This document shows, piece after piece, positions 1 through 64,000 of a stretch of DNA of 64,000 nt. The position numbers were made by a program, and so were the translations under genes. Origin of the DNA: Streptomyces armeniacus (GTDB lineage Bacteria > Actinomycetota > Actinomycetes > Streptomycetales > Streptomycetaceae). The notes below the pieces were generated by a model. It did no database searches, was not told the DNA's origin, and was given only the letters and a program-made list of their open reading frames with translations. Each line of letters starts with the position of its first letter. Positions within the stretch are counted from its first letter, which is position 1. The stretch lies in assembly GCF_003355155.1 (NCBI RefSeq), contig NZ_CP031320.1, positions 2,280,369 to 2,344,368 of the forward strand, written 5' to 3'.

Positions 1-161
1 CCCCGGCCGCCGGTCTTGACCTGCGCCTTGACAACCGCGCGACCGCCGAGTCGCTCGGTCACCTCACGCGCCGCCTCAGGCGTGTCGATGACTTCACCGG
101 CCAGTACCGGTACGTCATGCTTGGCGAAGATGTCCCTCGCCTGGTACTCGAACAGGTCCAC
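1..161 (-). CDS. sucC: Succinyl-CoA ligase (ADP-forming) beta subunit, N-terminal fragment
   Basis: Only the first 53 codons lie in the window; the gene continues past the left edge. The minus-strand translation begins at a GTG at 161 and reads [20 protein letters not shown], followed by the [12 protein letters not shown] segment, which is the typical N-terminal ATP-grasp region of SucC. An AAGGGGA ribosome binding site sits just upstream of the GTG. In the known family SucC pairs with SucD to interconvert succinyl-CoA and succinate in the TCA cycle, conserving energy as ATP or GTP. Nothing can be said about the rest of the protein from this window. Confidence 0.93.
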
Positions 162-356
162 GCGCGTACGTCCCCTTAGTTGTGGTATCGCGGTTCGTTG
201 TCAGCGTGGGCGTGCCGCGAGGCCGCGGCTTCACCTGAGGGCGCGCGGCATGTCCGCCTTGCAGGTTAGCCCTGCCCGTGAGTGCTTCATGAATTCCAGC
301 TCACAACGGCGCGGTGAGACGGCTCACAACTGGCACACAGATGACGGCCGGACGGC

Positions 357-728
357 TCAGGGGAGCGGCAGCTTGTCCGGTACGTCCGCCGGGTTCGCCG
401 GCAGCTCCGCCAGCCCGGGGACCTCCGTGAGGTCCGGGGTGACCGGCAGGCCCGGCAGGGACAGCGGCACGATGCCCACGCTCGGCACGCCGGGCACGAT
501 CTCGGGCACCTCGACGCCACCGCCCTCGGGCACCTCGGGCACGGCCTGCTGAGCGGTCTCGATGACGCCCCGCAGGGTCTCGCGGACGCCGGGGGCCTCC
601 GCGGCGGAATCCGCCGAGCTCGCCGCGCCCGGCCGGCCGTCGGCGTGCGCGGAGGTGGCGCCCAGGACGAGCAGCCCGGTGGCTGCGGTGAGGACGGCGA
701 GGGCGCGGCGGGTGTTCGTACGACGCAT
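357..728 (-). CDS. Small secreted protein of unknown function
   Basis: This encodes a 123-residue protein. It starts with a clear Sec signal peptide: a basic MRRTNTRR start, a hydrophobic LAVLTAATGLLVLGATSA stretch and an AHA-D cleavage site near residue 29. The mature part of about 94 residues is rich in Pro, Val, Glu and Gly (repeated VPEVPE / VPGVP patterns) and has no recognisable catalytic motif or cysteine. GGAG lies 6 nt before the ATG. The next gene on the same strand encodes a larger protein with a similar signal peptide and the same Pro/Val style, so the two may be divergent paralogues. I do not recognise the family; an extracellular or cell-wall location is the only supported inference. 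Confidence 0.72.
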   Translation of the reverse strand: MRRTNTRRALAVLTAATGLLVLGATSAHADGRPGAASSADSAAEAPGVRETLRGVIETAQQAVPEVPEGGGVEVPEIVPGVPSVGIVPLSLPGLPVTPDLTEVPGLAELPANPADVPDKLPLP

Positions 729-945
729 GAGGGCTCCAACTGGTGGGGGTGCTGTGACGGTTGGGCCGACCGGGACCGCCGGGACGGAGGGGCCCGGCGG
801 TCCCGGTGGGGCTGTTCGGTTGTGGTGGTACTGGACGGTAGGTGCGGGGCGGCCCCTGCGGAAGGGGCCACCCCGCGGCCGTACCGGCGACAGGCCTACA
901 GCCGCCGGTACGGGTCTGGGCGTCCGCGCCCGGATCGGTGCCGAA

Positions 946-1060
946 CCGGCGCCGGATCTTCTCCGGACCGGCGCCGGATCTTCTCCGGATCTGCTCCGGA
1001 CCGGACTTGGCTCAGGTCCGGTCCCGGTCCGGTTCAGCTCCGGACCGGACTTGGCTCAGC
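946..1060. repeat. Short tandem repeats rich in TCCGGA palindromes
   Basis: Two units of ccggcgccggatcttctccg occur at about 946-989, and two copies of gctccggaccggacttggct at 993-1015 and 1037-1059, with several TCCGGA hexamers between. The block sits immediately 3' of the 364-codon secreted protein gene (stop at 1067, minus strand). It fills most of the 338-nt space before the next gene. It can fold into several alternative hairpins and could act as a transcript end; no gene is visible here. Confidence 0.6.
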
Positions 1061-1066
1061 TCCGGA

Positions 1067-2161
1067 TCAGAACTGCGCGGGCAGCGTCGCGGCCACCGGC
1101 AGGGCCGGGACGGAGGCGGCGTTGGTCAGCTCACCGGCGCCCGGGACCACGGTCACGCGCTGCGTGCCCGCGACCGCGTTGTCCGCGAGCGTCCGCACGT
1201 CGTACGCGGCGCCCGTGCTCAGGGTCCAGGCGTACGGCACGGTGTCGGCGGTGATGTTCTGCGTGAACGCGGCGGTGTCGGTGACGGCGCCGTGCGCGAA
1301 CGGGGTGGTGGTGGCGAGTGCGTTGTCGGTGGCGACCTCCGTGTCGGCGACGGCCTGCTCGGCGACCGGCAGCACCTTCGCGACGGTGCGGCGCGCGAGG
1401 GGCGGCAGCAGCGACTCGGAGGCGCGGTCCACGGTCGGCTGGGCGGTGGCGAGGGTGGTCTTGACGGTGCCGGTCAGCTGCCCTGTCCCGGCGCCCTCGA
1501 CGAGCGTGGTCACCTGGTCGGGACGGACGCCGGCGCCGCCGATGGCGGTGATCAGGTCGGCGGTGTTCGGTGCGGCCGGGACGGAGGGAACGACGGGGGC
1601 CTCGGGGGCGGCGGGCAGTCCGTCCGTACCCGGCACGGAGGGGTGCGCCGGGACGGCCGGGGCGTTCGGGACGGTGGGCGCGTTCGGGGCGGCGGGGAGG
1701 CCGGGCACCGCGGGGAGGACCGAGCCGCCGTCGACGGCCTGGCGTACGGCCTTGCGGACGTCCTTGGCGGCCTTGGTGGCCCGCTTGACGGGCTTCACCT
1801 TCTTCACGGGCTTGTCGGCGACCTTGTCGACGACCTCGGTACGCGGAAGCCTGTCCTGCAGGCCGTCGACCTCGCTCCGGAGGTCGCTGGTGGTGTCCGG
1901 GACGGTCGGCAGGTTGGGCGTCTCCGGCGTGGAGGGCGCCGACGGCACGGACGGCAGCTGGGCGTCGGCCGGCAGCTGCGCGTCCGGGGCGTCCGCAGGC
2001 AGCTGGTCGGTGACGTTCCGGGCACCGTCGACGGTGTCGGTGACGGCGCCGGTGCCCGGGACGGCGGGCTGCTCGTCCGCGCTGGCGGTGGCGGCGCCGA
2101 GCAGCCAGACGCCGGAGGCGGCGGCCGCGACGACGAGGGAACGACGGATGTTCTTGCGCAT
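1067..2161 (-). CDS. Secreted Ala/Pro/Val-rich protein of unknown function
   Basis: This encodes 364 residues starting at the ATG at 2161, chosen because AAGGAC lies 8 nt upstream and the protein then begins with a normal signal peptide (MRKNIRRSLVVAAAASGVWLLGAATASA-D). The open frame extends further upstream but that part looks like noise. Residues about 30-90 and 150-210 are Pro/Ala/Val low complexity (LPSVPSAPSTPETPNLPTVP and similar). A basic segment (KPVKKVKPVKRATKAAKDVRKAVRQ) near 115-140 separates them. The C-terminal 150 residues are more ordered and repeat short VTDTA/VADTE-like motifs. There is no LPXTG or C-terminal membrane anchor. Probably an exported wall-associated protein; function unknown. 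Confidence 0.72.
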   Translation of the reverse strand: MRKNIRRSLVVAAAASGVWLLGAATASADEQPAVPGTGAVTDTVDGARNVTDQLPADAPDAQLPADAQLPSVPSAPSTPETPNLPTVPDTTSDLRSEVDGLQDRLPRTEVVDKVADKPVKKVKPVKRATKAAKDVRKAVRQAVDGGSVLPAVPGLPAAPNAPTVPNAPAVPAHPSVPGTDGLPAAPEAPVVPSVPAAPNTADLITAIGGAGVRPDQVTTLVEGAGTGQLTGTVKTTLATAQPTVDRASESLLPPLARRTVAKVLPVAEQAVADTEVATDNALATTTPFAHGAVTDTAAFTQNITADTVPYAWTLSTGAAYDVRTLADNAVAGTQRVTVVPGAGELTNAASVPALPVAATLPAQF

Positions 2162-2255
2162 GGTGGATGTCCTTCGAATTCCGGGTGTTTCGGCAAGCGG
2201 GCAGACCTGTCCCGCCCCCGCGCGGCAGGTCACAGCAGACGGGGGACGGTCTGCC

Positions 2256-3356
2256 CTAGCCGGGGAATTCGAGGATCTCGGCGGATCGGTCGCGCGTCGG
2301 CGTACCTTCCGCCGGCCGCAGCGCGCCGGGCTGCGGGAGTGCGTGCCGCTCGGAGTCGCTGACGTACGCGGCGAGTTGGTCCGTGCCCGCGGCGCCCTGC
2401 GCGGGGCCGACGGAGACGGGTGCGGACGGCATCCGGGGCAGCGGGGACCGCAGCGGGCCACGGTGGTCCGAGCCGTACGGGCTGTCGCCGTCCGCGAGGG
2501 ACGCGTGGCCGTCCGCCGCGCTGTCGGGCAGCGCGGTGAAGGCCGAAGTGCCGTCGGGTACCTGGCTGTCGGGGCCGTGCACGGCATCGCGCGCCGACCC
2601 GTCCCGGTTCCGGTCCGCGCCGTGCGCCTGACGGTCCTGCGCACCGTACGCGCCGTGGGTGTCGCCCGTACGCACGCCGCCGCCGTACGGCAGCTCGCCG
2701 CGGAGGCCGTCGAGGCTGACGAGTCCTTCGGTGAGCCGCGACAGGCCGGCCTTGTCGGCGGCGTCCGCGACGCCGTCGGTGCCTTCGGTGGCGTGTCCTG
2801 CGACGGGTGCGGTGACCCGTTCGGTGTGCCGTGCCAGGTCGCTGCCCGCGTGCCGGACGGCCTCCTCGCCCTTCACTCCCGTCTCCTCGGCCGCGCCCGA
2901 GGCGTCCTCCCGTACGGTGCGCGGCTGAGCGGGCTGGTCCCGCGGCGCGTCGGGCGCGTCGGCGGGCTTCAGGTCCTCGGCCTTCGCCGGTCCGTCGGCG
3001 TCGCTCTGGACGGACGGCCCGTGCGTACCGGACGGGGCTGCGGACTCGGCCGCCTTCGTCACCTTGGCCGCTTCGGTGTCGGCCTTGGCGGGCTGCGCGG
3101 GCGAACCGGACGGGTCCGGAAGGCCGTTCGTGGCGGCCTGCGCGTTCCCTCCGAAGAGGAAGGCCAGCGCCAGGAAGCCGCCGAGGAACAGCACGGTCAG
3201 CAGTGCGCGCCGCGCGGCTGCCGAGCGCGGGAGGCACACGGCGGCAGGCAGAGCAGCGGGCACGGCAGACACGAAGGAGCCTTCCGGTACGAGAGATTCC
3301 GGGTGACGCAGTGATCCTTGACGCTCAACCGTCGCCCCCACAACCCCCGTCACCAT
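2256..3356 (-). CDS. Exported or membrane-anchored hypothetical protein
   Basis: This encodes 366 residues if started at the ATG at 3356, ten nucleotides after the stop of the VWA gene. A better-looking signal peptide is obtained from the in-frame GTG at 3272 (VSAVPAALPAA..., with GGAAGG upstream). The hydrophobic stretch ALLTVLFLGGFLALAFLFGGNAQA follows an arginine-rich segment and ends in an AQA-A cleavage-like site. The remaining 290 residues are hydrophilic, low-complexity and rich in Asp, Ala, Gly, Pro and Ser, with no motif I recognise. It is the last gene of the run downstream of MoxR-DUF5682-VWA, but its style resembles the two secreted proteins beyond it rather than that operon. Confidence 0.66.
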   Translation of the reverse strand: MVTGVVGATVERQGSLRHPESLVPEGSFVSAVPAALPAAVCLPRSAAARRALLTVLFLGGFLALAFLFGGNAQAATNGLPDPSGSPAQPAKADTEAAKVTKAAESAAPSGTHGPSVQSDADGPAKAEDLKPADAPDAPRDQPAQPRTVREDASGAAEETGVKGEEAVRHAGSDLARHTERVTAPVAGHATEGTDGVADAADKAGLSRLTEGLVSLDGLRGELPYGGGVRTGDTHGAYGAQDRQAHGADRNRDGSARDAVHGPDSQVPDGTSAFTALPDSAADGHASLADGDSPYGSDHRGPLRSPLPRMPSAPVSVGPAQGAAGTDQLAAYVSDSERHALPQPGALRPAEGTPTRDRSAEILEFPG

Positions 3357-3365
3357 TCGTTCACT

Positions 3366-4537
3366 TCATTCCTCCGGGATCGGCAGGGGACGCTTCTCGA
3401 TCGCCGCGGCCATGACCTCGGGAAAGTGGTCGGGAGTGCAGGCGAACGCCGGCGCGCCGAGGGCGGCAAGCGCCGCCGCGTGCTCCCTGTCGTACGCCGG
3501 TGCGCCCTCGTCCGAGAGCGCGAGCAGCGTGACGAACTGCACGCCCGACGCCTTCATCGCCGCGACGCGTTTGAGCATCTCGTCGCGTATGCCGCCTTCG
3601 TAAAGGTCGCTGATGAGCACGACGACGGTGTCGGCGGGGCGGCTGATCTGCGACTGGCAGTACGCCAGGGCGCGGTTGATGTCCGTGCCGCCGCCGAGCT
3701 GGGTGCCGAACAGCACGTCCACCGGGTCGTCGAGATCGTCCGTCAGATCCACGACGTTCGTGTCGAAGACGACGAGCCGGGTGCTGATCGACCGCATCGA
3801 CGCGAGCACCGCGCCGAACACCGACGCGTACACGACCGAGGCCGCCATCGAGCCCGACTGGTCGATGCACAGCACGACGTCCTTCTTCACGGACTGCGCC
3901 GCGCGGCCGTAGCCGATCAGCCGCTCGGGCACGACCGTGCCGTACTCCGGGAGGTAGTTCTTCAGGTTGGCGCGGATGGTGCGGTTCCAGTCGATGTCCT
4001 GGTGCCGCGGCCGGCTCACCCGCGCGGAGCGGTCGAGCGCGCCGGTCAGCGTCGCGCGTGTGCGCGCCGCCAGCCGCTTCTCCAACTGCTCGACCACCTT
4101 CCGCACCACCGCCCTGGCGGTCTCCTTGCTGGTCTCGGGCATGGCCTTGTTCAACGACAGGAGCGTGCCCACGAGATGGACGTCCGCCTCGACGGCCTCG
4201 AGCATCTCCGGCTCCAGCAGCAGCGCCGACAGTCCGAGCCGGTCGATGGCGTCGCGCTGCATGACCTGCACGACGGAGCTCGGGAAGTACGTGCGGATGT
4301 CGCCGAGCCAGCGGGCGACCTGGGGCGCCGAACCGCCCAGCCCGGCGGAGCGGTCACCGCTGCGGGCGCCGCTGCCGTCGCCGTAGAGCGCCGTGAGCGT
4401 CTTGTCCATGGCGGCGTCGGTGCCGCTCAGTTCGCAGCCGGTGCCCTCCGCGCCCTGGCCGCCGCCGAGCACGAGGCGCCAGCGGCGCAGCCGCTCGTCG
4501 TCGGGGCGCGTGGCCGCGGGCCCCGCGTGTGTCTGGC

Positions 4538-4541
<4 letters not shown>
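3366..4541 (-). CDS. VWA domain (CoxE-like) protein of the MoxR-DUF5682 operon
   Basis: This encodes 391 residues from a TTG at 4541 that overlaps the stop of the DUF5682 gene (AGTTGA), with GGGAGGGTGAG as ribosome binding site; the product would begin MSQTHAG. The C-terminal half is a von Willebrand A domain: the MIDAS motif DQSGSM is at about residues 227-232, followed by the conserved GGGTDINRAL (MIDAS Thr) and VVLISDLYEGG. The N-terminal half carries a conserved region around WLGDIRTYFPSSVVQVMQRDA. MoxR-family AAA ATPases commonly work with VWA partners that recruit substrates through a metal-bound Asp; this gene is two genes downstream of such an ATPase in the same run. No signal peptide, so cytosolic. 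Confidence 0.88.
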
Positions 4542-7128
<2,587 letters not shown>

Positions 7129-7132
<4 letters not shown>

Positions 7133-8217
7133 GCGGAGACCTCCCGGCACGCGCGGTAGAAGTCCTTCCAGCCCTCGCGCTCGCGCACGACCGCCTCCAG
7201 ATACTCCTGCCACACCACCTGGTCCGCGGCCGGATCCCGCACGACCGCGCCGAGGATGCCCGCCGCCACGTCCGACGGGCGCAGCACCCCGTCCCCGAAG
7301 TGCGCCGCCAGCGCCAGCCCTCCGGTGACCACCGAGATGGCCTCGGCCGTCGAGAGGGTGCCCGAGGGCGACTTGACCTTCGTACGGCCGTCTCCCGTCA
7401 CGCCGTCGCGCAGCTCGCGGAAGACGGTGACGACGCGCCGTATCTCGTGCAGCCCTTCCGGCGCGGCCGGCAGGTCGAGGGACCGGCCGATCTGGTCGAC
7501 GCGGCGGGACACGATGTCGACCTCCTCGTCCGCAGTGGCGGGCAGCGGCAGCACCACGGTGTTGAAGCGGCGGCGCAGGGCGCTCGACAGCTCGTTCACA
7601 CCCCGGTCGCGGTCGTTGGCCGTGGCGATGAGGTTGAACCCGCGCACCGCCTGGGTCTCCTCGCCCAGCTCCGGGATGGGCAGCGTCTTCTCGGACAGCA
7701 CCGTGATCAGCGTGTCCTGCACGTCTGCCGGGATGCGGGTCAGCTCCTCGACCCGCGCGGTGAGGCCCTCGGCCATGGCCCGCATCACCGGGCTGGGCAC
7801 CAGGGCGTCGCGGCTGGGTCCGTGCGCGAGCAGCTGCGCGTAGTTCCACCCGTACCGGATGGACTCCTCCGACGTGCCCGCCGTCCCCTGGACGAGCAGC
7901 GTCGAGTCGCCGCTGACGGCGGCCGCGAGATGCTCGGACACCCAGGTCTTGGCGGTGCCGGGCACGCCGAGCAGCAGCAGCGCGCGGTCGGTCGCGAGGG
8001 TGCTGACGGCGACCTCGACGATCCGGCGGGGCCCGACGTACTTGGGCGTGATGGCGGTGCCGTCGGGCAGCGTGCCGCCGAGCAGATAGGTGGCGACGGC
8101 CCACGGCGACAGCTTCCAGCGCTCGGGACGCGGCCTGTCGTCGGCCGCCGCCAGCGCCTTGAGCTCCGTCGCGAAGGCGTTTTCGGCGTGCGGTCGCAGG
8201 GCATTCGTCTCGGTCAC
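7129..8217 (-). CDS. MoxR-type AAA+ ATPase
   Basis: This encodes 362 residues starting at the GTG at 8217 (GAGGGGGAG upstream). The Walker A motif GVPGTAKT is at residues 84-91, the RIPADVQDTLITVLSEK stretch corresponds to the MoxR Walker B / pre-sensor region, NLIATANDRDRG is sensor 1 and ALRRRF carries the arginine finger. This is the MoxR/RavA clade of AAA+ chaperone-like ATPases, which typically remodel or mature protein complexes with a VWA partner. It is the first gene of a tightly overlapping run (GTGA overlap with DUF5682, then VWA). A damage-type promoter-like element lies about 50 nt upstream, back-to-back with that of the SWIM gene. Confidence 0.92.
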
Positions 8218-8254
8218 AACTCCCCCTCGGCGTGCGGTGTATGAGCTGCACACC

Positions 8255-8277
8255 ACCTTGCACCCCGGCACTGACAA
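8255..8277 (-). promoter_or_regulatory. PafBC/RecA-NDp-like promoter for the MoxR operon (weaker)
   Basis: On the minus strand TTGTCAGTG (8277-8269) is followed after exactly 8 nt by CAAGGT (8260-8255), one mismatch from the TAnnnT -10 of the actinobacterial RecA-NDp element. The start codon is about 38 nt further on, with a normal ribosome binding site, so this mRNA would carry a leader. Confidence 0.6.
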
Positions 8278-8318
8278 TCGGCCCCGGCACACGTACGGGC
8301 CGCCGGCTCCGGGGCCGA

Positions 8319-8341
8319 TTGTCAGTGCCGGGCCCTACCGT
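8319..8341 (+). promoter_or_regulatory. PafBC/RecA-NDp promoter for SWIM-DUF5691, leaderless
   Basis: TTGTCAGTG (8319-8327), an 8-nt spacer, then TACCGT (8336-8341) fits the published mycobacterial RecA-NDp consensus TTGTCRGTG-N8-TAnnnT exactly. Seven nucleotides separate the -10 from the ATG at 8349, so transcription should start at or next to the start codon. This element and its minus-strand partner form a visible inverted repeat. Confidence 0.82.
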
Positions 8342-8348
8342 CGGAGAC

Positions 8349-9845
8349 ATGACTGGACAGGGGGCCCGCTGGACGGCGGAACAGGTAATGGCGCTGGCGC
8401 CTGACGCCGCGTCACGCAAGAGCGGGAGCAAGCTCGCCGCTCCCGGGCCGTGGTCCGAGGCCGGCGCGGGGGCCGGGGCGGTGTGGGGGCTGTGCAAGGG
8501 GAGCGGCAGCACTCCGTACCGGACCGTGGTGGACATCGACGGTGCGGAGGGGCCGGGGTACAAGTGCAGTTGCCCCAGCCGGAAGTTCCCGTGCAAGCAC
8601 GCGCTCGCCCTGCTCCTGCTGTGGGCGGGCGAGTCCGAGTCGGTGCGCGCGCTGCCCGCCGCGCCGGACTGGGCGGACGAGTGGCTCAGCGGCCGTCGCC
8701 GGCGCGCGGAGCAGCGCGCGGCGAAGGGCGCGCAGGGGGCGGACGACGAAGCGGCGGCGGGCGCGGGCGGCGGCAAGGCGCCGGCGGACCCGGAGGGGGC
8801 GCGGCGGCGGGCGGAGCGCAGGCACCGTTCGATCACGGCGGGCGCCACGGAGTTGGAGCAGCGTCTCGCGGACCTGCTGCGGGGCGGCCTCGCGGGGGCG
8901 GACCAGCAGGGGTACGCGGCGTGGGACGAGATGGCGGCCCGGATGGTCGACGCGCAGGCGCGCGGGCTGGCGGACCGCATACGGGAGTTGGGCGCGATCC
9001 CGACGTCGGGTCCGGGCTGGCCGGAGCGGCTCCTTTCCGAGTGCGCGCTGCTGCACCTGCTCACCCAGGGCTTCCTGGCGCTGGACAGCCCACCGCCGGA
9101 GGACGCCGCCGCGGAGGCCGTAGACGCGGCGGAGGCAGCCGTGCCCGCCGGGCAGGGTGGCGCGGCGCGGGCGCCGCTGCCCGAGCCGCTGGCGGCGACC
9201 GTACGGGCCAGGGTGGGGCTCACCGTGGACACGGCGAAGCTGCTGGCCGATCCCGCGGCGCGGGTGCGCGACGAGTGGCTGGTGCTGGCCCAGCGGGACA
9301 CGGACGAGGGGAAGCTGATCACGCGCCGCATATGGCTGCACGGGAGGCGGTCCCGACAGCCCGCGCTGCTCCTCTCGTTCGGTGCCGCGGGCCGTACGCC
9401 TCAGCAGTGGCTGCCGGTGGGCACGACGCTCGACGCCGACCTCGCCTTCTACCCCGGCGCGTGCCGGCTGCGCGCGGCGCTCGGCGAGCAGCACGGGCCG
9501 TCCGGTCCCGGATACGTGCCGGCCGGGGCCGGGGGTACGGTCACGGACGCGCTCGCCTCCTATGCCGCGGCGCTCTGCGACGACCCGTGGCTGGACAGCT
9601 GGCCGGTCGTCCTGACGGACGTCGTGCCGATACCGGTCCAGCCGGGAATTTCCTGGCAGTTGGCCGACGCTGACAGCGACGCGGCGCTTCCGGTCGCGCC
9701 CGGGTGCCGCCAGTCCGCGCTGTGGCGGCTCACGGCGCTCTCCGGGGGCGATCCGGTGACGGTGTTCGGGGAGTGCGGCCACCGCGGCTTCACGCCGCAC
9801 ACCGCGTGGGGACCGGCGGGCGAGCCCGAGGCGGTGCTGCTGTGA
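8349..9845 (+). CDS. SWIM zinc-finger protein
   Basis: This encodes 498 residues from the ATG at 8349, fixed by the promoter geometry just upstream. The SWIM signature CxCx6CxH is intact: C73-x-C75 and C82-x-H84 within YKCSCPSRKFPCKH, preceded by the usual VWGLCKGSGSTPYRTVVDI strand region. The middle (about 110-170) is a charged linker rich in Arg, Ala, Gly and Glu. The C-terminal 300 residues form a conserved region (LHGRRSRQPALLLSFG, FYPG) of unknown role. SWIM domains bind zinc and act in DNA or protein binding. The stop overlaps the next start (GTGA), so the two plus-strand genes form an operon facing MoxR-DUF5682-VWA. Confidence 0.88.
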   Translation: MTGQGARWTAEQVMALAPDAASRKSGSKLAAPGPWSEAGAGAGAVWGLCKGSGSTPYRTVVDIDGAEGPGYKCSCPSRKFPCKHALALLLLWAGESESVRALPAAPDWADEWLSGRRRRAEQRAAKGAQGADDEAAAGAGGGKAPADPEGARRRAERRHRSITAGATELEQRLADLLRGGLAGADQQGYAAWDEMAARMVDAQARGLADRIRELGAIPTSGPGWPERLLSECALLHLLTQGFLALDSPPPEDAAAEAVDAAEAAVPAGQGGAARAPLPEPLAATVRARVGLTVDTAKLLADPAARVRDEWLVLAQRDTDEGKLITRRIWLHGRRSRQPALLLSFGAAGRTPQQWLPVGTTLDADLAFYPGACRLRAALGEQHGPSGPGYVPAGAGGTVTDALASYAAALCDDPWLDSWPVVLTDVVPIPVQPGISWQLADADSDAALPVAPGCRQSALWRLTALSGGDPVTVFGECGHRGFTPHTAWGPAGEPEAVLL

Positions 9846-11608
9846 CGGGGATGACGGGGACGACGGTCGTTCGAGGGGAAGCGAGGGACACCGCTGTGGA
9901 CGCGACCGTGGCGTGGAGCGAGCTGGTGACGGCCGCCCTGCTGGGCGCCGAGCGGAGAACGCCGCCCGGCGGGAGCGTGACGGCGCTGCTGGACGCGGCG
10001 GCCGTCGAGACCGTGCGGCGCCGGGCCGGAATGCGGCCCACGGCGGCCGGTCCGCGCCTGGACCCCGCACCGGAGGACCACCGTCCGCCGCTCCCGGCCG
10101 CCGCGGCGCAGCGGCTCACGCTGCTGCTCGCGAACCGTTCGGGAGTCGGCGGGAACGGCGGCGGGCGCCGCGGCACCGCGCCGGACCTCGCCGAGCTGCT
10201 GCCGCAGTGGCTCGCCGCGGCGAACGAGTACGGCTACCGCGTGCCGGACGCGCAGCTTCCTGACCTGCTCGACGCGGCCCGTGCGCGTACGGATCTGCGC
10301 CCGCAGTCCCTCACGTTCGCGGGGCCGCGCGGGCTGTGGCTGGCCCGGCTGAACCCGGACTGGAAGTTCGCTCTCCGCAGCGCGGGACCGGTGCACGGGG
10401 CCGCCGGACCGACGCCCGCCGCCGACGACGCCCCGGAGCCGGGCACGGAAGCGGACCTCGGCCCCGCTTCCGGCGCCGATCCTGACGCCGATCCCGACGC
10501 CGAGGCCGTCCAACGGCTCTGGGACGAGGGGCTGTTCTCCGAGCGGGTCACCCTGCTGACCGCCCTGCGGCAGCGCGATCCGGCCGCCGGGCTGGCACTG
10601 CTCGCGCGCTCCTGGTCCGGCGAACGGGCCGAGGACCGGCTGATGTTCCTCGACTCCCTGCGCGGCGGCCTGTCCCCCGAGGACGAGCCCTTCCTGGAGG
10701 AGGCGCTGGCCGACCGCAGCCGTACGGTCCGTGCGACCGCCGCCGAACTGCTGTCCTCGCTCCCCGAGTCGGCGCTGGCGGCCCGGATGGCGGAGCGGGC
10801 CCGCTCCTGCGTGAGCCTGGACCGTACGGGCGGCGGCGTCCGTATCGTCGTCGAGGCGCCGCACGAGTGCGACGCGGCGATGCAGCGCGACGGGGTGAGC
10901 GCGAAGCCGCCGTCCGGGCGTGGCGAACGGGCCTGGTGGCTCGGGCAGTTGGTGGAGGCGGCGCCGCTGGCGGCGTGGACCGGGCGGTTCGGCGGCCGTA
11001 CGCCCGCCGAGATCACCGCGCTGCCGGTGGCCGACGACTGGCGGCAGGACCTGCACGCGGCGTGGTGTCTGGCGGCCGTGCGGCAGCGGGACGCCGAATG
11101 GGCGCGGGCCCTGATCGGCCCGCCGAGTGGCCCGCTCACCGACGGTCCGGGCGACCCGGCGAAGCTGCTGACGGTGCTGCCCGCGGACGAACGTGCCGAC
11201 TGGGCGGCCCGGTTCATCGCGGCACACGGGCTGTCGGAGGCGTTCCGAATACTCGGGGTGTGCGCGCTGCCCTGGTCGGATCCACTGGGCCGCGCGGTGG
11301 TGGACGCCCTGGAGATCGCGCGGGACGCGGGCAGTTACCCGTGGAGCTTCAGCGGGGTGATGGGCCTCGCGGAGCGCTGTCTCGACCCTGCGGACGCGGA
11401 CCGGCTGGCGCCCCTGGCGGCCGTTCCGGATGAGCCGGAGGACGGCTCACCCGGTGCCGGGAGCTACTGGTCGGAAGCCTTCCAGCGGCTGGTGTCCACG
11501 CTGCGGCTGCGCGCGGTGATGCTGGCCGAGCTGCGCGGCGAGGACGGCGGCGGGAAGGAACCGGCTGACGGGGAGGGCCCGGCGGACGGGCGCGAGAGCG
11601 CGCCGTAA
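9842..11608 (+). CDS. DUF5691 family HEAT-repeat-like protein
   Basis: This encodes 588 residues from a GTG at 9842 overlapping the SWIM stop; an in-frame ATG at 9851 is an alternative. The body is alpha-helical: LADRSRTVRATAAELLSSLPESALAARM (about 290-320) reads like a HEAT repeat, preceded by FSERVTLLTALRQRDPAAGLALL and followed by a conserved WWLGQLVEAAPLAAW block. Residues about 200-225 are an acidic Asp/Ala/Pro linker. DUF5691 proteins are known from genomes mainly as neighbours of SWIM and MoxR/VWA genes; no activity is established. A scaffold or adaptor within the five-gene block is the simplest inference. The short C-terminal tail is low-complexity. Confidence 0.82.
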   Translation: MTGMTGTTVVRGEARDTAVDATVAWSELVTAALLGAERRTPPGGSVTALLDAAAVETVRRRAGMRPTAAGPRLDPAPEDHRPPLPAAAAQRLTLLLANRSGVGGNGGGRRGTAPDLAELLPQWLAAANEYGYRVPDAQLPDLLDAARARTDLRPQSLTFAGPRGLWLARLNPDWKFALRSAGPVHGAAGPTPAADDAPEPGTEADLGPASGADPDADPDAEAVQRLWDEGLFSERVTLLTALRQRDPAAGLALLARSWSGERAEDRLMFLDSLRGGLSPEDEPFLEEALADRSRTVRATAAELLSSLPESALAARMAERARSCVSLDRTGGGVRIVVEAPHECDAAMQRDGVSAKPPSGRGERAWWLGQLVEAAPLAAWTGRFGGRTPAEITALPVADDWRQDLHAAWCLAAVRQRDAEWARALIGPPSGPLTDGPGDPAKLLTVLPADERADWAARFIAAHGLSEAFRILGVCALPWSDPLGRAVVDALEIARDAGSYPWSFSGVMGLAERCLDPADADRLAPLAAVPDEPEDGSPGAGSYWSEAFQRLVSTLRLRAVMLAELRGEDGGGKEPADGEGPADGRESAP

Positions 11609-11646
11609 CCGGCCGGGGCTCGTACCGCCTGCGGGCTCAAGACCCC

Positions 11647-11700
11647 GGGGACACAAGGGCCCCAGGGACACAAGGGCTCCGAGGTTCAAGGACCCCGGGG
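11647..11700. repeat. Short direct repeats 3' of DUF5691
   Basis: GGGACACAAGGGC occurs at 11648-11660 and 11665-11677, and GACCCCGGGG at 11641 and 11691. They lie between the convergent DUF5691 and icmB genes and may be a degenerate transcript-end structure. Confidence 0.4.
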
Positions 11701-11732
11701 GCTCAGGGGCTCCGGGCGCGCGGGGCCGACGG

Positions 11733-12143
11733 TCAGGCGGCCACCGGGCGTACGTGGCTGCGGACCCACTCCACGACCTCGGTCGTCGGCGCGCCCGGCG
11801 TGAAGATCTCCGCCACGCCCTGGGCCTTCAGCGGCGCGATGTCGTCCTCCGGGATGATCCCGCCGCCGAACACCTTGATGTCCTCGGCCTCGCGCTCCCG
11901 CAGCAGCTCGAGCACCTTCGCGAAGAGCGTGTTGTGCGCGCCCGAGAGGATCGACAGGCCGATGGCGTCGGCGTCCTCCTGGATCGCCGTGTCCACGATC
12001 TGCTCGGGTGTCTGGTGCAGCCCGGTGTAGATGACCTCCATACCGGCGTCACGCAGCGCCCGCGCGATGACCTTGGCCCCGCGGTCGTGGCCGTCGAGAC
12101 CCGGCTTGGCGACCACCACCCGGATCGGACCCGACACACCCAT
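11733..12143 (-). CDS. icmB: Cobalamin-binding small subunit of an acyl-CoA mutase (isobutyryl-CoA mutase type)
   Basis: This encodes 136 residues from the ATG at 12143 (GGAGG five nt upstream; the preceding GTG at 12146 is also possible). It is a stand-alone B12-binding domain: [13 protein letters not shown] carries the DxHxxG motif (D17-G-H19-D-R-G22) in which His is the lower cobalt ligand. SGAHN and [10 protein letters not shown] are the other cobalamin-pocket signatures. Length and sequence match IcmB, the small subunit of streptomycete isobutyryl-CoA mutase, which with a separate large subunit interconverts isobutyryl- and n-butyryl-CoA for polyketide precursors. It could instead serve another mutase large subunit; no large subunit is present here. 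Confidence 0.82.
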
Positions 12144-12597
12144 CACTGCCTCCATCTGCGACGGCACCCCCGGCAGCGGCCGCGGTCGCCCGGCTGCCCG
12201 GCGCTGCCACGGCTCGGCCTGCCGAAGTTAACGAACGTTGTCTCGCCAGCATCCCGCATCCCGCTCGGTTCGGGGTGGGGAGGGAGGGGGAAATCACACA
12301 GACGGACACACGCGGCTACGCCGTGCGACCGCGCGATCCGCCCGGGTGTCCGCCCCGGCATCCGTTCCGGCTCGCGGAGTACGCGTACGGAGTTCGCGGA
12401 GAAACGCCCGAGCGGCATTCTGATCCCCCGGCAATATCGAACATAAATAGAACACCCCGCCGAGTACGGGCCCGCAGTCCGCCGAAAGGCGGCTGAATGC
12501 CCGGTTATTGGGGGCCGGAAACCCGCGGAAGATTGTCGCCATCGCATACCGCCGGGTACAGTCGCCTCGCTGCTCCGCCCCTGCCGTCGAGGCGAAA
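12144..12597. other. 454-nt divergent intergenic region between icmB and an M23 peptidase gene
   Basis: No coding potential is convincing. It contains AACGAACGTT (12230-12239) and an A/T-richer patch (about 12430-12460). A candidate vegetative promoter for the peptidase gene is TTGTCG (12533-12538), 18 nt, TACAGT (12557-12562). Confidence 0.4.
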
Positions 12598-14349
12598 GTG
12601 AAGTTGGTGGTGAACGACCCTCACCCGTCGGGAAACTCCTTCCCGGCCGACCCCGCTGCCGACTTCTCGTACTCGGCCTACGACACCGGCTCTTACGTGC
12701 AGGCGCCGTACGGCACGACTTACGAGACCGGCGGCTACCCCGTCACCGGGTACGACGGTTACGCCACCGGCGCGTTCAGCGATCTCGCCGCCGTCGCCTA
12801 CGGCGACGGAGACCCGCTCTTCGGCTCCCTTCCGGACGCCCAGGGCGCGGGGGCGTACGACACCGGCGCGTACCCTGCCGGCACGTACCCCGGCGACGCG
12901 TACGCCATGGGGGCCTACGCCACCGGCACGTACGACGAGACCGGCGCGTACGCCACGGGCCAGTACGCCAACGGTGCGTACGACAGCGGCTCCTACCCCG
13001 TCACCGGCTACGACACGGGCGGTTACGACACCGGCGGCTACGACAGCGCGCTCTGGTCCGAGACCGGGTACCCGGCCGCCGGCGCCATCCCGCAGCAGTA
13101 CCACCCCGAGCAGTCCGACTACGGCGCCCCGGCCACCGCCGATGCCACCGGGCACTGGGACGCGAGCGCGTACGCCGCACCCCAGTGGGACTCGGGCGCG
13201 TACGACGCGTACGAGACCGGCGGTTACGACACCGGTGGTTACGAGAACGCCGCGCTGTACGAGACCGGCGGCCACGACTCCACCTCCTGGGGCACCGCCA
13301 CCTTCGACACCGGCGAGGGCGCGGCGTACGGCCGGCCGGAGTACGACGGCGCCGCCTACGGCCAACACCCGTACGAGCACGAGCCGTTCACCGAGCAGCC
13401 GTTCACCGAGCAGCCGTTCACCGAGCAGCCGTTTACAGAGCAGCCCTACGACGAGCGGCCGTACGACGAGCACGCCGCGCAGGCGCCCGACGCCAACGGC
13501 TTCGACCCGGAGCCCGAGCAGGGCCCGGCCGACGCCGAACACCCCGACGCCGAGCCCGTACTGACTCCGGCGGCTCCGCTCGCCGGGTCGCCCAGCGGCC
13601 GCGGCCGCCGCCGTTCGCCGAGGCCGCGGCGCTCCGCGCTGCTCACCGTCGCCGCGCCCTCCGTGGCCGTCCTCGGTGTGGCGGGCATCGCCGCAGCCTC
13701 CGTCACCGGTGTCTCGGGCGACAGCGGCGACGGCGAGGGCGGTGAGACGACCACGCAGGCGTCGCCCGACCGCGAGGTCAAGCCGACGCCCGCCAACAAC
13801 AAGCTCGACACCCAGCTCGCCGGACTCTCCGCCGACGCCGACGACTTCGCCGACCGCGCCAGCCGTACGCAGGAGCGCATCGACCTCAAGAAGCGCAAGG
13901 CAGAGGAGCGCGAGCGCAAGGCGGCCGAGGCGGCGCGCAAGGAGGCCATGCGGCCGAAGTTCGCCGCGCCGGTGGAAGGCACCGGGATCAGCGCGCAGTA
14001 CGGGCAGGCGGGTGTGAACTGGATGTCGGTGCACTCCGGCATCGACTTCCCGGCCAGCTACGGCACGGCCGTGAAGGCCGCCACGGACGGCACCGTGACC
14101 ACCAAGTGGGGCGGTTCCTACGGCAACATGGCCATCGTGACCGCGGAGGACGGCACGGAGACGTGGTACTGCCATCTCAGCAGTACCAAGATCCGTTCCG
14201 GCTCGGTCAAGGCCGGTGACGTGATCGCCTACTCCGGGAACTCCGGCAACTCCACCGGGCCGCACCTACACTTCGAGGTACGGCCCGGCGGCGGTTCCGC
14301 GGTCGACCCGATGCCGTGGTTCCGCTCGCACGGCATCGAGCCGGGCTAG
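12598..14349 (+). CDS. M23 family peptidase with Tyr/Gly repeat N-terminus and membrane anchor
   Basis: This encodes 583 residues from the GTG at 12598 (GAGG 5 nt upstream); a GTG at 12610 giving VNDPHPSG is nearly as good. The first 300 residues are a disordered Y-D-T-G-x-Y type repeat region, then four FTEQP copies. A basic stretch RRRSPRPRRSALL precedes a single hydrophobic helix (VAAPSVAVLGVAGIAAASV), and then comes a coiled coil rich in Lys, Arg and Glu. The C-terminal 130 residues are a LytM/M23 domain with the HSGID metal motif and HLHFEV, normally cutting peptidoglycan cross-links. The long N-terminus is predicted cytoplasmic, which is unusual for an M23 enzyme. Wall remodelling is the likely role. 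Confidence 0.87.
   Translation: MKLVVNDPHPSGNSFPADPAADFSYSAYDTGSYVQAPYGTTYETGGYPVTGYDGYATGAFSDLAAVAYGDGDPLFGSLPDAQGAGAYDTGAYPAGTYPGDAYAMGAYATGTYDETGAYATGQYANGAYDSGSYPVTGYDTGGYDTGGYDSALWSETGYPAAGAIPQQYHPEQSDYGAPATADATGHWDASAYAAPQWDSGAYDAYETGGYDTGGYENAALYETGGHDSTSWGTATFDTGEGAAYGRPEYDGAAYGQHPYEHEPFTEQPFTEQPFTEQPFTEQPYDERPYDEHAAQAPDANGFDPEPEQGPADAEHPDAEPVLTPAAPLAGSPSGRGRRRSPRPRRSALLTVAAPSVAVLGVAGIAAASVTGVSGDSGDGEGGETTTQASPDREVKPTPANNKLDTQLAGLSADADDFADRASRTQERIDLKKRKAEERERKAAEAARKEAMRPKFAAPVEGTGISAQYGQAGVNWMSVHSGIDFPASYGTAVKAATDGTVTTKWGGSYGNMAIVTAEDGTETWYCHLSSTKIRSGSVKAGDVIAYSGNSGNSTGPHLHFEVRPGGGSAVDPMPWFRSHGIEPG
13384..13443. repeat. Four tandem 15-nt units encoding FTEQP
   Basis: The unit ccgttcaccgagcag is repeated four times in frame; the last copy has diverged at the third positions (gtttacagag). 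It forms part of the disordered N-terminus of the M23 peptidase. Confidence 0.9.
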
Positions 14350-14370
14350 CCCGCCGGGGGTCAGTCCGCC

Positions 14371-14406
14371 GGGTCAGCCCGCAAGCCGGTCCCGCCGGGC
14401 TGACCC
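14371..14406. terminator. Hairpin between convergent M23 peptidase and pcrA
   Basis: GGGTCAGCCCG (14371-14381) pairs perfectly with CGGGCTGACCC (14396-14406) across a 14-nt loop. It lies between two convergent stops and lacks a T run, as usual in streptomycetes. Confidence 0.65.
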
Positions 14407-14484
14407 ACGAGCCGTTCCGCGAGTCCGCAAGCCGTTCCGAGAACCGGCCCGCGAGTCCGCGGACCGGCCCGCCGCCGGTCCCGG

Positions 14485-16983
14485 TTACAGCTTCTCCACC
14501 GGCGCGTACCGCAGCAGCAGCCGCTTCGGCTTCTCGTCGCCGAAGTCGATCGTCGCCTCGGCGTTGTCCCCGCTGCCCTTGACGCCCATGACGGTGCCCA
14601 GCCCGAAGCTGTCGTGCGTGACCCGGTCGCCCACCGACAGCGCCACGACGGGCCGTTCGGTGGCCCGCCTGGTCGCGAAGCCGCTCGGGCCGCGGCGCCC
14701 GCCCGCGGACGGTGACGCGAACGAGGTGGTGATCCCGGACGTCGGCGCCATCCCGCCGCCGCCACCGGCAGCGCCGGCGCCCCCGGCAGCCGCACCCGTA
14801 CGCTTCCACTCCACGTACTGGTCGGGAATCTCCTCCAGGAAGCGGGACGGCGGATTGTACGAGGGCTGCCCCCATACGCTCCGCATCACCGAGCGCGTGA
14901 GATAGAGCCGTTCGCGGGCGCGCGTGATTCCGACGTACGCGAGCCGCCGCTCCTCTTCCAGCTCCTTCGTCTGGCCCAGTGCCCGCATGTGCGGGAACAC
15001 GCCGTCCTCCAGTCCGGTGAGGAACACCGTGGGGAATTCGAGGCCTTTCGCGGTGTGCAGCGTCATCAGCGTGATGACACCCGAACTGTCCTCGCCCTCA
15101 CCCTCGTCGGGAATCTGGTCGGAATCGGCGACGAGTGCGACCTGCTCCAGGAATTCGGCGAGCGTTCCGGGATTGTCCTCGCCCCGGTCCTGCTCGAATT
15201 CGAGGGCGACGGCGGCGAGTTCCTGGAGGTTCTCCACCCGGGTCTCGTCCTGCGGGTCGGTGGAAGCCTGCAGCTCAGCGAGGTACCCGGTCTGCTCCAG
15301 GACGGCTTCGAGGACGGTGGCCGGGCCGGCGCCGGATTCGACGATCGTCCGCAGCTCCTCCATCAGCGTGTTGAACCGCTTGACCGCGTTCGCCGAACGG
15401 GCCGCCATTCCGTACGCCTCCTCGACCCGCACCAGCGCCTGCGGAAAGGTGATCTTCTCGCGCAGGGAGAGGGCGTCGATCATCGCCTCGGCGCGTTCTC
15501 CGATGCCGCGCTTCGGCACGTTGAGAATGCGCCGCAGCGGCACGGCGTCCTCCGGATTCGCCAGCACCCGGAGATAGGCGAGCACATCACGGACTTCGCG
15601 GCGTTCGTAGAAGCGGACGCCGCCGACCACTTTGTACGGCAGCCCGACCCGGATGAAGATCTCCTCGAATACACGGGACTGCGCGTTCGTGCGGTAGAAG
15701 ACGGCGACGTCGCTCGCCTTCGTCTCGCCCGCGTCCGTGAGACGGTCTATCTCCTCGGCCACGAACTGCGCCTCGTCGTGCTCCGTGTCCGCGACATACC
15801 CGGAGATACGGGCACCCTCGCCGGCCTGCGTCCAGAGGTTCTTCGGGCGGCGGTTCTCGTTGCGCTCGATCACCGCGTTCGCCGCGGACAGGATCGTCTG
15901 CGTGGAGCGGTAGTTCTGCTCCAGGAGGATGGTCGTGGCGTCCGGGTAGTCCTCTTCGAACTGGAGGATGTTGCGGATGGTCGCGCCGCGGAACGCGTAG
16001 ATCGACTGGTCCGCGTCGCCGACGACGCACAGCTCCGCGCGCTCCTGCCCCGGCTCCGGCTCGCCGGTCCCGACGAGCTCCCTGACCAGGGTGTACTGCG
16101 CGTGGTTGGTGTCCTGGTACTCGTCGACGAGCACGTGCCGGAACCGCCGCCGGTAGTGCTCGGCGACGTCCGGGAACGCCTGCAGCAGGTGCACCGTCGT
16201 CATGATGATGTCGTCGAAGTCCAGGGCGTTGGCCTCGCGGAGCCGCGCCTGGTACATCGCGTACGCCTCGGCGAGGGTCTTCTCGAAACCGTCGGCGGCA
16301 CGGGCCGCGAAGTCCTCCTCGTCGACCAGCTCGTTCTTCAGGTTCGAGACCTTCGCGCTGAACGCCTTCGGCGGGAACCGCTTCGGGTCGAGGTCCAGAT
16401 CCCTGCAGACGAGCGCCATCAGCCGCTTCGAGTCCGCCCCGTCGTAGATCGAGAAGCTGGAGGTGAAGCCGAGCTTCTTGCTCTCCCGGCGGAGGATGCG
16501 GACGCAGGCGCTGTGGAACGTCGACACCCACATCGTCGCCGCGCGCGGGCCCACCAACTCCTCGACGCGGTCCTTCATCTCGCCCGCGGCCTTGTTGGTG
16601 AAGGTGATCGCGAGGATCTGCCCGGAGTGCACGCGCCGCGCGCCCAGCAGATACGCGATCCGGTGCGTGAGCACCCGCGTCTTCCCGGAGCCGGCGCCCG
16701 CGACGATCAGCAGCGGCGAGCCGGTGTGCACGACGGCGGCCCGCTGCTGCTCGTTCATCCCCTCCAGCAGCGCCTCCGGGTCGATCACGGTGCGCGGGGC
16801 GCCGTCGCGGTGGTACGCGTCGCGCCCGCCGCTCCCCGCGAAGGTGCCGGCGAAGAGGTCGTCCGGCACGGGCTCGGAGCCCGTGTCCTCGGGCGTTCCC
16901 TCAGGGGGCGGCGGGGGCGCGTCCGCCTCGGGCTGCTGGTGCTCGAGGTCCGCCAGGAAGCTGTCGTCGAAGAGGCTGCTCAT
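14485..16983 (-). CDS. pcrA: ATP-dependent DNA helicase PcrA/UvrD
   Basis: This encodes 832 residues and is a complete SF1A helicase. After a disordered acidic/proline N-terminus (1-70), the Q-motif region LLEGMNEQQRAAV leads to Walker A VAGAGSGKT (about 94-102). VDEYQDTNHAQY (Walker B/motif II), GDADQSIYAFRGA (motif III), LEQNYRST (motif IV), TLHTAKGLEFPTVFLTG (motif V) and VGITRARERLYL (motif VI) are all intact. The C-terminus ends in a Tudor-like domain (VGDRVTHDSFGLGTVMGVKG). PcrA/UvrD unwinds DNA in nucleotide excision repair and clears replication-transcription conflicts. A damage-type promoter is centred about 25 nt upstream of the ATG. Confidence 0.96.
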   Translation of the reverse strand: MSSLFDDSFLADLEHQQPEADAPPPPPEGTPEDTGSEPVPDDLFAGTFAGSGGRDAYHRDGAPRTVIDPEALLEGMNEQQRAAVVHTGSPLLIVAGAGSGKTRVLTHRIAYLLGARRVHSGQILAITFTNKAAGEMKDRVEELVGPRAATMWVSTFHSACVRILRRESKKLGFTSSFSIYDGADSKRLMALVCRDLDLDPKRFPPKAFSAKVSNLKNELVDEEDFAARAADGFEKTLAEAYAMYQARLREANALDFDDIIMTTVHLLQAFPDVAEHYRRRFRHVLVDEYQDTNHAQYTLVRELVGTGEPEPGQERAELCVVGDADQSIYAFRGATIRNILQFEEDYPDATTILLEQNYRSTQTILSAANAVIERNENRRPKNLWTQAGEGARISGYVADTEHDEAQFVAEEIDRLTDAGETKASDVAVFYRTNAQSRVFEEIFIRVGLPYKVVGGVRFYERREVRDVLAYLRVLANPEDAVPLRRILNVPKRGIGERAEAMIDALSLREKITFPQALVRVEEAYGMAARSANAVKRFNTLMEELRTIVESGAGPATVLEAVLEQTGYLAELQASTDPQDETRVENLQELAAVALEFEQDRGEDNPGTLAEFLEQVALVADSDQIPDEGEGEDSSGVITLMTLHTAKGLEFPTVFLTGLEDGVFPHMRALGQTKELEEERRLAYVGITRARERLYLTRSVMRSVWGQPSYNPPSRFLEEIPDQYVEWKRTGAAAGGAGAAGGGGGMAPTSGITTSFASPSAGGRRGPSGFATRRATERPVVALSVGDRVTHDSFGLGTVMGVKGSGDNAEATIDFGDEKPKRLLLRYAPVEKL

Positions 16984-16992
16984 CGTCGTCCG

Positions 16993-17015
16993 AGTCTAGG
17001 CCGCCGCACTGACAG
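16993..17015 (-). promoter_or_regulatory. PafBC/RecA-NDp promoter of pcrA
   Basis: On the minus strand CTGTCAGTG (17015-17007), an 8-nt spacer and TAGACT (16998-16993) match the RecA-NDp consensus except for the first base. Nine nucleotides separate the -10 from the ATG, so the leader would be at most 2-3 nt. Confidence 0.75.
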
Positions 17016-17124
17016 TCTACGTCCGAGACCGTTGAGGTCACAGAAAGATATCGGACGTATCGAACATCAGCCTTCACATCAGCCCCACACCTTCGCTACC
17101 GTGCCGTGCCAGGTGGCCCGCGCC

Positions 17125-17297
17125 CCCTGTCGGCGAAAGCGTCGACACGGGCTGCCTCCGCCGAGTCCGGCCGCCCCACAGCCGGAGCCGGGGACCCGAC
17201 ACGAACGAGACGGGGTGAATCGGAGCGCGCACCCAGCGTGTTCCGTAGGGCCGCCTTCCGAGGCCCGAACCCGACAGCTAACCCGGTAGGCGGTCCT
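17125..17297 (+). ncRNA. ydaO/yuaA (c-di-AMP) riboswitch of the NlpC/P60 gene
   Basis: The leader ends with AACCCGACAGCTAACCCGGT followed by AGGCGG at about 17270-17293, the highly conserved 3' core of the ydaO class. It is preceded by GCCGGAGCCGGGGACCCGA and GGGGTGAATCGG, the other two conserved blocks in the right order. In streptomycetes this class, which senses cyclic di-AMP, sits in front of cell-wall hydrolase genes such as rpfA and NlpC/P60 enzymes. The gene downstream is exactly such an enzyme. Boundaries are approximate. Confidence 0.87.
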
Positions 17298-17315
17298 TGG
17301 AAGGAGTCGCTGGCC

Positions 17316-18461
17316 TTGGCGTCGCATCGCAAGCCGCGCACCCGGATTCTCCAGTCCGCCACGTCCCGTACCGGCGCGGTGGGGGTCACCACCGCCGCTC
17401 TCGCGTCCGTCACGCTGCTCACCCAGAGCGCGAACGCCGCACCGAACGACAAGGACAAACCGACGCTGGAAGAGGTCAGGAAGAAGGTCGACAAGCTCTA
17501 CCAGCAGGCCGGTTCGAAGACCCAGCAGTACAACGCGGCGAAGGAGAAGACCGACACCCAGCGCGAGAAGGTGGACGGCATCCTCGACGAGGTCGCCAAG
17601 CGCACCGCCAAGGTGAACGACGCGCGCCGCGCCCTCGGCCAGTACGCCGCCGAGCAGTACCGCACCGGCGGCATGACCGGCACCGCGACGCTGCTGCTCA
17701 CCGAGAACCCGCAGGGTTACTTCAGCCAGAAGCAGCTGATGGAGCGGATGACGGGCCGCCAGAAGCAGGCCGTCACCGACTTCGAGGACCGGCAGCGGGA
17801 GGCGGGCGAGAAGCGCGCCGAGGCCACCAGGCAGCTCAGCTCGCTGAGTTCGGCCCAGAAGTCGCTCCAGCAGAGCAAGAAGGACGTCCAGTCCAAGCTC
17901 TCCGAGGCGCGGCAGCTGCTGTCGAAGCTGACCGCCGAGGAGAAGGCGCGGCTCGCGGAGATCGAGCGCAAGAAGCGCGCCGAGGCCGCGCGCAAGGCCC
18001 GTGAGGCGGCGGAGAAGGCACGCGAGGAGGCGGCGGCGCGCGAACGCGAGCGGGAGCGCGAGGACGACACCGACGCTCCCGGCAGCGGCGACCCGGCCCC
18101 GGACACGCCGTCGGGCAAGGTCGACAAGGTACTGGCCTTCGCCAAGGCGCAGTTGGGCAAGCCGTACGTGTGGGGCGCCACCGGCCCCAACTCGTACGAC
18201 TGCTCCGGCTTCACGCAGGACGCCTGGAAGGCCGCCGGGGTCTCACTGCCCCGCGTCACCTACGACCAGGTGAACACCGGGACGAAGATCGCCAAGTCGG
18301 CGATGCAACCGGGCGACCTGGTGTTCTTCTACGACGACATCAGCCACGTCGGGATCTACGTCGGCGGCGGGCAGATGATCCACGCCTCCAAGCCGGGTGA
18401 CGACGTGAAGTACGAGTCGGTGGACTACATGCCGTTCCACAGCGCGGTGCGCCCCGGCTGA
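17316..18461 (+). CDS. Secreted NlpC/P60 peptidoglycan hydrolase with coiled-coil domain (RipA-like)
   Basis: This encodes 381 residues from the TTG at 17316 (AAGGAG 9 nt upstream); the start is fixed by the riboswitch end and by a good signal peptide (MASHRKPRTR...VTTAALASVTLLTQSANA-A). Residues about 48-240 form a long charged coiled coil. A Glu/Arg-rich and then Pro/Asp linker leads to the NlpC/P60 domain from about 267. The catalytic Cys is in SYDCSGF (about 296) and the His in SHVGIY (about 344). Such enzymes cut D-Glu-meso-DAP bonds in stem peptides, and the coiled coil often autoinhibits or binds an FtsEX-like activator. Expression is probably set by c-di-AMP through the leader. Confidence 0.92.
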   Translation: MASHRKPRTRILQSATSRTGAVGVTTAALASVTLLTQSANAAPNDKDKPTLEEVRKKVDKLYQQAGSKTQQYNAAKEKTDTQREKVDGILDEVAKRTAKVNDARRALGQYAAEQYRTGGMTGTATLLLTENPQGYFSQKQLMERMTGRQKQAVTDFEDRQREAGEKRAEATRQLSSLSSAQKSLQQSKKDVQSKLSEARQLLSKLTAEEKARLAEIERKKRAEAARKAREAAEKAREEAAAREREREREDDTDAPGSGDPAPDTPSGKVDKVLAFAKAQLGKPYVWGATGPNSYDCSGFTQDAWKAAGVSLPRVTYDQVNTGTKIAKSAMQPGDLVFFYDDISHVGIYVGGGQMIHASKPGDDVKYESVDYMPFHSAVRPG

Positions 18462-18465
18462 CACC

Positions 18466-18510
18466 CGCCCCGTGCCCGTGCCCGTGCCCGTACGCGTGCG
18501 GCACGGGGCG
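18466..18510. terminator. Bidirectional hairpin between NlpC/P60 and an alpha/beta hydrolase gene
   Basis: CGCCCCGTGCC (18466-18476) pairs with GGCACGGGGCG (18500-18510), an 11-bp stem. The loop carries further cccgtg repeats. Confidence 0.7.
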
Positions 18511-18519
18511 TACGGGCGC

Positions 18520-19338
18520 TCAGGCCGTACGCCCCGCCTCCGCCAGGAAGTCCAGTACGAGCCGGCCCGCCGTCGCGCGGCACTCCTCGAAGTAGGCATG
18601 CCGCGCGCCGGGCAGCAGGTACAGCCGGGCGTCCGGGACGCGGTCCGCGAGGAGCCAGGCGTTCGCCGTCGGGTTGAACCGGTCGTCGGTGCCGTGCAGG
18701 ACGAGCGTGGTCGCGGTGATGCCGGGCAGTACGTCCCACGCGTCGTGCCGGTTGCTGGCGGCCAGATGGCGGCGGCGGGCGTACGGCGGCATGACGGGGT
18801 CGCCGAGGGTCGTGTACGGCCCGGGGTGCCCGGCCAGCCACTCCGGCGTGTACATCAGCTCCAGCAGCGCCTGCCGGACCGCGTCCGCGTCGCCGCCGGC
18901 CAGCGACCGGCGTACGTCGTCGCCGCGCTCCGCCGCGTGCGGGCCGCCGGGCGAGGTGCAGCCCAGTACGAGCGCGCCGACGCGGTCCGGGTGCCGGGCG
19001 GCGAGCCACTGGGCGACGCGGCCGCCCATGGAGGTGCCGTAGACGTCGGCGCGTTCGATCCCGAGCGCGTCCAGCACCGCGACCGCGTCCTCGGCGAACT
19101 GCCGTGTGCTGTACGGCTCGTCGGGCTTGTCGCTGTCGCCGGTGCCGCGGTAGTCGAACGTGACGGTGCGGTGCCGTTCCTCGGCGTGGAAGTCGTCCCG
19201 TACGCGGTCCCACCAGCGGTGGTTGTTGGACTGGCCGGAGAGCAGCAGGAGCGGCGCGCCGGCGGCGGGGCCGCGCTGCTGGTACGCGATGCGGGCGCCG
19301 TCGGCGGCGAGCGCGGCGGAGTCGGGGGCTGACCGCAC
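18520..19338 (-). CDS. Alpha/beta hydrolase
   Basis: This encodes 272 residues from a GTG at 19338, one nucleotide after the upstream stop (TGAC-GTG), so translation is probably coupled. Signatures are clear: LLLLSGQSNNHRWWD (oxyanion-hole region), FDYRGTGDSDKP, nucleophile elbow YGTSMGG (Ser), VLHGTDDRFN (catalytic Asp region) and PGARHAYFEE (catalytic His). This pattern is typical of 3-oxoadipate enol-lactonase or proline-iminopeptidase-like esterases, but the substrate cannot be read from sequence. There is no signal peptide. Confidence 0.88.
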   Translation of the reverse strand: MRSAPDSAALAADGARIAYQQRGPAAGAPLLLLSGQSNNHRWWDRVRDDFHAEERHRTVTFDYRGTGDSDKPDEPYSTRQFAEDAVAVLDALGIERADVYGTSMGGRVAQWLAARHPDRVGALVLGCTSPGGPHAAERGDDVRRSLAGGDADAVRQALLELMYTPEWLAGHPGPYTTLGDPVMPPYARRRHLAASNRHDAWDVLPGITATTLVLHGTDDRFNPTANAWLLADRVPDARLYLLPGARHAYFEECRATAGRLVLDFLAEAGRTA

Positions 19339-19339
19339 G

Positions 19340-19693
19340 TCAGGTCCACAGGACGGCGATGAAGATGTTCACCGTCGTCAGCGCGCCGACCGTACCGAAC
19401 AGCGCCGCGGGCAGCCGTTCCTCGTCCCGCTTCACGTAGACGAGCCCGAGGATCACCACCAGGACGGCGAGCTTGATCCCGATCTTGACGTTGTTCACCT
19501 CGGCGTCGTCGGCCTGGTTGAGGCCGACCAGGGCGACTCCGGTGACCAGCATGGTCAGCGCCCCGTGCAGCATGCCCGGCACGATCCGGGCCTCGCCGGC
19601 GCGCATCTCCTTCAGCTGGAAGAAGAAGCCGCCGAGCAGCGCGGCGATACCCACGATGTGCAGGCCCACAAAGACATTGATCAGAGTCTCCAT
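19340..19693 (-). CDS. Small four-helix membrane protein
   Basis: This encodes 117 residues from the ATG at 19693. Four hydrophobic helices are visible: about 4-25 (NVFVGLHIVGIAALLGGFFF), 40-60 (GMLHGALTMLVTGVALVGL), 70-88 (IGIKLAVLVVILGLVYV) and 96-115 (AALFGTVGALTTVNIFIAVLW). It is a conserved streptomycete integral membrane protein of unknown function. A TAGGCT hexamer ends 8 nt before the ATG within a GGCTCGCGAGCC palindrome and may be a -10 of a leaderless transcript. It is followed after one nucleotide by the hydrolase gene. Confidence 0.8.
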   Translation of the reverse strand: METLINVFVGLHIVGIAALLGGFFFQLKEMRAGEARIVPGMLHGALTMLVTGVALVGLNQADDAEVNNVKIGIKLAVLVVILGLVYVKRDEERLPAALFGTVGALTTVNIFIAVLWT

Positions 19694-19821
19694 GGCTCGC
19701 GAGCCTAGCGAGCACGCCTCCGGCGGCCGCCCTGAGGGGGTGCGGACGGGCGTGCTTGAATGCCGGACACCCCGCGCGTACACGCCGGGCCCGACACCAG
19801 CGGAGGACCGAAGGAAGCGCG

Positions 19822-20613
19822 ATGTCCCAGCCCACACCCGCCCCGATACCCACCGACCGGCTGCACTTCGCCCTGCCGCCCGACGGCCTGTCCGGCGACG
19901 AGCTGCGGCAGCACCGCAAGGAGCGGCTGGCGGCGGCGCTGCGGCTGTTCGGCAGGTACGGGTACGACGAGGGCGTCGCGGGCCATGTCACCGTGCGGGA
20001 CCCGGAGTTCGAGGACTGCTTCTGGGTCAACCCGTTCGGCGTGCCCTTCGGGCACATCACCGTCAGCGAGCTGATCCTCGTGAACGGCGACGGGCAGGTC
20101 GTGGAGGGCGGCTACCACGTGAACCAGGCCGCGTTCGTCGTGCACGCCCAAGTGCACCGGGCCCGGCCCGAGGTGGTCGCCGTCGCGCACAGCCACTCCA
20201 CGTACGGGCGCGCGCTGGCCGCGCTCGGCGAGCCGCTGGAGCCGATCACGCAGGACGCGTGCGCCTTCTACGAGGATCACGCGCTGCTGGATGACTACAC
20301 CGGCGTCATCGTGGACGAGGACGAGGGCCGCCGCATCGCCGCGACGCTCGGCCCGCACAAGGCCGTCATCCTGCGCAACCACGGGCTGCTGACAGTCGGC
20401 GACTCCGTGGACGCTGCGGCCTGGTGGTTCCTGCAGATGGAGCGTGCCTGCGAGATCCAGCTCGCCGCCAAGGCCGCGGGGCGGCCGGTGCGGATCGGCC
20501 ACGGGGACGCGGTCGCGACGCGCGAGCAGCTCGGCTCCGATCTCGTCGCCTGGATCAACTACCAGCCGCTGCACACCAGCGTGCTGCGCGGGGAACCGGA
20601 CCTGCTGAGCTGA
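19822..20613 (+). CDS. Class II aldolase/adducin family protein
   Basis: This encodes 263 residues from the ATG at 19822 (AAGGAAG 5 nt upstream). Family motifs: GHVTVRDPEFEDCFWVNPFG (N-terminal), VAVAHSHSTYGRALAALG with the two zinc-binding His, and VILRNHGLLTVGDSVDAAAW with the third His. Members include fuculose-phosphate aldolase and metal-dependent decarboxylases or dehydratases. The 'FWVNPFGVPFGHIT' variety is common in actinobacteria as a stand-alone gene without a known substrate. No partner genes nearby help. Cytosolic. Confidence 0.88.
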   Translation: MSQPTPAPIPTDRLHFALPPDGLSGDELRQHRKERLAAALRLFGRYGYDEGVAGHVTVRDPEFEDCFWVNPFGVPFGHITVSELILVNGDGQVVEGGYHVNQAAFVVHAQVHRARPEVVAVAHSHSTYGRALAALGEPLEPITQDACAFYEDHALLDDYTGVIVDEDEGRRIAATLGPHKAVILRNHGLLTVGDSVDAAAWWFLQMERACEIQLAAKAAGRPVRIGHGDAVATREQLGSDLVAWINYQPLHTSVLRGEPDLLS

Positions 20614-20799
20614 GCCGGACCCGCCGGACTGATCCGGTGCGCGCGGCGTGCGCCGTGGAACGCGTAGGGGCGGAACTCGTACGCGATTGAACGACACGGG
20701 GGCGTCGGCCGTATTGCGTGCAGAGCGAACAGGTACGGAAGAATTCCTTCCGCACACCCGAACGCACACACCGACGCACATCCGGAAGGCGGGACGGTC

Positions 20800-21393
20800 A
20801 TGTCACTGGGGGATCGCACAGGCGGCGAAGGCGGCGGCCAGACGGTCGGCGGAATCGGTCCCGGTGGCGGAGGCGGTGGCGGAGGCGGCGGCCTGCCGCC
20901 CGCGCCGAACGGCGGGCTCAGAGCAAACGCCGCACGGTACGCGCTGCTCCCGCTGCGGCTGTTCCTCGGCGTCACGTTCATCTACGCCGGGCTCGACAAG
21001 CTCACCGACTCCGCGTTCCTGACCGGCGACGGCCCCGGCTCGCTGGTCGAGATGCTGAACGCCGTCCGCGAGACCGCCGGGGCCGGCTGGATGGTCGACC
21101 TCGCGCTGGAGAACCCGGAGGGCTTCGGCTACGCCATCTCGCTGGGCGAGCTGGCCGTCGGACTCGGCACGCTGTTCGGGCTGTGGTCGCGGGTGGCCGC
21201 GTTCGGGGGCGCGTTCATCTCGCTGACGTTCTGGCTGACGGTGACCTGGTCGACCGAGCCGTATTACTACGGCAACGACCTCGCGTACATGATGGCCTGG
21301 ACGCCGCTCATCATCGCCGGTTCGCCGCTGCTGTCGCTGGACGCGGTGCTCGCGGTGCGGCGGCGGCGCAAGGGGCAGCACATATTCGGCTGA
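20800..21393 (+). CDS. DoxX family membrane protein
   Basis: This encodes 197 residues from the ATG at 20800 (GGAAGGCGGG upstream). The first 40 residues are a poly-Gly tail (GPGGGGGGGGGG). Four transmembrane helices follow: LLPLRLFLGVTFIYAGLDKL, GYAISLGELAVGLGTLFGLW, AAFGGAFISLTFWLTVTW and the C-terminal MMAWTPLIIAGSPLLSLDAV. The GELAVGLGTLFG segment is the DoxX hallmark. DoxX proteins associate with respiratory or thiol-redox complexes in some actinobacteria; here there is no partner gene to confirm that. The glycine run is unusual. Confidence 0.88.
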   Translation: MSLGDRTGGEGGGQTVGGIGPGGGGGGGGGGLPPAPNGGLRANAARYALLPLRLFLGVTFIYAGLDKLTDSAFLTGDGPGSLVEMLNAVRETAGAGWMVDLALENPEGFGYAISLGELAVGLGTLFGLWSRVAAFGGAFISLTFWLTVTWSTEPYYYGNDLAYMMAWTPLIIAGSPLLSLDAVLAVRRRRKGQHIFG

Positions 21394-21414
21394 CGGGCCG
21401 ACGGGCCGACGGGC

Positions 21415-21939
21415 CTAACTGTCCTCCCGCGGACCCGGATCCGGACGCGGACGCGGACGGCGGGCTGCGTCCCGGGGCGGGGCGCCGCCCGCCGGTTCTG
21501 TGTGCTCCGCCTCCGCTGCGGTCTCCTCCGCGTCCGGCGGGTTCGGCGTACGCGCCCGCTCGTAGCCCTCGCGCAGCGCCGCCACCGGCAGGTCGCGCAG
21601 CTCCTCCGCACCGGCGCCCGTCCCGGAACGGGAACCGGGTCCGGAGCCGGATCCGGAACGGGAGCCGGAACCGGAAGCCGTAGCGGAGCCCGGGCCCCGC
21701 TCCCCCCGCGGCCCCACCGCCGTCCGCCCCTCACCGCGGCGGGCGGCCAGGAAGCGGCGGCAACCGTACGTCGTCAGGCTGGCGACGGCTCCCAGTACGA
21801 GGGCGGCGGGCACCAGCGCGAGCAGCACGCCCGTGGGCACGTCCGGCTCACCGCCCGCGTCCAGGACGTACAGCAGGCCCGCGGCCAGCAGCAGGAGGCC
21901 GAGCACCAGCCGTGCGGGCTCGAACCGGTGACGCGTCAT
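21415..21939 (-). CDS. Two-TM membrane protein coupled to the PspC/LiaF-like gene
   Basis: This encodes 174 residues from the ATG at 21939, overlapping the stop of the upstream PspC gene (ATGA). There are two transmembrane helices (about 11-30, LVLGLLLLAAGLLYVLDAG, and 37-58, TGVLLALVPAALVLGAVASL). A disordered Gly/Ser/Arg cytoplasmic tail carries GSGSRSGSGSGPGSRSG. A short conserved ELRDLPVAALREGYERA motif follows. No family function is known to me. Position implies that it works with the PspC protein in envelope-stress signalling. Confidence 0.78.
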   Translation of the reverse strand: MTRHRFEPARLVLGLLLLAAGLLYVLDAGGEPDVPTGVLLALVPAALVLGAVASLTTYGCRRFLAARRGEGRTAVGPRGERGPGSATASGSGSRSGSGSGPGSRSGTGAGAEELRDLPVAALREGYERARTPNPPDAEETAAEAEHTEPAGGAPPRDAARRPRPRPDPGPREDS

Positions 21940-23324
21940 CGCGCGGCCTCCTCCTTCTCCGCCCGGGGCTGCCGCTCCTCGCGGGTCACCGTGGCGTCGC
22001 CGACTCCGACGTCGAGCTTCAGCTCCAGTGTGCCGTTCGGCTCGCCGCCGCCGGCGGGCGCCAGCGTACGGCGTTGTTGGCGGTCCACTCCGCCGCCCGA
22101 GTCCGTCCCGGCGTCGCCCGGCAGCCGGTAGCTGCCCAGGCCGACCTTGACGACGATGCGCACCTCCACGTCGTCCGGCACGATCACCCGCAGCTCGCCC
22201 GCTCCGACCCGGGTGTCCACACGCTCGGTGCTGCCGTCCCGCAGCCGGAGCCCCGTCAGGTCGAGTACGCCCTGGCCGGTGCCGATCTCGTAGCGGCGCT
22301 GGAGCTCGGCGGCGGAGGTGGGCGCCCAGTGCCGGTCGTCGACGTCCGTGGAGATGTCCTCCGGCAGCAGCACCGCGCCGCTCAGCAGCGCGCCGGTCAG
22401 GACGACCGCGAAGATCGTGCCCGCGCCCGTACGCCCCACGAACGCGCTGACGACCAGCCCCAGCCCGAACACGGCCAGCGCGCAGCCGAGTCCGACCGCG
22501 AGCGTCACCCCGAGCGGCTGCGCCGTCCAGGTCGCGCCGGTGCCGACCACGGCGGCGAGGCAGGCCGCGACGAACACCGCCCCGCCGATCGACTGCCGCC
22601 GCCGCGGCGGGTGGCCGCCGTTCCGCGGTACGGGGGACCCGCCGTCGCCGCCGCCCGCGCGCGCGGCGTATTCGTACCGCACGTCGTCGTCCTCGCCCCA
22701 CAGGTCGGGCGGGCCCCACAGGTAGCCCGTGCCGCGGGAACGGCCGCCGCCGTCCTTCGTGAGCGGCTCGCGCCACCAGGACGGCGAGGACGGCGCCGGA
22801 GGCGCCTGCGTCTCCGGCGGCGCCTCGGCCACGGCCTGCGCGGTCGCCGGGTCGACCGGACCGCCCTGTGCCCCCGCGGCCTCGGCCGTACGGCGGCGGT
22901 GCGACCAGTACGCGGCGCCGAACACGGCGGCGGCGACGCCGATCGAGAACGACGACTGGTTGGTGCCGATGGAGGCGAGGAACAGGCCGCAGCCGACGAG
23001 TGCGGTCAGGACGGCCGTGAGCGAGGTGCCTTCGACGCGTCCGGACAGGAGCCGCCGACCCTCGTTCTCCGTCTCGCCCTCCGCCGGGATGAGCAGCCAC
23101 GCGAAGCCGTATCCGACGAGGCCCAGCCCTCCGATCACGGACAGCACGCCGAGCGGCACCCGGAAGACCACCGGGTCCAGGTCGTAGTACCGCCCCAGCC
23201 CGCCGCACACGCCGCCGACGACCCGGTGCTTCCGGCTGCGTACGAGCTTCCGCTCGGGCACGCCGGGCGCGCCGTCCTCCGGCGGTGGTGCGCCGTGCGA
23301 CGGCGGCTGGTGGTCTTCGGCCAT
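21936..23324 (-). CDS. PspC-domain protein with LiaF-like C-terminus
   Basis: This encodes 462 residues from the ATG at 23324. Residues about 25-85 are a PspC domain (KLVRSRKHRVVGGVCGGLGRYYDLDP then a hydrophobic helix). Five to six further transmembrane helices follow in two groups, separated by a disordered Pro/Arg linker. The C-terminal 150 residues are a beta-rich domain (GVLDLTGLRLRDGSTERVDT, RVGAGELRVIVPDDVEVRIV) of the LiaF/DUF4097 type. In LiaFSR systems LiaF is a membrane-bound negative regulator of the kinase. This gene is divergent from a kinase/regulator pair whose kinase also has a PspC domain, so a LiaF-like role is a good inference. Confidence 0.85.
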   Translation of the reverse strand: MAEDHQPPSHGAPPPEDGAPGVPERKLVRSRKHRVVGGVCGGLGRYYDLDPVVFRVPLGVLSVIGGLGLVGYGFAWLLIPAEGETENEGRRLLSGRVEGTSLTAVLTALVGCGLFLASIGTNQSSFSIGVAAAVFGAAYWSHRRRTAEAAGAQGGPVDPATAQAVAEAPPETQAPPAPSSPSWWREPLTKDGGGRSRGTGYLWGPPDLWGEDDDVRYEYAARAGGGDGGSPVPRNGGHPPRRRQSIGGAVFVAACLAAVVGTGATWTAQPLGVTLAVGLGCALAVFGLGLVVSAFVGRTGAGTIFAVVLTGALLSGAVLLPEDISTDVDDRHWAPTSAAELQRRYEIGTGQGVLDLTGLRLRDGSTERVDTRVGAGELRVIVPDDVEVRIVVKVGLGSYRLPGDAGTDSGGGVDRQQRRTLAPAGGGEPNGTLELKLDVGVGDATVTREERQPRAEKEEAAR

Positions 23325-23348
23325 GCGCCCATGGTGGCCTGCCCGCCG

Positions 23349-23442
23349 CCCCGATGGCATCGGGGCCCTACCCGGACAGACCCCTGATATCCGCCGCCCC
23401 TCCCCGGTGAAGCTCGGGGGCGGATCAGGGCCCGACCCTGAT
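23349..23442. promoter_or_regulatory. Shared divergent regulatory region with inverted repeats
   Basis: Two inverted repeats are present. CCCCGAT-GGC-ATCGGGG spans 23349-23365. CCCTGAT (23382-23388) faces ATCAGGG (23424-23430), extended by CCGCCGCCCC / GGGGGCGG. A third CCCTGAT lies at 23436-23442. The region separates the PspC gene from the sensor kinase gene and is a candidate binding site for the response regulator. Confidence 0.5.
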
Positions 23443-23475
23443 GTCCGTACGGGTCAGCCGTGTGACGATCGGAGC

Positions 23476-24795
23476 ATGACCGCCGCCGCCCCGACCGCGC
23501 ACACCGCGCCGCCCGACGACGAGCCGCCGCTGCGGAAGCTCTACCGCTCCGCGGACGGCCGCATGCTCGGCGGCGTCGCGCGCGGTCTCGCCGGGCACCT
23601 GGCGATGCCGGTCTCGTGGGTGCGGATCGTGTTCCTGGGGCTGAGCACGGCGAACGGGCTGGGCGTGCTCCTGTACGCCGCCTTCTGGTTCGTCGTGCCG
23701 CTCGGCACCGGCGGCGTCGGCGCCGTGTCCAGACCCGCGCCGCGGGCGGACGGAGCCGACACCGAGAAGGGCCGCAAGGGGCGCGGCCGTCGCCGTATGC
23801 GCCGCCTGCGGATGCTCGACAAGACGCAGGTCTTCGCGCTGCTGGGCCTGATGGCGGTGATCGGCATCCTCGCCGCGAACATGCCGTTCGGGCGCGCGAA
23901 CACGTACCTCTGGCCGCTGCTCCTCATCGGCCTCGGCGTCGCCGTCGTGTGGCGGCAGGCGGACAACGCCCGCCGCGCGCACTGGGCCGCCGTCAGCCGC
24001 CGCAAGGGCGTGCTGCCGCTCCTGCGCAGCGCCGCCGGCGTGGTCCTGGTCGCGGCCGGCGTCAGCGGCATCGTCGTCGTGCAGGGCTCCGCCCGGCACC
24101 TCGGGCCCGTGCTGCAGGCGTCGCTCGCCGTGCTGGTCGGCATCGCGCTGCTGGCGGGCCCGTACCTGGTACGGATGATGCAGGACCTCTCCGAGGAACG
24201 GCTCATGCGCATCCGCGCGCAGGAGCGTGCGGAGGTCGCCGCGCACGTCCACGACTCCGTACTGCACACGCTGACCCTGATCCAGCGGAACGCCGACGAC
24301 TCCCGGGAGGTCACCCGGCTCGCCCGCGCGCAGGAACGCGACCTGCGCGCCTGGCTGTACAAGCCGGAGGGCAGCGCGCGCGGCCAGGAGGCGGAACCGG
24401 AGTCCGTGGCGGAGGCCGTCAAGGCGGTCGCGGCCGAGGTCGAGGACTACCACGGGGTGCCGGTGGAGGTGGTCTGCGTCGGCGACTGCCCGCTCGACGA
24501 GGGGCTGAGCGCCCAGATCCAGGCCGCGCGCGAGGCGATGGTCAACGCCGCCAAGTACGGTGGCGAGAGCGGCACGGTGCAGGTCTTCGCCGAGGTGGAG
24601 GGGCGTACGGTCTTCGTCTCCGTACGCGACCGCGGTCCCGGCTTCGACCTGGACGCGGTGCCGGACGACAGGATGGGCGTACGGGAGTCGGTCATCGGCC
24701 GCATGGAACGCAACGGGGGCACCGCCCGCATCCGGTCCACACCGGGCGAAGGGACAGAGGTGGAGCTCGAGATGGAGAGGGCGACGGAGTCGTGA
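23476..24795 (+). CDS. Membrane sensor histidine kinase with N-terminal PspC domain (LiaS/NarL-partner type)
   Basis: This encodes 439 residues from the ATG at 23476. Residues about 19-75 form a PspC domain (KLYRSADGRMLGGVARGLAG plus helix). Further membrane helices follow at about 117-133, 144-160, 183-203 and 212-230. The phosphoacceptor H-box is AEVAAHVHDSVLHTLTLIQ, probably His259. The ATPase has AREAMVNAAKYGG (N box), RDRGPGFDLD (G1) and TPGEGTEVELEM (G2). The HDSVLHTL form and the LuxR-type partner make this a HisKA_3/NarL-family kinase. The stop overlaps the regulator start (GTGA). Confidence 0.92.
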   Translation: MTAAAPTAHTAPPDDEPPLRKLYRSADGRMLGGVARGLAGHLAMPVSWVRIVFLGLSTANGLGVLLYAAFWFVVPLGTGGVGAVSRPAPRADGADTEKGRKGRGRRRMRRLRMLDKTQVFALLGLMAVIGILAANMPFGRANTYLWPLLLIGLGVAVVWRQADNARRAHWAAVSRRKGVLPLLRSAAGVVLVAAGVSGIVVVQGSARHLGPVLQASLAVLVGIALLAGPYLVRMMQDLSEERLMRIRAQERAEVAAHVHDSVLHTLTLIQRNADDSREVTRLARAQERDLRAWLYKPEGSARGQEAEPESVAEAVKAVAAEVEDYHGVPVEVVCVGDCPLDEGLSAQIQAAREAMVNAAKYGGESGTVQVFAEVEGRTVFVSVRDRGPGFDLDAVPDDRMGVRESVIGRMERNGGTARIRSTPGEGTEVELEMERATES

Positions 24796-25541
24796 GCGAC
24801 GAGACGGGACAGCCGGAGACGGGACCGCGGCCGGAAGCACAACCGGAAGCCGGACCGGAACCGGAGGCCCGGCCGGAGCAGCGGCGGGCGCGGGTCGTGC
24901 TGGTCGACGACCACCGCATGTTCCGCGCGGGCGTGCAGGCCGAGATCGGGCGCACGGACGAGACGGGCGTCGAGGTCGTCGGTGAGGCGGGCGACGTCGA
25001 CCAGGCGATGACCGTCATCCAGGCGACTCGCCCCGACGTCGTGCTCCTGGACGTCCATCTCCCCGGCGGAGGCGGCGTCGAGGTGCTGCGCCGCAGCTCC
25101 ACCATGATGGCGGCGGCCGACGCGCCCGTACGCTTCCTCGCGCTGTCGGTGTCCGACGCCGCGGAGGACGTCATCGGCGTCATCCGGGGCGGCGCGCGCG
25201 GCTATGTCACCAAGACCATCACCGGCACCGACCTGGTCAACGCGATCTTCCGCGTCGCCGACGACGACGCCGTGTTCTCCCCCCGGCTGGCGGGCTTCGT
25301 GCTGGACGCCTTCGCGTCCACCGACGCGCCCCCGGTCGACGAGGACATGGACCGGCTCACCCAGCGCGAACGGGAGGTGCTGCGGCTGATCGCGCGCGGA
25401 TACGCGTACAAGGAGATCGCCAAGCAGCTGTTCATCTCGGTCAAGACGGTCGAGTCGCACGTCTCCGCGGTCCTCCGCAAGCTCCAGCTCTCCAACCGTC
25501 ACGAGCTCACCCGCTGGGCCACGGCCCGCCGGCTGGTCTGA
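24792..25541 (+). CDS. LuxR-family response regulator (LiaR-like)
   Basis: This encodes 249 residues from the GTG at 24792 overlapping the kinase stop. After a 30-residue Pro/Glu tail comes a receiver domain: VVLVDDHRMFRAGV holds the acidic pocket, VLLDVHLPGGGG the phosphoacceptor Asp (about 87), RFLALSVSDAAEDV the Ser/Thr switch region and GYVTKTITG the conserved Lys. The C-terminal LuxR helix-turn-helix is complete (LTQREREVLRLIARGYAYKEIAKQLFISVKTVESHVSAVLRKLQLSNR). It probably controls the divergent PspC operon and itself through the repeats at 23349-23442. Confidence 0.93.
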   Translation: MSDETGQPETGPRPEAQPEAGPEPEARPEQRRARVVLVDDHRMFRAGVQAEIGRTDETGVEVVGEAGDVDQAMTVIQATRPDVVLLDVHLPGGGGVEVLRRSSTMMAAADAPVRFLALSVSDAAEDVIGVIRGGARGYVTKTITGTDLVNAIFRVADDDAVFSPRLAGFVLDAFASTDAPPVDEDMDRLTQREREVLRLIARGYAYKEIAKQLFISVKTVESHVSAVLRKLQLSNRHELTRWATARRLV

Positions 25542-25666
25542 ACGCGGGACTGATCCGGGCACGGACTGGTCTGAGCGCTCGGTCGGCCTCCGCCTGGGCT
25601 TCGTGCACCGTTCACCGGGCGCATTGGTGATCGCGCGGCTACCCTGTGCGCGGAGAGGAGGACCGC

Positions 25667-26932
25667 ATGCTGCTGAGATTCCGCGTGGCCAACATGCGGT
25701 CGTTGCGCGACGAGCAGGAGCTGTCGTTCGTACCACCGCCCGGTGAGGAGAGCGGCGCGGCAAGCACGCTGACGCTGTCCGACGGCAAGGACTTGGCCGT
25801 CTTCCCCGTGCTCGGCATCTTCGGCGGCAACGCGTCGGGCAAGTCCAATGTCATCGCCGCCATGAGCAAGATGCGCGATGCGGTCGTGTCCTCCTACGGT
25901 GAGTGGACCTCGTACGACGGCATCCCCCGTGAGCCGTTCGCCCTCGACCCGAAGTGCGCGGCGGAAAGCACCTTCTATGAAGCGGACTTCGTCCTGGACG
26001 ACGGCGTCCGCTGGACGTACGGCTTCGAGTTGAGCGATCGTCGCGTCGACGCCGAGTGGCTGCACGCCTACCCGCACGGCCGGCGCCAGGTGTGGTTCGA
26101 CCGGGACGTCTCACGCGAGCGGGTCTTCGAGTTTCGTGGGGACCGCCTCCAGGATCGCGCACTGCTCGCCCGCACCACCCGCAGCAATGCCCTCCTACTC
26201 ACCCGCGCCGCCAACGACAACCACCCGCAGCTGACGCCCCTTCACCGGTGGTTCGTCGACAACTTGTGGGACATCACTCCTGAGGCTGAACGCCTGCAGC
26301 GGGAAGCGTTCACCATCGAGCAGCTCCTGGAGGAGGAGAACCGCGAGCGCATCGAAGAGCTTCTGCGTGTCGCGGATTTGGGCATCAGTGAGGCGCGGGC
26401 GGAGGTGAGGTCCGGACAGCGGCCTACGGTGCAGCTGCTGCACTCCACCGGCGAAGGGGAGCCGGTCGCTCTCGACTGGACGCGCGAATCGTTCGGTACG
26501 CGCTCGTGGTTCGCAATGCTCGGCCCTGTTCTCACGGCTCTGGACCGGGGTGCCGTGCTGCTGATCGACGAGTTGGACGCCAGTCTGCACCCGAAGTTCG
26601 CCGCCGAAGTGGTACGGCTCTTCCAGACGCCGTCGGTGAACACCCATCGCGCACAGCTCGTCTTCACCTCGCACGCCCCCTCGTTGCTGAGCCTTCCGCG
26701 TGGCGGGCGGCTCCTGGACCCCGGTCAGATCTGGCTGACCGAGAAGGACGCGGGGGGCGGAACGGAGCTGTATCCGCTGGCGGATGTCGAGCCGGGCGAA
26801 GAGGAAGACCTCACAGACTCCTATCTCGCGGGCGCGTTCGGCGGTGTGCCGCGTATGACGCCCGGAAAGATCGGCAGAAGCCTGCGCTTGAAGGATGCGC
26901 TGCGCGACGCGGAGGAGGCGGACGAGTCCTGA
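25667..26932 (+). CDS. rloA: RloA-like AAA ATPase of a restriction-linked defense pair
   Basis: This encodes 421 residues from the ATG at 25667 (GAGAGGAGG upstream; possible -10 TACCCT at 25640-25645). It is an SMC/ABC-like AAA_15/AAA_21 ATPase: Walker A FGGNASGKS at about 52-60, Walker B GAVLLIDELDASLHP near 300 with the SLHPKF box, and TSHAPSLLSL after it. A signature ABC serine motif is replaced by SFGTRSWFAMLGPVL. RloA ('R-linked ORF A') was named for ATPases beside type I restriction genes in Campylobacter. The stop overlaps the start of rloB (TGATG). Inference: senses invaders and gates the RloB effector. Confidence 0.85.
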   Translation: MLLRFRVANMRSLRDEQELSFVPPPGEESGAASTLTLSDGKDLAVFPVLGIFGGNASGKSNVIAAMSKMRDAVVSSYGEWTSYDGIPREPFALDPKCAAESTFYEADFVLDDGVRWTYGFELSDRRVDAEWLHAYPHGRRQVWFDRDVSRERVFEFRGDRLQDRALLARTTRSNALLLTRAANDNHPQLTPLHRWFVDNLWDITPEAERLQREAFTIEQLLEEENRERIEELLRVADLGISEARAEVRSGQRPTVQLLHSTGEGEPVALDWTRESFGTRSWFAMLGPVLTALDRGAVLLIDELDASLHPKFAAEVVRLFQTPSVNTHRAQLVFTSHAPSLLSLPRGGRLLDPGQIWLTEKDAGGGTELYPLADVEPGEEEDLTDSYLAGAFGGVPRMTPGKIGRSLRLKDALRDAEEADES

Positions 26933-27648
26933 TGCCGAGGTCCAAGGGGAGGGACTCCGCACACCGGCAGGGGAAGAAGGCCACAGCCGAGCGTGCACGC
27001 GAGGTGTACGTCTTCGCCGAGGGAGCGGTGACGGAGGAGCTCTACATCGACATCATCCGTGATCACGGCACCCGCGCGAACCCCGGCCGGAGGGTGAACT
27101 TCGACTGCCGCACCACGCACGTGGCCACCAAGTACCGCAAGCCCGTCATTCTGGTGGACGAAGCGGTCAAGCTCCGCCGCTCGGTGACACGTGAGGCACG
27201 CCGCGCCGGGCTGACGGAAGACGACTGGAGCTGGCCGCAGGTGTGGTGCCTGTTCGACCGGGACAAGCACGAGCAGATCCCGACGGCCTTCGCGGACGCA
27301 AGAGCGGCAGGCGTCCACATCGCGTACTCGCACCCCTGCTTCGAGCTCTGGCGGCTGCTCCACTACCAGAACTACACCAGCACCTTCGGCGGAGTCTGCA
27401 ACAGCGCGGCGGACCTGCTGAAGGGGCAGCCGGGATTCGCGAAGACATACGGACCGAAGGTCACGAAAGTCTCCGACCAGTTGGCGAAGAGCGTACGTCC
27501 GGACCAGGTGGTCGGGGGGTACAAGAAGGCCCGAAGCTTCGCCAAGAAGCTCAACGCCCAGCACACCGGTCCCGATCAGACCACCTGGGACCCGTACACC
27601 GACGTATGGCGCTTCGTCGAAGACGCTCTCGACCTGACCGGCTACTGA
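26932..27648 (+). CDS. rloB: RloB family protein, putative TOPRIM-like effector
   Basis: This encodes 238 residues; the ATG at 26932 overlaps the rloA stop. The N-terminal EVYVFAEGAVTEELYIDIIRD and the downstream VWCLFDRDKHEQIP match RloB (PF13707). In that family a conserved Glu and the Asp-x-Asp are arranged like a TOPRIM nuclease site. AYSHPCFELWRLLHYQ is the other conserved block. The partner is the AAA ATPase just upstream; ATPase plus TOPRIM pairs such as OLD, Gabija and PARIS AriA-AriB are anti-phage systems, so abortive defense is likely. The fold assignment is my inference from motif spacing. Confidence 0.83.
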   Translation: MPRSKGRDSAHRQGKKATAERAREVYVFAEGAVTEELYIDIIRDHGTRANPGRRVNFDCRTTHVATKYRKPVILVDEAVKLRRSVTREARRAGLTEDDWSWPQVWCLFDRDKHEQIPTAFADARAAGVHIAYSHPCFELWRLLHYQNYTSTFGGVCNSAADLLKGQPGFAKTYGPKVTKVSDQLAKSVRPDQVVGGYKKARSFAKKLNAQHTGPDQTTWDPYTDVWRFVEDALDLTGY

Positions 27649-27673
27649 CTGCTGGTCACACCCCGCGACACCG

Positions 27674-27679
27674 TAGGGT
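27674..27679 (+). promoter_or_regulatory. Putative -10 for hsdM
   Basis: TAGGGT in the 74-nt gap after rloB; no convincing -35. It suggests that hsdMS may have a promoter separate from rloAB. Confidence 0.35.
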
Positions 27680-27722
27680 CTTCCCAGCACTGTCGGAACA
27701 AGAGCAGAGGGAGCCGTCGTAC

Positions 27723-30362
27723 GTGGCCAAGCTCACACTCGCCCAGCTGGAACGCCATCTCTGGGCCGCGGCGGACATCCTGCGCGGGTCGATGGACGCG
27801 GCCGAGTACCGGGATTTCATCTTCGTCCTGCTTTTCCTCAAACGCGCCAACGACGACTTCGAGGCGGCACGGGACGAGATCACCAAGGAGTGCAAGGCGC
27901 AGGGGTACTCCCCCGAGGAGATCGCGGAGGAGGTCGAACTCTACGAGAACTATCAGATCCGTGGCGTCCTCTTCGTCCCCGAGCAAGCCCGCTGGGACCG
28001 GCTGGCCGGCGGAACCCACGACGTCGCCAGCGGCCTGCTGACACCGGCCCTGGACGCGCTCTCCCAGCAGAAGGGCAACGAGGAGCTCCAGGGCATCTTC
28101 GGCCACATCAACTTCAACCGCATCGGCGGCGGAAGCGGCTCCGGCAGCGCCTCTGCCGCGCTGGCCGACAAGCGGCTGTCCGCGCTCATTCTGCACTTCT
28201 CCCGGATGCGCCTGCGGGGTGAGGACTTCGAGTTCCCCGACATGATCGGCGCCGCGTACGAGTATCTGCTGAAGGATTTCGCGGACTCGGCGGGAAGCAA
28301 GGGCGGCGAGTTCTACACCCCGAGGGCGGTCGTCCGGATGATGGTCGAACTTGCCAGGCCCAGAGCGGGACTTCGAATCTACGACCCGTGTGTCGGCTCC
28401 GGCGGAATGCTCATCCACGCCAAGGAGTACATCGACGAGAACGGCGAGGACGCCCACGACCTTTTCCTCGCCGGACAGGACGCCAACAGCGGCTCCCGCA
28501 TCATGTCCACGATGAACATGGTCTTCCACGACGTACGGAAATTCGACCTCAAAGTCGGAGACACCCTCACCGACCCGCAGCACATGTCCCGTGACTACAA
28601 CCTTGTGCTGAGCAACCCGCCGTTCTCCAGCGACTACGACAGGGCCTCGATCGAAGGGCTCAAGGACCGGATGCGGTACGGCGCGACATCCGAACGCGGC
28701 AAAGCCGACCTCATGTTCCTCCAGCACATGCTGGACATGGTGTGGCAGCAGCAGGGTTCCGTATTCACCGTCATGCCGCACGGCGTGCTGTTCCGGGGCG
28801 GCGAGGAAGAACGCATCCGGGCCAAGCTCCTCGAAGCCGACCTGATTGAGGCCGTCATCGGGCTGGCCCCCAACCTCTTCTACGGCACCGGCATTCCGGC
28901 GTGCGTGCTCGTGCTGCGTGCGCCCGGCGCGAAGCGCGCGGACCGGCGCGGCAAAGTGCTGTTCATCAACGCCGACCGCGAGTACCACTCGGAACGCGCA
29001 CAGAACTTCCTGCTGCCCGAGCACGTCGAGAAGATCGTATCCACCTTTCACGCTTTCAAGAGCGTGGAAGGCTTCGCGAAAGTCGTGGACCGCGCGGATA
29101 TCACGGAGAACGGCCACAACTTCAACATCCGCCGCTACGTGGACAACACGCCACCGCCCGAGCCGCAGGACGTACGGGCGCATCTGCTCGGCGGCGTACC
29201 CCGGAGCGAGGTGGAGGCGGAGCCGAAACGGAAGCTGCTGGGCGCGTACGGGCTGGAGGTGACCGACCTCTTTCGTGAACGGGCTGACGATCCCGCGTAC
29301 CTCGACTTCCCCCCGGAGGGCGAACGCCCAGACGCGGAGCGGCTGGCGGAGCTGGCGCGGCCACGGGAAGAGGCGCTGCGGACGGCGTTCGAAAAGTGGT
29401 GGGCAGACGAGACGCAGGTCATCGCCAGGTTGGCGCCAGCCAAGGACGACGATCTGACCGATGCCGAACGTCGCGCCCAGCTCGCACGTGCGCGTGGCGA
29501 ACTACTCGGGTCCTTCCGCGCCCGACTCAACGAGGTCGGGCTTCTCGACCGCTTCGCGCTGGACGGCACGATCGCGGGCTGGTGGCAGGACGCGCGATAC
29601 GAGCTGATGGCCCTGTCCAGCCACGGCTTCAAGGAAGTGGTGGCCGGCTGGGTGGAGATGGTCGAAACGCTACTCGAACCGGAACGCGACTCGCGTACGG
29701 GCGGCGCGCGCAAGCGCAGCGGCGCGGAACGGCGGCAGGCTTACGACCACAAGGTGGTCGCGCAGATCGCCCCGAAGTTCCTGACGGATCTGGCGGCGGC
29801 GGACGCGCGGAAGGCGGAGGCGGACGCCGAGCTCAAGGCGGCGACGGCGGCTCAGGACGACGATGGTGACGAGGACTCCGACTCGGGCTCCGGTTCGGAG
29901 TCCGATTCGGGCATGAAGCCAGCGCTGAGCTACGCCGACCTCAAGGCTCTGAAGCGGAAGCGGACGAAGGCCGCCGCGGAGGTCAAGCAACTGGAGGATT
30001 CCTTCTGGCCGTTGGGCGGCCGTGGCGCGTCGGCACCGGTCGCGGCGGCGCCCCCCGCCAGTGCTGACGGCCAGCAGTCCCTTCTGGACGAGGCGGAGCC
30101 ACAACCGCCGAAGCCGGGCCTCACCTTGGCCCGCGAGGCCTTGACCTCGGAGGACGAGCAGAACATCGTCCTACGGCTGCTGCACGATGATCTGGCGGCG
30201 AAGCTGGAGAGTCATGTGGTCCGCAAACGGCGCGAGTTGATCGAGACCTACCGCACCTGGGAGGACAAGTACGCGGTGTCCCTGCGCGCGATCGAGGCCC
30301 GAAGGGCCGAGGCGGCAACGCGCATGGAGGGCTTCCTGGAGGAGCTGGGTTATGTCGGGTGA
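27723..30362 (+). CDS. hsdM: Type I restriction-modification methyltransferase subunit with long C-terminal extension
   Basis: This encodes 879 residues from the GTG at 27723. Residues 1-160 match the HsdM N-terminal helical domain (LERHLWAAADILRGSMDAAEYRDFIFVLLFLKRAND). The SAM site DPCVGSGGML is at 221-230 and the catalytic motif LSNPPF at about 296-301, as in N6-adenine methylases. GGEFYTPRAVVRMMVEL is the classic motif X region. HsdM proteins are usually about 500-550 residues. The extra ~330 here hold an acidic Ser/Asp low-complexity stretch (DDDGDEDSDSGSGSESDSG) and a C-terminal coiled coil. The last 11 nt overlap hsdS. Confidence 0.94.
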   Translation: MAKLTLAQLERHLWAAADILRGSMDAAEYRDFIFVLLFLKRANDDFEAARDEITKECKAQGYSPEEIAEEVELYENYQIRGVLFVPEQARWDRLAGGTHDVASGLLTPALDALSQQKGNEELQGIFGHINFNRIGGGSGSGSASAALADKRLSALILHFSRMRLRGEDFEFPDMIGAAYEYLLKDFADSAGSKGGEFYTPRAVVRMMVELARPRAGLRIYDPCVGSGGMLIHAKEYIDENGEDAHDLFLAGQDANSGSRIMSTMNMVFHDVRKFDLKVGDTLTDPQHMSRDYNLVLSNPPFSSDYDRASIEGLKDRMRYGATSERGKADLMFLQHMLDMVWQQQGSVFTVMPHGVLFRGGEEERIRAKLLEADLIEAVIGLAPNLFYGTGIPACVLVLRAPGAKRADRRGKVLFINADREYHSERAQNFLLPEHVEKIVSTFHAFKSVEGFAKVVDRADITENGHNFNIRRYVDNTPPPEPQDVRAHLLGGVPRSEVEAEPKRKLLGAYGLEVTDLFRERADDPAYLDFPPEGERPDAERLAELARPREEALRTAFEKWWADETQVIARLAPAKDDDLTDAERRAQLARARGELLGSFRARLNEVGLLDRFALDGTIAGWWQDARYELMALSSHGFKEVVAGWVEMVETLLEPERDSRTGGARKRSGAERRQAYDHKVVAQIAPKFLTDLAAADARKAEADAELKAATAAQDDDGDEDSDSGSGSESDSGMKPALSYADLKALKRKRTKAAAEVKQLEDSFWPLGGRGASAPVAAAPPASADGQQSLLDEAEPQPPKPGLTLAREALTSEDEQNIVLRLLHDDLAAKLESHVVRKRRELIETYRTWEDKYAVSLRAIEARRAEAATRMEGFLEELGYVG

Positions 30363-31563
30363 CGACGGAGTCCGCTGGGTGCCGGTAGGCGAACTCGGCG
30401 AGGTCCGCATGGGGAAGCAACTTTCGCCGAGCAGCCTCAATTCAGGACGACCTCATCCGTATCTGCGAGTGGCAAACGTCCTGCACGGACGTATTGATTT
30501 CTCAGACGTCAAGACCATGGGGTTCACCTCGTCCGAACTCGCCACGTACAGCTTGAAGCCGGGCGACATCCTACTTAACGAAGGCCAGAGCCTTGAGCTG
30601 GTGGGTCGGAGCGCTGTCTACGACGGCCCTGAAGGGGAATACTGCTTCCAGAATACGCTCGTTCGCTTCCGGGTTGGCCCGGATGTCCTACCGGGTTACG
30701 CCCAGCAGATTTTCACCCACTGGCTAGCGAATAGCGTGTTCGCCGGAATCGCCAAGAAGACGACGAGCATTGCTCATCTTGGCGCGGATCGATTTGCTCG
30801 GCTCAAGTTTCCGCTCAGGCCGATTGCGGAACAGCGTCGCATCGTAGAAGCGCTCGGCTCCGTTGCCGACACGGAACGGGCCGTCGAGTCGACGATCGCC
30901 AAGCTTCGCTCGATGCGGGAAGCAACACTCCTGTCAGCTATCCCACTAGACGGTCACAGCACAAAGCCCGGCTGGACGAATGTGCCCCTCAAAGAAGTCG
31001 TGCCGTCGGTTCAGTACGGTATCTCCGAAGCGCTCGATCGCGATGAGCGAGGTCTACCGACACTACGGATGAACAATCTCCGCAACGGCAAGCCGGACGT
31101 CACCGAACTTCGATACTGCCCTACGCCCGTGCGCGAGGACTTGCTGCTCAAGGGCGGGGACGTTCTGTTCAATCGAACAAACAGCATCGACCACGTAGGC
31201 AAGGCCGGAATCTGGCGGGGAGAACTTCCAAGAGCTACGTTCGCCTCATACTTGGTTCGCCTGCATCCTGACACAAAGCGGCTCTCGCCAGAGTACCTGG
31301 TCGAGTGGCTGCGGCACCCGCTAACCGTGCAGCGAGTCCGAGCCATCGCCACCGTGGCTGTGCAGCAGGTGAATGTGAACCCCTCACGGCTCCGGGAACT
31401 AACGATCGCCCTGCCTATCGCCCCTGATCGTCAACACCAGATCGTCTCAACGCTCGCCTCAATGGATGACCGCATCAACCGCGAACTCGAAGCGCTGGCC
31501 AAAACACGGAAGTTGAAGCGGGCGCTAGCCGATGACCTATTGAGCGGGAAGATTCGGGTGTGA
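30352..31563 (+). CDS. hsdS: Type I restriction-modification specificity subunit
   Basis: This encodes 403 residues from the ATG at 30352 inside the end of hsdM. Two target-recognition domains are visible: residues about 8-150 (WVPVGELGEVRMGKQLSP ... LKPGDILLNEGQSLE) and about 215-375 (NVPLKEVVPSVQYGISEAL ... LKGGDVLFNRTNS). Each is followed by the conserved helix start, IAEQRRIVEALGSVAD and APDRQHQIVSTLASMDDRIN. The subunit sets the bipartite DNA target of the HsdMS and HsdRMS complexes. Its sequence is plainly richer in A/T than all flanking genes, as expected for a horizontally exchanged specificity gene. Confidence 0.94.
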   Translation: MSGDDGVRWVPVGELGEVRMGKQLSPSSLNSGRPHPYLRVANVLHGRIDFSDVKTMGFTSSELATYSLKPGDILLNEGQSLELVGRSAVYDGPEGEYCFQNTLVRFRVGPDVLPGYAQQIFTHWLANSVFAGIAKKTTSIAHLGADRFARLKFPLRPIAEQRRIVEALGSVADTERAVESTIAKLRSMREATLLSAIPLDGHSTKPGWTNVPLKEVVPSVQYGISEALDRDERGLPTLRMNNLRNGKPDVTELRYCPTPVREDLLLKGGDVLFNRTNSIDHVGKAGIWRGELPRATFASYLVRLHPDTKRLSPEYLVEWLRHPLTVQRVRAIATVAVQQVNVNPSRLRELTIALPIAPDRQHQIVSTLASMDDRINRELEALAKTRKLKRALADDLLSGKIRV

Positions 31564-31571
31564 CGGATCAG

Positions 31572-31808
31572 TCAACCCGCATGGGCCACGAAGGCTGACC
31601 AAGCGGCAGCGGGGAAGGCGAGTTCGGGTCCAGCGGCGTCCTTGGAATCGCGGACGTGTACGGCGCCAGGGCGGTTCGCGACCTCAACGCAGTTGCCGCC
31701 CTCCCTGTTGCTGTAGCTGGACTTGTGCCACGCAAGAGCAATTTCCACACAAGCACCACCCTCGTCGTTGCTGTAGCTCGACTTGAACCATGTCAGCTGC
31801 TCACTCAT
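31572..31808 (-). CDS. DUF397 protein with duplicated motif
   Basis: This encodes 78 residues from an ATG overlapping the stop of the XRE regulator (ATGA). The DUF397 motif W-x-K-S-S-Y-S-N occurs twice, WFKSSYSNDEGGACVEIA and WHKSSYSNREGGNCVEVA, then VHVRDSKDAAGPELAFPAAAWSAFV ends the domain. The usual DUF397 protein has one copy, so this is an internal duplication. DUF397 proteins almost always lie next to XRE/DUF5753 regulators in streptomycetes and are thought to be their small partners or targets, as in BldB/WhiJ-like systems. Confidence 0.9.
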   Translation of the reverse strand: MSEQLTWFKSSYSNDEGGACVEIALAWHKSSYSNREGGNCVEVANRPGAVHVRDSKDAAGPELAFPAAAWSAFVAHAG

Positions 31809-32620
31809 AGGGCCTCCATCAACTCTCCGATGAACCGCGCAGACTCCTCTGGGCTGAGGGCTAGCCGCAGGATCATTTCATGCCGCTGACGGAGGATGCT
31901 GAGCTTTTCGGAGTCGGAGTACAGGACACCTGTGGTCTGGCCTTCCTCGTAGCCAAGATGCTCGCGCTCGGAGGACTCCAGCAGAATGAACGGCCCTTTG
32001 AGGCCCGGGTGAGAACCCAGCTCTGCTGGCATCACTTGAATGTTCACGTGTCTGGCCCGTCCAGCGACCATGAGATGCTCCAACTGGGCCCTGCGTACGT
32101 CAGCATCGCCAACCCTCCGGCGGAGGGCCGCCTCCTCAACCACAAAGTTGAACGACTTGGACTGTCGGTCGAGGAGCGGCTGTCGCGCTAGGCGAGCCAC
32201 GATTCGTTCATCGACTGTCTCATCATCGAGCGGTGGGCAATGTGCGTTGAGGAGTGCCCTCACATATCCCTCTGTCTGAAGAAGACCGGGGATGAACTGC
32301 GTCTCGTACCAGCACACAACGACCGCTTCGGCCTCCGCCTGCATGAAGTCCTGCGAGTAGGACGGGAACGGTTCCGGCTTCAGGAACTCCGTCGCCGCGA
32401 CCAGCAACCCCTTCGCCCCGCACAGCTCGTCCGCCACCCGCAGGGCGGCCAACTGCGGCTTCCGCACGCCGCGTTCCATCGACTTGATGGCCTCGTAGCT
32501 GTAGCCCGCCTCGCTGGCCAGATCCTCCCGCCGGACCCCGGCGCGCTCGCGCCAGAGCTTCATCTGGCTGCCGCAGTACTGCCAGGCCATGGGGCGCTCG
32601 GAGCAGTTTCCATTGGTCAA
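31805..32620 (-). CDS. XRE-family regulator with DUF5753 domain
   Basis: This encodes 271 residues if started at the TTG at 32620 (GGTGAG six nt upstream); the first ATG is at 32590 and would give 261 residues without a visible ribosome binding site. The helix-turn-helix is MKLWRERAGVRREDLASEAGYSYEAIKSMERGVRKPQ. The rest is a DUF5753 domain (WYETQFIPGLLQTEGYVRAL, then RQPLL and the EEAALRRRVG, VMPAELGSHPGLKGPFILLE blocks). These WhiJ-like proteins repress developmental or local genes and pair with DUF397 proteins. Here the pair is inserted between hsdS and hsdR, possibly as a control module for the restriction genes. Confidence 0.88.
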   Translation of the reverse strand: MTNGNCSERPMAWQYCGSQMKLWRERAGVRREDLASEAGYSYEAIKSMERGVRKPQLAALRVADELCGAKGLLVAATEFLKPEPFPSYSQDFMQAEAEAVVVCWYETQFIPGLLQTEGYVRALLNAHCPPLDDETVDERIVARLARQPLLDRQSKSFNFVVEEAALRRRVGDADVRRAQLEHLMVAGRARHVNIQVMPAELGSHPGLKGPFILLESSEREHLGYEEGQTTGVLYSDSEKLSILRQRHEMILRLALSPEESARFIGELMEAL

Positions 32621-32656
32621 CGCACACTCACCGCCGCGTCTTGCCGTGGTCGCACC

Positions 32657-32679
32657 GGATACACGCACGCTCTGTATCC
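32657..32679. promoter_or_regulatory. Inverted repeat upstream of the XRE gene, candidate operator
   Basis: GGATACA and TGTATCC are perfect inverted copies separated by 9 nt, in the 105-nt divergent space between the XRE gene and the 72-residue gene. The position fits autoregulation of the XRE protein. Confidence 0.5.
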
Positions 32680-32725
32680 ATGTCGTTACTCGTCAGCCTA
32701 CGTGTGCGCCAGCAGCGTTTGAGCC

Positions 32726-32944
32726 ATGAACAGCGAGATTCCCCCGGCGGGTTCGTACGCCGTGGACACCCGTAACGGCCGTGTCGGCGAGGTCATGGGC
32801 AAGGAGGGCCCGTACGCGCAGTTGCGTCCGCCGCTCGGCGGTCGGGAGTGGGACGTTCCGCCGGAGAACCTGCGCCCGGCGCGCACCGGCGAGGAGCTGA
32901 GCGCCCGCGTGCGCGGGCTCAACCGGAACAGTCAGCTCCCCTGA
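32726..32944 (+). CDS. Small conserved streptomycete protein
   Basis: This encodes 72 residues: MNSEIPPAGSYAVDTRNGRV and then GEVMGKEGPYAQLRPPLGGREWDVPPENLRPA, which looks like a small beta-barrel of the SH3/KOW type. Similar short proteins are often encoded next to XRE/DUF397 pairs in streptomycetes. It is divergent from the XRE gene with a shared promoter region. No function is known; no signal peptide or cysteines. Confidence 0.7.
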   Translation: MNSEIPPAGSYAVDTRNGRVGEVMGKEGPYAQLRPPLGGREWDVPPENLRPARTGEELSARVRGLNRNSQLP

Positions 32945-32970
32945 GGGCCGAGCCATAGGCGGCCAATTCC

Positions 32971-33012
32971 GGTCACACCGTAAGGGGTTACGTGATGTGA
33001 CCATACGTCACA
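32971..33012 (+). promoter_or_regulatory. Inverted repeats upstream of the winged-helix gene
   Basis: TGTGAC (32996-33001), CATAC, GTCACA (33007-33012) form a perfect 6-bp dyad. GGTCACA at 32971-32977 is a further half-site. They may bind a regulator of the 330-residue protein downstream. Confidence 0.4.
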
Positions 33013-33050
33013 CAACCACAACCGCCGGTGTACGCTGCCAACTGACAGCT

Positions 33051-33073
33051 CGCCCCGTTCCGTAAACGGGGCG
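33051..33073 (+). terminator. Hairpin in the leader of the winged-helix gene
   Basis: CGCCCCGTT-ccgta-AACGGGGCG, a 9-bp stem with a 5-nt loop. It could end the 72-residue gene transcript or attenuate the next gene. Confidence 0.5.
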
Positions 33074-33138
33074 GCCCCCGGTGGTGCGCCAACACCGTCC
33101 GAGGGCCTTCACCACCAAGGTCAAGAAGGGACCCTGGG

Positions 33139-34131
33139 ATGTTCCGGCATGTTACCGCGCCCGCGCGCTACTTCTCCCAGTTGCCGAACGAGATCATCCG
33201 GCACCCCCGCCTCACCTCGGACGCCGTACGCCTGCTGGCCTGGCAACTCTCCCTCCCCGGCGGCGCGAACGAGCCCCTGTCCCGCACCGCCGCCCGCGCC
33301 GGGATCGGGAAGACCGCCTTCCAGCGCGCCAAGCGGCAGCTCCTCGACGAGGGCTACCTGCACGAGTGGCGGCGGCAGGGCGAACGGGGCCGCTGGCGCA
33401 CCGTACAGCTGATCTCCAACGTGGTGGTGAGTGCGGCGGACGCACGCGCGCTCTGGGACGGCGGCATCGTGACGGCGCCGAAGCCCACACAGAAGGCCAC
33501 GCCCGCGCCCGTACCCCCAGCCGTACCGGCCGCACAGCCACCGGCGGCGGCCCTCCCGGCCGCCGGTCCGCCGACCGGCCAGGCCGTCGGCCGTCAACCC
33601 CGTACAAACACCACGGAGTACACACCCCACCCACCCGACGACGCGTCCCGGCTCGCGGAGGCCGAGGCGCTGCTGCGTTCGCTGGGCAGTCACGAGCCGC
33701 GGCTCGTCATGCCCGCACGCAAGGCACGCGCCTGGGCGCCCCTCGCCGCCGAGTGGCTGGCCTCCTGCCTCTCCCCCGAGCTCATCCGGCAGACGCTCAC
33801 GCACGGCCTGGACAAGGCCCGTTCACCGCTGGGCGCGCTGCGCTGGCGCCTGGAGCACGCCCTGCCCGAGCAGTCGTACGGCCCACCGCCGCCACAGCCG
33901 CGTGCGCCAGAGCCGCGTATCGCCCGGATGCGAGAGTGCACGGGCGCGCACACCCAGCCCCGCCTGTTCGCGCCCTCCTCGGCGGACGACGAACTGTGCC
34001 CCGGCTGCCGTGACACCCCGACGGCAGCCGCGCCGCCGGGTCCCGGCCTGCGCGCGTTCCGTACGGCTCGCGCCGGCGCCCGCACGGATACCCGGACGAG
34101 CGCGAAGACGGCGGTGTCTGCGATGGCCTGA
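33139..34131 (+). CDS. Winged-helix DNA-binding protein, replication-initiator-like
   Basis: This encodes 330 residues from the ATG at 33139 (GAAGGGA upstream). Residues about 15-95 are a winged helix: LPNEIIRHPRLTSDAVRLLAWQLSLP, then LSRTAARAGIGKTAFQRAKRQLLDEGYLHEWRR and RGRWRTVQLISN. A Pro/Ala linker (about 112-160) separates it from a helical C-terminal part containing PRLVMPARKARAWAPLAAEWLASCLSPELIRQTLT and a single CPGC pair. The first domain resembles helix-turn-helix proteins of actinobacterial mobile elements and XRE/DUF397 loci. With the XRE and DUF397 genes it makes up the insert between hsdS and hsdR. Role unproven. Confidence 0.72.
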   Translation: MFRHVTAPARYFSQLPNEIIRHPRLTSDAVRLLAWQLSLPGGANEPLSRTAARAGIGKTAFQRAKRQLLDEGYLHEWRRQGERGRWRTVQLISNVVVSAADARALWDGGIVTAPKPTQKATPAPVPPAVPAAQPPAAALPAAGPPTGQAVGRQPRTNTTEYTPHPPDDASRLAEAEALLRSLGSHEPRLVMPARKARAWAPLAAEWLASCLSPELIRQTLTHGLDKARSPLGALRWRLEHALPEQSYGPPPPQPRAPEPRIARMRECTGAHTQPRLFAPSSADDELCPGCRDTPTAAAPPGPGLRAFRTARAGARTDTRTSAKTAVSAMA

Positions 34132-34190
34132 GCGCGACGTACCGGCCAAGCTGGCGAGTTCTCACCCGTGATGCCGTTCTCCGCCGCACA

Positions 34191-37919
<3,729 letters not shown>

Positions 37920-37949
37920 AGGTGCCACGGGCGGCGGCAGGCAGCGGGT

Positions 37950-37955
37950 TAGATT
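37950..37955 (+). promoter_or_regulatory. Putative -10 of a leaderless YgjP-type gene
   Basis: TAGATT ends 6 nt before the GTG at 37962, so a transcript could begin at the start codon. No -35 is evident. Confidence 0.35.
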
Positions 37956-37961
37956 GGACCG

Positions 37962-38729
37962 GTGCCCGGAACCACCACACTCCTCCGTGACGGCGGCGTC
38001 CTGACTCTGGACGGCCGTCCGTTCACTGTACGGGTGAGCGCGCAGCGTAGGCGGCTTGGACTGACGGTGGAACGGGACGGCTCTCTCACCCTCCGTGTCC
38101 CTGAAGGGTGTGAGCTCCACCGCGCGGAAGATTTCGTACGCGCCAGCCACAGATGGATCGAGGACAAGCTCCGTCTACGGCAACGCCACCTGCCGTTGAA
38201 TCCCGCGCGCGGGCTGACCCACGGGGAGGTGTTCCGGTACCTCGGCCGGGACTACCGGCTGGCCTTGGTGGACACGGAGGGTGCTCCTGTCCGTCTGCGC
38301 CACGGTGAGCTGCTGCTGGACCGCGGTCTGGCCAGCAGCCGTCGCTCGGCGGTGCGCGCGCTGACCGACTGGTACAGCCGTACAGGGCTGCGCTGGGCGC
38401 AGGGGCACACGCAACCCTGGGCGGGGCGGATGGAGGTGCCGGAGCCGACGCTTGAGGTGAGGGACCTGGGCCGGCGCTGGGGCACGTACCGTTCGGGCGA
38501 CGGCGAGGGGACCGGCGCGGGACGCGTGTCGCTGCACTGGGCCGTGTTCCAGCTCCCGGGCGCACTCGTCGACTACGTGATCGCGCACGAACTGGCCCAC
38601 ACGCGGATCGCGGGGCACGGGCCCGACTACTGGCGGCTACTTGGTCGTGCCATTCCCGAGTGCCGGTCACGCAAGGCCGAATTGGACGAGATGGGTCGGC
38701 GTGTGTGGCTGGGGGATGTGAGCCGGTAG
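37962..38729 (+). CDS. YgjP/DUF45-like M48-type zinc metallopeptidase of the restriction locus
   Basis: This encodes 255 residues from the GTG at 37962. The zinc motif VIAHELAHTRIAGHGPDYWRLL has HExxH at 209-213 and a third His at 219, the YgjP (DUF45, WLM-like) arrangement. VRVSAQRRRLGLTVERDGSLTLRVP at the start and the RRWGTYRS block are further family marks. YgjP-type genes are frequently found directly after hsdR in type I loci; their substrate is unknown. It is the last gene of the island and follows hsdR by 42 nt. A proteolytic control of restriction is possible but unproven. Confidence 0.88.
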   Translation: MPGTTTLLRDGGVLTLDGRPFTVRVSAQRRRLGLTVERDGSLTLRVPEGCELHRAEDFVRASHRWIEDKLRLRQRHLPLNPARGLTHGEVFRYLGRDYRLALVDTEGAPVRLRHGELLLDRGLASSRRSAVRALTDWYSRTGLRWAQGHTQPWAGRMEVPEPTLEVRDLGRRWGTYRSGDGEGTGAGRVSLHWAVFQLPGALVDYVIAHELAHTRIAGHGPDYWRLLGRAIPECRSRKAELDEMGRRVWLGDVSR

Positions 38730-38811
38730 CGCGGCGCCCTGCGTGACCCATCGCTCAGCCCGTGCACGGTTCGCAACGCGGCGGCCGGCAGGCTGCGATG
38801 AATCGCGGGCG

Positions 38812-39456
38812 CTAATCCCGCTCCGTGCCGAGCACTTGGGCCCACCAGGGGTCGGCCGGTGCGCCCGTGAGGGCCACGCCCATGTCGCGGTAGGCGCAGT
38901 CGAGGAGGTTCGCCCGGTGCGCCGGGCTGTCCAGCCAGGCGTCGACGACCGCGGCCGCGCCGGACGGCCCGTGCGCGAGGTTCTCCGCCAGCCGCTCCGT
39001 GTCGTACCCGGCCGCCTCGGCGCGGGCCAGGGGCTGCGTGCCGCCGGCGCCGACGTGGGTCAGCTCGCCCGTACGGTCCATGTGCCCGCTCTGCTCCTCG
39101 GCCGCCTCCCGCAGATCCGGATCCGTACGGACGGCGGGGCAACCGGCCTCCGTGCGGTGCTCGTTCACGAGGGCGACGACCTCCGTCTCGACGGCGGGCC
39201 CGGCGTACGCCACCGGCGCGGCGAAGGCAGCCGATGCTGCCGCGGCTCTCCCGCGCGCCCCGTCCGCGCCTCCCCCCGCGCCTCCCCCCGCGCCGCTCTC
39301 TGCGCCGCCGCCGTGCCCGGCGGCCAGCGCCAGGCCGCACAGCACCGTCGCCACCGCGCGTGCCGCGCCGTCGCACACCGAGGTCCCACGCCACTCCACC
39401 ACGTATTCCGCTCCTTTGTCCCGCAGCCCGGCTCCCGGCCGCACCATGCCCGTCAA
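38812..39456 (-). CDS. Secreted CAP/SCP domain protein
   Basis: This encodes 214 residues from the ATG at 39456 (internal GTG at 39402 possible). An N-terminal hydrophobic segment (AARAVATVLCGLALAAGHG) and an Ala/Gly linker precede a CAP domain: VVALVNEHRTEAGCPAVRTDPDLREAAEEQSGHMDRTGELTHVG, AENLAHGPSGAAAVVDAWLDSPAHRANLLDCAYRDMGVAL. The conserved His-Glu pairs of the CAP cavity are present (SGHMDR, AENLAHG, SPAHRANLL). Two cysteines (GCPAV, LLDCAY) may bond. The family is extracellular, with no single activity. It is divergent from the lasso peptide genes and probably unrelated to them. Confidence 0.85.
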   Translation of the reverse strand: MTGMVRPGAGLRDKGAEYVVEWRGTSVCDGAARAVATVLCGLALAAGHGGGAESGAGGGAGGGADGARGRAAAASAAFAAPVAYAGPAVETEVVALVNEHRTEAGCPAVRTDPDLREAAEEQSGHMDRTGELTHVGAGGTQPLARAEAAGYDTERLAENLAHGPSGAAAVVDAWLDSPAHRANLLDCAYRDMGVALTGAPADPWWAQVLGTERD

Positions 39457-39952
39457 CCGGGGAAGAGTGCCGGAGGAACCGAACCGGAAAGCAACTCGTC
39501 AAAGGTTCCGATTGAGTTCAGCACGGGTCAATACAACAGTCCCCGGATTTCCCGTACACACGCCTTTCGAGTGCACTACTCTTAGCAAATCCCACCCCCA
39601 CCCGGCGCCTTTCACATACGGAGTCCTTTCCGTACGCCTTTCACGCCCGCCCCTGCGCAACCCCCGCCACCGCACACCACCGGCGCACACCCTTGTCGCG
39701 CGTAACCGACCGGCGGGTCCGCACATTTGGTGGCCTCCCGCACCACTCGCCCCACGGCGTGCACACAGCAACCCGCCGTGCGCCGCGCATGTACGCCGTA
39801 TACCTCCGCATTGGTGCGCTGCCCGTGCCACCCCGCCACCAAGTGGAGTGGTTTCAGGGCCGGCAGCGACTGTTCCCGCGAAACAGCAGGCATGCTGCGA
39901 TTCGGCACAACCGCGGAAAGGCCGCGCTGCCAACCGTGAAACGGAGGTCATC
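39457..39952. other. 496-nt region between CAP gene and lasso precursor
   Basis: I find no gene. It has A/T-richer patches around 39520-39620, TATACC at about 39799 (possible -10 for the lasso operon), and the partial dyad CTGTT-cccgcga-AACAG at 39870-39886, 67 nt before the precursor start. None is strong enough to name. Confidence 0.35.
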
Positions 39953-40081
39953 ATGGAAAAGGTCACGACGGAGGTCTACGAGCCCCCCGCACTGGTCGGA
40001 ATCGGCGAGTTCAGCGAAGTGACGCTGGGCCCCAACAACGACCTGCTCGTTGACTGGGACGGCTACTTCCTCTGGTACTAG
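39953..40081 (+). CDS. lasA: Lasso peptide precursor, predicted class II
   Basis: This encodes 42 residues from the ATG at 39953 (GGAGG 5 nt upstream). The leader MEKVTTEVYEPPALVGIGEF then SEVTL carries the actinobacterial RRE-binding motif YxxPxLxxxGxFxxxT. With Thr at position -2, as in this family, the core is GPNNDLLVDWDGYFLWY, 17 residues. Gly1 and Asp9 would form a nine-membered macrolactam; the tail W10-Y17 is aromatic (W, Y, F, W, Y), offering bulky plugs. There is no Cys, so class II. The order Gly1...Asp9-Trp10 and aromatic end recall RES-701 peptides, but the ring residues differ. Cyclase, RRE protein and leader peptidase follow at once. Confidence 0.93.
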   Translation: MEKVTTEVYEPPALVGIGEFSEVTLGPNNDLLVDWDGYFLWY

Positions 40082-40097
40082 ACGCACAGGAGCCGGC

Positions 40098-41996
40098 ATG
40101 GGTGAGGAATGGTTCGCGGTCCTCCCGGACAGCGACACCGGCCTCGCCGCGGCGCGCGCTCTGCGCCCGCTGGCGAGCGACGTCATCGAACACGCCTCCG
40201 GGCGGCCCTGGTTGCTGGGCCGGTGGCCGGAGCGGGAGGTGACCGTCGCGACCGCGGGCACGGTGCGACTGGCGGTGGCCGGGTGCTCCCCGGCCACCGT
40301 CGGATCGCTGCGCGAGCGGCTGCGCGGGGCCCGTTCAGTGCACGACATGGACAGAACGGTGGCCAGGCTGCCGGGCTGCTTCCACCTGCTCGCCTCGGTC
40401 GACGGCCGGGTGCGCGCACAGGGCACGCTGGCGTCCGTACGCCGCGTGTTCCACGCACGGGTCGGCGACGCCGTGATCGCCGCCGACTCGGCGCTCGTAC
40501 TGGCCCGGCTGACCGGTGCCGACTGGGACCCGTCCTGGCTGGCGCTGCGGCTCGCCAACATGACCGCGCCGTTCCCGCTGCACGAGACGACGCCGTGGCG
40601 CGGCGTACGAGCGGTGCCCGGCGACCACTGGCTGGAGCTCGCCCAGGATGGCACCGCCGCCGAACGGCGCCGCTGGACCGCGCCCGAGCCGGCGCTGCCG
40701 CTCACCGAGGGCGCACCGGCCGTACGGGACGCGCTGGCGGCCGCGGTGCAGACCCGTACGACGCACGGCGGCACGGTCAGTACGGATCTGTCCGGCGGCA
40801 TGGACTCCACGAGCCTCGCGTTCCTCGCGGGCCGCGGCCCGGCGAAGCTGGTGACGTTCCGGATGGCGGAGCGGGACGCGGGCAACGACGACGCGTACTT
40901 CGCCGACCGGGCCGCGGCGCTCCTCCCGCGTGCGCACCACAGGGTGCACCGGCCGGACCGTACGGCCGCGATGTTCGCCGGGCTCGGGCCGGACACGGCG
41001 GCCGCCGATCCGGAGGCGCCGTTCGCGTGGATGCGCACGCGGGCGCGGCTCGCGCACGCGGTGCGGGCGATGGCCGCGGAGGGTTCGCGGGTGCATCTGG
41101 CCGGGCACGGCGGCGACGAACTGTTCCGGCCCGACACCACCTACCTCCACGACCTGTTCCGCGCGCACCCGCGCACCGCCCTGCGCTATCTCCGCGCGCA
41201 CCGCACGCTGGGGCGCTGGTCGGCGCCCGCGCTGGCGCGTGCGCTCGCCGACAGCCGTACGCCCGGTCACGAACTCGCCGACCAGGCCTTACGGTTGCGG
41301 GCGCCGCGGCCCGGCCTGCGGCACGTGTCGTTCGCCTGGTCGCCGCTGCTGCGGCTGCCGGACTGGGTGACGGACGACGCCGCCGAGACGGCCGGCGAAC
41401 TGCTCCGCGCCATCGCCACCGACCCGGCCGACCCCGTCGAACCGCTCGCCGACGGGCGCGCCCAGCACGGCGTCGTACTGATGGCACGCTGCACCGGCGC
41501 CTCCGTACGCCAGGCCAACCGCGTCAACGCCTCCCCCGCGTCCTCCGGCCCGGGAGGCTCCCCTGGCGGCCCGCCGTTCGCCGTGCCCTACCTCGACGAC
41601 CACGTGCTCAGCGCGGCCCTGGCGGTCCGGCTGGAGGACCGCAACTCGCCGTGGCGGTTCAAGCCGCTGCTGGCGGCGGCCATGCGCGGCATCGTTCCGG
41701 AGGAACTGCTGCACCGTACGACCAAGGGCGCGTTCGGCGCCGACTACTACGCGGGCCTGCGCCGCCACCGCGCCGAACTGCTCGCCCTGTTCGACGGATC
41801 GGAGCTGGCCCGGCACGGCCTGATCGACGACGCGACGCTGCGGCGCGCACTGCTGCGCCCGCACAAGGACAACACCGCCCTGTCGGGGCTCGACGCCACC
41901 CTGGCCTGCGAGGCGTGGCTGCGCTCCCTCAACGCCCGTGCCACTGCCGGACCCCACACCGGCAGTGGCACGGTGCCCGACCCCGTTCCGCACTGA
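40098..41996 (+). CDS. lasC: Lasso peptide cyclase (asparagine synthetase-like)
   Basis: This encodes 632 residues from the ATG at 40098 (CAGGAG upstream), 16 nt after the precursor stop. The N-terminal third is a degenerate Ntn-amidotransferase domain without the catalytic Cys2. The synthetase domain has the PP-loop STDLSGGMDSTSLAF (SGGMDS at 232-237), HLAGHGGDELF and, at the C-terminus, RTTKGAFGADYYAGLR. In lasso biosynthesis this enzyme adenylates the side-chain carboxylate (Asp9 here) and joins it to the new N-terminal Gly. The order A-C-B1-B2-D is the common actinobacterial layout. Confidence 0.95.
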   Translation: MGEEWFAVLPDSDTGLAAARALRPLASDVIEHASGRPWLLGRWPEREVTVATAGTVRLAVAGCSPATVGSLRERLRGARSVHDMDRTVARLPGCFHLLASVDGRVRAQGTLASVRRVFHARVGDAVIAADSALVLARLTGADWDPSWLALRLANMTAPFPLHETTPWRGVRAVPGDHWLELAQDGTAAERRRWTAPEPALPLTEGAPAVRDALAAAVQTRTTHGGTVSTDLSGGMDSTSLAFLAGRGPAKLVTFRMAERDAGNDDAYFADRAAALLPRAHHRVHRPDRTAAMFAGLGPDTAAADPEAPFAWMRTRARLAHAVRAMAAEGSRVHLAGHGGDELFRPDTTYLHDLFRAHPRTALRYLRAHRTLGRWSAPALARALADSRTPGHELADQALRLRAPRPGLRHVSFAWSPLLRLPDWVTDDAAETAGELLRAIATDPADPVEPLADGRAQHGVVLMARCTGASVRQANRVNASPASSGPGGSPGGPPFAVPYLDDHVLSAALAVRLEDRNSPWRFKPLLAAAMRGIVPEELLHRTTKGAFGADYYAGLRRHRAELLALFDGSELARHGLIDDATLRRALLRPHKDNTALSGLDATLACEAWLRSLNARATAGPHTGSGTVPDPVPH

Positions 41997-42018
41997 ACCG
42001 AGAGACGCATGGGCTGCC

Positions 42019-42441
42019 ATGACCACGACCTCGTCCACACCGTCCTCCTCATCCGCCTCGCCGGATCCGCTCACGCCGCTCGTCCTGCGGCCGCACATCA
42101 CCGCGACGCCTACGGCCGACGGCATGGTGCTGCTGGACCAGCGCACCGGCGCGTACTGGCAGATGAACACCACCGCGACCCTCGTCCTGCACGCCCTGCT
42201 GGACGGCGCGGACGCCGAGCAGGCCGCCGCCCTGCTGGCCGCCCGTCATCCGGCGGCCGCCGAACGCGCGGACAGCGACGTCGCCGCGCTGATCCGGCAG
42301 CTGCACGACGCAGGGCTGGCGCAGCCGCGCGACGGCGCACGGGAACGAGGTCCGGGCCGCGGCAGCGGCAGCGGACCGAACAGGAACCGGAACCGCGACC
42401 GGACGCAGAACCGGAAGCCGGACCAGGAGAGCCGCACATGA
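42019..42441 (+). CDS. lasB1: Lasso RRE protein (PqqD-like)
   Basis: This encodes 140 residues from the ATG at 42019. The PqqD/RRE fold is recognised by GMVLLDQRTGAYWQMNTTATLVLHALLDGA (about 35-64) and the helical VAALIRQLHDAGLAQ region. It binds the YxxP leader and brings the precursor to the B2 protease. The last 38 residues (GPGRGSGSGPNRNRNRDRTQ...) are a basic low-complexity tail not usual in the family. The stop overlaps the B2 start (ATGA). Confidence 0.9.
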   Translation: MTTTSSTPSSSSASPDPLTPLVLRPHITATPTADGMVLLDQRTGAYWQMNTTATLVLHALLDGADAEQAAALLAARHPAAAERADSDVAALIRQLHDAGLAQPRDGARERGPGRGSGSGPNRNRNRDRTQNRKPDQESRT

Positions 42442-42863
42442 GCTACGACGTCGTCCTCCCCACCCACGACCGGCTGCCCTTCCGCCGCCGCCCGTCCGCC
42501 CTCCTCGCGGTCGCCGCCGCCCGCCTGCTCGCCACGCTGCCGCCGTACCGCATCGGCCAGGTGCTCCGTACGCTGCGCCGCCGCGCCGCACCCGCCACCG
42601 CCGGGCAGGCGAGCAACGCGCGGCTGGCCGTGGTCACCGTCAGCCGCCGGTGCACCAGCCCGCAGGGCTGTCTGCAGCGTTCCCTGGCCACCGCCCTGCT
42701 GTGCCGGCTGCGGGGCGTGTGGCCGACGTGGTGCACGGGCGTACGCACCCAGCCGTTCTCCGCGCACGCCTGGGTCGCGGTGGACGGCACGCCGATAGAC
42801 GAACCGCAGGCCGCGGACTACTACACGCCGGTGCTGGCCGTCCCGCCGCGGAGGCGCCCGTGA
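42438..42863 (+). CDS. lasB2: Lasso leader peptidase (transglutaminase-like)
   Basis: This encodes 141 residues; the ATG at 42438 overlaps the B1 stop. The catalytic triad of B2 proteases is visible: Cys78 in TSPQGCLQRSLA, His110 in FSAHAWVAVDG and an Asp in GTPIDEP (about 121). RRPSALLAVAAARLLATLPP is the N-terminal helix. It cuts after the leader Leu25 when B1 presents the precursor, freeing Gly1 for cyclisation. The stop overlaps the ABC ATPase start (GTGA), tying export to maturation. Confidence 0.92.
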   Translation: MSYDVVLPTHDRLPFRRRPSALLAVAAARLLATLPPYRIGQVLRTLRRRAAPATAGQASNARLAVVTVSRRCTSPQGCLQRSLATALLCRLRGVWPTWCTGVRTQPFSAHAWVAVDGTPIDEPQAADYYTPVLAVPPRRRP

Positions 42864-43951
42864 CCACCCGCCCCCGCACCTCCCCGGCGCGGCGGACCAC
42901 CTCCGCGGACGGGCGGGAGCGCGAACCCGGCCAGGAGCAGGGGCACGAGCAGGGGCACGAGCACGGGCACGGGCACGGGCACGAGCCGGGGCACCCGTAC
43001 GCGATCCACGCCCGCGCCCTCGCCAAGTCGTACCCGGGCGGCACCGAGGCCGTACGCGGCGTGGACCTCGCCGTACGCCCCGGCGAGACCTTCGCGTTCC
43101 TCGGCCCGAACGGCGCCGGCAAGTCCACCACCATCTCCCTCCTGTGCGCGCTGGCCCGCCCCACCGCCGGCGAAGCGCACGTGTGCGGCGCGGACGTCCG
43201 TACGGAGCCGCAGCGCGTACGCCGCACCGTCGGCCTGCTGTTCCAGCACAGCGCGCTGGACTCGAATCTGACGGCGCGCCAGAACCTCTACGTGCACGCC
43301 CGCCTGTACGGCCTGTCCCGCGCGGCAGCGGGGGCGCGCGGGGCGGAGCTGCTGGCGCTCGCCGGTCTCGACGACCGGCAGCGCGCGCCGGTGCGCACCC
43401 TGTCCGGCGGCATGCGCCGGAGGCTGGAGATCGCGCGGGCCCTGCTGCACGACCCGCGCGTGCTGTTCCTGGACGAGCCGACCGTCGGCCTCGACCCGCA
43501 CGCGCGGGCCCAGATCTGGGACCACCTGCACGCGTTGCGCGCCGAGCGGCGTACGACGCTGTTCCTCACCACCCACTACCTGGAGGAGGCCGAGCACTGC
43601 GACCGCATCGCCATCATCGACGCGGGCCGCGTCGTCGCCGAGGGCCCGCCGCGCGAACTGAAGGCGGAGATCGCCGACGACCGACTCCGGCTGCGTACGT
43701 CCGACGACGCGGCGACGGCCGGCATCCTGCGGGACACCTTCGGGCTGAGCCCGGCGGTGGCGGGGGACGCCGCCGTACCCGACGAGGCCGACGCGGGCGT
43801 CACCGTACGGGTCGGTGAGGGCGCCACGTGGATTCCGCAGCTGTGCGTGGCGCTCGCCGCGCGGGACATCGCGGTGCACGCGGTGTCCACGACGCCGCCC
43901 ACCCTGGACGACGTGTTCTTCCACCACACGGGACGCAGCATCCGCGCCTGA
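42860..43951 (+). CDS. lasD: ABC transporter ATP-binding protein of the lasso cluster, His-rich N-terminus
   Basis: This encodes 363 residues from the GTG at 42860 overlapping the lasB2 stop. The ATPase is DrrA-like: Walker A GPNGAGKST, LLFQHSALDSNLTARQNLY, signature LSGGM, Walker B VLFLDEPTVGLDP and THYLEEAEHCD. Residues about 25-50 are an unusual Gly/His/Glu/Gln run (GQEQGHEQGHEHGHGHGHEPG). No permease follows: the next gene is convergent. Lasso exporters are normally fused or have their own permease, so this ATPase must use another one, perhaps the permease encoded at 44060-44914 or one elsewhere. The role would be export and self-immunity. Confidence 0.87.
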   Translation: MTTRPRTSPARRTTSADGREREPGQEQGHEQGHEHGHGHGHEPGHPYAIHARALAKSYPGGTEAVRGVDLAVRPGETFAFLGPNGAGKSTTISLLCALARPTAGEAHVCGADVRTEPQRVRRTVGLLFQHSALDSNLTARQNLYVHARLYGLSRAAAGARGAELLALAGLDDRQRAPVRTLSGGMRRRLEIARALLHDPRVLFLDEPTVGLDPHARAQIWDHLHALRAERRTTLFLTTHYLEEAEHCDRIAIIDAGRVVAEGPPRELKAEIADDRLRLRTSDDAATAGILRDTFGLSPAVAGDAAVPDEADAGVTVRVGEGATWIPQLCVALAARDIAVHAVSTTPPTLDDVFFHHTGRSIRA

Positions 43952-43981
43952 CGGCGGCACCGCCGTCGCCACGGTGGTTCA

Positions 43982-44009
43982 GCCGCCCGGGGTGAGGGGG
44001 CCGGGCGGC
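43982..44009. terminator. Hairpin at the end of the lasso cluster
   Basis: GCCGCCCGG (43982-43990) pairs with CCGGGCGGC (44001-44009) over a 10-nt loop, 31 nt after the lasD stop and facing the convergent permease gene. Confidence 0.65.
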
Positions 44010-44040
44010 GGGCCGCTGCCGCGCCGCCCGGCCCGCCCCT

Positions 44041-44077
44041 CACACCTGCCGCTGCCTCTTCACACCTGCCGCTGCAG
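44041..44077. repeat. Direct repeat at the permease stop
   Basis: cacacctgccgctgc occurs at 44041-44055 and 44061-44075. The second copy encodes the permease C-terminus and the first lies just past its stop; a recent 20-nt duplication is likely. Confidence 0.7.
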
Positions 44078-44914
44078 AGCCTTCTCGCGCCCGGCGGCCA
44101 CGGCCGCGCCGGACTCCCGCCGCGCCATCCGGCGCAGTACGGCGGGCGCCGTCAGCAGGCCCACGACCGCCCACACGCCGAGCACACCGGCCGTCTCCAA
44201 GTGCCGCCACGAGTCGCCGGCTTCCGCCGCCGCCAGCGCGTCCGGCAGCAGCGCCGAACGCAGCCCCAGCCCCAGCCAGTACACGGGGAACACCTGCGCC
44301 ACCAGCTGCAGCCAGCCGGGCAGCGCCGTGACCGGGTAGAACACACCCGAGACCCCCACCAGCCCCATCATCAGGAGCCACACGAAACCGAGGCTCTGCA
44401 CGCTGCCGGCCAGCGCCCCGGCCATCGCCCCGAGCGGCAGCGTCGCAGCCAGCCCCAGCGCCAGCACCCAGGCCAGCGTCAGCCACGACGCCGCGCCGCC
44501 CAGCTCCATGCCGTCGAAGAGGAACGCCGCCGGCACCAGCGCCACGAACAGGCTCACGACGGTGACCGCGGCCCGCGAGACCACCTTGCCGGTCAGATAG
44601 CCGGGCACGCCGTTCGGTGTCGCCTTCGCGCGCAGCACCGTGCCGTCCTCGCGGTCCATGGCGAGGGCCATGGCCAGCCCGACCAGCCCGGTGAGCACCA
44701 CGTTCAGCCCGAGGATGCCCGGCACGGACTGCGTGCCCAGCGAGAAGTCCGTGCCGGGCACCGTGCTGTCCCGCAGCACGTACATCACGATCAGCGAGAC
44801 GACGGGCGTGAACAGCGCCGACCAGATGTCCTGCCCGCTCGTCGCGTACTGCCTGAACTCGATGCGTCCGCGCTGCAGTCCGGCGCGTACGGCCACCGCG
44901 GTGCCCGCGTTCAC
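44060..44914 (-). CDS. ABC-2 type transporter permease
   Basis: This encodes 284 residues from a GTG at 44914 overlapping the stop of its ATPase (GTGA). Six hydrophobic helices are visible, including IWSALFTPVVSLIVMYVL, GILGLNVVLTGLVGLAMALAM, AAVTVVSLFVALVPAAFL, WLTLAWVLALGLAATLPLGAM, SLGFVWLLMMGLVGVSGVFYPV and a C-terminal VLGVWAVVGLLTAPAVL. This is the DrrB/ABC-2 fold used for export of drugs or lipids. The neighbouring lasso ATPase lacks its own permease, so this protein might serve both ATPases. Confidence 0.9.
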   Translation of the reverse strand: MNAGTAVAVRAGLQRGRIEFRQYATSGQDIWSALFTPVVSLIVMYVLRDSTVPGTDFSLGTQSVPGILGLNVVLTGLVGLAMALAMDREDGTVLRAKATPNGVPGYLTGKVVSRAAVTVVSLFVALVPAAFLFDGMELGGAASWLTLAWVLALGLAATLPLGAMAGALAGSVQSLGFVWLLMMGLVGVSGVFYPVTALPGWLQLVAQVFPVYWLGLGLRSALLPDALAAAEAGDSWRHLETAGVLGVWAVVGLLTAPAVLRRMARRESGAAVAAGREKALQRQV

Positions 44915-45909
44915 GGCGCCACCTCCGTCGCGTCCGCCACAGCCGCCGCGTCCGCCACAGCCGCCGCCTGTGACGTGGCCGTCAGCTCCGCGGGGGCCGC
45001 CGTACGCTGCCCGGACTCGAAGTCCCGTACCAGCGCCAGGTAGACGTCCTCCAGCCGCGCCCGGCGCACCTCCAGCTCGCCGATGCCCGCGCCGTGGCGG
45101 GCGAACAGCCCGCGCACGTACTCCGTACCGTCCGGCACGGACCGTACGTACGACTCGCCGTCCCTGCTGAAGCGGACCTCGTCCGCGCCCGCGACCCGCC
45201 GCGCCAGCTCCGCCGGGCTGCCCTCCGCGACGACCCGGCCGCCCGCCAGGATCACGATGCGGTCCGACAGCTTCTCCGCCTCGTCCAGGTCGTGCGTGGT
45301 CAGCAGGATCGTCGTGTCCTCCGCCGCGGCCAGCCGGTGCACCAGTTCGTGGAACTCCTGCCGCCCCTGCGGGTCGAAGCCCACCGTCGGCTCGTCCAGG
45401 AACAGCAGCTCCGGCCTGCCGACCAGCCCCACGGCCACGTCCAGCCTGCGCCGCTGCCCGCCGGAGAGCGTGCCGACCGTACTGCCCGCCCGCCCGGACA
45501 GGCCGACGAGGGCGATGAGTTCGTCCGTGTCGTACGGGCGGGGGCGCTCCGGAGTGCCGTACGGCGCGTAGAAGCGCCCGAGGTGGTCCAGCAACTCCCG
45601 TACGCGCCACTTGCCGTGGTCGCGCCACGACTGCAGCACGACACCGAGACGGGCACGCCACGCCTCGTCACCGTGCTCGGGGTCGCTGCCGAGCACCCGT
45701 ACGTCGCCCGCCGAACGGTGCCGGAACCCCTCCAGGATCTCGATGGTCGTCGTCTTGCCCGCCCCGTTCGGCCCGAGCAGGGCCAGCACCTCGCCGCGGT
45801 CGAGCCGGAGGTCGACGCCGTCGAGGGCGTCGGTGGTGCCGTAGCGCATGCGCAGTCCGCGCACCTCGACCACCGGGCGGTTCCCGTCGTTCCTGTCGCT
45901 GACATTCAT
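44911..45909 (-). CDS. ABC transporter ATP-binding protein
   Basis: This encodes 332 residues from the ATG at 45909. Walker A GPNGAGKTTTIE, Q-loop VVLQSWRDHGKWRVRELL, signature LSGGQRRRLDVAVGL, Walker B LLFLDEPTVGFDP and TTHDLDEAEKL are all intact. The C-terminal region has the DrrA-type accessory domain and an Ala/Val/Asp-rich tail (AAAVADAAAVADATEVAP). It forms an operon with the permease gene (GTGA overlap) and is divergent from a double-MerR regulator, the usual layout of a drug exporter under its own inducible control. Confidence 0.92.
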   Translation of the reverse strand: MNVSDRNDGNRPVVEVRGLRMRYGTTDALDGVDLRLDRGEVLALLGPNGAGKTTTIEILEGFRHRSAGDVRVLGSDPEHGDEAWRARLGVVLQSWRDHGKWRVRELLDHLGRFYAPYGTPERPRPYDTDELIALVGLSGRAGSTVGTLSGGQRRRLDVAVGLVGRPELLFLDEPTVGFDPQGRQEFHELVHRLAAAEDTTILLTTHDLDEAEKLSDRIVILAGGRVVAEGSPAELARRVAGADEVRFSRDGESYVRSVPDGTEYVRGLFARHGAGIGELEVRRARLEDVYLALVRDFESGQRTAAPAELTATSQAAAVADAAAVADATEVAP

Positions 45910-45911
45910 AC

Positions 45912-45931
45912 CTTCAAGTGTTTCATTGAAG
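45912..45931. promoter_or_regulatory. Dyad between the ABC operon and the MerR gene
   Basis: CTTCAA (45912-45917) and TTGAAG (45926-45931) are perfect inverted copies, two nucleotides upstream of the ABC start codon. Likely operator for the TioE-like regulator. Confidence 0.5.
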
Positions 45932-46011
45932 TGCTTGTGGGGACTTTTGTGCGCTGCGGCCGCGGTACGGTGGGCAGTTGAGCCGTAAACCCTCAAACCG
46001 GGGTGGAACCC

Positions 46012-46758
46012 ATGAGCTGTCAAGGCGCGGAGCTGCGCCCCGTCGACCTGGCGCGCGAGGCCGGTGTCTCCACCCAGCTCGTCCGCAACTACGAGGACGC
46101 CGGCATCCTGCCCCCGGCACGGCGTACGCCCTCCGGCTACCGCAGGCTCGAGGACCGGCACCGGCGGGCGCTGCTCACGTACCGGGCCCTCGCCCGGGGG
46201 TACGGGACGGCCGCCGCCCGTTCGATCATGCGGGCGGTGCACGACGGGGACCTGCCGCGCGCCCTCACCCACGTGAACGCCGCCCACGCCGAACTGCACG
46301 AGCAGCAGCGCGCGCTGCGCGCCACGGGCGAGGCGCTGGAGGCCGTCGCGGAACAGGACGTGGAGCAGGGCGTGGAGCAGGGCGTGGAGTCCGCGGAGCC
46401 GGCGCAGTCCCCCACCGGCCTGCGCATCGGAGAGGTGGCGGCGCACCTCGGCGTACGCACCTCCGCGCTGCGCGTGTGGGAATCCGCCGGGCTGCTCACG
46501 CCGCAGCGCACGCCGGGCACGTCGTACCGGCTGTACGGCCCGGCCGACGTACGGGACGCGCGCATGATCCACATGCTCCGCCAGAGCCACTACCCGCTGC
46601 CCCAGATCGGCCCCGTCCTGGACGACCTCCGCCAGGCCGGCAGCGGCGACGCGCTCCGCGCGGCCCTCGCCCGGCGCCAGGAGAGCCTGACGGCGCGGGC
46701 GACCGCCATGCTGGAGGGCTCCGGACACCTGCACCAGTACGTCACGGCGGGCGCGTAG
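46012..46758 (+). CDS. TioE-like regulator with two MerR DNA-binding domains
   Basis: This encodes 248 residues from the ATG at 46012 (GGGGTGG upstream; GTG at 46003 also possible). Two complete MerR winged helices are present: residues about 10-50 (LRPVDLAREAGVSTQLVRNYEDAGILPPARRTPSGYRRL) and about 138-185 (LRIGEVAAHLGVRTSALRVWESAGLLTPQR...YRLYGPADV). A helical linker with the repeat EQGVEQGVE separates them. This duplicated form is the TioE family found in streptomycetes beside ABC exporters. It probably controls the divergent ABC operon through the dyad at 45912-45931; ligand unknown. Confidence 0.87.
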   Translation: MSCQGAELRPVDLAREAGVSTQLVRNYEDAGILPPARRTPSGYRRLEDRHRRALLTYRALARGYGTAAARSIMRAVHDGDLPRALTHVNAAHAELHEQQRALRATGEALEAVAEQDVEQGVEQGVESAEPAQSPTGLRIGEVAAHLGVRTSALRVWESAGLLTPQRTPGTSYRLYGPADVRDARMIHMLRQSHYPLPQIGPVLDDLRQAGSGDALRAALARRQESLTARATAMLEGSGHLHQYVTAGA

Positions 46759-46847
46759 GGGCGGGGGCGGCGGACTGCGGCGGCGCCGGGGGGCGTGCGG
46801 CCCGGGGCGCGCGGCCCGCTCCCCGCGCGGGATCCGGCGCGGCGCCC

Positions 46848-46853
46848 TACCGT
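46848..46853 (+). promoter_or_regulatory. -10 of a leaderless glutamate decarboxylase transcript
   Basis: TACCGT ends 7 nt before the GTG at 46861, the same geometry as uvrB and the SWIM gene. There is no TTGTCAGTG upstream, so this is not a PafBC site. Confidence 0.5.
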
Positions 46854-46860
46854 GGTGAGC

Positions 46861-48291
46861 GTGGCCAGGTCACGCAGGAACGGCGGGCACCGCAGGTCCG
46901 GGGGCGACCGCCCGGTGCTGGCGTTCAACCCGATGTTCGCCTCGGAACCGCCCGAGGTGCCGCGAGAGGCGCTTCCAGACGGCGAGATGGACCCGGAACT
47001 GGCGTACCAGATCGTCCACGACGAGCTCATGCTCGACGGCAACGCCCGGCTGAACCTCGCCACCTTCGTCACCACGTGGATGGAGCCCCAGGCCGACCGC
47101 CTCATGGCCGAGTGCTTCGACAAGAACGTGATCGACAAGGACGAGTACCCGCGTACGGCCGCCCTGGAGCAACGCTGCGTACGGATGCTCGCCGAGCTGT
47201 GGCACGCGCCCGAGCCCGCCGAGGCACCCGGCTGCTCCACCACCGGCTCCAGCGAGGCCTGCATGCTGGCCGGGCTGGCGCTGAAACGGCGCTGGCAGCA
47301 GGCCCGTACGCGCGCGGGCGTACACGTACGCCCGCCGGCCGGGCGGCCCAACCTGGTGATGGGCGCGAACGTGCAGATCTGCTGGGACAAGTTCGCCGCG
47401 TACTGGGACGTCGAACCCCGCCTCGTCCCCATGGAGGGCGACCGGCTCCACCTGACCGCCGAACAGGCCGTCGCACACTGCGACGAGAACACGATCGGCG
47501 TCGTCGCCGTCCTCGGCTCCACCTTCGACGGCAGCTACGAGCCCGTCGCGGACATCTGCGCCGCGCTCGACACGCTGCAGCGGGAGACCGGGCTCGACAT
47601 CCCCGTACACGTCGACGGCGCGTCCGGAGCGATGATCGCCCCGTTCTGCGACCCGCACCTGGACTGGGACTTCCGGCTGCCGCGCGTCGCCTCGGTCAAC
47701 ACCTCGGGGCACAAGTACGGGCTGGTCTACCCCGGCGTCGGCTGGATCGTCTGGCGCGACACGGCGGCACTGCCGGACGACCTGGTCTTCCGGGTCAACT
47801 ACCTCGGCGGCGACATGCCGACGTTCGCCCTCAACTTCTCCCGCCCCGGCGCCCAGGTCGCCGCCCAGTACTACACGTTCCTCCGCCTCGGCTTCGACGG
47901 CTACCGCCGCGTTCAGGACTACTGCCGCGACGTCGCCACGACGCTCGCCTCCCGCATCGGCCACCTCGGCCCGTTCCGGCTGCTCACCCACGGGGACGAA
48001 CTCCCCGTCTTCGCCTGCGCGCTGCGCCCGGAGATCGCGGGCTACTCGGTCTTCGACGTCTCGGCCCACCTGCGCCAACGCGGCTGGCTCGTCCCGGCGT
48101 ACACCTTCCCGGAACACCGTACGGACCTCGCCGCCCTCCGCTTCGTCGTACGCAACGGGCTGACACACGACCTCGCCGACCTGCTCCTGGACGACCTGCG
48201 CTGGGCCCTCACGGAGCTGGAACGCCAGCCCGCCCCGCTCCGCGGCCCGGAATCCGCCTCCTTCGCCCACGGCAACCGCCCCCGCGCCTGA
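46861..48291 (+). CDS. gadB: Glutamate decarboxylase (PLP-dependent)
   Basis: This encodes 476 residues from the GTG at 46861, chosen from promoter spacing and because the product then matches family length (about 466 in E. coli GadB). Signatures: LNLATFVTTWMEPQADRLM, IDKDEYPRTAALEQRCV, GCSTTGSSEACMLAGLALKRRW, IPVHVDGASGAMIAPF and the PLP-lysine in VNTSGHKYGLVYPGVGW (about Lys285). It converts glutamate to GABA and CO2, consuming a proton. No GABA antiporter is nearby. The first ~20 residues are basic and not seen in GadB, so a later start remains possible. Confidence 0.92.
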   Translation: MARSRRNGGHRRSGGDRPVLAFNPMFASEPPEVPREALPDGEMDPELAYQIVHDELMLDGNARLNLATFVTTWMEPQADRLMAECFDKNVIDKDEYPRTAALEQRCVRMLAELWHAPEPAEAPGCSTTGSSEACMLAGLALKRRWQQARTRAGVHVRPPAGRPNLVMGANVQICWDKFAAYWDVEPRLVPMEGDRLHLTAEQAVAHCDENTIGVVAVLGSTFDGSYEPVADICAALDTLQRETGLDIPVHVDGASGAMIAPFCDPHLDWDFRLPRVASVNTSGHKYGLVYPGVGWIVWRDTAALPDDLVFRVNYLGGDMPTFALNFSRPGAQVAAQYYTFLRLGFDGYRRVQDYCRDVATTLASRIGHLGPFRLLTHGDELPVFACALRPEIAGYSVFDVSAHLRQRGWLVPAYTFPEHRTDLAALRFVVRNGLTHDLADLLLDDLRWALTELERQPAPLRGPESASFAHGNRPRA

Positions 48292-48724
48292 CCCCGTACG
48301 ACCGCCGGAGACCGCGCCGGGCGGGCGGGAGAGGGGTGGTCCTACGTTGTTGATGGGTCGGATGGGCTGTCGTACGGTCCGGAGGATCCAGTGGCCCTGG
48401 GTATGGCTTGGGGGTGGTTGCCTTGTGATGGCTCCCTGTGACACCTGGCCGCCCGGGGCGGTCGTGGACGGACGGGGAAGGGGAGGAGACGGGGAAGGGG
48501 CGGCCGGTGCGGCGGCGTGACGCGGCCGTACCGGTGGCCACCGTCTCAGTGTTCAGCTGCGAAGGGGAATGCCCACCGCCACACCCCGGAATCGGCGATA
48601 GTGGGAGCCGATCAGTGAGCCAATGGGTGAGTCGGAGCGGGTCCGGCGGACACCGTGAGCGGTACCCCGGGAACGCGGTCTCATGGCCGGCGTTCTGTCG
48701 AGAACAACGTGTGGAGGACGCGAA
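48292..48724. other. 433-nt intergenic region upstream of the PIG-L gene
   Basis: I see no convincing gene. It contains CCGCCCGGGGCGG (about 48450) as a possible hairpin and a less GC-rich stretch with GCGATAGTGGGAG (about 48595-48607) that could hold the PIG-L promoter. Nothing more can be supported. Confidence 0.35.
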
Positions 48725-49492
48725 ATGAGCCAGCAGGACGCCGTACTCGGTGAGCAGCAGCGGCAGCTGGAGCCCATGCCGGAGGACTGGGGGCGCGCCC
48801 TCGCGGTGGTCGCACACCCGGACGACCTCGAGTACGGCGCGGCCGCCGCCATCGCCGAATGGACCACCGCCGGACGGGAGATCGGCTACCTGCTGGTGAC
48901 GCGCGGCGAGGCGGGTATCGACGGGCTGGAGCCGGGCGAGTCCGCACGGGTGCGCGAGGCGGAGCAGCTGGCCAGCGCGGGCGTCGTGGGGGTCGGCGAC
49001 GTGAAGTTCCTGGACCACAAGGACGGCGTGATCGAGGAGGGCGTCGCGCTGCGCCGGGACATCGCGGGGGCCGTGCGCGCGTTCCGGCCCGAGCTGGTGA
49101 TCACCCTCAACCACCACGACACCTTCGGCGGCGTCGCCTGGAACACCCCGGACCACCGCGCCGTGGGCCGCGCCACGCTGGACGCGGTCGGGGACGCCGG
49201 CAACCGGTGGATCTTCACCGAGCAGCTGGAGCTGGAGGGCGTGGAGCCCTGGGGCGGGGTGCGCTGGGTCGCGGTGGCGGCGTCGCCGGAGCCGACGCAC
49301 GCGGTGGCGGTCGGGGACGAGTCGGTCGAGCGCGCCGTGGCCTCGCTGGCGGAGCACCGCGCGTATCTCACGGCGCTCAGCGACCAGGAGCCGGCGGCGT
49401 ACGCGCGGTCGTTCCTGGTGCCGGCGATGGAGCAGGTGGGGGAGCGGTTCGGGGGCAAGCGGGGGGTGTCGTTCCAGCTCTACCCGCGCTGA
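48725..49492 (+). CDS. PIG-L family deacetylase (LmbE-like)
   Basis: This encodes 255 residues from the ATG at 48725 (GGAGG 7 nt upstream). The zinc motif is VVAHPDDLEYGAAAAIAEW (AHPDD) with the distal His in NTPDHRAVGRATLDAV. TRGEAGIDG and VITLNHHDTFGGVAWNTPDH are other family blocks. PIG-L enzymes remove N-acetyl groups from N-acetylglucosamine conjugates, for example MshB in mycothiol synthesis, but this clade (DWGRALAVVAHPDDLEYG) is a general actinobacterial one. The last 13 nt overlap the end of the convergent MFS gene. Confidence 0.9.
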   Translation: MSQQDAVLGEQQRQLEPMPEDWGRALAVVAHPDDLEYGAAAAIAEWTTAGREIGYLLVTRGEAGIDGLEPGESARVREAEQLASAGVVGVGDVKFLDHKDGVIEEGVALRRDIAGAVRAFRPELVITLNHHDTFGGVAWNTPDHRAVGRATLDAVGDAGNRWIFTEQLELEGVEPWGGVRWVAVAASPEPTHAVAVGDESVERAVASLAEHRAYLTALSDQEPAAYARSFLVPAMEQVGERFGGKRGVSFQLYPR

Positions 49493-51024
49493 GACGGAGG
49501 GGGCGATTCCGCGGCCGGCGGCGCGAGGGCCGCGGCGTCCGCGGCCGGTCCGGCTTCGCTGCCCGTACGGTCAGGCCCGCCCTCGCGCGTACGGTCAGGC
49601 CCGCCCTCGCGCGTACGGTCCGTTCCGTTTCCGCGCGTACGGTCCCGCGCCCCCTCGCGCGTACGGGCCGCCGCCCGCCGGAGCGTGCCGGCGAAGGCCA
49701 GCGCGGCCACGGGCAGCAGGAGCGCCGCGGAGACCGCGGTGAGCCACCCGTAACCGGCCTGGGAGACGATCACTCCGGCCAGTGCGCCGCCCGCGCCGGC
49801 CGCCGCGTTCATCGTCAGGTCCGACAGGCCCTGTACGGCGGCGCGTGCGGGCTGCGGCACGGAGTCGGTGAGCAGCGCGGAGCCCGCGACGAGGGCCGCT
49901 GACCAGCCGAGACCGAGCAGTGCGAGGCCGGCGGCCGACCGCGAGTGGTCGGCGCCGGCCGTACCCGCGAGGGCCGCGGCGCAGACGAGCAGGCCGATCG
50001 CGAGGCCGATGACGCTGAGCCGGCCGAGCCGGTCGGCGAGCCAGCCCATGACGGGCGACAGCGCGTACATGCCCGCGATGTGGCCGCTGATCACCAGCCC
50101 GATCAGGTCGATGTCCGCGCCGTGATGGCTCAGCGCGACGGGCGTCATCACCATGATCGAGACCATCACCGTGTGCGCGCCCGCGATCGTCACCAGCGCC
50201 AGCCGGGCGCGCGGCGAGGCGGCGACCGCGGCCATGCCCGCCCGTAGCGAACGGCCGTCCTCCGCGGGCGGCTTCCCCGTACCGGCCGATTCCTCGGCCT
50301 CCCGGGCGGCCAGCGCGCGGGCGGTCAGCAGCGGGTCCGGGCGCAGCAGCAGCTGCACCAGCGCGCCCGCGATCAGGAAGATGCCGGTGCCCCACAGGAA
50401 CGGGCCCGCCGTCGCGGGTATCCCGAGCCCCAGGGCGGAGACGCTGCGCCCGGCGGGGGCGGCGATGTTCGGGCCGAGTACGGCGCCGATGGTGGTGGCC
50501 CAGACGACGGTGGAGATCGCGCGGGCGCGGCGATCCGGCTCCGCGAGGTCGGCGGCGGCGAACCGCGCCTGGAGGTTGGCCGAGGAGCCCGCGCCGAACG
50601 CCGCCATCCCGGCCAGCAGCACCGGGAAGTTCTCCAGCATCGCCCCGACGACCACGGTCGCGCCGCCCACGGCGGCGATCAGGTAGGCGAGCGCGAGGCC
50701 GGGGCGGCGGCCCTTCGCGGCCATCAGCGCGGCGAGCGGGAGCGACAGCACGGCGGTACCGACGACGGACGAGGTGGAGGCCAGCCCGGCGAGCCCCTCC
50801 GAACCGCTGATGTCCTCGGCCAGTACGGCGGCCAGCGCGATGCCGGTGGCGACGCCGAGGCCGCCGAGTATCTGGCTCACGACCAGCACGGCGTGCACGC
50901 GGCGGCGCAGCGCGGCCAGGCCCTCCGGGCCCGGCGGTGCGGCGGCCCGCGGCTCCGTGGCCGCCGAGTCCGTGGCCGCCGGTTTCCTGTCAGGAGCGTC
51001 GGCGGAATCGCGGGTGTCGGTCAC
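49480..51024 (-). CDS. MFS transporter
   Basis: This encodes 514 residues from the ATG at 51024. After a 40-residue hydrophilic N-terminus there are about twelve transmembrane helices. GMAAFGAGSSANLQARFAAADLAEPDRRARAIS is the conserved loop between helices 4 and 5, and MGWLADRLGRLSVIG the half-way motif A. It resembles drug-proton antiporters of actinobacteria. The C-terminal tail repeats the unit DRTREGGP three times, encoded by a 24-nt direct repeat of gcgcgtacggtcaggcccgc type at 49563-49650. Three iterons lie just upstream of the start. Confidence 0.88.
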   Translation of the reverse strand: MTDTRDSADAPDRKPAATDSAATEPRAAAPPGPEGLAALRRRVHAVLVVSQILGGLGVATGIALAAVLAEDISGSEGLAGLASTSSVVGTAVLSLPLAALMAAKGRRPGLALAYLIAAVGGATVVVGAMLENFPVLLAGMAAFGAGSSANLQARFAAADLAEPDRRARAISTVVWATTIGAVLGPNIAAPAGRSVSALGLGIPATAGPFLWGTGIFLIAGALVQLLLRPDPLLTARALAAREAEESAGTGKPPAEDGRSLRAGMAAVAASPRARLALVTIAGAHTVMVSIMVMTPVALSHHGADIDLIGLVISGHIAGMYALSPVMGWLADRLGRLSVIGLAIGLLVCAAALAGTAGADHSRSAAGLALLGLGWSAALVAGSALLTDSVPQPARAAVQGLSDLTMNAAAGAGGALAGVIVSQAGYGWLTAVSAALLLPVAALAFAGTLRRAAARTREGARDRTRGNGTDRTREGGPDRTREGGPDRTGSEAGPAADAAALAPPAAESPPPSQRG

Positions 51025-51053
51025 GGCCGGTCAGTCTGCCAGCCCGGAATCGG

Positions 51054-51115
51054 GTGCGCCAGGTCACAAAAAAGAGCGTGCGCCAGGTCACAGAATTCGG
51101 GTGCGCCAGGTCACA
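51054..51115 (-). promoter_or_regulatory. Three iterons upstream of the MFS gene
   Basis: The 15-mer TGTGACCTGGCGCAC (minus strand) occurs three times, at 51054-51068, 51078-51092 and 51101-51115, with starts 24 and 23 nt apart, the first 29 nt from the MFS start. Spacers differ and are A/T-rich. Likely tandem operator sites; the binding protein is not recognised. Confidence 0.7.
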
Positions 51116-51497
51116 GAAAGGGGCCCGCGCGGTCTTCTCTGTCGCTCCGGCTGGTGAGGTGCGGCACAGCCTTTTCGTGACTACGAGCCGGAATAGGAAG
51201 CCCGTGGGACCAAAGTCCCGGACCTTCGGTCCGGCCGGGTGGTGACCTCGGGCGGTGCGGCACGGTGCCCGGAAAGTCCGATTGTGCCAGTTCAGGTGCG
51301 GGGTGGGGGAGAAAGGTCCTCCGGCGACCGGGCGCGGAATCCGCCGGTGCCCGCGTAAAAGGACGCCATTCTCCTCATTCGGATACGGGGCGGCCTAGTA
51401 TCCGCCGGTTTTGGGCGGGGCCGGAATGTCGCGTTACCAAGGTGGAGCCCTGCTCGCAGTCAGGGATTACCCAGAATTCTTCGGAGGTAGCACCGGC
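51116..51497 (+). other. Intergenic region upstream of a secreted M23 peptidase
   Basis: No gene seen. GGTCCGG/CCGGACC inverted copies lie around 51217-51240. A possible -10 TAGTAT is at 51396-51401, giving a leader of about 90 nt before the peptidase ATG. The leader does not match a riboswitch I know. Confidence 0.35.
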
Positions 51498-52181
51498 ATG
51501 CCCAAAAAGGTCTCGCTCACCACGCTCATGAACCATCCCCGCGGTCAGGTCGCGCTTCTCGCCTCGGGCCTGTGCGCCTCCCTGGCGCTCGGGGCCGGCG
51601 TCGCGGCCGCGGCCGAGCAGCCCGCGGCCCCCGCACCCAAGGACGCGTTTGCGGCGAGTGCGGCCGGTGACCTGGCCAAGGCCACCAAGCAGCAGTCCGA
51701 CGCGCAGTACAAGGCCGCCGAGGCCGGCGCCAAGAAGGCGGCGGACGACAAGAAGGCCGCCGCGAAGAAGGCGGCGTCCTGGGTCAAGCCGGTCTCGAAG
51801 CCGTACACACTGACCGCGTCCTTCGGCAACAGCGGCGACCGCTGGTCGGCCAAGCACTCCGGGCAGGACTTCGCCGTCCCGACGGGCACGCCCGTCAAGT
51901 CCGTGCACAAGGGCACCGTGGTCGAGGCCGGGAACGGCGGCGCGTACGGCAACAACGTCGTGATCGAGCACCCGAACGGCAAGTACAGCCAGTACGCCCA
52001 CCTGTCGAAGATCAACGTGCAGGTCGGCCAGGACGTGAACACCGGCACCCGGATAGCCAACTCCGGCAACTCCGGCAACACCTCCGGCCCGCACCTCCAC
52101 TTCGAGATCCGGACCACCGCCGCGTACGGCTCCGGCTTCGACCCGATGCCGTTCCTGCACAAGCACGGCGTGAAGGTCTGA
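51498..52181 (+). CDS. Secreted M23 family peptidase
   Basis: This encodes 227 residues from the ATG at 51498 (TCGGAGG upstream). The signal peptide is MPKKVSLTTLMNHPRGQVALL..ASLALGAGVAAAA-E. A Lys/Ala-rich helical segment (about 55-95) precedes the LytM domain with metal ligands HSGQDF and HLHFEI and the YAHLS strand. GNSGNTSGP is the usual glycine loop before HLHFE. It should cut peptidoglycan peptide bridges outside the cell. It is about a third the size of the repeat-containing M23 enzyme at 12598-14349 and is freely secreted rather than anchored. Confidence 0.92.
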   Translation: MPKKVSLTTLMNHPRGQVALLASGLCASLALGAGVAAAAEQPAAPAPKDAFAASAAGDLAKATKQQSDAQYKAAEAGAKKAADDKKAAAKKAASWVKPVSKPYTLTASFGNSGDRWSAKHSGQDFAVPTGTPVKSVHKGTVVEAGNGGAYGNNVVIEHPNGKYSQYAHLSKINVQVGQDVNTGTRIANSGNSGNTSGPHLHFEIRTTAAYGSGFDPMPFLHKHGVKV

Positions 52182-52200
52182 CGGATCCGACGGAACCCGG

Positions 52201-52229
52201 CCGGGGGCGCACGCTGAACCAGCCCCCGG
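52201..52229 (+). terminator. Terminator of the M23 peptidase gene
   Basis: CCGGGGGC (52201-52208) pairs with GCCCCCGG (52222-52229), 20 nt after the stop. Confidence 0.65.
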
Positions 52230-52232
52230 TAC

Positions 52233-52293
52233 AGCCGCTCCGTACGGAAGCACGGCCTTCCGTACGGGAGCACACCCCCGTACGGAAGCGGCT
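52233..52293. terminator. Second hairpin between M23 peptidase and ogt
   Basis: AGCCGCTCCGTACGG (52233-52247) pairs with CCGTACGGAAGCGGCT (52278-52293) with one bulge. CCGTACGG is repeated inside the loop. It ends four nt from the ogt stop. Confidence 0.6.
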
Positions 52294-52297
52294 CACG

Positions 52298-52903
52298 CTA
52301 GAACAGCGGCTCCGGGAGCACGCCCTCCAGTGCCAGCAGCGTCCGCTTGGTCTCGAGTCCGCCGCCGAACCCGCCTATGCCACCGCCGCTCTCCACGACG
52401 CGGTGGCAGGGCACGACGACAGGCAGCGGATTCGCGGCCATCGCGACGCCCACGGCGCGGGCCGCGCCCGGCTCGCCGACCCGGTCGGCGAGGTCCTGGT
52501 ACCCGACGGTCGCGCCGTACCGCACGCCGGTGGCCAGCTCCCGCAGCACCCGCTCGTTGAAGCCGCCGGTCAGTGACCAGTCCAGCGGGAGCGTGAACGT
52601 CCGCAGGGTGCCCGCGAAGTACGCGTCCAGCTGCTCGGCCGCCTCAGCCAGCCGGGCAAGCGGCCCGGCCGGAGCGCCGGAGCCACTGGATATGCCGGAT
52701 ATGTCGGCGCCGTCCGGGGTGTCCGCGCCGTCTCCCACGGCGGGCCCGAACCGGCCGCGCAGCCGGGTCAGCGCGCGCTCGGTGATGTCCGGGCCGGCGT
52801 GGAAGACGACCTGTATGAGCCCCTCACCGGTCGCCGCCAGCAGCAGCGGTCCGATGGGGGCGTCGTACGGTGTCCAGGCCCAGGCTGTCGTGGTGTTCGT
52901 CAC
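52298..52903 (-). CDS. ogt: Methylated-DNA--protein-cysteine methyltransferase
   Basis: This encodes 201 residues from the GTG at 52903, which lies 7 nt after a TAGGGT -10, so the mRNA is probably leaderless; upstream in-frame codons lie in the promoter. The active site VVVPCHRVVESGGGIGGFGGGLETKRTLL has the acceptor Cys at about 166. VGYQDLADRVGEPGAARAVGVAMAANPLP is the helix-turn-helix with the Arg finger. An insert of about 25 small and acidic residues (55-80) interrupts the N-terminal domain. The enzyme transfers O6-alkyl groups from guanine to itself. Promoter type predicts induction by DNA damage. Confidence 0.94.
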   Translation of the reverse strand: MTNTTTAWAWTPYDAPIGPLLLAATGEGLIQVVFHAGPDITERALTRLRGRFGPAVGDGADTPDGADISGISSGSGAPAGPLARLAEAAEQLDAYFAGTLRTFTLPLDWSLTGGFNERVLRELATGVRYGATVGYQDLADRVGEPGAARAVGVAMAANPLPVVVPCHRVVESGGGIGGFGGGLETKRTLLALEGVLPEPLF

Positions 52904-52910
52904 GCTCCGA

Positions 52911-52933
52911 ACCCTACGGGCCGCCACTGACAA
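52911..52933 (-). promoter_or_regulatory. PafBC/RecA-NDp promoter of ogt, leaderless
   Basis: On the minus strand TTGTCAGTG (52933-52925), 8 nt, TAGGGT (52916-52911) is a perfect consensus match. The -10 ends 7 nt before the GTG start. Confidence 0.85.
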
Positions 52934-52943
52934 CGAGGCTCGC

Positions 52944-52952
52944 CACTGACAA
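52944..52952 (-). promoter_or_regulatory. Second TTGTCAGTG box upstream of ogt
   Basis: An extra perfect nonamer lies 19 nt upstream of the functional-looking one, within a duplicated gttgtcagtggcg segment, but has no TAnnnT at the right distance (CGTTGT instead). It may be an auxiliary site or a duplication remnant. Confidence 0.5.
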
Positions 52953-52996
52953 CCAGGCCTCGCCCCGGCGACGAGGCCTCGCCCGGCAACGAGGCC

Positions 52997-53014
52997 CGCC
53001 CCGCCAACGGGGCG
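52997..53014 (-). terminator. Terminator of the GDPD gene
   Basis: CGCCCCG-ccaa-CGGGGCG, a 7-bp stem and 4-nt loop, 28 nt past the stop of the phosphodiesterase gene. Confidence 0.6.
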
Positions 53015-53041
53015 GACAGCGGCGCGCTCAGCCGTCCGCCG

Positions 53042-53923
53042 TCACTCCGCCACCGCGTCGCGCACCACGTCCGGGAAGTTGGAGATGATCCCGTCCACCC
53101 CCGCGTCGGCCGCCGCACGCGCGCCCGCCGCGTCGTTCACCGTCCAGGTGAAGACCTCCAGCGGCTTGCCGTGCGCGCCGCGCACGTCGTGCACCGCGTC
53201 CACGTAGTCCTTCGAGACGGTGGTGTGGCTCGGGTTGATCTGGTCCGTGAACCGCCCGTACTTGCGCAGGTCGCTCGTGTCGGGCGTGCCGAGGAAGCCG
53301 GTCTTCACTGCGGGCTTCCGCATGTGCACGCGGGCCACCGACTCGGCGTTGAAGCTCTGGATGACGAGCCGGTCCTTGACGTGCCGCCCGTCGAGCCAGC
53401 CCTCGTTGCTGAGCTCCTTGAGCGTCTCGCCCTCGATGCCGGGGTAGAGCTCCGGCTTCTTCAGTTCCAGCAGCAGCTTCTGGTCGTGGGCGCTGACCCG
53501 GTCGAGATACTGCTTGAGAGTCGGCACCTTGGCCCCGGCGTACCCCTCGCCGAACCAGCTGCCCGCGTCCAGCCGCGCGATCTCGTCCGCGGTGAAGTCC
53601 GCGACGTTCCACGGGGCGCGGTCCGGGAAGACCTCTTCCGCGTCCGTCGTACGGTCCAGGGTGGTGTCGTGCATGACGACGAGCTCGCCGTCGCGGGTGC
53701 GCTGTACGTCGTTCTCGACCCATTCGATGCCCAGCTCGGCCGCCTTGTCGACGGCCGCGAGCGTGTTCTCGGGGGCGTAGCCGGACGCGCCGCGGTGCGC
53801 GACGGGGACCGGCGCGCCCTCCCCGGCCGCCCGGGAGTCCGCGAAGGCCGGTGCGGCGGTGGAGAAGAGGGCGGACATGCCCAGCAGCGCACCGGCGGTA
53901 ACGGCGATGGGACGGATCGGCAT
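53042..53923 (-). CDS. Secreted glycerophosphodiester phosphodiesterase
   Basis: This encodes 293 residues from the ATG at 53923. The signal peptide MPIRPIAVTAGALLGMSALF..APAFA-D is cut near residue 28. The GDPD barrel has VAHRGASGYAPENTLAA (His43, Glu52), WVENDVQRTRDGELVVMHD (metal ligands Glu70, Asp72 and catalytic His85), LLLELKKPE and the C-terminal FTWTVND and GVDGIISNFPDV. It should hydrolyse glycerophosphodiesters or teichoic-acid-like polymers outside the cell, needing Ca or Mg. The family is often phosphate-regulated; no clear PHO box was seen. Confidence 0.92.
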   Translation of the reverse strand: MPIRPIAVTAGALLGMSALFSTAAPAFADSRAAGEGAPVPVAHRGASGYAPENTLAAVDKAAELGIEWVENDVQRTRDGELVVMHDTTLDRTTDAEEVFPDRAPWNVADFTADEIARLDAGSWFGEGYAGAKVPTLKQYLDRVSAHDQKLLLELKKPELYPGIEGETLKELSNEGWLDGRHVKDRLVIQSFNAESVARVHMRKPAVKTGFLGTPDTSDLRKYGRFTDQINPSHTTVSKDYVDAVHDVRGAHGKPLEVFTWTVNDAAGARAAADAGVDGIISNFPDVVRDAVAE

Positions 53924-54052
53924 ATCGGAAACTCCTCGCGTCGGTCTGTGCACGGACTGCGAAGACGTTCCCGCGTGTGTGATACACGCAACCGGGGAAC
54001 AGATGACCGACAGCTGAACGGCGGGAGTCCGTCGTTTCCGGGCCGAGCCTGA

Positions 54053-54075
54053 TTGTCAGTGGCGGGTCGTACCGT
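54053..54075 (+). promoter_or_regulatory. PafBC/RecA-NDp promoter of uvrB, leaderless
   Basis: TTGTCAGTG (54053-54061), 8 nt, TACCGT (54070-54075), consensus match; the ATG at 54083 follows after 7 nt. Confidence 0.83.
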
Positions 54076-54082
54076 TGAATGC

Positions 54083-56212
54083 ATGCGGCCTGTTACGGAG
54101 ATCGAACGCAAGGCGGCGCCCTTCGAGGTCGTCAGCCCCTACCAGCCCAGCGGTGACCAGCCGGCGGCCATCGCCGACCTGACCAGGCGCGTCCGCGCCG
54201 ACGAGAAGGACGTCGTGCTGCTGGGCGCGACAGGCACGGGCAAGTCCGCGACCACCGCGTGGATGATCGAGCAGCTCCAGCGGCCGACGCTGGTCATGGC
54301 GCCGAACAAGACCCTGGCCGCCCAGCTCGCCAACGAGTTCCGCGAGCTGCTGCCGAACAACGCCGTGGAGTACTTCGTCTCCTATTACGACTACTACCAG
54401 CCGGAGGCGTACGTCCCGCAGACGGATACGTACATCGAGAAGGACTCCTCCATCAATGAGGAGGTGGAGCGGCTCCGGCACTCCTCCACCAACTCGCTGC
54501 TGACCCGGCGCGACGTCGTCGTGGTGGCGTCCGTCTCCTGTATCTACGGTCTGGGCACGCCGCAGGAGTACGTCGACCGGATGGTCCCCCTCTCGGTCGG
54601 CCAGGAGACCGACCGGGACCAGCTGCTGCGGCGATTCGTCGAGATCCAGTACACGCGGAACGACATGGCGTTCACCCGCGGCACCTTCCGGGTGCGCGGC
54701 GACACCGTCGAGATCTTCCCGGTGTACGAGGAGCTGGCCGTCCGCATCGAGATGTTCGGCGACGAGATCGAGGCCCTGTCCACCCTCCACCCGCTCACGG
54801 GCGAGGTGATCTCCGATCACCAGGACCTCTTCGTGTTCCCCGCCTCGCACTACGTCGCGGGCCCCGAGCGCATGGAGCGCGCGGTCACGAGCATCGAGGC
54901 CGAGCTGGAGGAGCAGCTCGCCGCGCTGGAGAAGCAGGGCAAGCTGCTGGAGGCGCAGCGGCTGCGGATGCGCACCACGTACGACATCGAGATGATGCGG
55001 CAGATCGGCACCTGCTCCGGGATCGAGAACTACTCCCGGCACATCGACGGCCGCGAGCCCGGCTCGGCGCCGCACACCCTCATCGACTTCTTCCCGGACG
55101 ACTTCCTGCTCGTGATCGACGAGTCGCACCAGACCGTCCCGCAGATCGGCGCGATGTACGAAGGCGACGCCGCGCGCAAGCGGACGCTGGTCGAGCACGG
55201 CTTCCGGCTGCCGTCGGCGATCGACAACCGCCCGCTGAAGTGGGAGGAGTTCCTGGAGCGCATCGACCAGACCGTCTTCCTCTCCGCGACCCCCGGGCCG
55301 TACGAACTCTCCCGCGGCGACGGTGTGGTGGAGCAGATCATCCGGCCGACCGGCCTGGTCGACCCGGAGGTCGTCGTCAAGCCCACCGAGGGGCAGATCG
55401 ACGATCTGGTGCACGAGATCCGCACGCGTACGGAGAAGAACGAGCGCGTGCTCGTCACCACGCTCACCAAGAAGATGGCCGAGGACCTGACGGACTACTT
55501 CCAGGAGCTCGGCATCCAGGTCCGCTATCTGCACAGCGACGTGGACACGCTGCGCCGCGTGGAGCTGCTGCGGGAGCTGCGCTCCGGTGAGTACGACGTG
55601 CTGGTCGGGATCAACCTGCTGCGGGAGGGCCTGGACCTGCCCGAGGTGTCGCTGGTGTCGATCCTCGACGCCGACAAGGAGGGCTTCCTGCGCTCGGGCC
55701 GCTCGCTGATCCAGACGATCGGTCGTGCCGCGCGGAACGTCTCGGGCCAGGTGCACATGTACGCCGACAAGATCACCCCGGCGATGGAGAAGGCCATCGA
55801 CGAGACCAACAGGCGCCGGGAGAAGCAGATCGCGTACAACACGGAGCGCGGCATCGACCCGCAGCCGCTGCGGAAGAAGATCGGCGACATCGTGGCCGAC
55901 ATCGCTCGCGAGGACATCGACACCGAGCAGCTGCTGGGCACCGGTTACCGGCACACGGGCGGCGACAAGGACAAGCCCGCGAAGGCGCCGGTGCCCGCGC
56001 TGGGCGGCAAGGCAACTGCCGGGAAGACCAGGGAAACCGCCGAGCTGACGGACCGGCCCGCGGAGGAACTCGCCCAGATGATCGAGCAGATGACGGACCG
56101 CATGCGCGCGGCCGCCGCGGAGCTGCAGTTCGAGGTCGCGGCACGGCTGCGAGACGAGGTAGGGGAGTTGAAGAAGGAGCTCAGGCAGATGAAGGAGGCG
56201 GGCCTGAAGTAG
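54083..56212 (+). CDS. uvrB: Excinuclease ABC subunit B
   Basis: This encodes 709 residues from the ATG at 54083; the frame is open further upstream but that part is the promoter. Walker [11 protein letters not shown] is at 47-55, the beta-hairpin that probes lesions is [20 protein letters not shown] and the DEAD-like box is [39 protein letters not shown] and QTIGRAARN are the later helicase motifs. The C-terminal UVR domain ([28 protein letters not shown] type) binds UvrC. It acts with UvrA and UvrC in nucleotide excision repair. Confidence 0.97.
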
Positions 56213-56338
56213 CGGAGTGTTGCAAGAACGACACAAAGACGGGGTGGCCTGGCGCGAGCGTCGGCCGCACTGCATAGGGTGCGGGAGTGCCGTCGGTGAT
56301 GGCGGCACGCAGAGAGTACGGCGAGAGGGGAACGCGCA

Positions 56339-56917
56339 GTGACGGTCAACATGTCCAAGGGGCAGGCCATCAGCCTGCAGAAGTCCGATGGGGGCACCCT
56401 GACCGCGGTGCGCATGGGGCTCGGCTGGCAGGCGGCTCCGCGCCGCGGGCTGTTCGGCAAGCGCGCCAAGGAGATCGACCTGGACGCCTCGGCCGTGCTG
56501 TTCGCGGACAAGCAGCCGGTGGACGTCGTCTTCTTCCGGCACCTCGTGAGCGACGACGGCTCCGTCCGGCACACCGGCGACAACCTGGTGGGCGGCGCCG
56601 GCCAGGGCGGCGACGACGAGGCGGTCCTGGTGGACCTGCAGCGTGTGCCGGTCCACATCGACCAGATCGTCTTCACGGTGAACTCCTTCACCGGGCAGAC
56701 CTTCGCCGAGGTCGAGAACGCCTTCTGCCGTCTGGTCGACGAGACCAACGGCCAGGAGATGGCGCGGTACACGCTGACCGGCGGCGGTCAGTACACCGCC
56801 CAGATCATGGCCAAGGTCCACCGGCAGGGCAACGGCTGGAACATGACGGCCATCGGTGAGGCCGCCAACGGCCGCACGTTCCAGGACCTGATGCCGACGA
56901 TCGTGCCGTTTCTGTAG
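56339..56917 (+). CDS. terD: TerD family stress protein
   Basis: This encodes 192 residues from the GTG at 56339 (GAGAGGGG upstream). The TerD fold is clear: MSKGQAISLQKSDGGTLTAVRMGLGWQ, the calcium-binding EIDLDASAVLFADKQPVDVVFF, DNLVGGAGQGGDDE and the second NSFTGQTFAEVENAFCRLVD strand set. TerD proteins bind Ca2+ and belong to the tellurite/general stress network with TerC. The next gene is a larger TerD-like fusion and terC follows, so the three form a Ter locus downstream of uvrB. TAGGGT at about 56275 could be a -10. Confidence 0.93.
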   Translation: MTVNMSKGQAISLQKSDGGTLTAVRMGLGWQAAPRRGLFGKRAKEIDLDASAVLFADKQPVDVVFFRHLVSDDGSVRHTGDNLVGGAGQGGDDEAVLVDLQRVPVHIDQIVFTVNSFTGQTFAEVENAFCRLVDETNGQEMARYTLTGGGQYTAQIMAKVHRQGNGWNMTAIGEAANGRTFQDLMPTIVPFL

Positions 56918-56959
56918 GCAGCAGGATTTCGTGACCGCAAGCGGCGGAGGGGTGCGAAA

Positions 56960-59029
<2,070 letters not shown>

Positions 59030-59113
59030 GCCGGCAGCCGTACGGGCACGGCCGCTGAGCCGGCGGGCACGGACCCGCCGGCGCGCACAGACCCCGGGGG
59101 ACGGGTGGGCGGC

Positions 59114-59154
59114 AGCCAAGGAAAGGTAAAGGAGCACTTTACCTTTCCTTGGCT
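59114..59154. terminator. 18-bp perfect hairpin between the TerD fusion and terC
   Basis: AGCCAAGGAAAGGTAAAG (59114-59131) pairs perfectly with CTTTACCTTTCCTTGGCT (59137-59154) over a 5-nt loop (gagca). It is far more A/T-rich than its surroundings and is followed by ctgcttt. It fits a strong rho-independent terminator of the ter genes; being a palindrome upstream of terC, it could also be an operator. Confidence 0.7.
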
Positions 59155-59167
59155 CTGCTTTACGCTT

Positions 59168-59302
59168 GCCTCAGCGGAGGGGAGTATTCCCAACCTCGCG
59201 GTGTCCCCGTCAGTACGGGCCGGCCAACCGGCCCCGGGGCTCCGGTCCGGTGGCGCGGCATCGCGTGTCCACGGGCGGAAGAGACCTCCAGGCAGCAGTG
59301 AC
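59168..59302 (+). ncRNA. yybP-ykoY (manganese) riboswitch of terC
   Basis: The terC leader contains AGGGGAGTATTCCC near its 5' end, CCCCGTCAGTACGGG in the middle and GGGCGGAAGAGACCTCCAGG near the 3' end. These are the conserved blocks of the yybP-ykoY class in the right order. That class senses Mn2+ and commonly controls TerC-like exporters. Boundaries are approximate; the GC-rich middle (59215-59260) would be the variable helix. Confidence 0.77.
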
Positions 59303-59321
59303 CGCCGGAGGTACAGCACGT

Positions 59322-60341
59322 ATGGATGTCTCCTTTGCCGTCTGGGTCGCGACCGTCATCGGTCTGTGCGCCCTCATCGCCGTCGACTTCTTCGTCGGCG
59401 GCCGCAAGCCGCACGAGGTCTCCATCAAGGAGGCCGGCATCTGGACCACGGTCTGGATCGTGCTCGCCGCCCTCTTCGGACTCGGCCTTCTGGTCTTCGG
59501 CGGCGGTCAGCCGTCCGGTGAGTTCTTCGCGGGCTTCGTCACGGAGAAGTCGCTCAGCGTCGACAACCTCTTCGTGTTCGTCCTGATCATGGCCAAGTTC
59601 GCGGTGCCGACGATCTACCAGCAGCGGGTGCTGTTGATCGGCGTGCTCATCGCCCTCGTGCTGCGCGCTGGGTTCATCGCCGCCGGCGCGGCGATCGTCT
59701 CCACCTTCTCCTGGGTCTTCTTCATCTTCGGCGGCTTCCTCATCTGGACCGCCTGGAAGCTCATCCAGGAGGCGCGCGCCGAGGACGAGGAGGAGGCGTA
59801 CGAGGAGAACCGCTTCCTCAAGATGATCGAGCGCCGCGTCCCGTCCACCGACCAGTACCACGGCACGAAGCTGTTCATCCGCGAGCACGGCCAGCGCCTG
59901 ATGACGCCGATGCTGATCGTGATGCTCGCGATCGGCACCACCGACGTCCTCTTCGCGCTCGACTCCATCCCGGCGATCTTCGGCCTGACCCAGGATCCGT
60001 ACATCGTCTTCACCGCCAACGCCTTCGCGCTCATGGGCCTGCGGCAGCTGTACTTCCTGATCGGCGGGCTGCTCAAGAAGCTGGTCCACCTCTCGTACGG
60101 GCTGTCCGTCATCCTCGGCTTCATCGGCGTGAAGCTCGTGCTGCACGCCCTGCACGAGGCCGGTGTGCACGTGCCCGTGATCAGCATCCCGGTCTCGCTG
60201 GGCGTCATCTGCGCGGTGCTGCTCGTCACGACGGCGACCAGCCTGTATGCCGCCAGGAAGCAGGAGCCGGAGACCGACGGCGAGCACACCGGAGGCAAGC
60301 CCTCCGGCGGCGCGTCGGAGGACGCCGACGCCAAGCGCTGA
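59322..60341 (+). CDS. terC: TerC family membrane protein
   Basis: This encodes 339 residues from the ATG at 59322 (CCGGAGG 10 nt upstream). About eight to nine membrane helices are visible. Conserved acidic TerC motifs are VTEKSLSVDNLFVFVLI (first helix pair) and LAIGTTDVLFALDSIPAIFGLTQDPYIVFTANAFALMGLRQLYF (second). TerC/Alx proteins export manganese or help metallate exported proteins. The riboswitch in the leader supports a Mn2+ role here rather than tellurite resistance as such. The charged loop EARAEDEEEAYEENRFLKMIERRVP is cytoplasmic. Confidence 0.95.
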   Translation: MDVSFAVWVATVIGLCALIAVDFFVGGRKPHEVSIKEAGIWTTVWIVLAALFGLGLLVFGGGQPSGEFFAGFVTEKSLSVDNLFVFVLIMAKFAVPTIYQQRVLLIGVLIALVLRAGFIAAGAAIVSTFSWVFFIFGGFLIWTAWKLIQEARAEDEEEAYEENRFLKMIERRVPSTDQYHGTKLFIREHGQRLMTPMLIVMLAIGTTDVLFALDSIPAIFGLTQDPYIVFTANAFALMGLRQLYFLIGGLLKKLVHLSYGLSVILGFIGVKLVLHALHEAGVHVPVISIPVSLGVICAVLLVTTATSLYAARKQEPETDGEHTGGKPSGGASEDADAKR

Positions 60342-60377
60342 CGGCCGCCTTCCGTAAACGCCTTCCGTACGGAGCAC

Positions 60378-60410
60378 GGGACCGCCGAGGCCCAAGTCCT
60401 CGGCGGTCCC
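60378..60410. terminator. Bidirectional terminator between terC and the phosphodiesterase gene
   Basis: GGGACCGCCGAGG (60378-60390) pairs perfectly with CCTCGGCGGTCCC (60398-60410) over a 7-nt loop, 13 bp in all. Confidence 0.8.
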
Positions 60411-60436
60411 GACGCGTTACGCCGCCAGAGCAGGCG

Positions 60437-63400
60437 TCAGCGCACTACGACTTCGCGCTCCGCCCGCGCCCCGTTCACCTCCACCGCGAGCGTGATCGTC
60501 CCGGGCCGCAGCGCCTTGAGCTTGCCGGTCACCGGGTCGTACGAGGCCGCGCACCCCTTACGGCCGCTGTCGCCGCCGCTCCCGACGCACATCTCACGGG
60601 ATCCGGACCAGTCCGCGCTCATCGGCCACCCGACGGGCACCTCGCGGGCATTCGCCCCCTCGCCCTGCAGGACGGTGGCCGCCGCCTCCGCCGTGTCGCC
60701 GACGGACAGCCGGGCGGGCGCGTCCAGCGCGAGGCCGTCCACGTGCGCGGCCGTCCGTACGGCGAACGGGTCGCCGCCGCGCCCGTGCTGCGGGCCGTGT
60801 CCACGGTCCACTCCGACCATCGACCAGCCGGTGAAGCCGCCCTCGTCGGCCGGTGCCGACGGCGCCTTGCCCGAGTTCCCGTTGATCAGATACGGCACGC
60901 CGTCCACCCGCGAGGCGTGGAACACCCCGACGTGCGCCCCGACGAACAGCACGCCCTTGCCCGAGCGCGTACGGAAGTCGCCCAGCCAGTCCTCCAGCAG
61001 ATCGGCCTCCAGCCGGTCGGTGAGCTGGCTGCCCTGCTGCGGCGTCGGGTCGCGCGGCGGTACGTGCTGCAGGACCGCCACCGAACGCACCCGCGGGTCG
61101 CGCTCCGCCTTGTCCAGCTGCCGCCGCAGCTCCTCGAACTGGCCGTAGCCGCCGCCCCGCAGGGTCAGCGACGAGGTGTCGAAGGTGAGGAAACGCGTGC
61201 CCTTGTGATCGAACGTGCGCTGGGCGGGACCGAATTCACCGGTGAAGTTGTCGATCTTCCCGCCCATTATCTCGTGGTTCCCCGGTACGTAGTACCAGGG
61301 CACGGCGTCGCCCAGCTCCTCCTCCAGCACGTCGCGCGCGAACGACAGGTCCGCGGGCGAACCCTCGTCCACCAGGTCGCCGTTGACCACCACGAAGTCC
61401 GGTTTCGCCGCCCGGATCTCGCGCAGCGTCCGCCGCGCCTGCCGCACGATCTCGCTGTTCGGGTCGCGCGCCACGAACTGCGCGTCCGACATCACCGCGA
61501 ACCGCCAGTCACGCCCGCGTACGTCGGCCGCCGTCGAGATCAGCGGATCGCGTACCACCGGCTTCGGCGGCAGCCGCAGGTCCGGCGGCGTGTGCGCCAC
61601 CAGCTCGTCGATGACGACGCTGCTGCTGTACTGCTCCGCGGGCCGCGTCTCCGCCAGATAGAAGCGCCGTACCTCCAGCGGGTACGCGACGCCCTCCGGC
61701 ACCGTGAAGGTGACCTCGCGCCAGCCCTCCCAGTCGACGTCCGGGCCGCGCAGCACATGGCTCGTGCCGTTCGCGTCCACGAGGTGCAGCGAGGGCCAGG
61801 CGCCCTTGCCGTCGCCCTTGAGCGACAGCGTGAAGCTCTGCGGCTGGCCTGTCAGCTCTATGCGCTCCGGCGGATTGACGTACGCGGCACGGGTGGCCGT
61901 GGACTTGGTGAAGTCGTACGACAGCTTCAGCCCGCCGCCCGTACGGCCCTCCGGCTCCGCCGCGACGGAGCCCTCGGCGCGCGCCGCGCTGAACGTCCAG
62001 TCGGGCGCGTCCTCGAAGTCCGCCGCCACGCGTTCGTTCAGGCCCACGGTGACGCCCAGCACCGTGCTGTGCCCGTCCACCGTCGCGGTGATCTGCCCGG
62101 AGGCGGACGCCTGGTCCGTACGCGCCGCCACGGTGAAGCCGCCGCTCTCCGGGTCCGGGGTGACGGTGAACTGCGAACGGTCGTAGCTCAGCCGTACGTC
62201 GGCCGGGTCGACCGGCGCGCTGGTGCCGCGCGCGTCGTAGCCGACGACGCCGAACGACCCGTTCGCGCCCGGGTCCGCCAGCCCGACCCGGTCGTGCGTG
62301 GCCCGTACGCGGTCCAGTTCGCCGACGACCTCCAGCCGGGTGCCGCCCCGCGCGCGGCCCGAGTGCGCGGTCACCTCGGTGCTGCCGGTGCGACGCGCGT
62401 GGAACGTGCCGTCGCCGTCGACGCTGCCGACGCCGGGCCGGTCCGTACGCCAGCGGGGCGCGCCCTTCGCGGGGCCGTACGTCTCGTCGTGACCCGCCGC
62501 GGTCAGCTGCCGGGTCAGGCCCGGGAAGACGCGCTCGGGGTGGCCGCCCGGCACGGTGTCGGAGGACGGGGCGCGCGCCGGGTCGGCGGCGGTCTCCACC
62601 CAGTAGCCGCGCAGCCGGCCGCTGCCGTCGGGGGCGGTGAGGGCGAGGCCGCTGGGCACCTCGCGCTGTTCGCCGTCGGACGGCGCGTTCTCCAGCTGCC
62701 GTTCGTCCGAGCCGGGCTCGCGGGCGAGCAGCGTGGAGGAGCCGCCGCCGTCCAGGTTGAGCGCGTTGTGGGCGCCCAAGTCCTTCATCATCAGGGCGAG
62801 TTCGGTGAGGGTGACACCGCCGGAGGCGGGCTGCCGGCCGTCCACGGTGATCACGTGCATGGTCGAGCCGTCCTTGGAGAAGCCGACCGCCGTACGCGGG
62901 GCCGTCGGGTTGTTCGGCCGGCCCTCCCAGTTCTGCGGCTCGCCGTCCACGACCAGCAGGCCGCGTCCGCCGACCGCCGTACGCGGCACGGGGCTGCCGT
63001 CGTCCGTCCGCATGCGGTACTCGACTGACACCTCGTCACCGGGCGCCAGCCCCGCCAGGGTCTTGGCGCCGGCGTCGCGGCCCAGCAGCACGGTGGTGCC
63101 GTGCGGTACGTCGCCCTTGCCCGGCCCCCCGGACACCGAGGTCACCTTGCCGCCGCGCACCGCCACCTCGGTGGTGTCCGCGGCGCCGTCGACGGTCAGG
63201 GAGCGGTCGGCCGCGCCCCACTGCGCGTTGTAGGCGCCGATGCCGTTGTCGGGGACGTTGGCGGCGTTGTACGCGTCGAGGGGCTCGGTGCCGTCGGGCA
63301 GGGTGAGCGTGCCCTCGAAGTACAGGTCCAGGATGCGGCCGGCGCTGTCCGGGCCGAAGCCGACGGACTCGGAGTTGCCGGGTGCGGGGGAGTTGACGGG

Positions 63401-63874
63401 CCTGCCGTCGCGTACGCCGGGGCCGAGCGGGGCCCCGGACTCGTTGATGTCGAAGAAGTCGGCGTTGATGGCGGCGACAGTACGGCGGCCCTTCCCCGGA
63501 TCGTGCGCGTCCGCGAGTTCGCCGACGGTGCGGCGCTCGGAGACCCTGCCGGAGGACAGGTGGTCGACCTGGGCGCCGCCGTCGAGGTCCACGCTGAGCG
63601 CGTCGGCACGCAGCCACTTGTCGGGCTTGAGCCGGTCGAACGAGGTGAGCGTGGTGCCGGGGGCGACCGGCCGGCTCGTACGGGACAGCTCCATGCCGTC
63701 GGTCCCGCCCGCGTCGGCGGGGGCGGCGGCCGGGACCGCGGACGCGGGCGTACGCGCGGGCGCGGGCGCCGCCTCGGCGGCGGCCGGGGCGAGCCCGGCG
63801 GCGAGCGCGAGCGCGGTGGCGGCTGGTATCAGCGAACGGGTGAAGGGTCTTCTGCGTGTAGGGACTCGAATCAC
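60437..63874 (-). CDS. Large secreted phosphodiester glycosidase (NAGPA-like) with metallophosphatase domain
   Basis: This encodes 1145 residues from the GTG at 63874 (GGGAGA upstream). After a signal peptide (MIRVPTRRRPFTRSLIPAAT..AEAA) comes a phosphodiester glycosidase/NAGPA domain, about 60-450, with VAAINADFFDIN, TAVGFSKDGSTMHVITVDGR and MMKDLGAHNALNLDGGGSSTL. Bacterial Ig-like and carbohydrate-binding beta domains follow (about 450-790). A calcineurin-type phosphatase comes next: FAVMSDAQF, VVNGDLVDEG, VPGNHEI, FVGAHVG (about 800-1040). A final Ig-like domain ends the protein. The two catalytic domains could act in turn on a phospho-glycosyl polymer of the wall; substrate unknown. Confidence 0.88.
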   Translation of the reverse strand: MIRVPTRRRPFTRSLIPAATALALAAGLAPAAAEAAPAPARTPASAVPAAAPADAGGTDGMELSRTSRPVAPGTTLTSFDRLKPDKWLRADALSVDLDGGAQVDHLSSGRVSERRTVGELADAHDPGKGRRTVAAINADFFDINESGAPLGPGVRDGRPVNSPAPGNSESVGFGPDSAGRILDLYFEGTLTLPDGTEPLDAYNAANVPDNGIGAYNAQWGAADRSLTVDGAADTTEVAVRGGKVTSVSGGPGKGDVPHGTTVLLGRDAGAKTLAGLAPGDEVSVEYRMRTDDGSPVPRTAVGGRGLLVVDGEPQNWEGRPNNPTAPRTAVGFSKDGSTMHVITVDGRQPASGGVTLTELALMMKDLGAHNALNLDGGGSSTLLAREPGSDERQLENAPSDGEQREVPSGLALTAPDGSGRLRGYWVETAADPARAPSSDTVPGGHPERVFPGLTRQLTAAGHDETYGPAKGAPRWRTDRPGVGSVDGDGTFHARRTGSTEVTAHSGRARGGTRLEVVGELDRVRATHDRVGLADPGANGSFGVVGYDARGTSAPVDPADVRLSYDRSQFTVTPDPESGGFTVAARTDQASASGQITATVDGHSTVLGVTVGLNERVAADFEDAPDWTFSAARAEGSVAAEPEGRTGGGLKLSYDFTKSTATRAAYVNPPERIELTGQPQSFTLSLKGDGKGAWPSLHLVDANGTSHVLRGPDVDWEGWREVTFTVPEGVAYPLEVRRFYLAETRPAEQYSSSVVIDELVAHTPPDLRLPPKPVVRDPLISTAADVRGRDWRFAVMSDAQFVARDPNSEIVRQARRTLREIRAAKPDFVVVNGDLVDEGSPADLSFARDVLEEELGDAVPWYYVPGNHEIMGGKIDNFTGEFGPAQRTFDHKGTRFLTFDTSSLTLRGGGYGQFEELRRQLDKAERDPRVRSVAVLQHVPPRDPTPQQGSQLTDRLEADLLEDWLGDFRTRSGKGVLFVGAHVGVFHASRVDGVPYLINGNSGKAPSAPADEGGFTGWSMVGVDRGHGPQHGRGGDPFAVRTAAHVDGLALDAPARLSVGDTAEAAATVLQGEGANAREVPVGWPMSADWSGSREMCVGSGGDSGRKGCAASYDPVTGKLKALRPGTITLAVEVNGARAEREVVVR

Positions 63875-64000
63875 AACATCTCCCACAGAGACGTGAGTTC
63901 TGTGCGCTTTCTGCGCACACAGCCGCACACGCTGGCAAGAGCGACCGGTCTACACCAGAGGTCGCGGGAGAAATCATCGAAAACAGCAGGTGCACCGCAT
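63875..64000 (-). other. Upstream region of the phosphodiester glycosidase gene
   Basis: Contains a partial dyad TGTGCGC-agaaa-GCGCACA at about 63900-63918 on either strand. No gene start is visible before the window edge. Confidence 0.4.

Follow-up and report, generated by a model that had tools for sequence, protein, structure and literature searches.

Which signal drives the two divergent operons that face each other across positions 8218-8348 of the 64,000-nt stretch of the Streptomyces armeniacus genome analysed here (the window), and what can that signal tell us about the uncharacterised MoxR-SWIM block that they encode? A preliminary description had read DNA-damage promoters of the PafBC type on both sides of this spacer and had taken the five genes behind them to form one damage-induced system. 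Few clues point to what this gene set does, and its regulation is among them. Of 121 genomes of the genus, 113 have its MoxR gene; the set is also found in Deinococcus, Rhizobium and Hymenobacter, and E. coli K-12 has another form of it.

A motif pair between two divergent operons

The plus-strand operon encodes a SWIM zinc-finger protein of 498 aa (8349..9845; PF04434, E 4.5e-7) and a DUF5691 protein of 588 aa (9842..11608, starting at GTG 9842 or ATG 9851; PF18944, E 2.4e-175), the reading frame of which overlaps the SWIM stop. On the minus strand lie genes for a MoxR-like AAA+ ATPase of the AAA_5 family (7129..8217, 362 aa; PF07728, E 3.6e-37; Walker A GVPGTAKT), a DUF5682 protein of 864 aa (4538..7132; PF18934, E 2.2e-295) and a VWA (CoxE-like) protein (3366..4541, starting at TTG 4541 or ATG 4409; VWA_CoxE, PF05762, E 2.3e-62), in whose sequence a MIDAS-like DQSGS (DxSxS) is visible. 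The five gene names given earlier are borne out by these Pfam matches, and reading frames overlap within the operons, as in translationally coupled operons. The closest named relatives of the DUF5682 protein are Streptomyces proteins, with at best 80% identity.

Both motifs lie within the spacer. Toward SWIM-DUF5691, the plus strand at 8319..8341 carries an exact PafBC/RecA-NDp-type promoter pattern, with TTGTCAGTG at 8319-8327 as the -26 element, N8, and TACCGT at 8336-8341 as the -10. Toward MoxR-DUF5682-VWA, the minus strand at 8255..8277 carries TTGTCAGTG (8277-8269), N8 and CAAGGT (8260-8255); the nonamer is again exact, and the -10 departs from TANNNT at one position, with C in place of T. 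A pattern scan reproduced the two nonamers on opposite strands, 41 nt apart, and the idea of back-to-back PafBC-type promoters stands as proposed for the SWIM side, with its full consensus, but must be qualified for the MoxR side, where the -10 is an off-consensus CANNNT variant that is conserved (see below). In the whole window, TTGTCRGTG-N8-TANNNT was found three times and never in 100 shuffles, and the nonamer alone six times against a shuffle mean of 0.59, with a maximum of 3 in any shuffle. Another nonamer, TTGTCGGTG at 1323-1331, has no correctly placed -10 and is probably a chance occurrence.

The start codon of SWIM, ATG 8349, lies 7 nt past the -10 TACCGT, so the SWIM-DUF5691 mRNA is probably leaderless; the MoxR gene starts with GTG 8217, immediately preceded by GAGGGGGAG. 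Two other readings of the spacer were set aside. Control by LexA (SOS) was rejected, as GAAC-N4-GTTC has no match at up to one mismatch between 5993 and 10744. Both nonamers are contained in a perfect 24-bp inverted repeat (8264-8287 and 8309-8332), which we rejected as an operator or terminator that would be the main explanation, because in 73 other loci measured the arms shrink while the nonamers and -10 regions stay; with arms of 9-21 nt in those loci, the length of 24 bp is peculiar to S. armeniacus.

Published work on this promoter class is cited here from excerpts of the papers. The TTGTCRGTG-N8-TANNNT promoter type is reported at Streptomyces recA (Ahel 2002, as cited in PMC5087735), and the UV-inducible SCO6735 carries a RecA-NDp promoter (PMC5087735). 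In mycobacteria, PafBC activated by single-stranded DNA (ssDNA) lets RNA polymerase start (PMC11804915). The present system resembles the PafBC regulon in its TTGTCRGTG at -26, N8 and TANNNT, in targets that include recA, ruvC, uvrB and further repair genes, and in the presence of PafBC. It differs from known RecA-NDp promoters in that a single spacer drives an uncharacterised MoxR-SWIM block in both directions, and in the conserved CANNNT -10 of its MoxR side. In the part of the literature that was searched, we found nothing that joins the block genes to the nonamer motif, no mention of DUF5691, and no link of the block genes to PafBC or DNA damage save for the WGR and DUF4132 genes of Deinococcus (PMC8533742).

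Recurrence in the genome, the genus and other actinobacteria

The 8.08-Mb genome of S. armeniacus, a single contig of which the window spans 2280369-2344368, contains 26 matches to TTGTCRGTG-N8-TANNNT and none to the reversed pattern. Across 61 genomes of the genus, the source genome included, 1501 motif matches stood against six reversed controls, with a median of 22 per genome and at least one in every genome (61/61). We inspected all 25 other sites of the S. armeniacus genome, 23 in 22 regions and two in the window. Thirteen precede genes for DNA repair, replication or dTMP synthesis, namely those for a UvrD-like helicase, a PD-(D/E)XK nuclease, a RecD2-like helicase, RuvC, RarA, DnaE, RecD2, UDG, ThyX, RecA, an AlkZ-like glycosylase, Ogt and UvrB. 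The other twelve lead into genes without an evident repair role, or into no clear gene; PhoH, glyoxalase, luciferase-like, MDMPI, AAA_16, SnoaL and methyltransferase proteins are found there, along with some that have no Pfam match. This share of repair-type targets supports the earlier view that the motif is specific rather than a chance match. That view had also named pcrA, uvrB and ogt as classical partners in the window; all three genes were confirmed by Pfam, and the motif is exact at uvrB (54053..54075, plus strand) and ogt (52911..52933, minus strand), but at pcrA (16993..17015, minus strand) it has one mismatch, as CTGTCAGTG-N8-TAGACT. A start codon about 7 nt past the -10 recurs among the genome sites, which points to leaderless mRNAs.

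Two side observations concern these sites. A second TTGTCAGTG lies at 52944-52952 of the window, on the same strand as the ogt promoter nonamer and 19 nt upstream of it, and the genome sites at 4399312 (L017) and 4422276 (L018) share a duplicated stretch, comprising the motif and 34 nt upstream of it, at a distance of 23 kb; the first copy precedes the UDG gene and the second has no clear gene after it.

The regulator is present as well. Homologues of PafB and PafC are encoded (phmmer against the regulator chains of 7p5x, E 3.4e-57 and 2.6e-52, the latter named PafC), both also match the fused PafBC of 6sj9, and PafA, an equivalog match, is encoded within the same 12 kb.

Orthologous loci of the genus bear more directly on the block itself. 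A MoxR search of 121 genomes gave matches in 117; the best match was the ortholog in 113 (at least 87% identity, one of them in two pieces), and four genomes had a paralog alone. Among the 90 of these 113 orthologous loci that we examined, the source genome included, the full motif toward SWIM was present in 78, the nonamer toward MoxR in 85, and both in 73; a stricter spacer lowers these counts to 76, 83 and 71. The preliminary description, which named absence of the motif from orthologous promoters as grounds for its refutation, is not refuted by these counts, although the 90 loci are not independent since all belong to one genus. The nonamer positions carry 1.9-2.0 bits, against 0-1.3 bits in the 15 nt that precede each nonamer. 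Toward MoxR, the last bases of the N8 (TGGTG) are also conserved, and the -10 reads CANNNT in 84 of 85 loci (CACGGT in 48) and TANNNT in one; the CANNNT variant is kept, and probably makes for a weaker promoter. The distance from the SWIM -10 to the start is 7 nt in most loci in which both could be read. Eight loci had no SWIM match within the stretch read, and those without an exact SWIM-side motif include L043 and L115.

These counts also speak to a published question. As far as the excerpt of a 2022 paper goes, an initial search had suggested that the M. smegmatis motif is not conserved in S. venezuelae (PMC9380542); the counts from the genus argue otherwise, and they bear on the possible RecA/LexA-independent, PafBC-type response in Streptomyces that the same paper raises.

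Within the spacer, most of the 73 loci have 26-27, 36-38, 49-50 or 60-61 nt between the two divergent nonamers, values that are close to an 11-nt step, with single values of 41, 71, 81, 84, 92, 107, 126, 164 and 601 nt. Helical phasing of the two promoters is a lead, as a cluster-level test with a free period was not significant (0.087), with relatedness uncontrolled; the 41-nt gap of S. armeniacus is out of phase with the 11-nt step. A further conserved element, GCAGGTCAG(A/G), was seen in 69 of the 90 orthologous spacers and is absent from 8278-8318 of the window. It sits 5-6 or 17-18 nt before one nonamer (distances that were preset), on the SWIM or the MoxR side, and never twice in a locus. 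Its extended pattern, GTNNNNGCAGGTCAGRRCG, had 28 matches in 16 of 16 genomes, against two for reversed controls, and only five of the 28 are at this locus, so we rejected the idea that the element is specific to the block. At 20 of the 23 other places there is no PafBC-type match with fewer than four mismatches in the next 80 nt, and few of the 20 lead into a clear gene. This recurrence without a PafBC-type motif suggests that GCAGGTCAG is possibly the site of a second regulator.

Outside the genus the arrangement changes. A class-level search found a close MoxR in 62 of 296 genomes, 35 of them outside the genus, where SWIM and MoxR point the same way, with SWIM upstream; one of the 35 is at a contig end, and 31 loci with SWIM and upstream DNA were scored. 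The best motif upstream of SWIM had 0, 1, 2, 3, 4 and 5 mismatches in 3, 8, 8, 7, 2 and 3 loci, respectively. At most two mismatches were thus seen in 19 of 31 loci, compared with 1.3% of 304 control windows taken from these loci, which are mostly coding; an in-frame ATG or GTG of SWIM lay 6-8 nt past the -10 in 25 of 31, compared with 6.2% of control windows. Five loci (L226, L233, L245, L246 and L251) had neither a start at this distance nor a match with fewer than three mismatches, and one (L234) had a one-mismatch motif without such a start. Nonomuraea, two Nocardia and G169 have one or two mismatches at the SWIM start, each with a shuffle fraction of about 0.01 or less. In seven loci of distant actinobacteria (L183-L189) the best matches had two to five mismatches. 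By eye, SWIM starts in five of these (L184-L188, families f26 and f28) have TGTSRCAC-like elements before TANNNT, and the recA of genome G278 has ATGTCACAC-N8-TACCGT; these elements are perhaps a lineage variant of the -26 element.

Divergent modules and other phyla

A damage module would be expected to have divergent relatives under the same kind of control, and this prediction held. Twenty divergent-module loci of the genus were chosen among the MoxR paralog matches listed, and 15 of them have an exact sense-strand motif; by genome density, the probability of an exact sense match within 500 nt is 0.0007. Modules with a VWA-like gene before MoxR have the exact motif in nine of ten cases, the tenth having CATGCT as its -10; here the motif stands ahead of a gene without a Pfam family, about 2.5 kb upstream of the VWA match. 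The exact motif was seen in four of eight DUF4132-first modules, one miss being on a truncated contig, in both of the two E. coli-like modules (WGR-DUF4132 first), and at a module locus on a Streptomyces plasmid. A scan of 41 genomes of the genus found 16 WGR genes in 16 genomes (L203-L218), all of which have the motif within one mismatch (12 exact, four with one mismatch) 36-109 nt before the WGR match; one of these genes (L218) had already been counted among the divergent modules (L182). One of the WGR proteins that were scanned has a weak match to the propeller protein BamB after its WGR domain. The S. armeniacus genome was found to have neither WGR nor DUF4132.

The order SWIM-DUF5691-MoxR-DUF5682-VWA, in one direction, is annotated in D. 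taeanensis, where a small additional gene is present, and in Rhizobium; tblastn found it in Nonomuraea, two Nocardia and Methylobacterium. It supports the claim that the five genes are one system. Some annotations are less complete: Methylosinus has no VWA annotated, Hymenobacter HDW8 no SWIM apart from a long DUF5691 gene, and H. radiodurans has an annotated SWIM and no annotated VWA, with DUF5682 in three pieces. In a second form of the module, found in E. coli yeh, Iodobacter, Sinorhizobium and the Streptomyces plasmid, DUF4132 or WGR proteins replace DUF5691. The E. coli genes yehF-yehH-yehI-yehK-yehL-yehM-yehP-yehQ resemble the block in holding MoxR (40% identity), DUF5682 (25%), VWA (37%) and SWIM in one run, with MoxR, DUF5682 and VWA adjacent in both. 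They differ in having WGR and DUF4132 and no DUF5691, in lying on one strand, with SWIM in the same run rather than in a divergent operon, and in a promoter that is not of the PafBC type; yehH is annotated as a pseudogene. PF04434 matches the SWIM proteins of both, but BLASTP between them gives E 0.99. Plasmid copies of the module (L155, L150, L162) were also observed, near type I restriction genes in Iodobacter and near recombinase and PDDEXK genes in Hymenobacter.

Damage regulators other than PafBC may govern the module elsewhere. The operon of D. taeanensis has an RDRM-like palindrome, which begins 35 nt ahead of the SWIM start as annotated. With a DdrO weight matrix built from 38 published DdrO sites, which themselves have a median of 17.7, it scores 20.4; apart from the opposite-strand reading of the same site, the next best in the 20-kb locus reaches 10.1, and none of 60 first-order simulated loci reached 20.4, the best scoring 17.2. 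This result stands for one Deinococcus locus, as a scan for others yielded four loci, none of them from Deinococcus, although many Deinococcus DUF5682 proteins, among them those of D. soli, D. maricopensis and D. wulumuqiensis, are among the matches listed. The RDRM consensus at two mismatches also matches two AT-rich promoters of Hymenobacter (shuffle fraction 0.017-0.03), where DdrO is not expected. According to an excerpt of PMC8533742, DR2173 (WGR) and the DRA0165-DRA0166 operon (DUF4132) of D. radiodurans are under DdrO, and the DR2173 and DRA0166 proteins rise with mitomycin C, but not in an irrE mutant. The DdrO/RDRM regulon is thus like the present system in its WGR and DUF4132 members and in the RDRM-type site of the five-gene operon of D. 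taeanensis, and unlike it in using another regulator and another operator. The sequences at these loci suggest that in no fewer than two unrelated settings the module answers to the local damage regulator, through PafBC-type promoters in actinomycetes and through a DdrO-type operator in Deinococcus.

At the yehF-yehI region of E. coli, which we take to be molR, a LexA-like box lies 10 nt before yehF; as one of ten such one-mismatch sites in 22 kb, it is not significant alone. Excerpts of two papers list molR among LexA-regulated genes (PMC11039860; PMC4576408). In Rhizobium, Methylosinus, Methylobacterium and a Desulfovibrio-like MAG we recognised no known damage box at the operon start, and alphaproteobacterial LexA boxes were sought without result at those of Rhizobium and Methylosinus. 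In Sinorhizobium an exact LexA box lies about 700 nt upstream of MoxR, but the 18 kb there contain three such boxes.

What the block may do

We consider it likely that the five genes of the block form one overlooked module of the DNA-damage response, with PafBC-type promoters driving it both ways. Damage would lead to ssDNA-activated PafBC, with which the housekeeping RNA polymerase would use the TTGTCAGTG (-26)/-10 promoters; we infer the activation step from the conservation of the motif, from the PafB and PafC homologues of this genome and from published work on mycobacteria. SWIM-DUF5691 would then be transcribed as a leaderless mRNA, and MoxR-DUF5682-VWA as one that has a leader and is probably weaker. 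Since the gene order is kept in other phyla, the five products would be expected to act together. Judging by their domains, the MoxR AAA+ ATPase and the VWA protein could together make up a machine for remodelling, with the SWIM zinc-finger protein and DUF5691 as possible nucleic-acid or substrate adaptors, and DUF5682 could offer a putative hydrolase domain carried by a helical scaffold. Most likely the module would serve to remodel or clear damaged nucleoprotein or protein complexes after genotoxic stress, these biochemical steps being drawn from domain resemblance.

How far this extends is a separate matter. A bolder reading, slightly less likely than not, is that of an overlooked damage-response machine of MoxR, VWA, DUF5682 and SWIM, together with DUF5691 or WGR-DUF4132, that would have been wired independently to PafBC, DdrO and LexA and would act directly on damaged DNA or stuck proteins. 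If three unrelated damage regulators do control it, the module belongs in the textbook damage response, and the idea is testable in E. coli K-12 and in Streptomyces. A rather unlikely alternative is a MoxR-vWA anti-phage or conflict system, with defence or cell death and not repair as its output; its expression would be tied to damage since DNA is harmed in phage infection, in prophage induction and in antibiotic warfare alike. An excerpt of PMC7159879 describes MoxR-vWA ternary systems as conflict systems, and the block likewise joins a MoxR ATPase and a vWA protein to further partners. The plasmid-borne copies near restriction, recombinase or PDDEXK genes and a weak match to the Pfam bpMoxR domain (23.0 bits, below the cut-off of 27) point the same way. 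However, the partners in the block are SWIM, DUF5691 and DUF5682, and SWIM, WGR, DUF4132, YehL, TIKI and DNA damage have no occurrence in the text of PMC7159879 as available. A search of PADLOC-DB with the five proteins gave only one marginal match, to an RtcR-type AAA model (E 0.0098), and a MoxR ortholog in 113 of 121 genomes is not patchy like defence islands.

The block might instead encode a housekeeping chaperone, for example for metal or cofactor insertion as in other MoxR-VWA pairs, that is needed more under genotoxic or oxidative stress and for which the damage promoter is one input. This we regard as unlikely too, by a shade more than the conflict system. It would suit the VWA_CoxE similarity, the GCAGGTCAG element with its hint of a second regulator, and mycobacterial PafBC, which also controls oxidative-stress genes (PMC8223512, in excerpt), but the link to damage recurs, in the WGR genes and divergent modules as well as at the DdrO-type site in Deinococcus. 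Lastly, the promoters could be real and yet be read by a WYL-type activator other than PafBC. SiwR, a mycobacterial WYL activator, acts at the -26 region (PMC10693628, in excerpt), and the S. armeniacus genome has ten WYL matches; against this, the motif found at the block also stands ahead of recA and repair genes in this genome, as in the published RecA-NDp class, and the PafB and PafC homologues lie beside pafA, so that such an activator seems very improbable.

Among the products of the proposed damage-response module, DUF5682 offers some further detail. Its AlphaFold2 model is confident (pLDDT 85.9) and two-part, and alignment and model together show that the N-terminal part is alpha/beta and holds invariant HH, E and GxxH, and that the C-terminal part is helical. 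TIKI/TraB-like hydrolases are defined by their fold and two GxxH motifs. The N-terminal domain of DUF5682 has GVRH and GAWH, with invariant H and E, a GxxH pair that recalls those hydrolases. A profile comparison with E. coli YbaP was weak (E 0.066) and aligned at the second GxxH only, and the results of a fold search with the whole model were filled by the helical part. H11, H12, E35, E80, D98 and H249 are invariant in nine sequences that cover both forms of the module.
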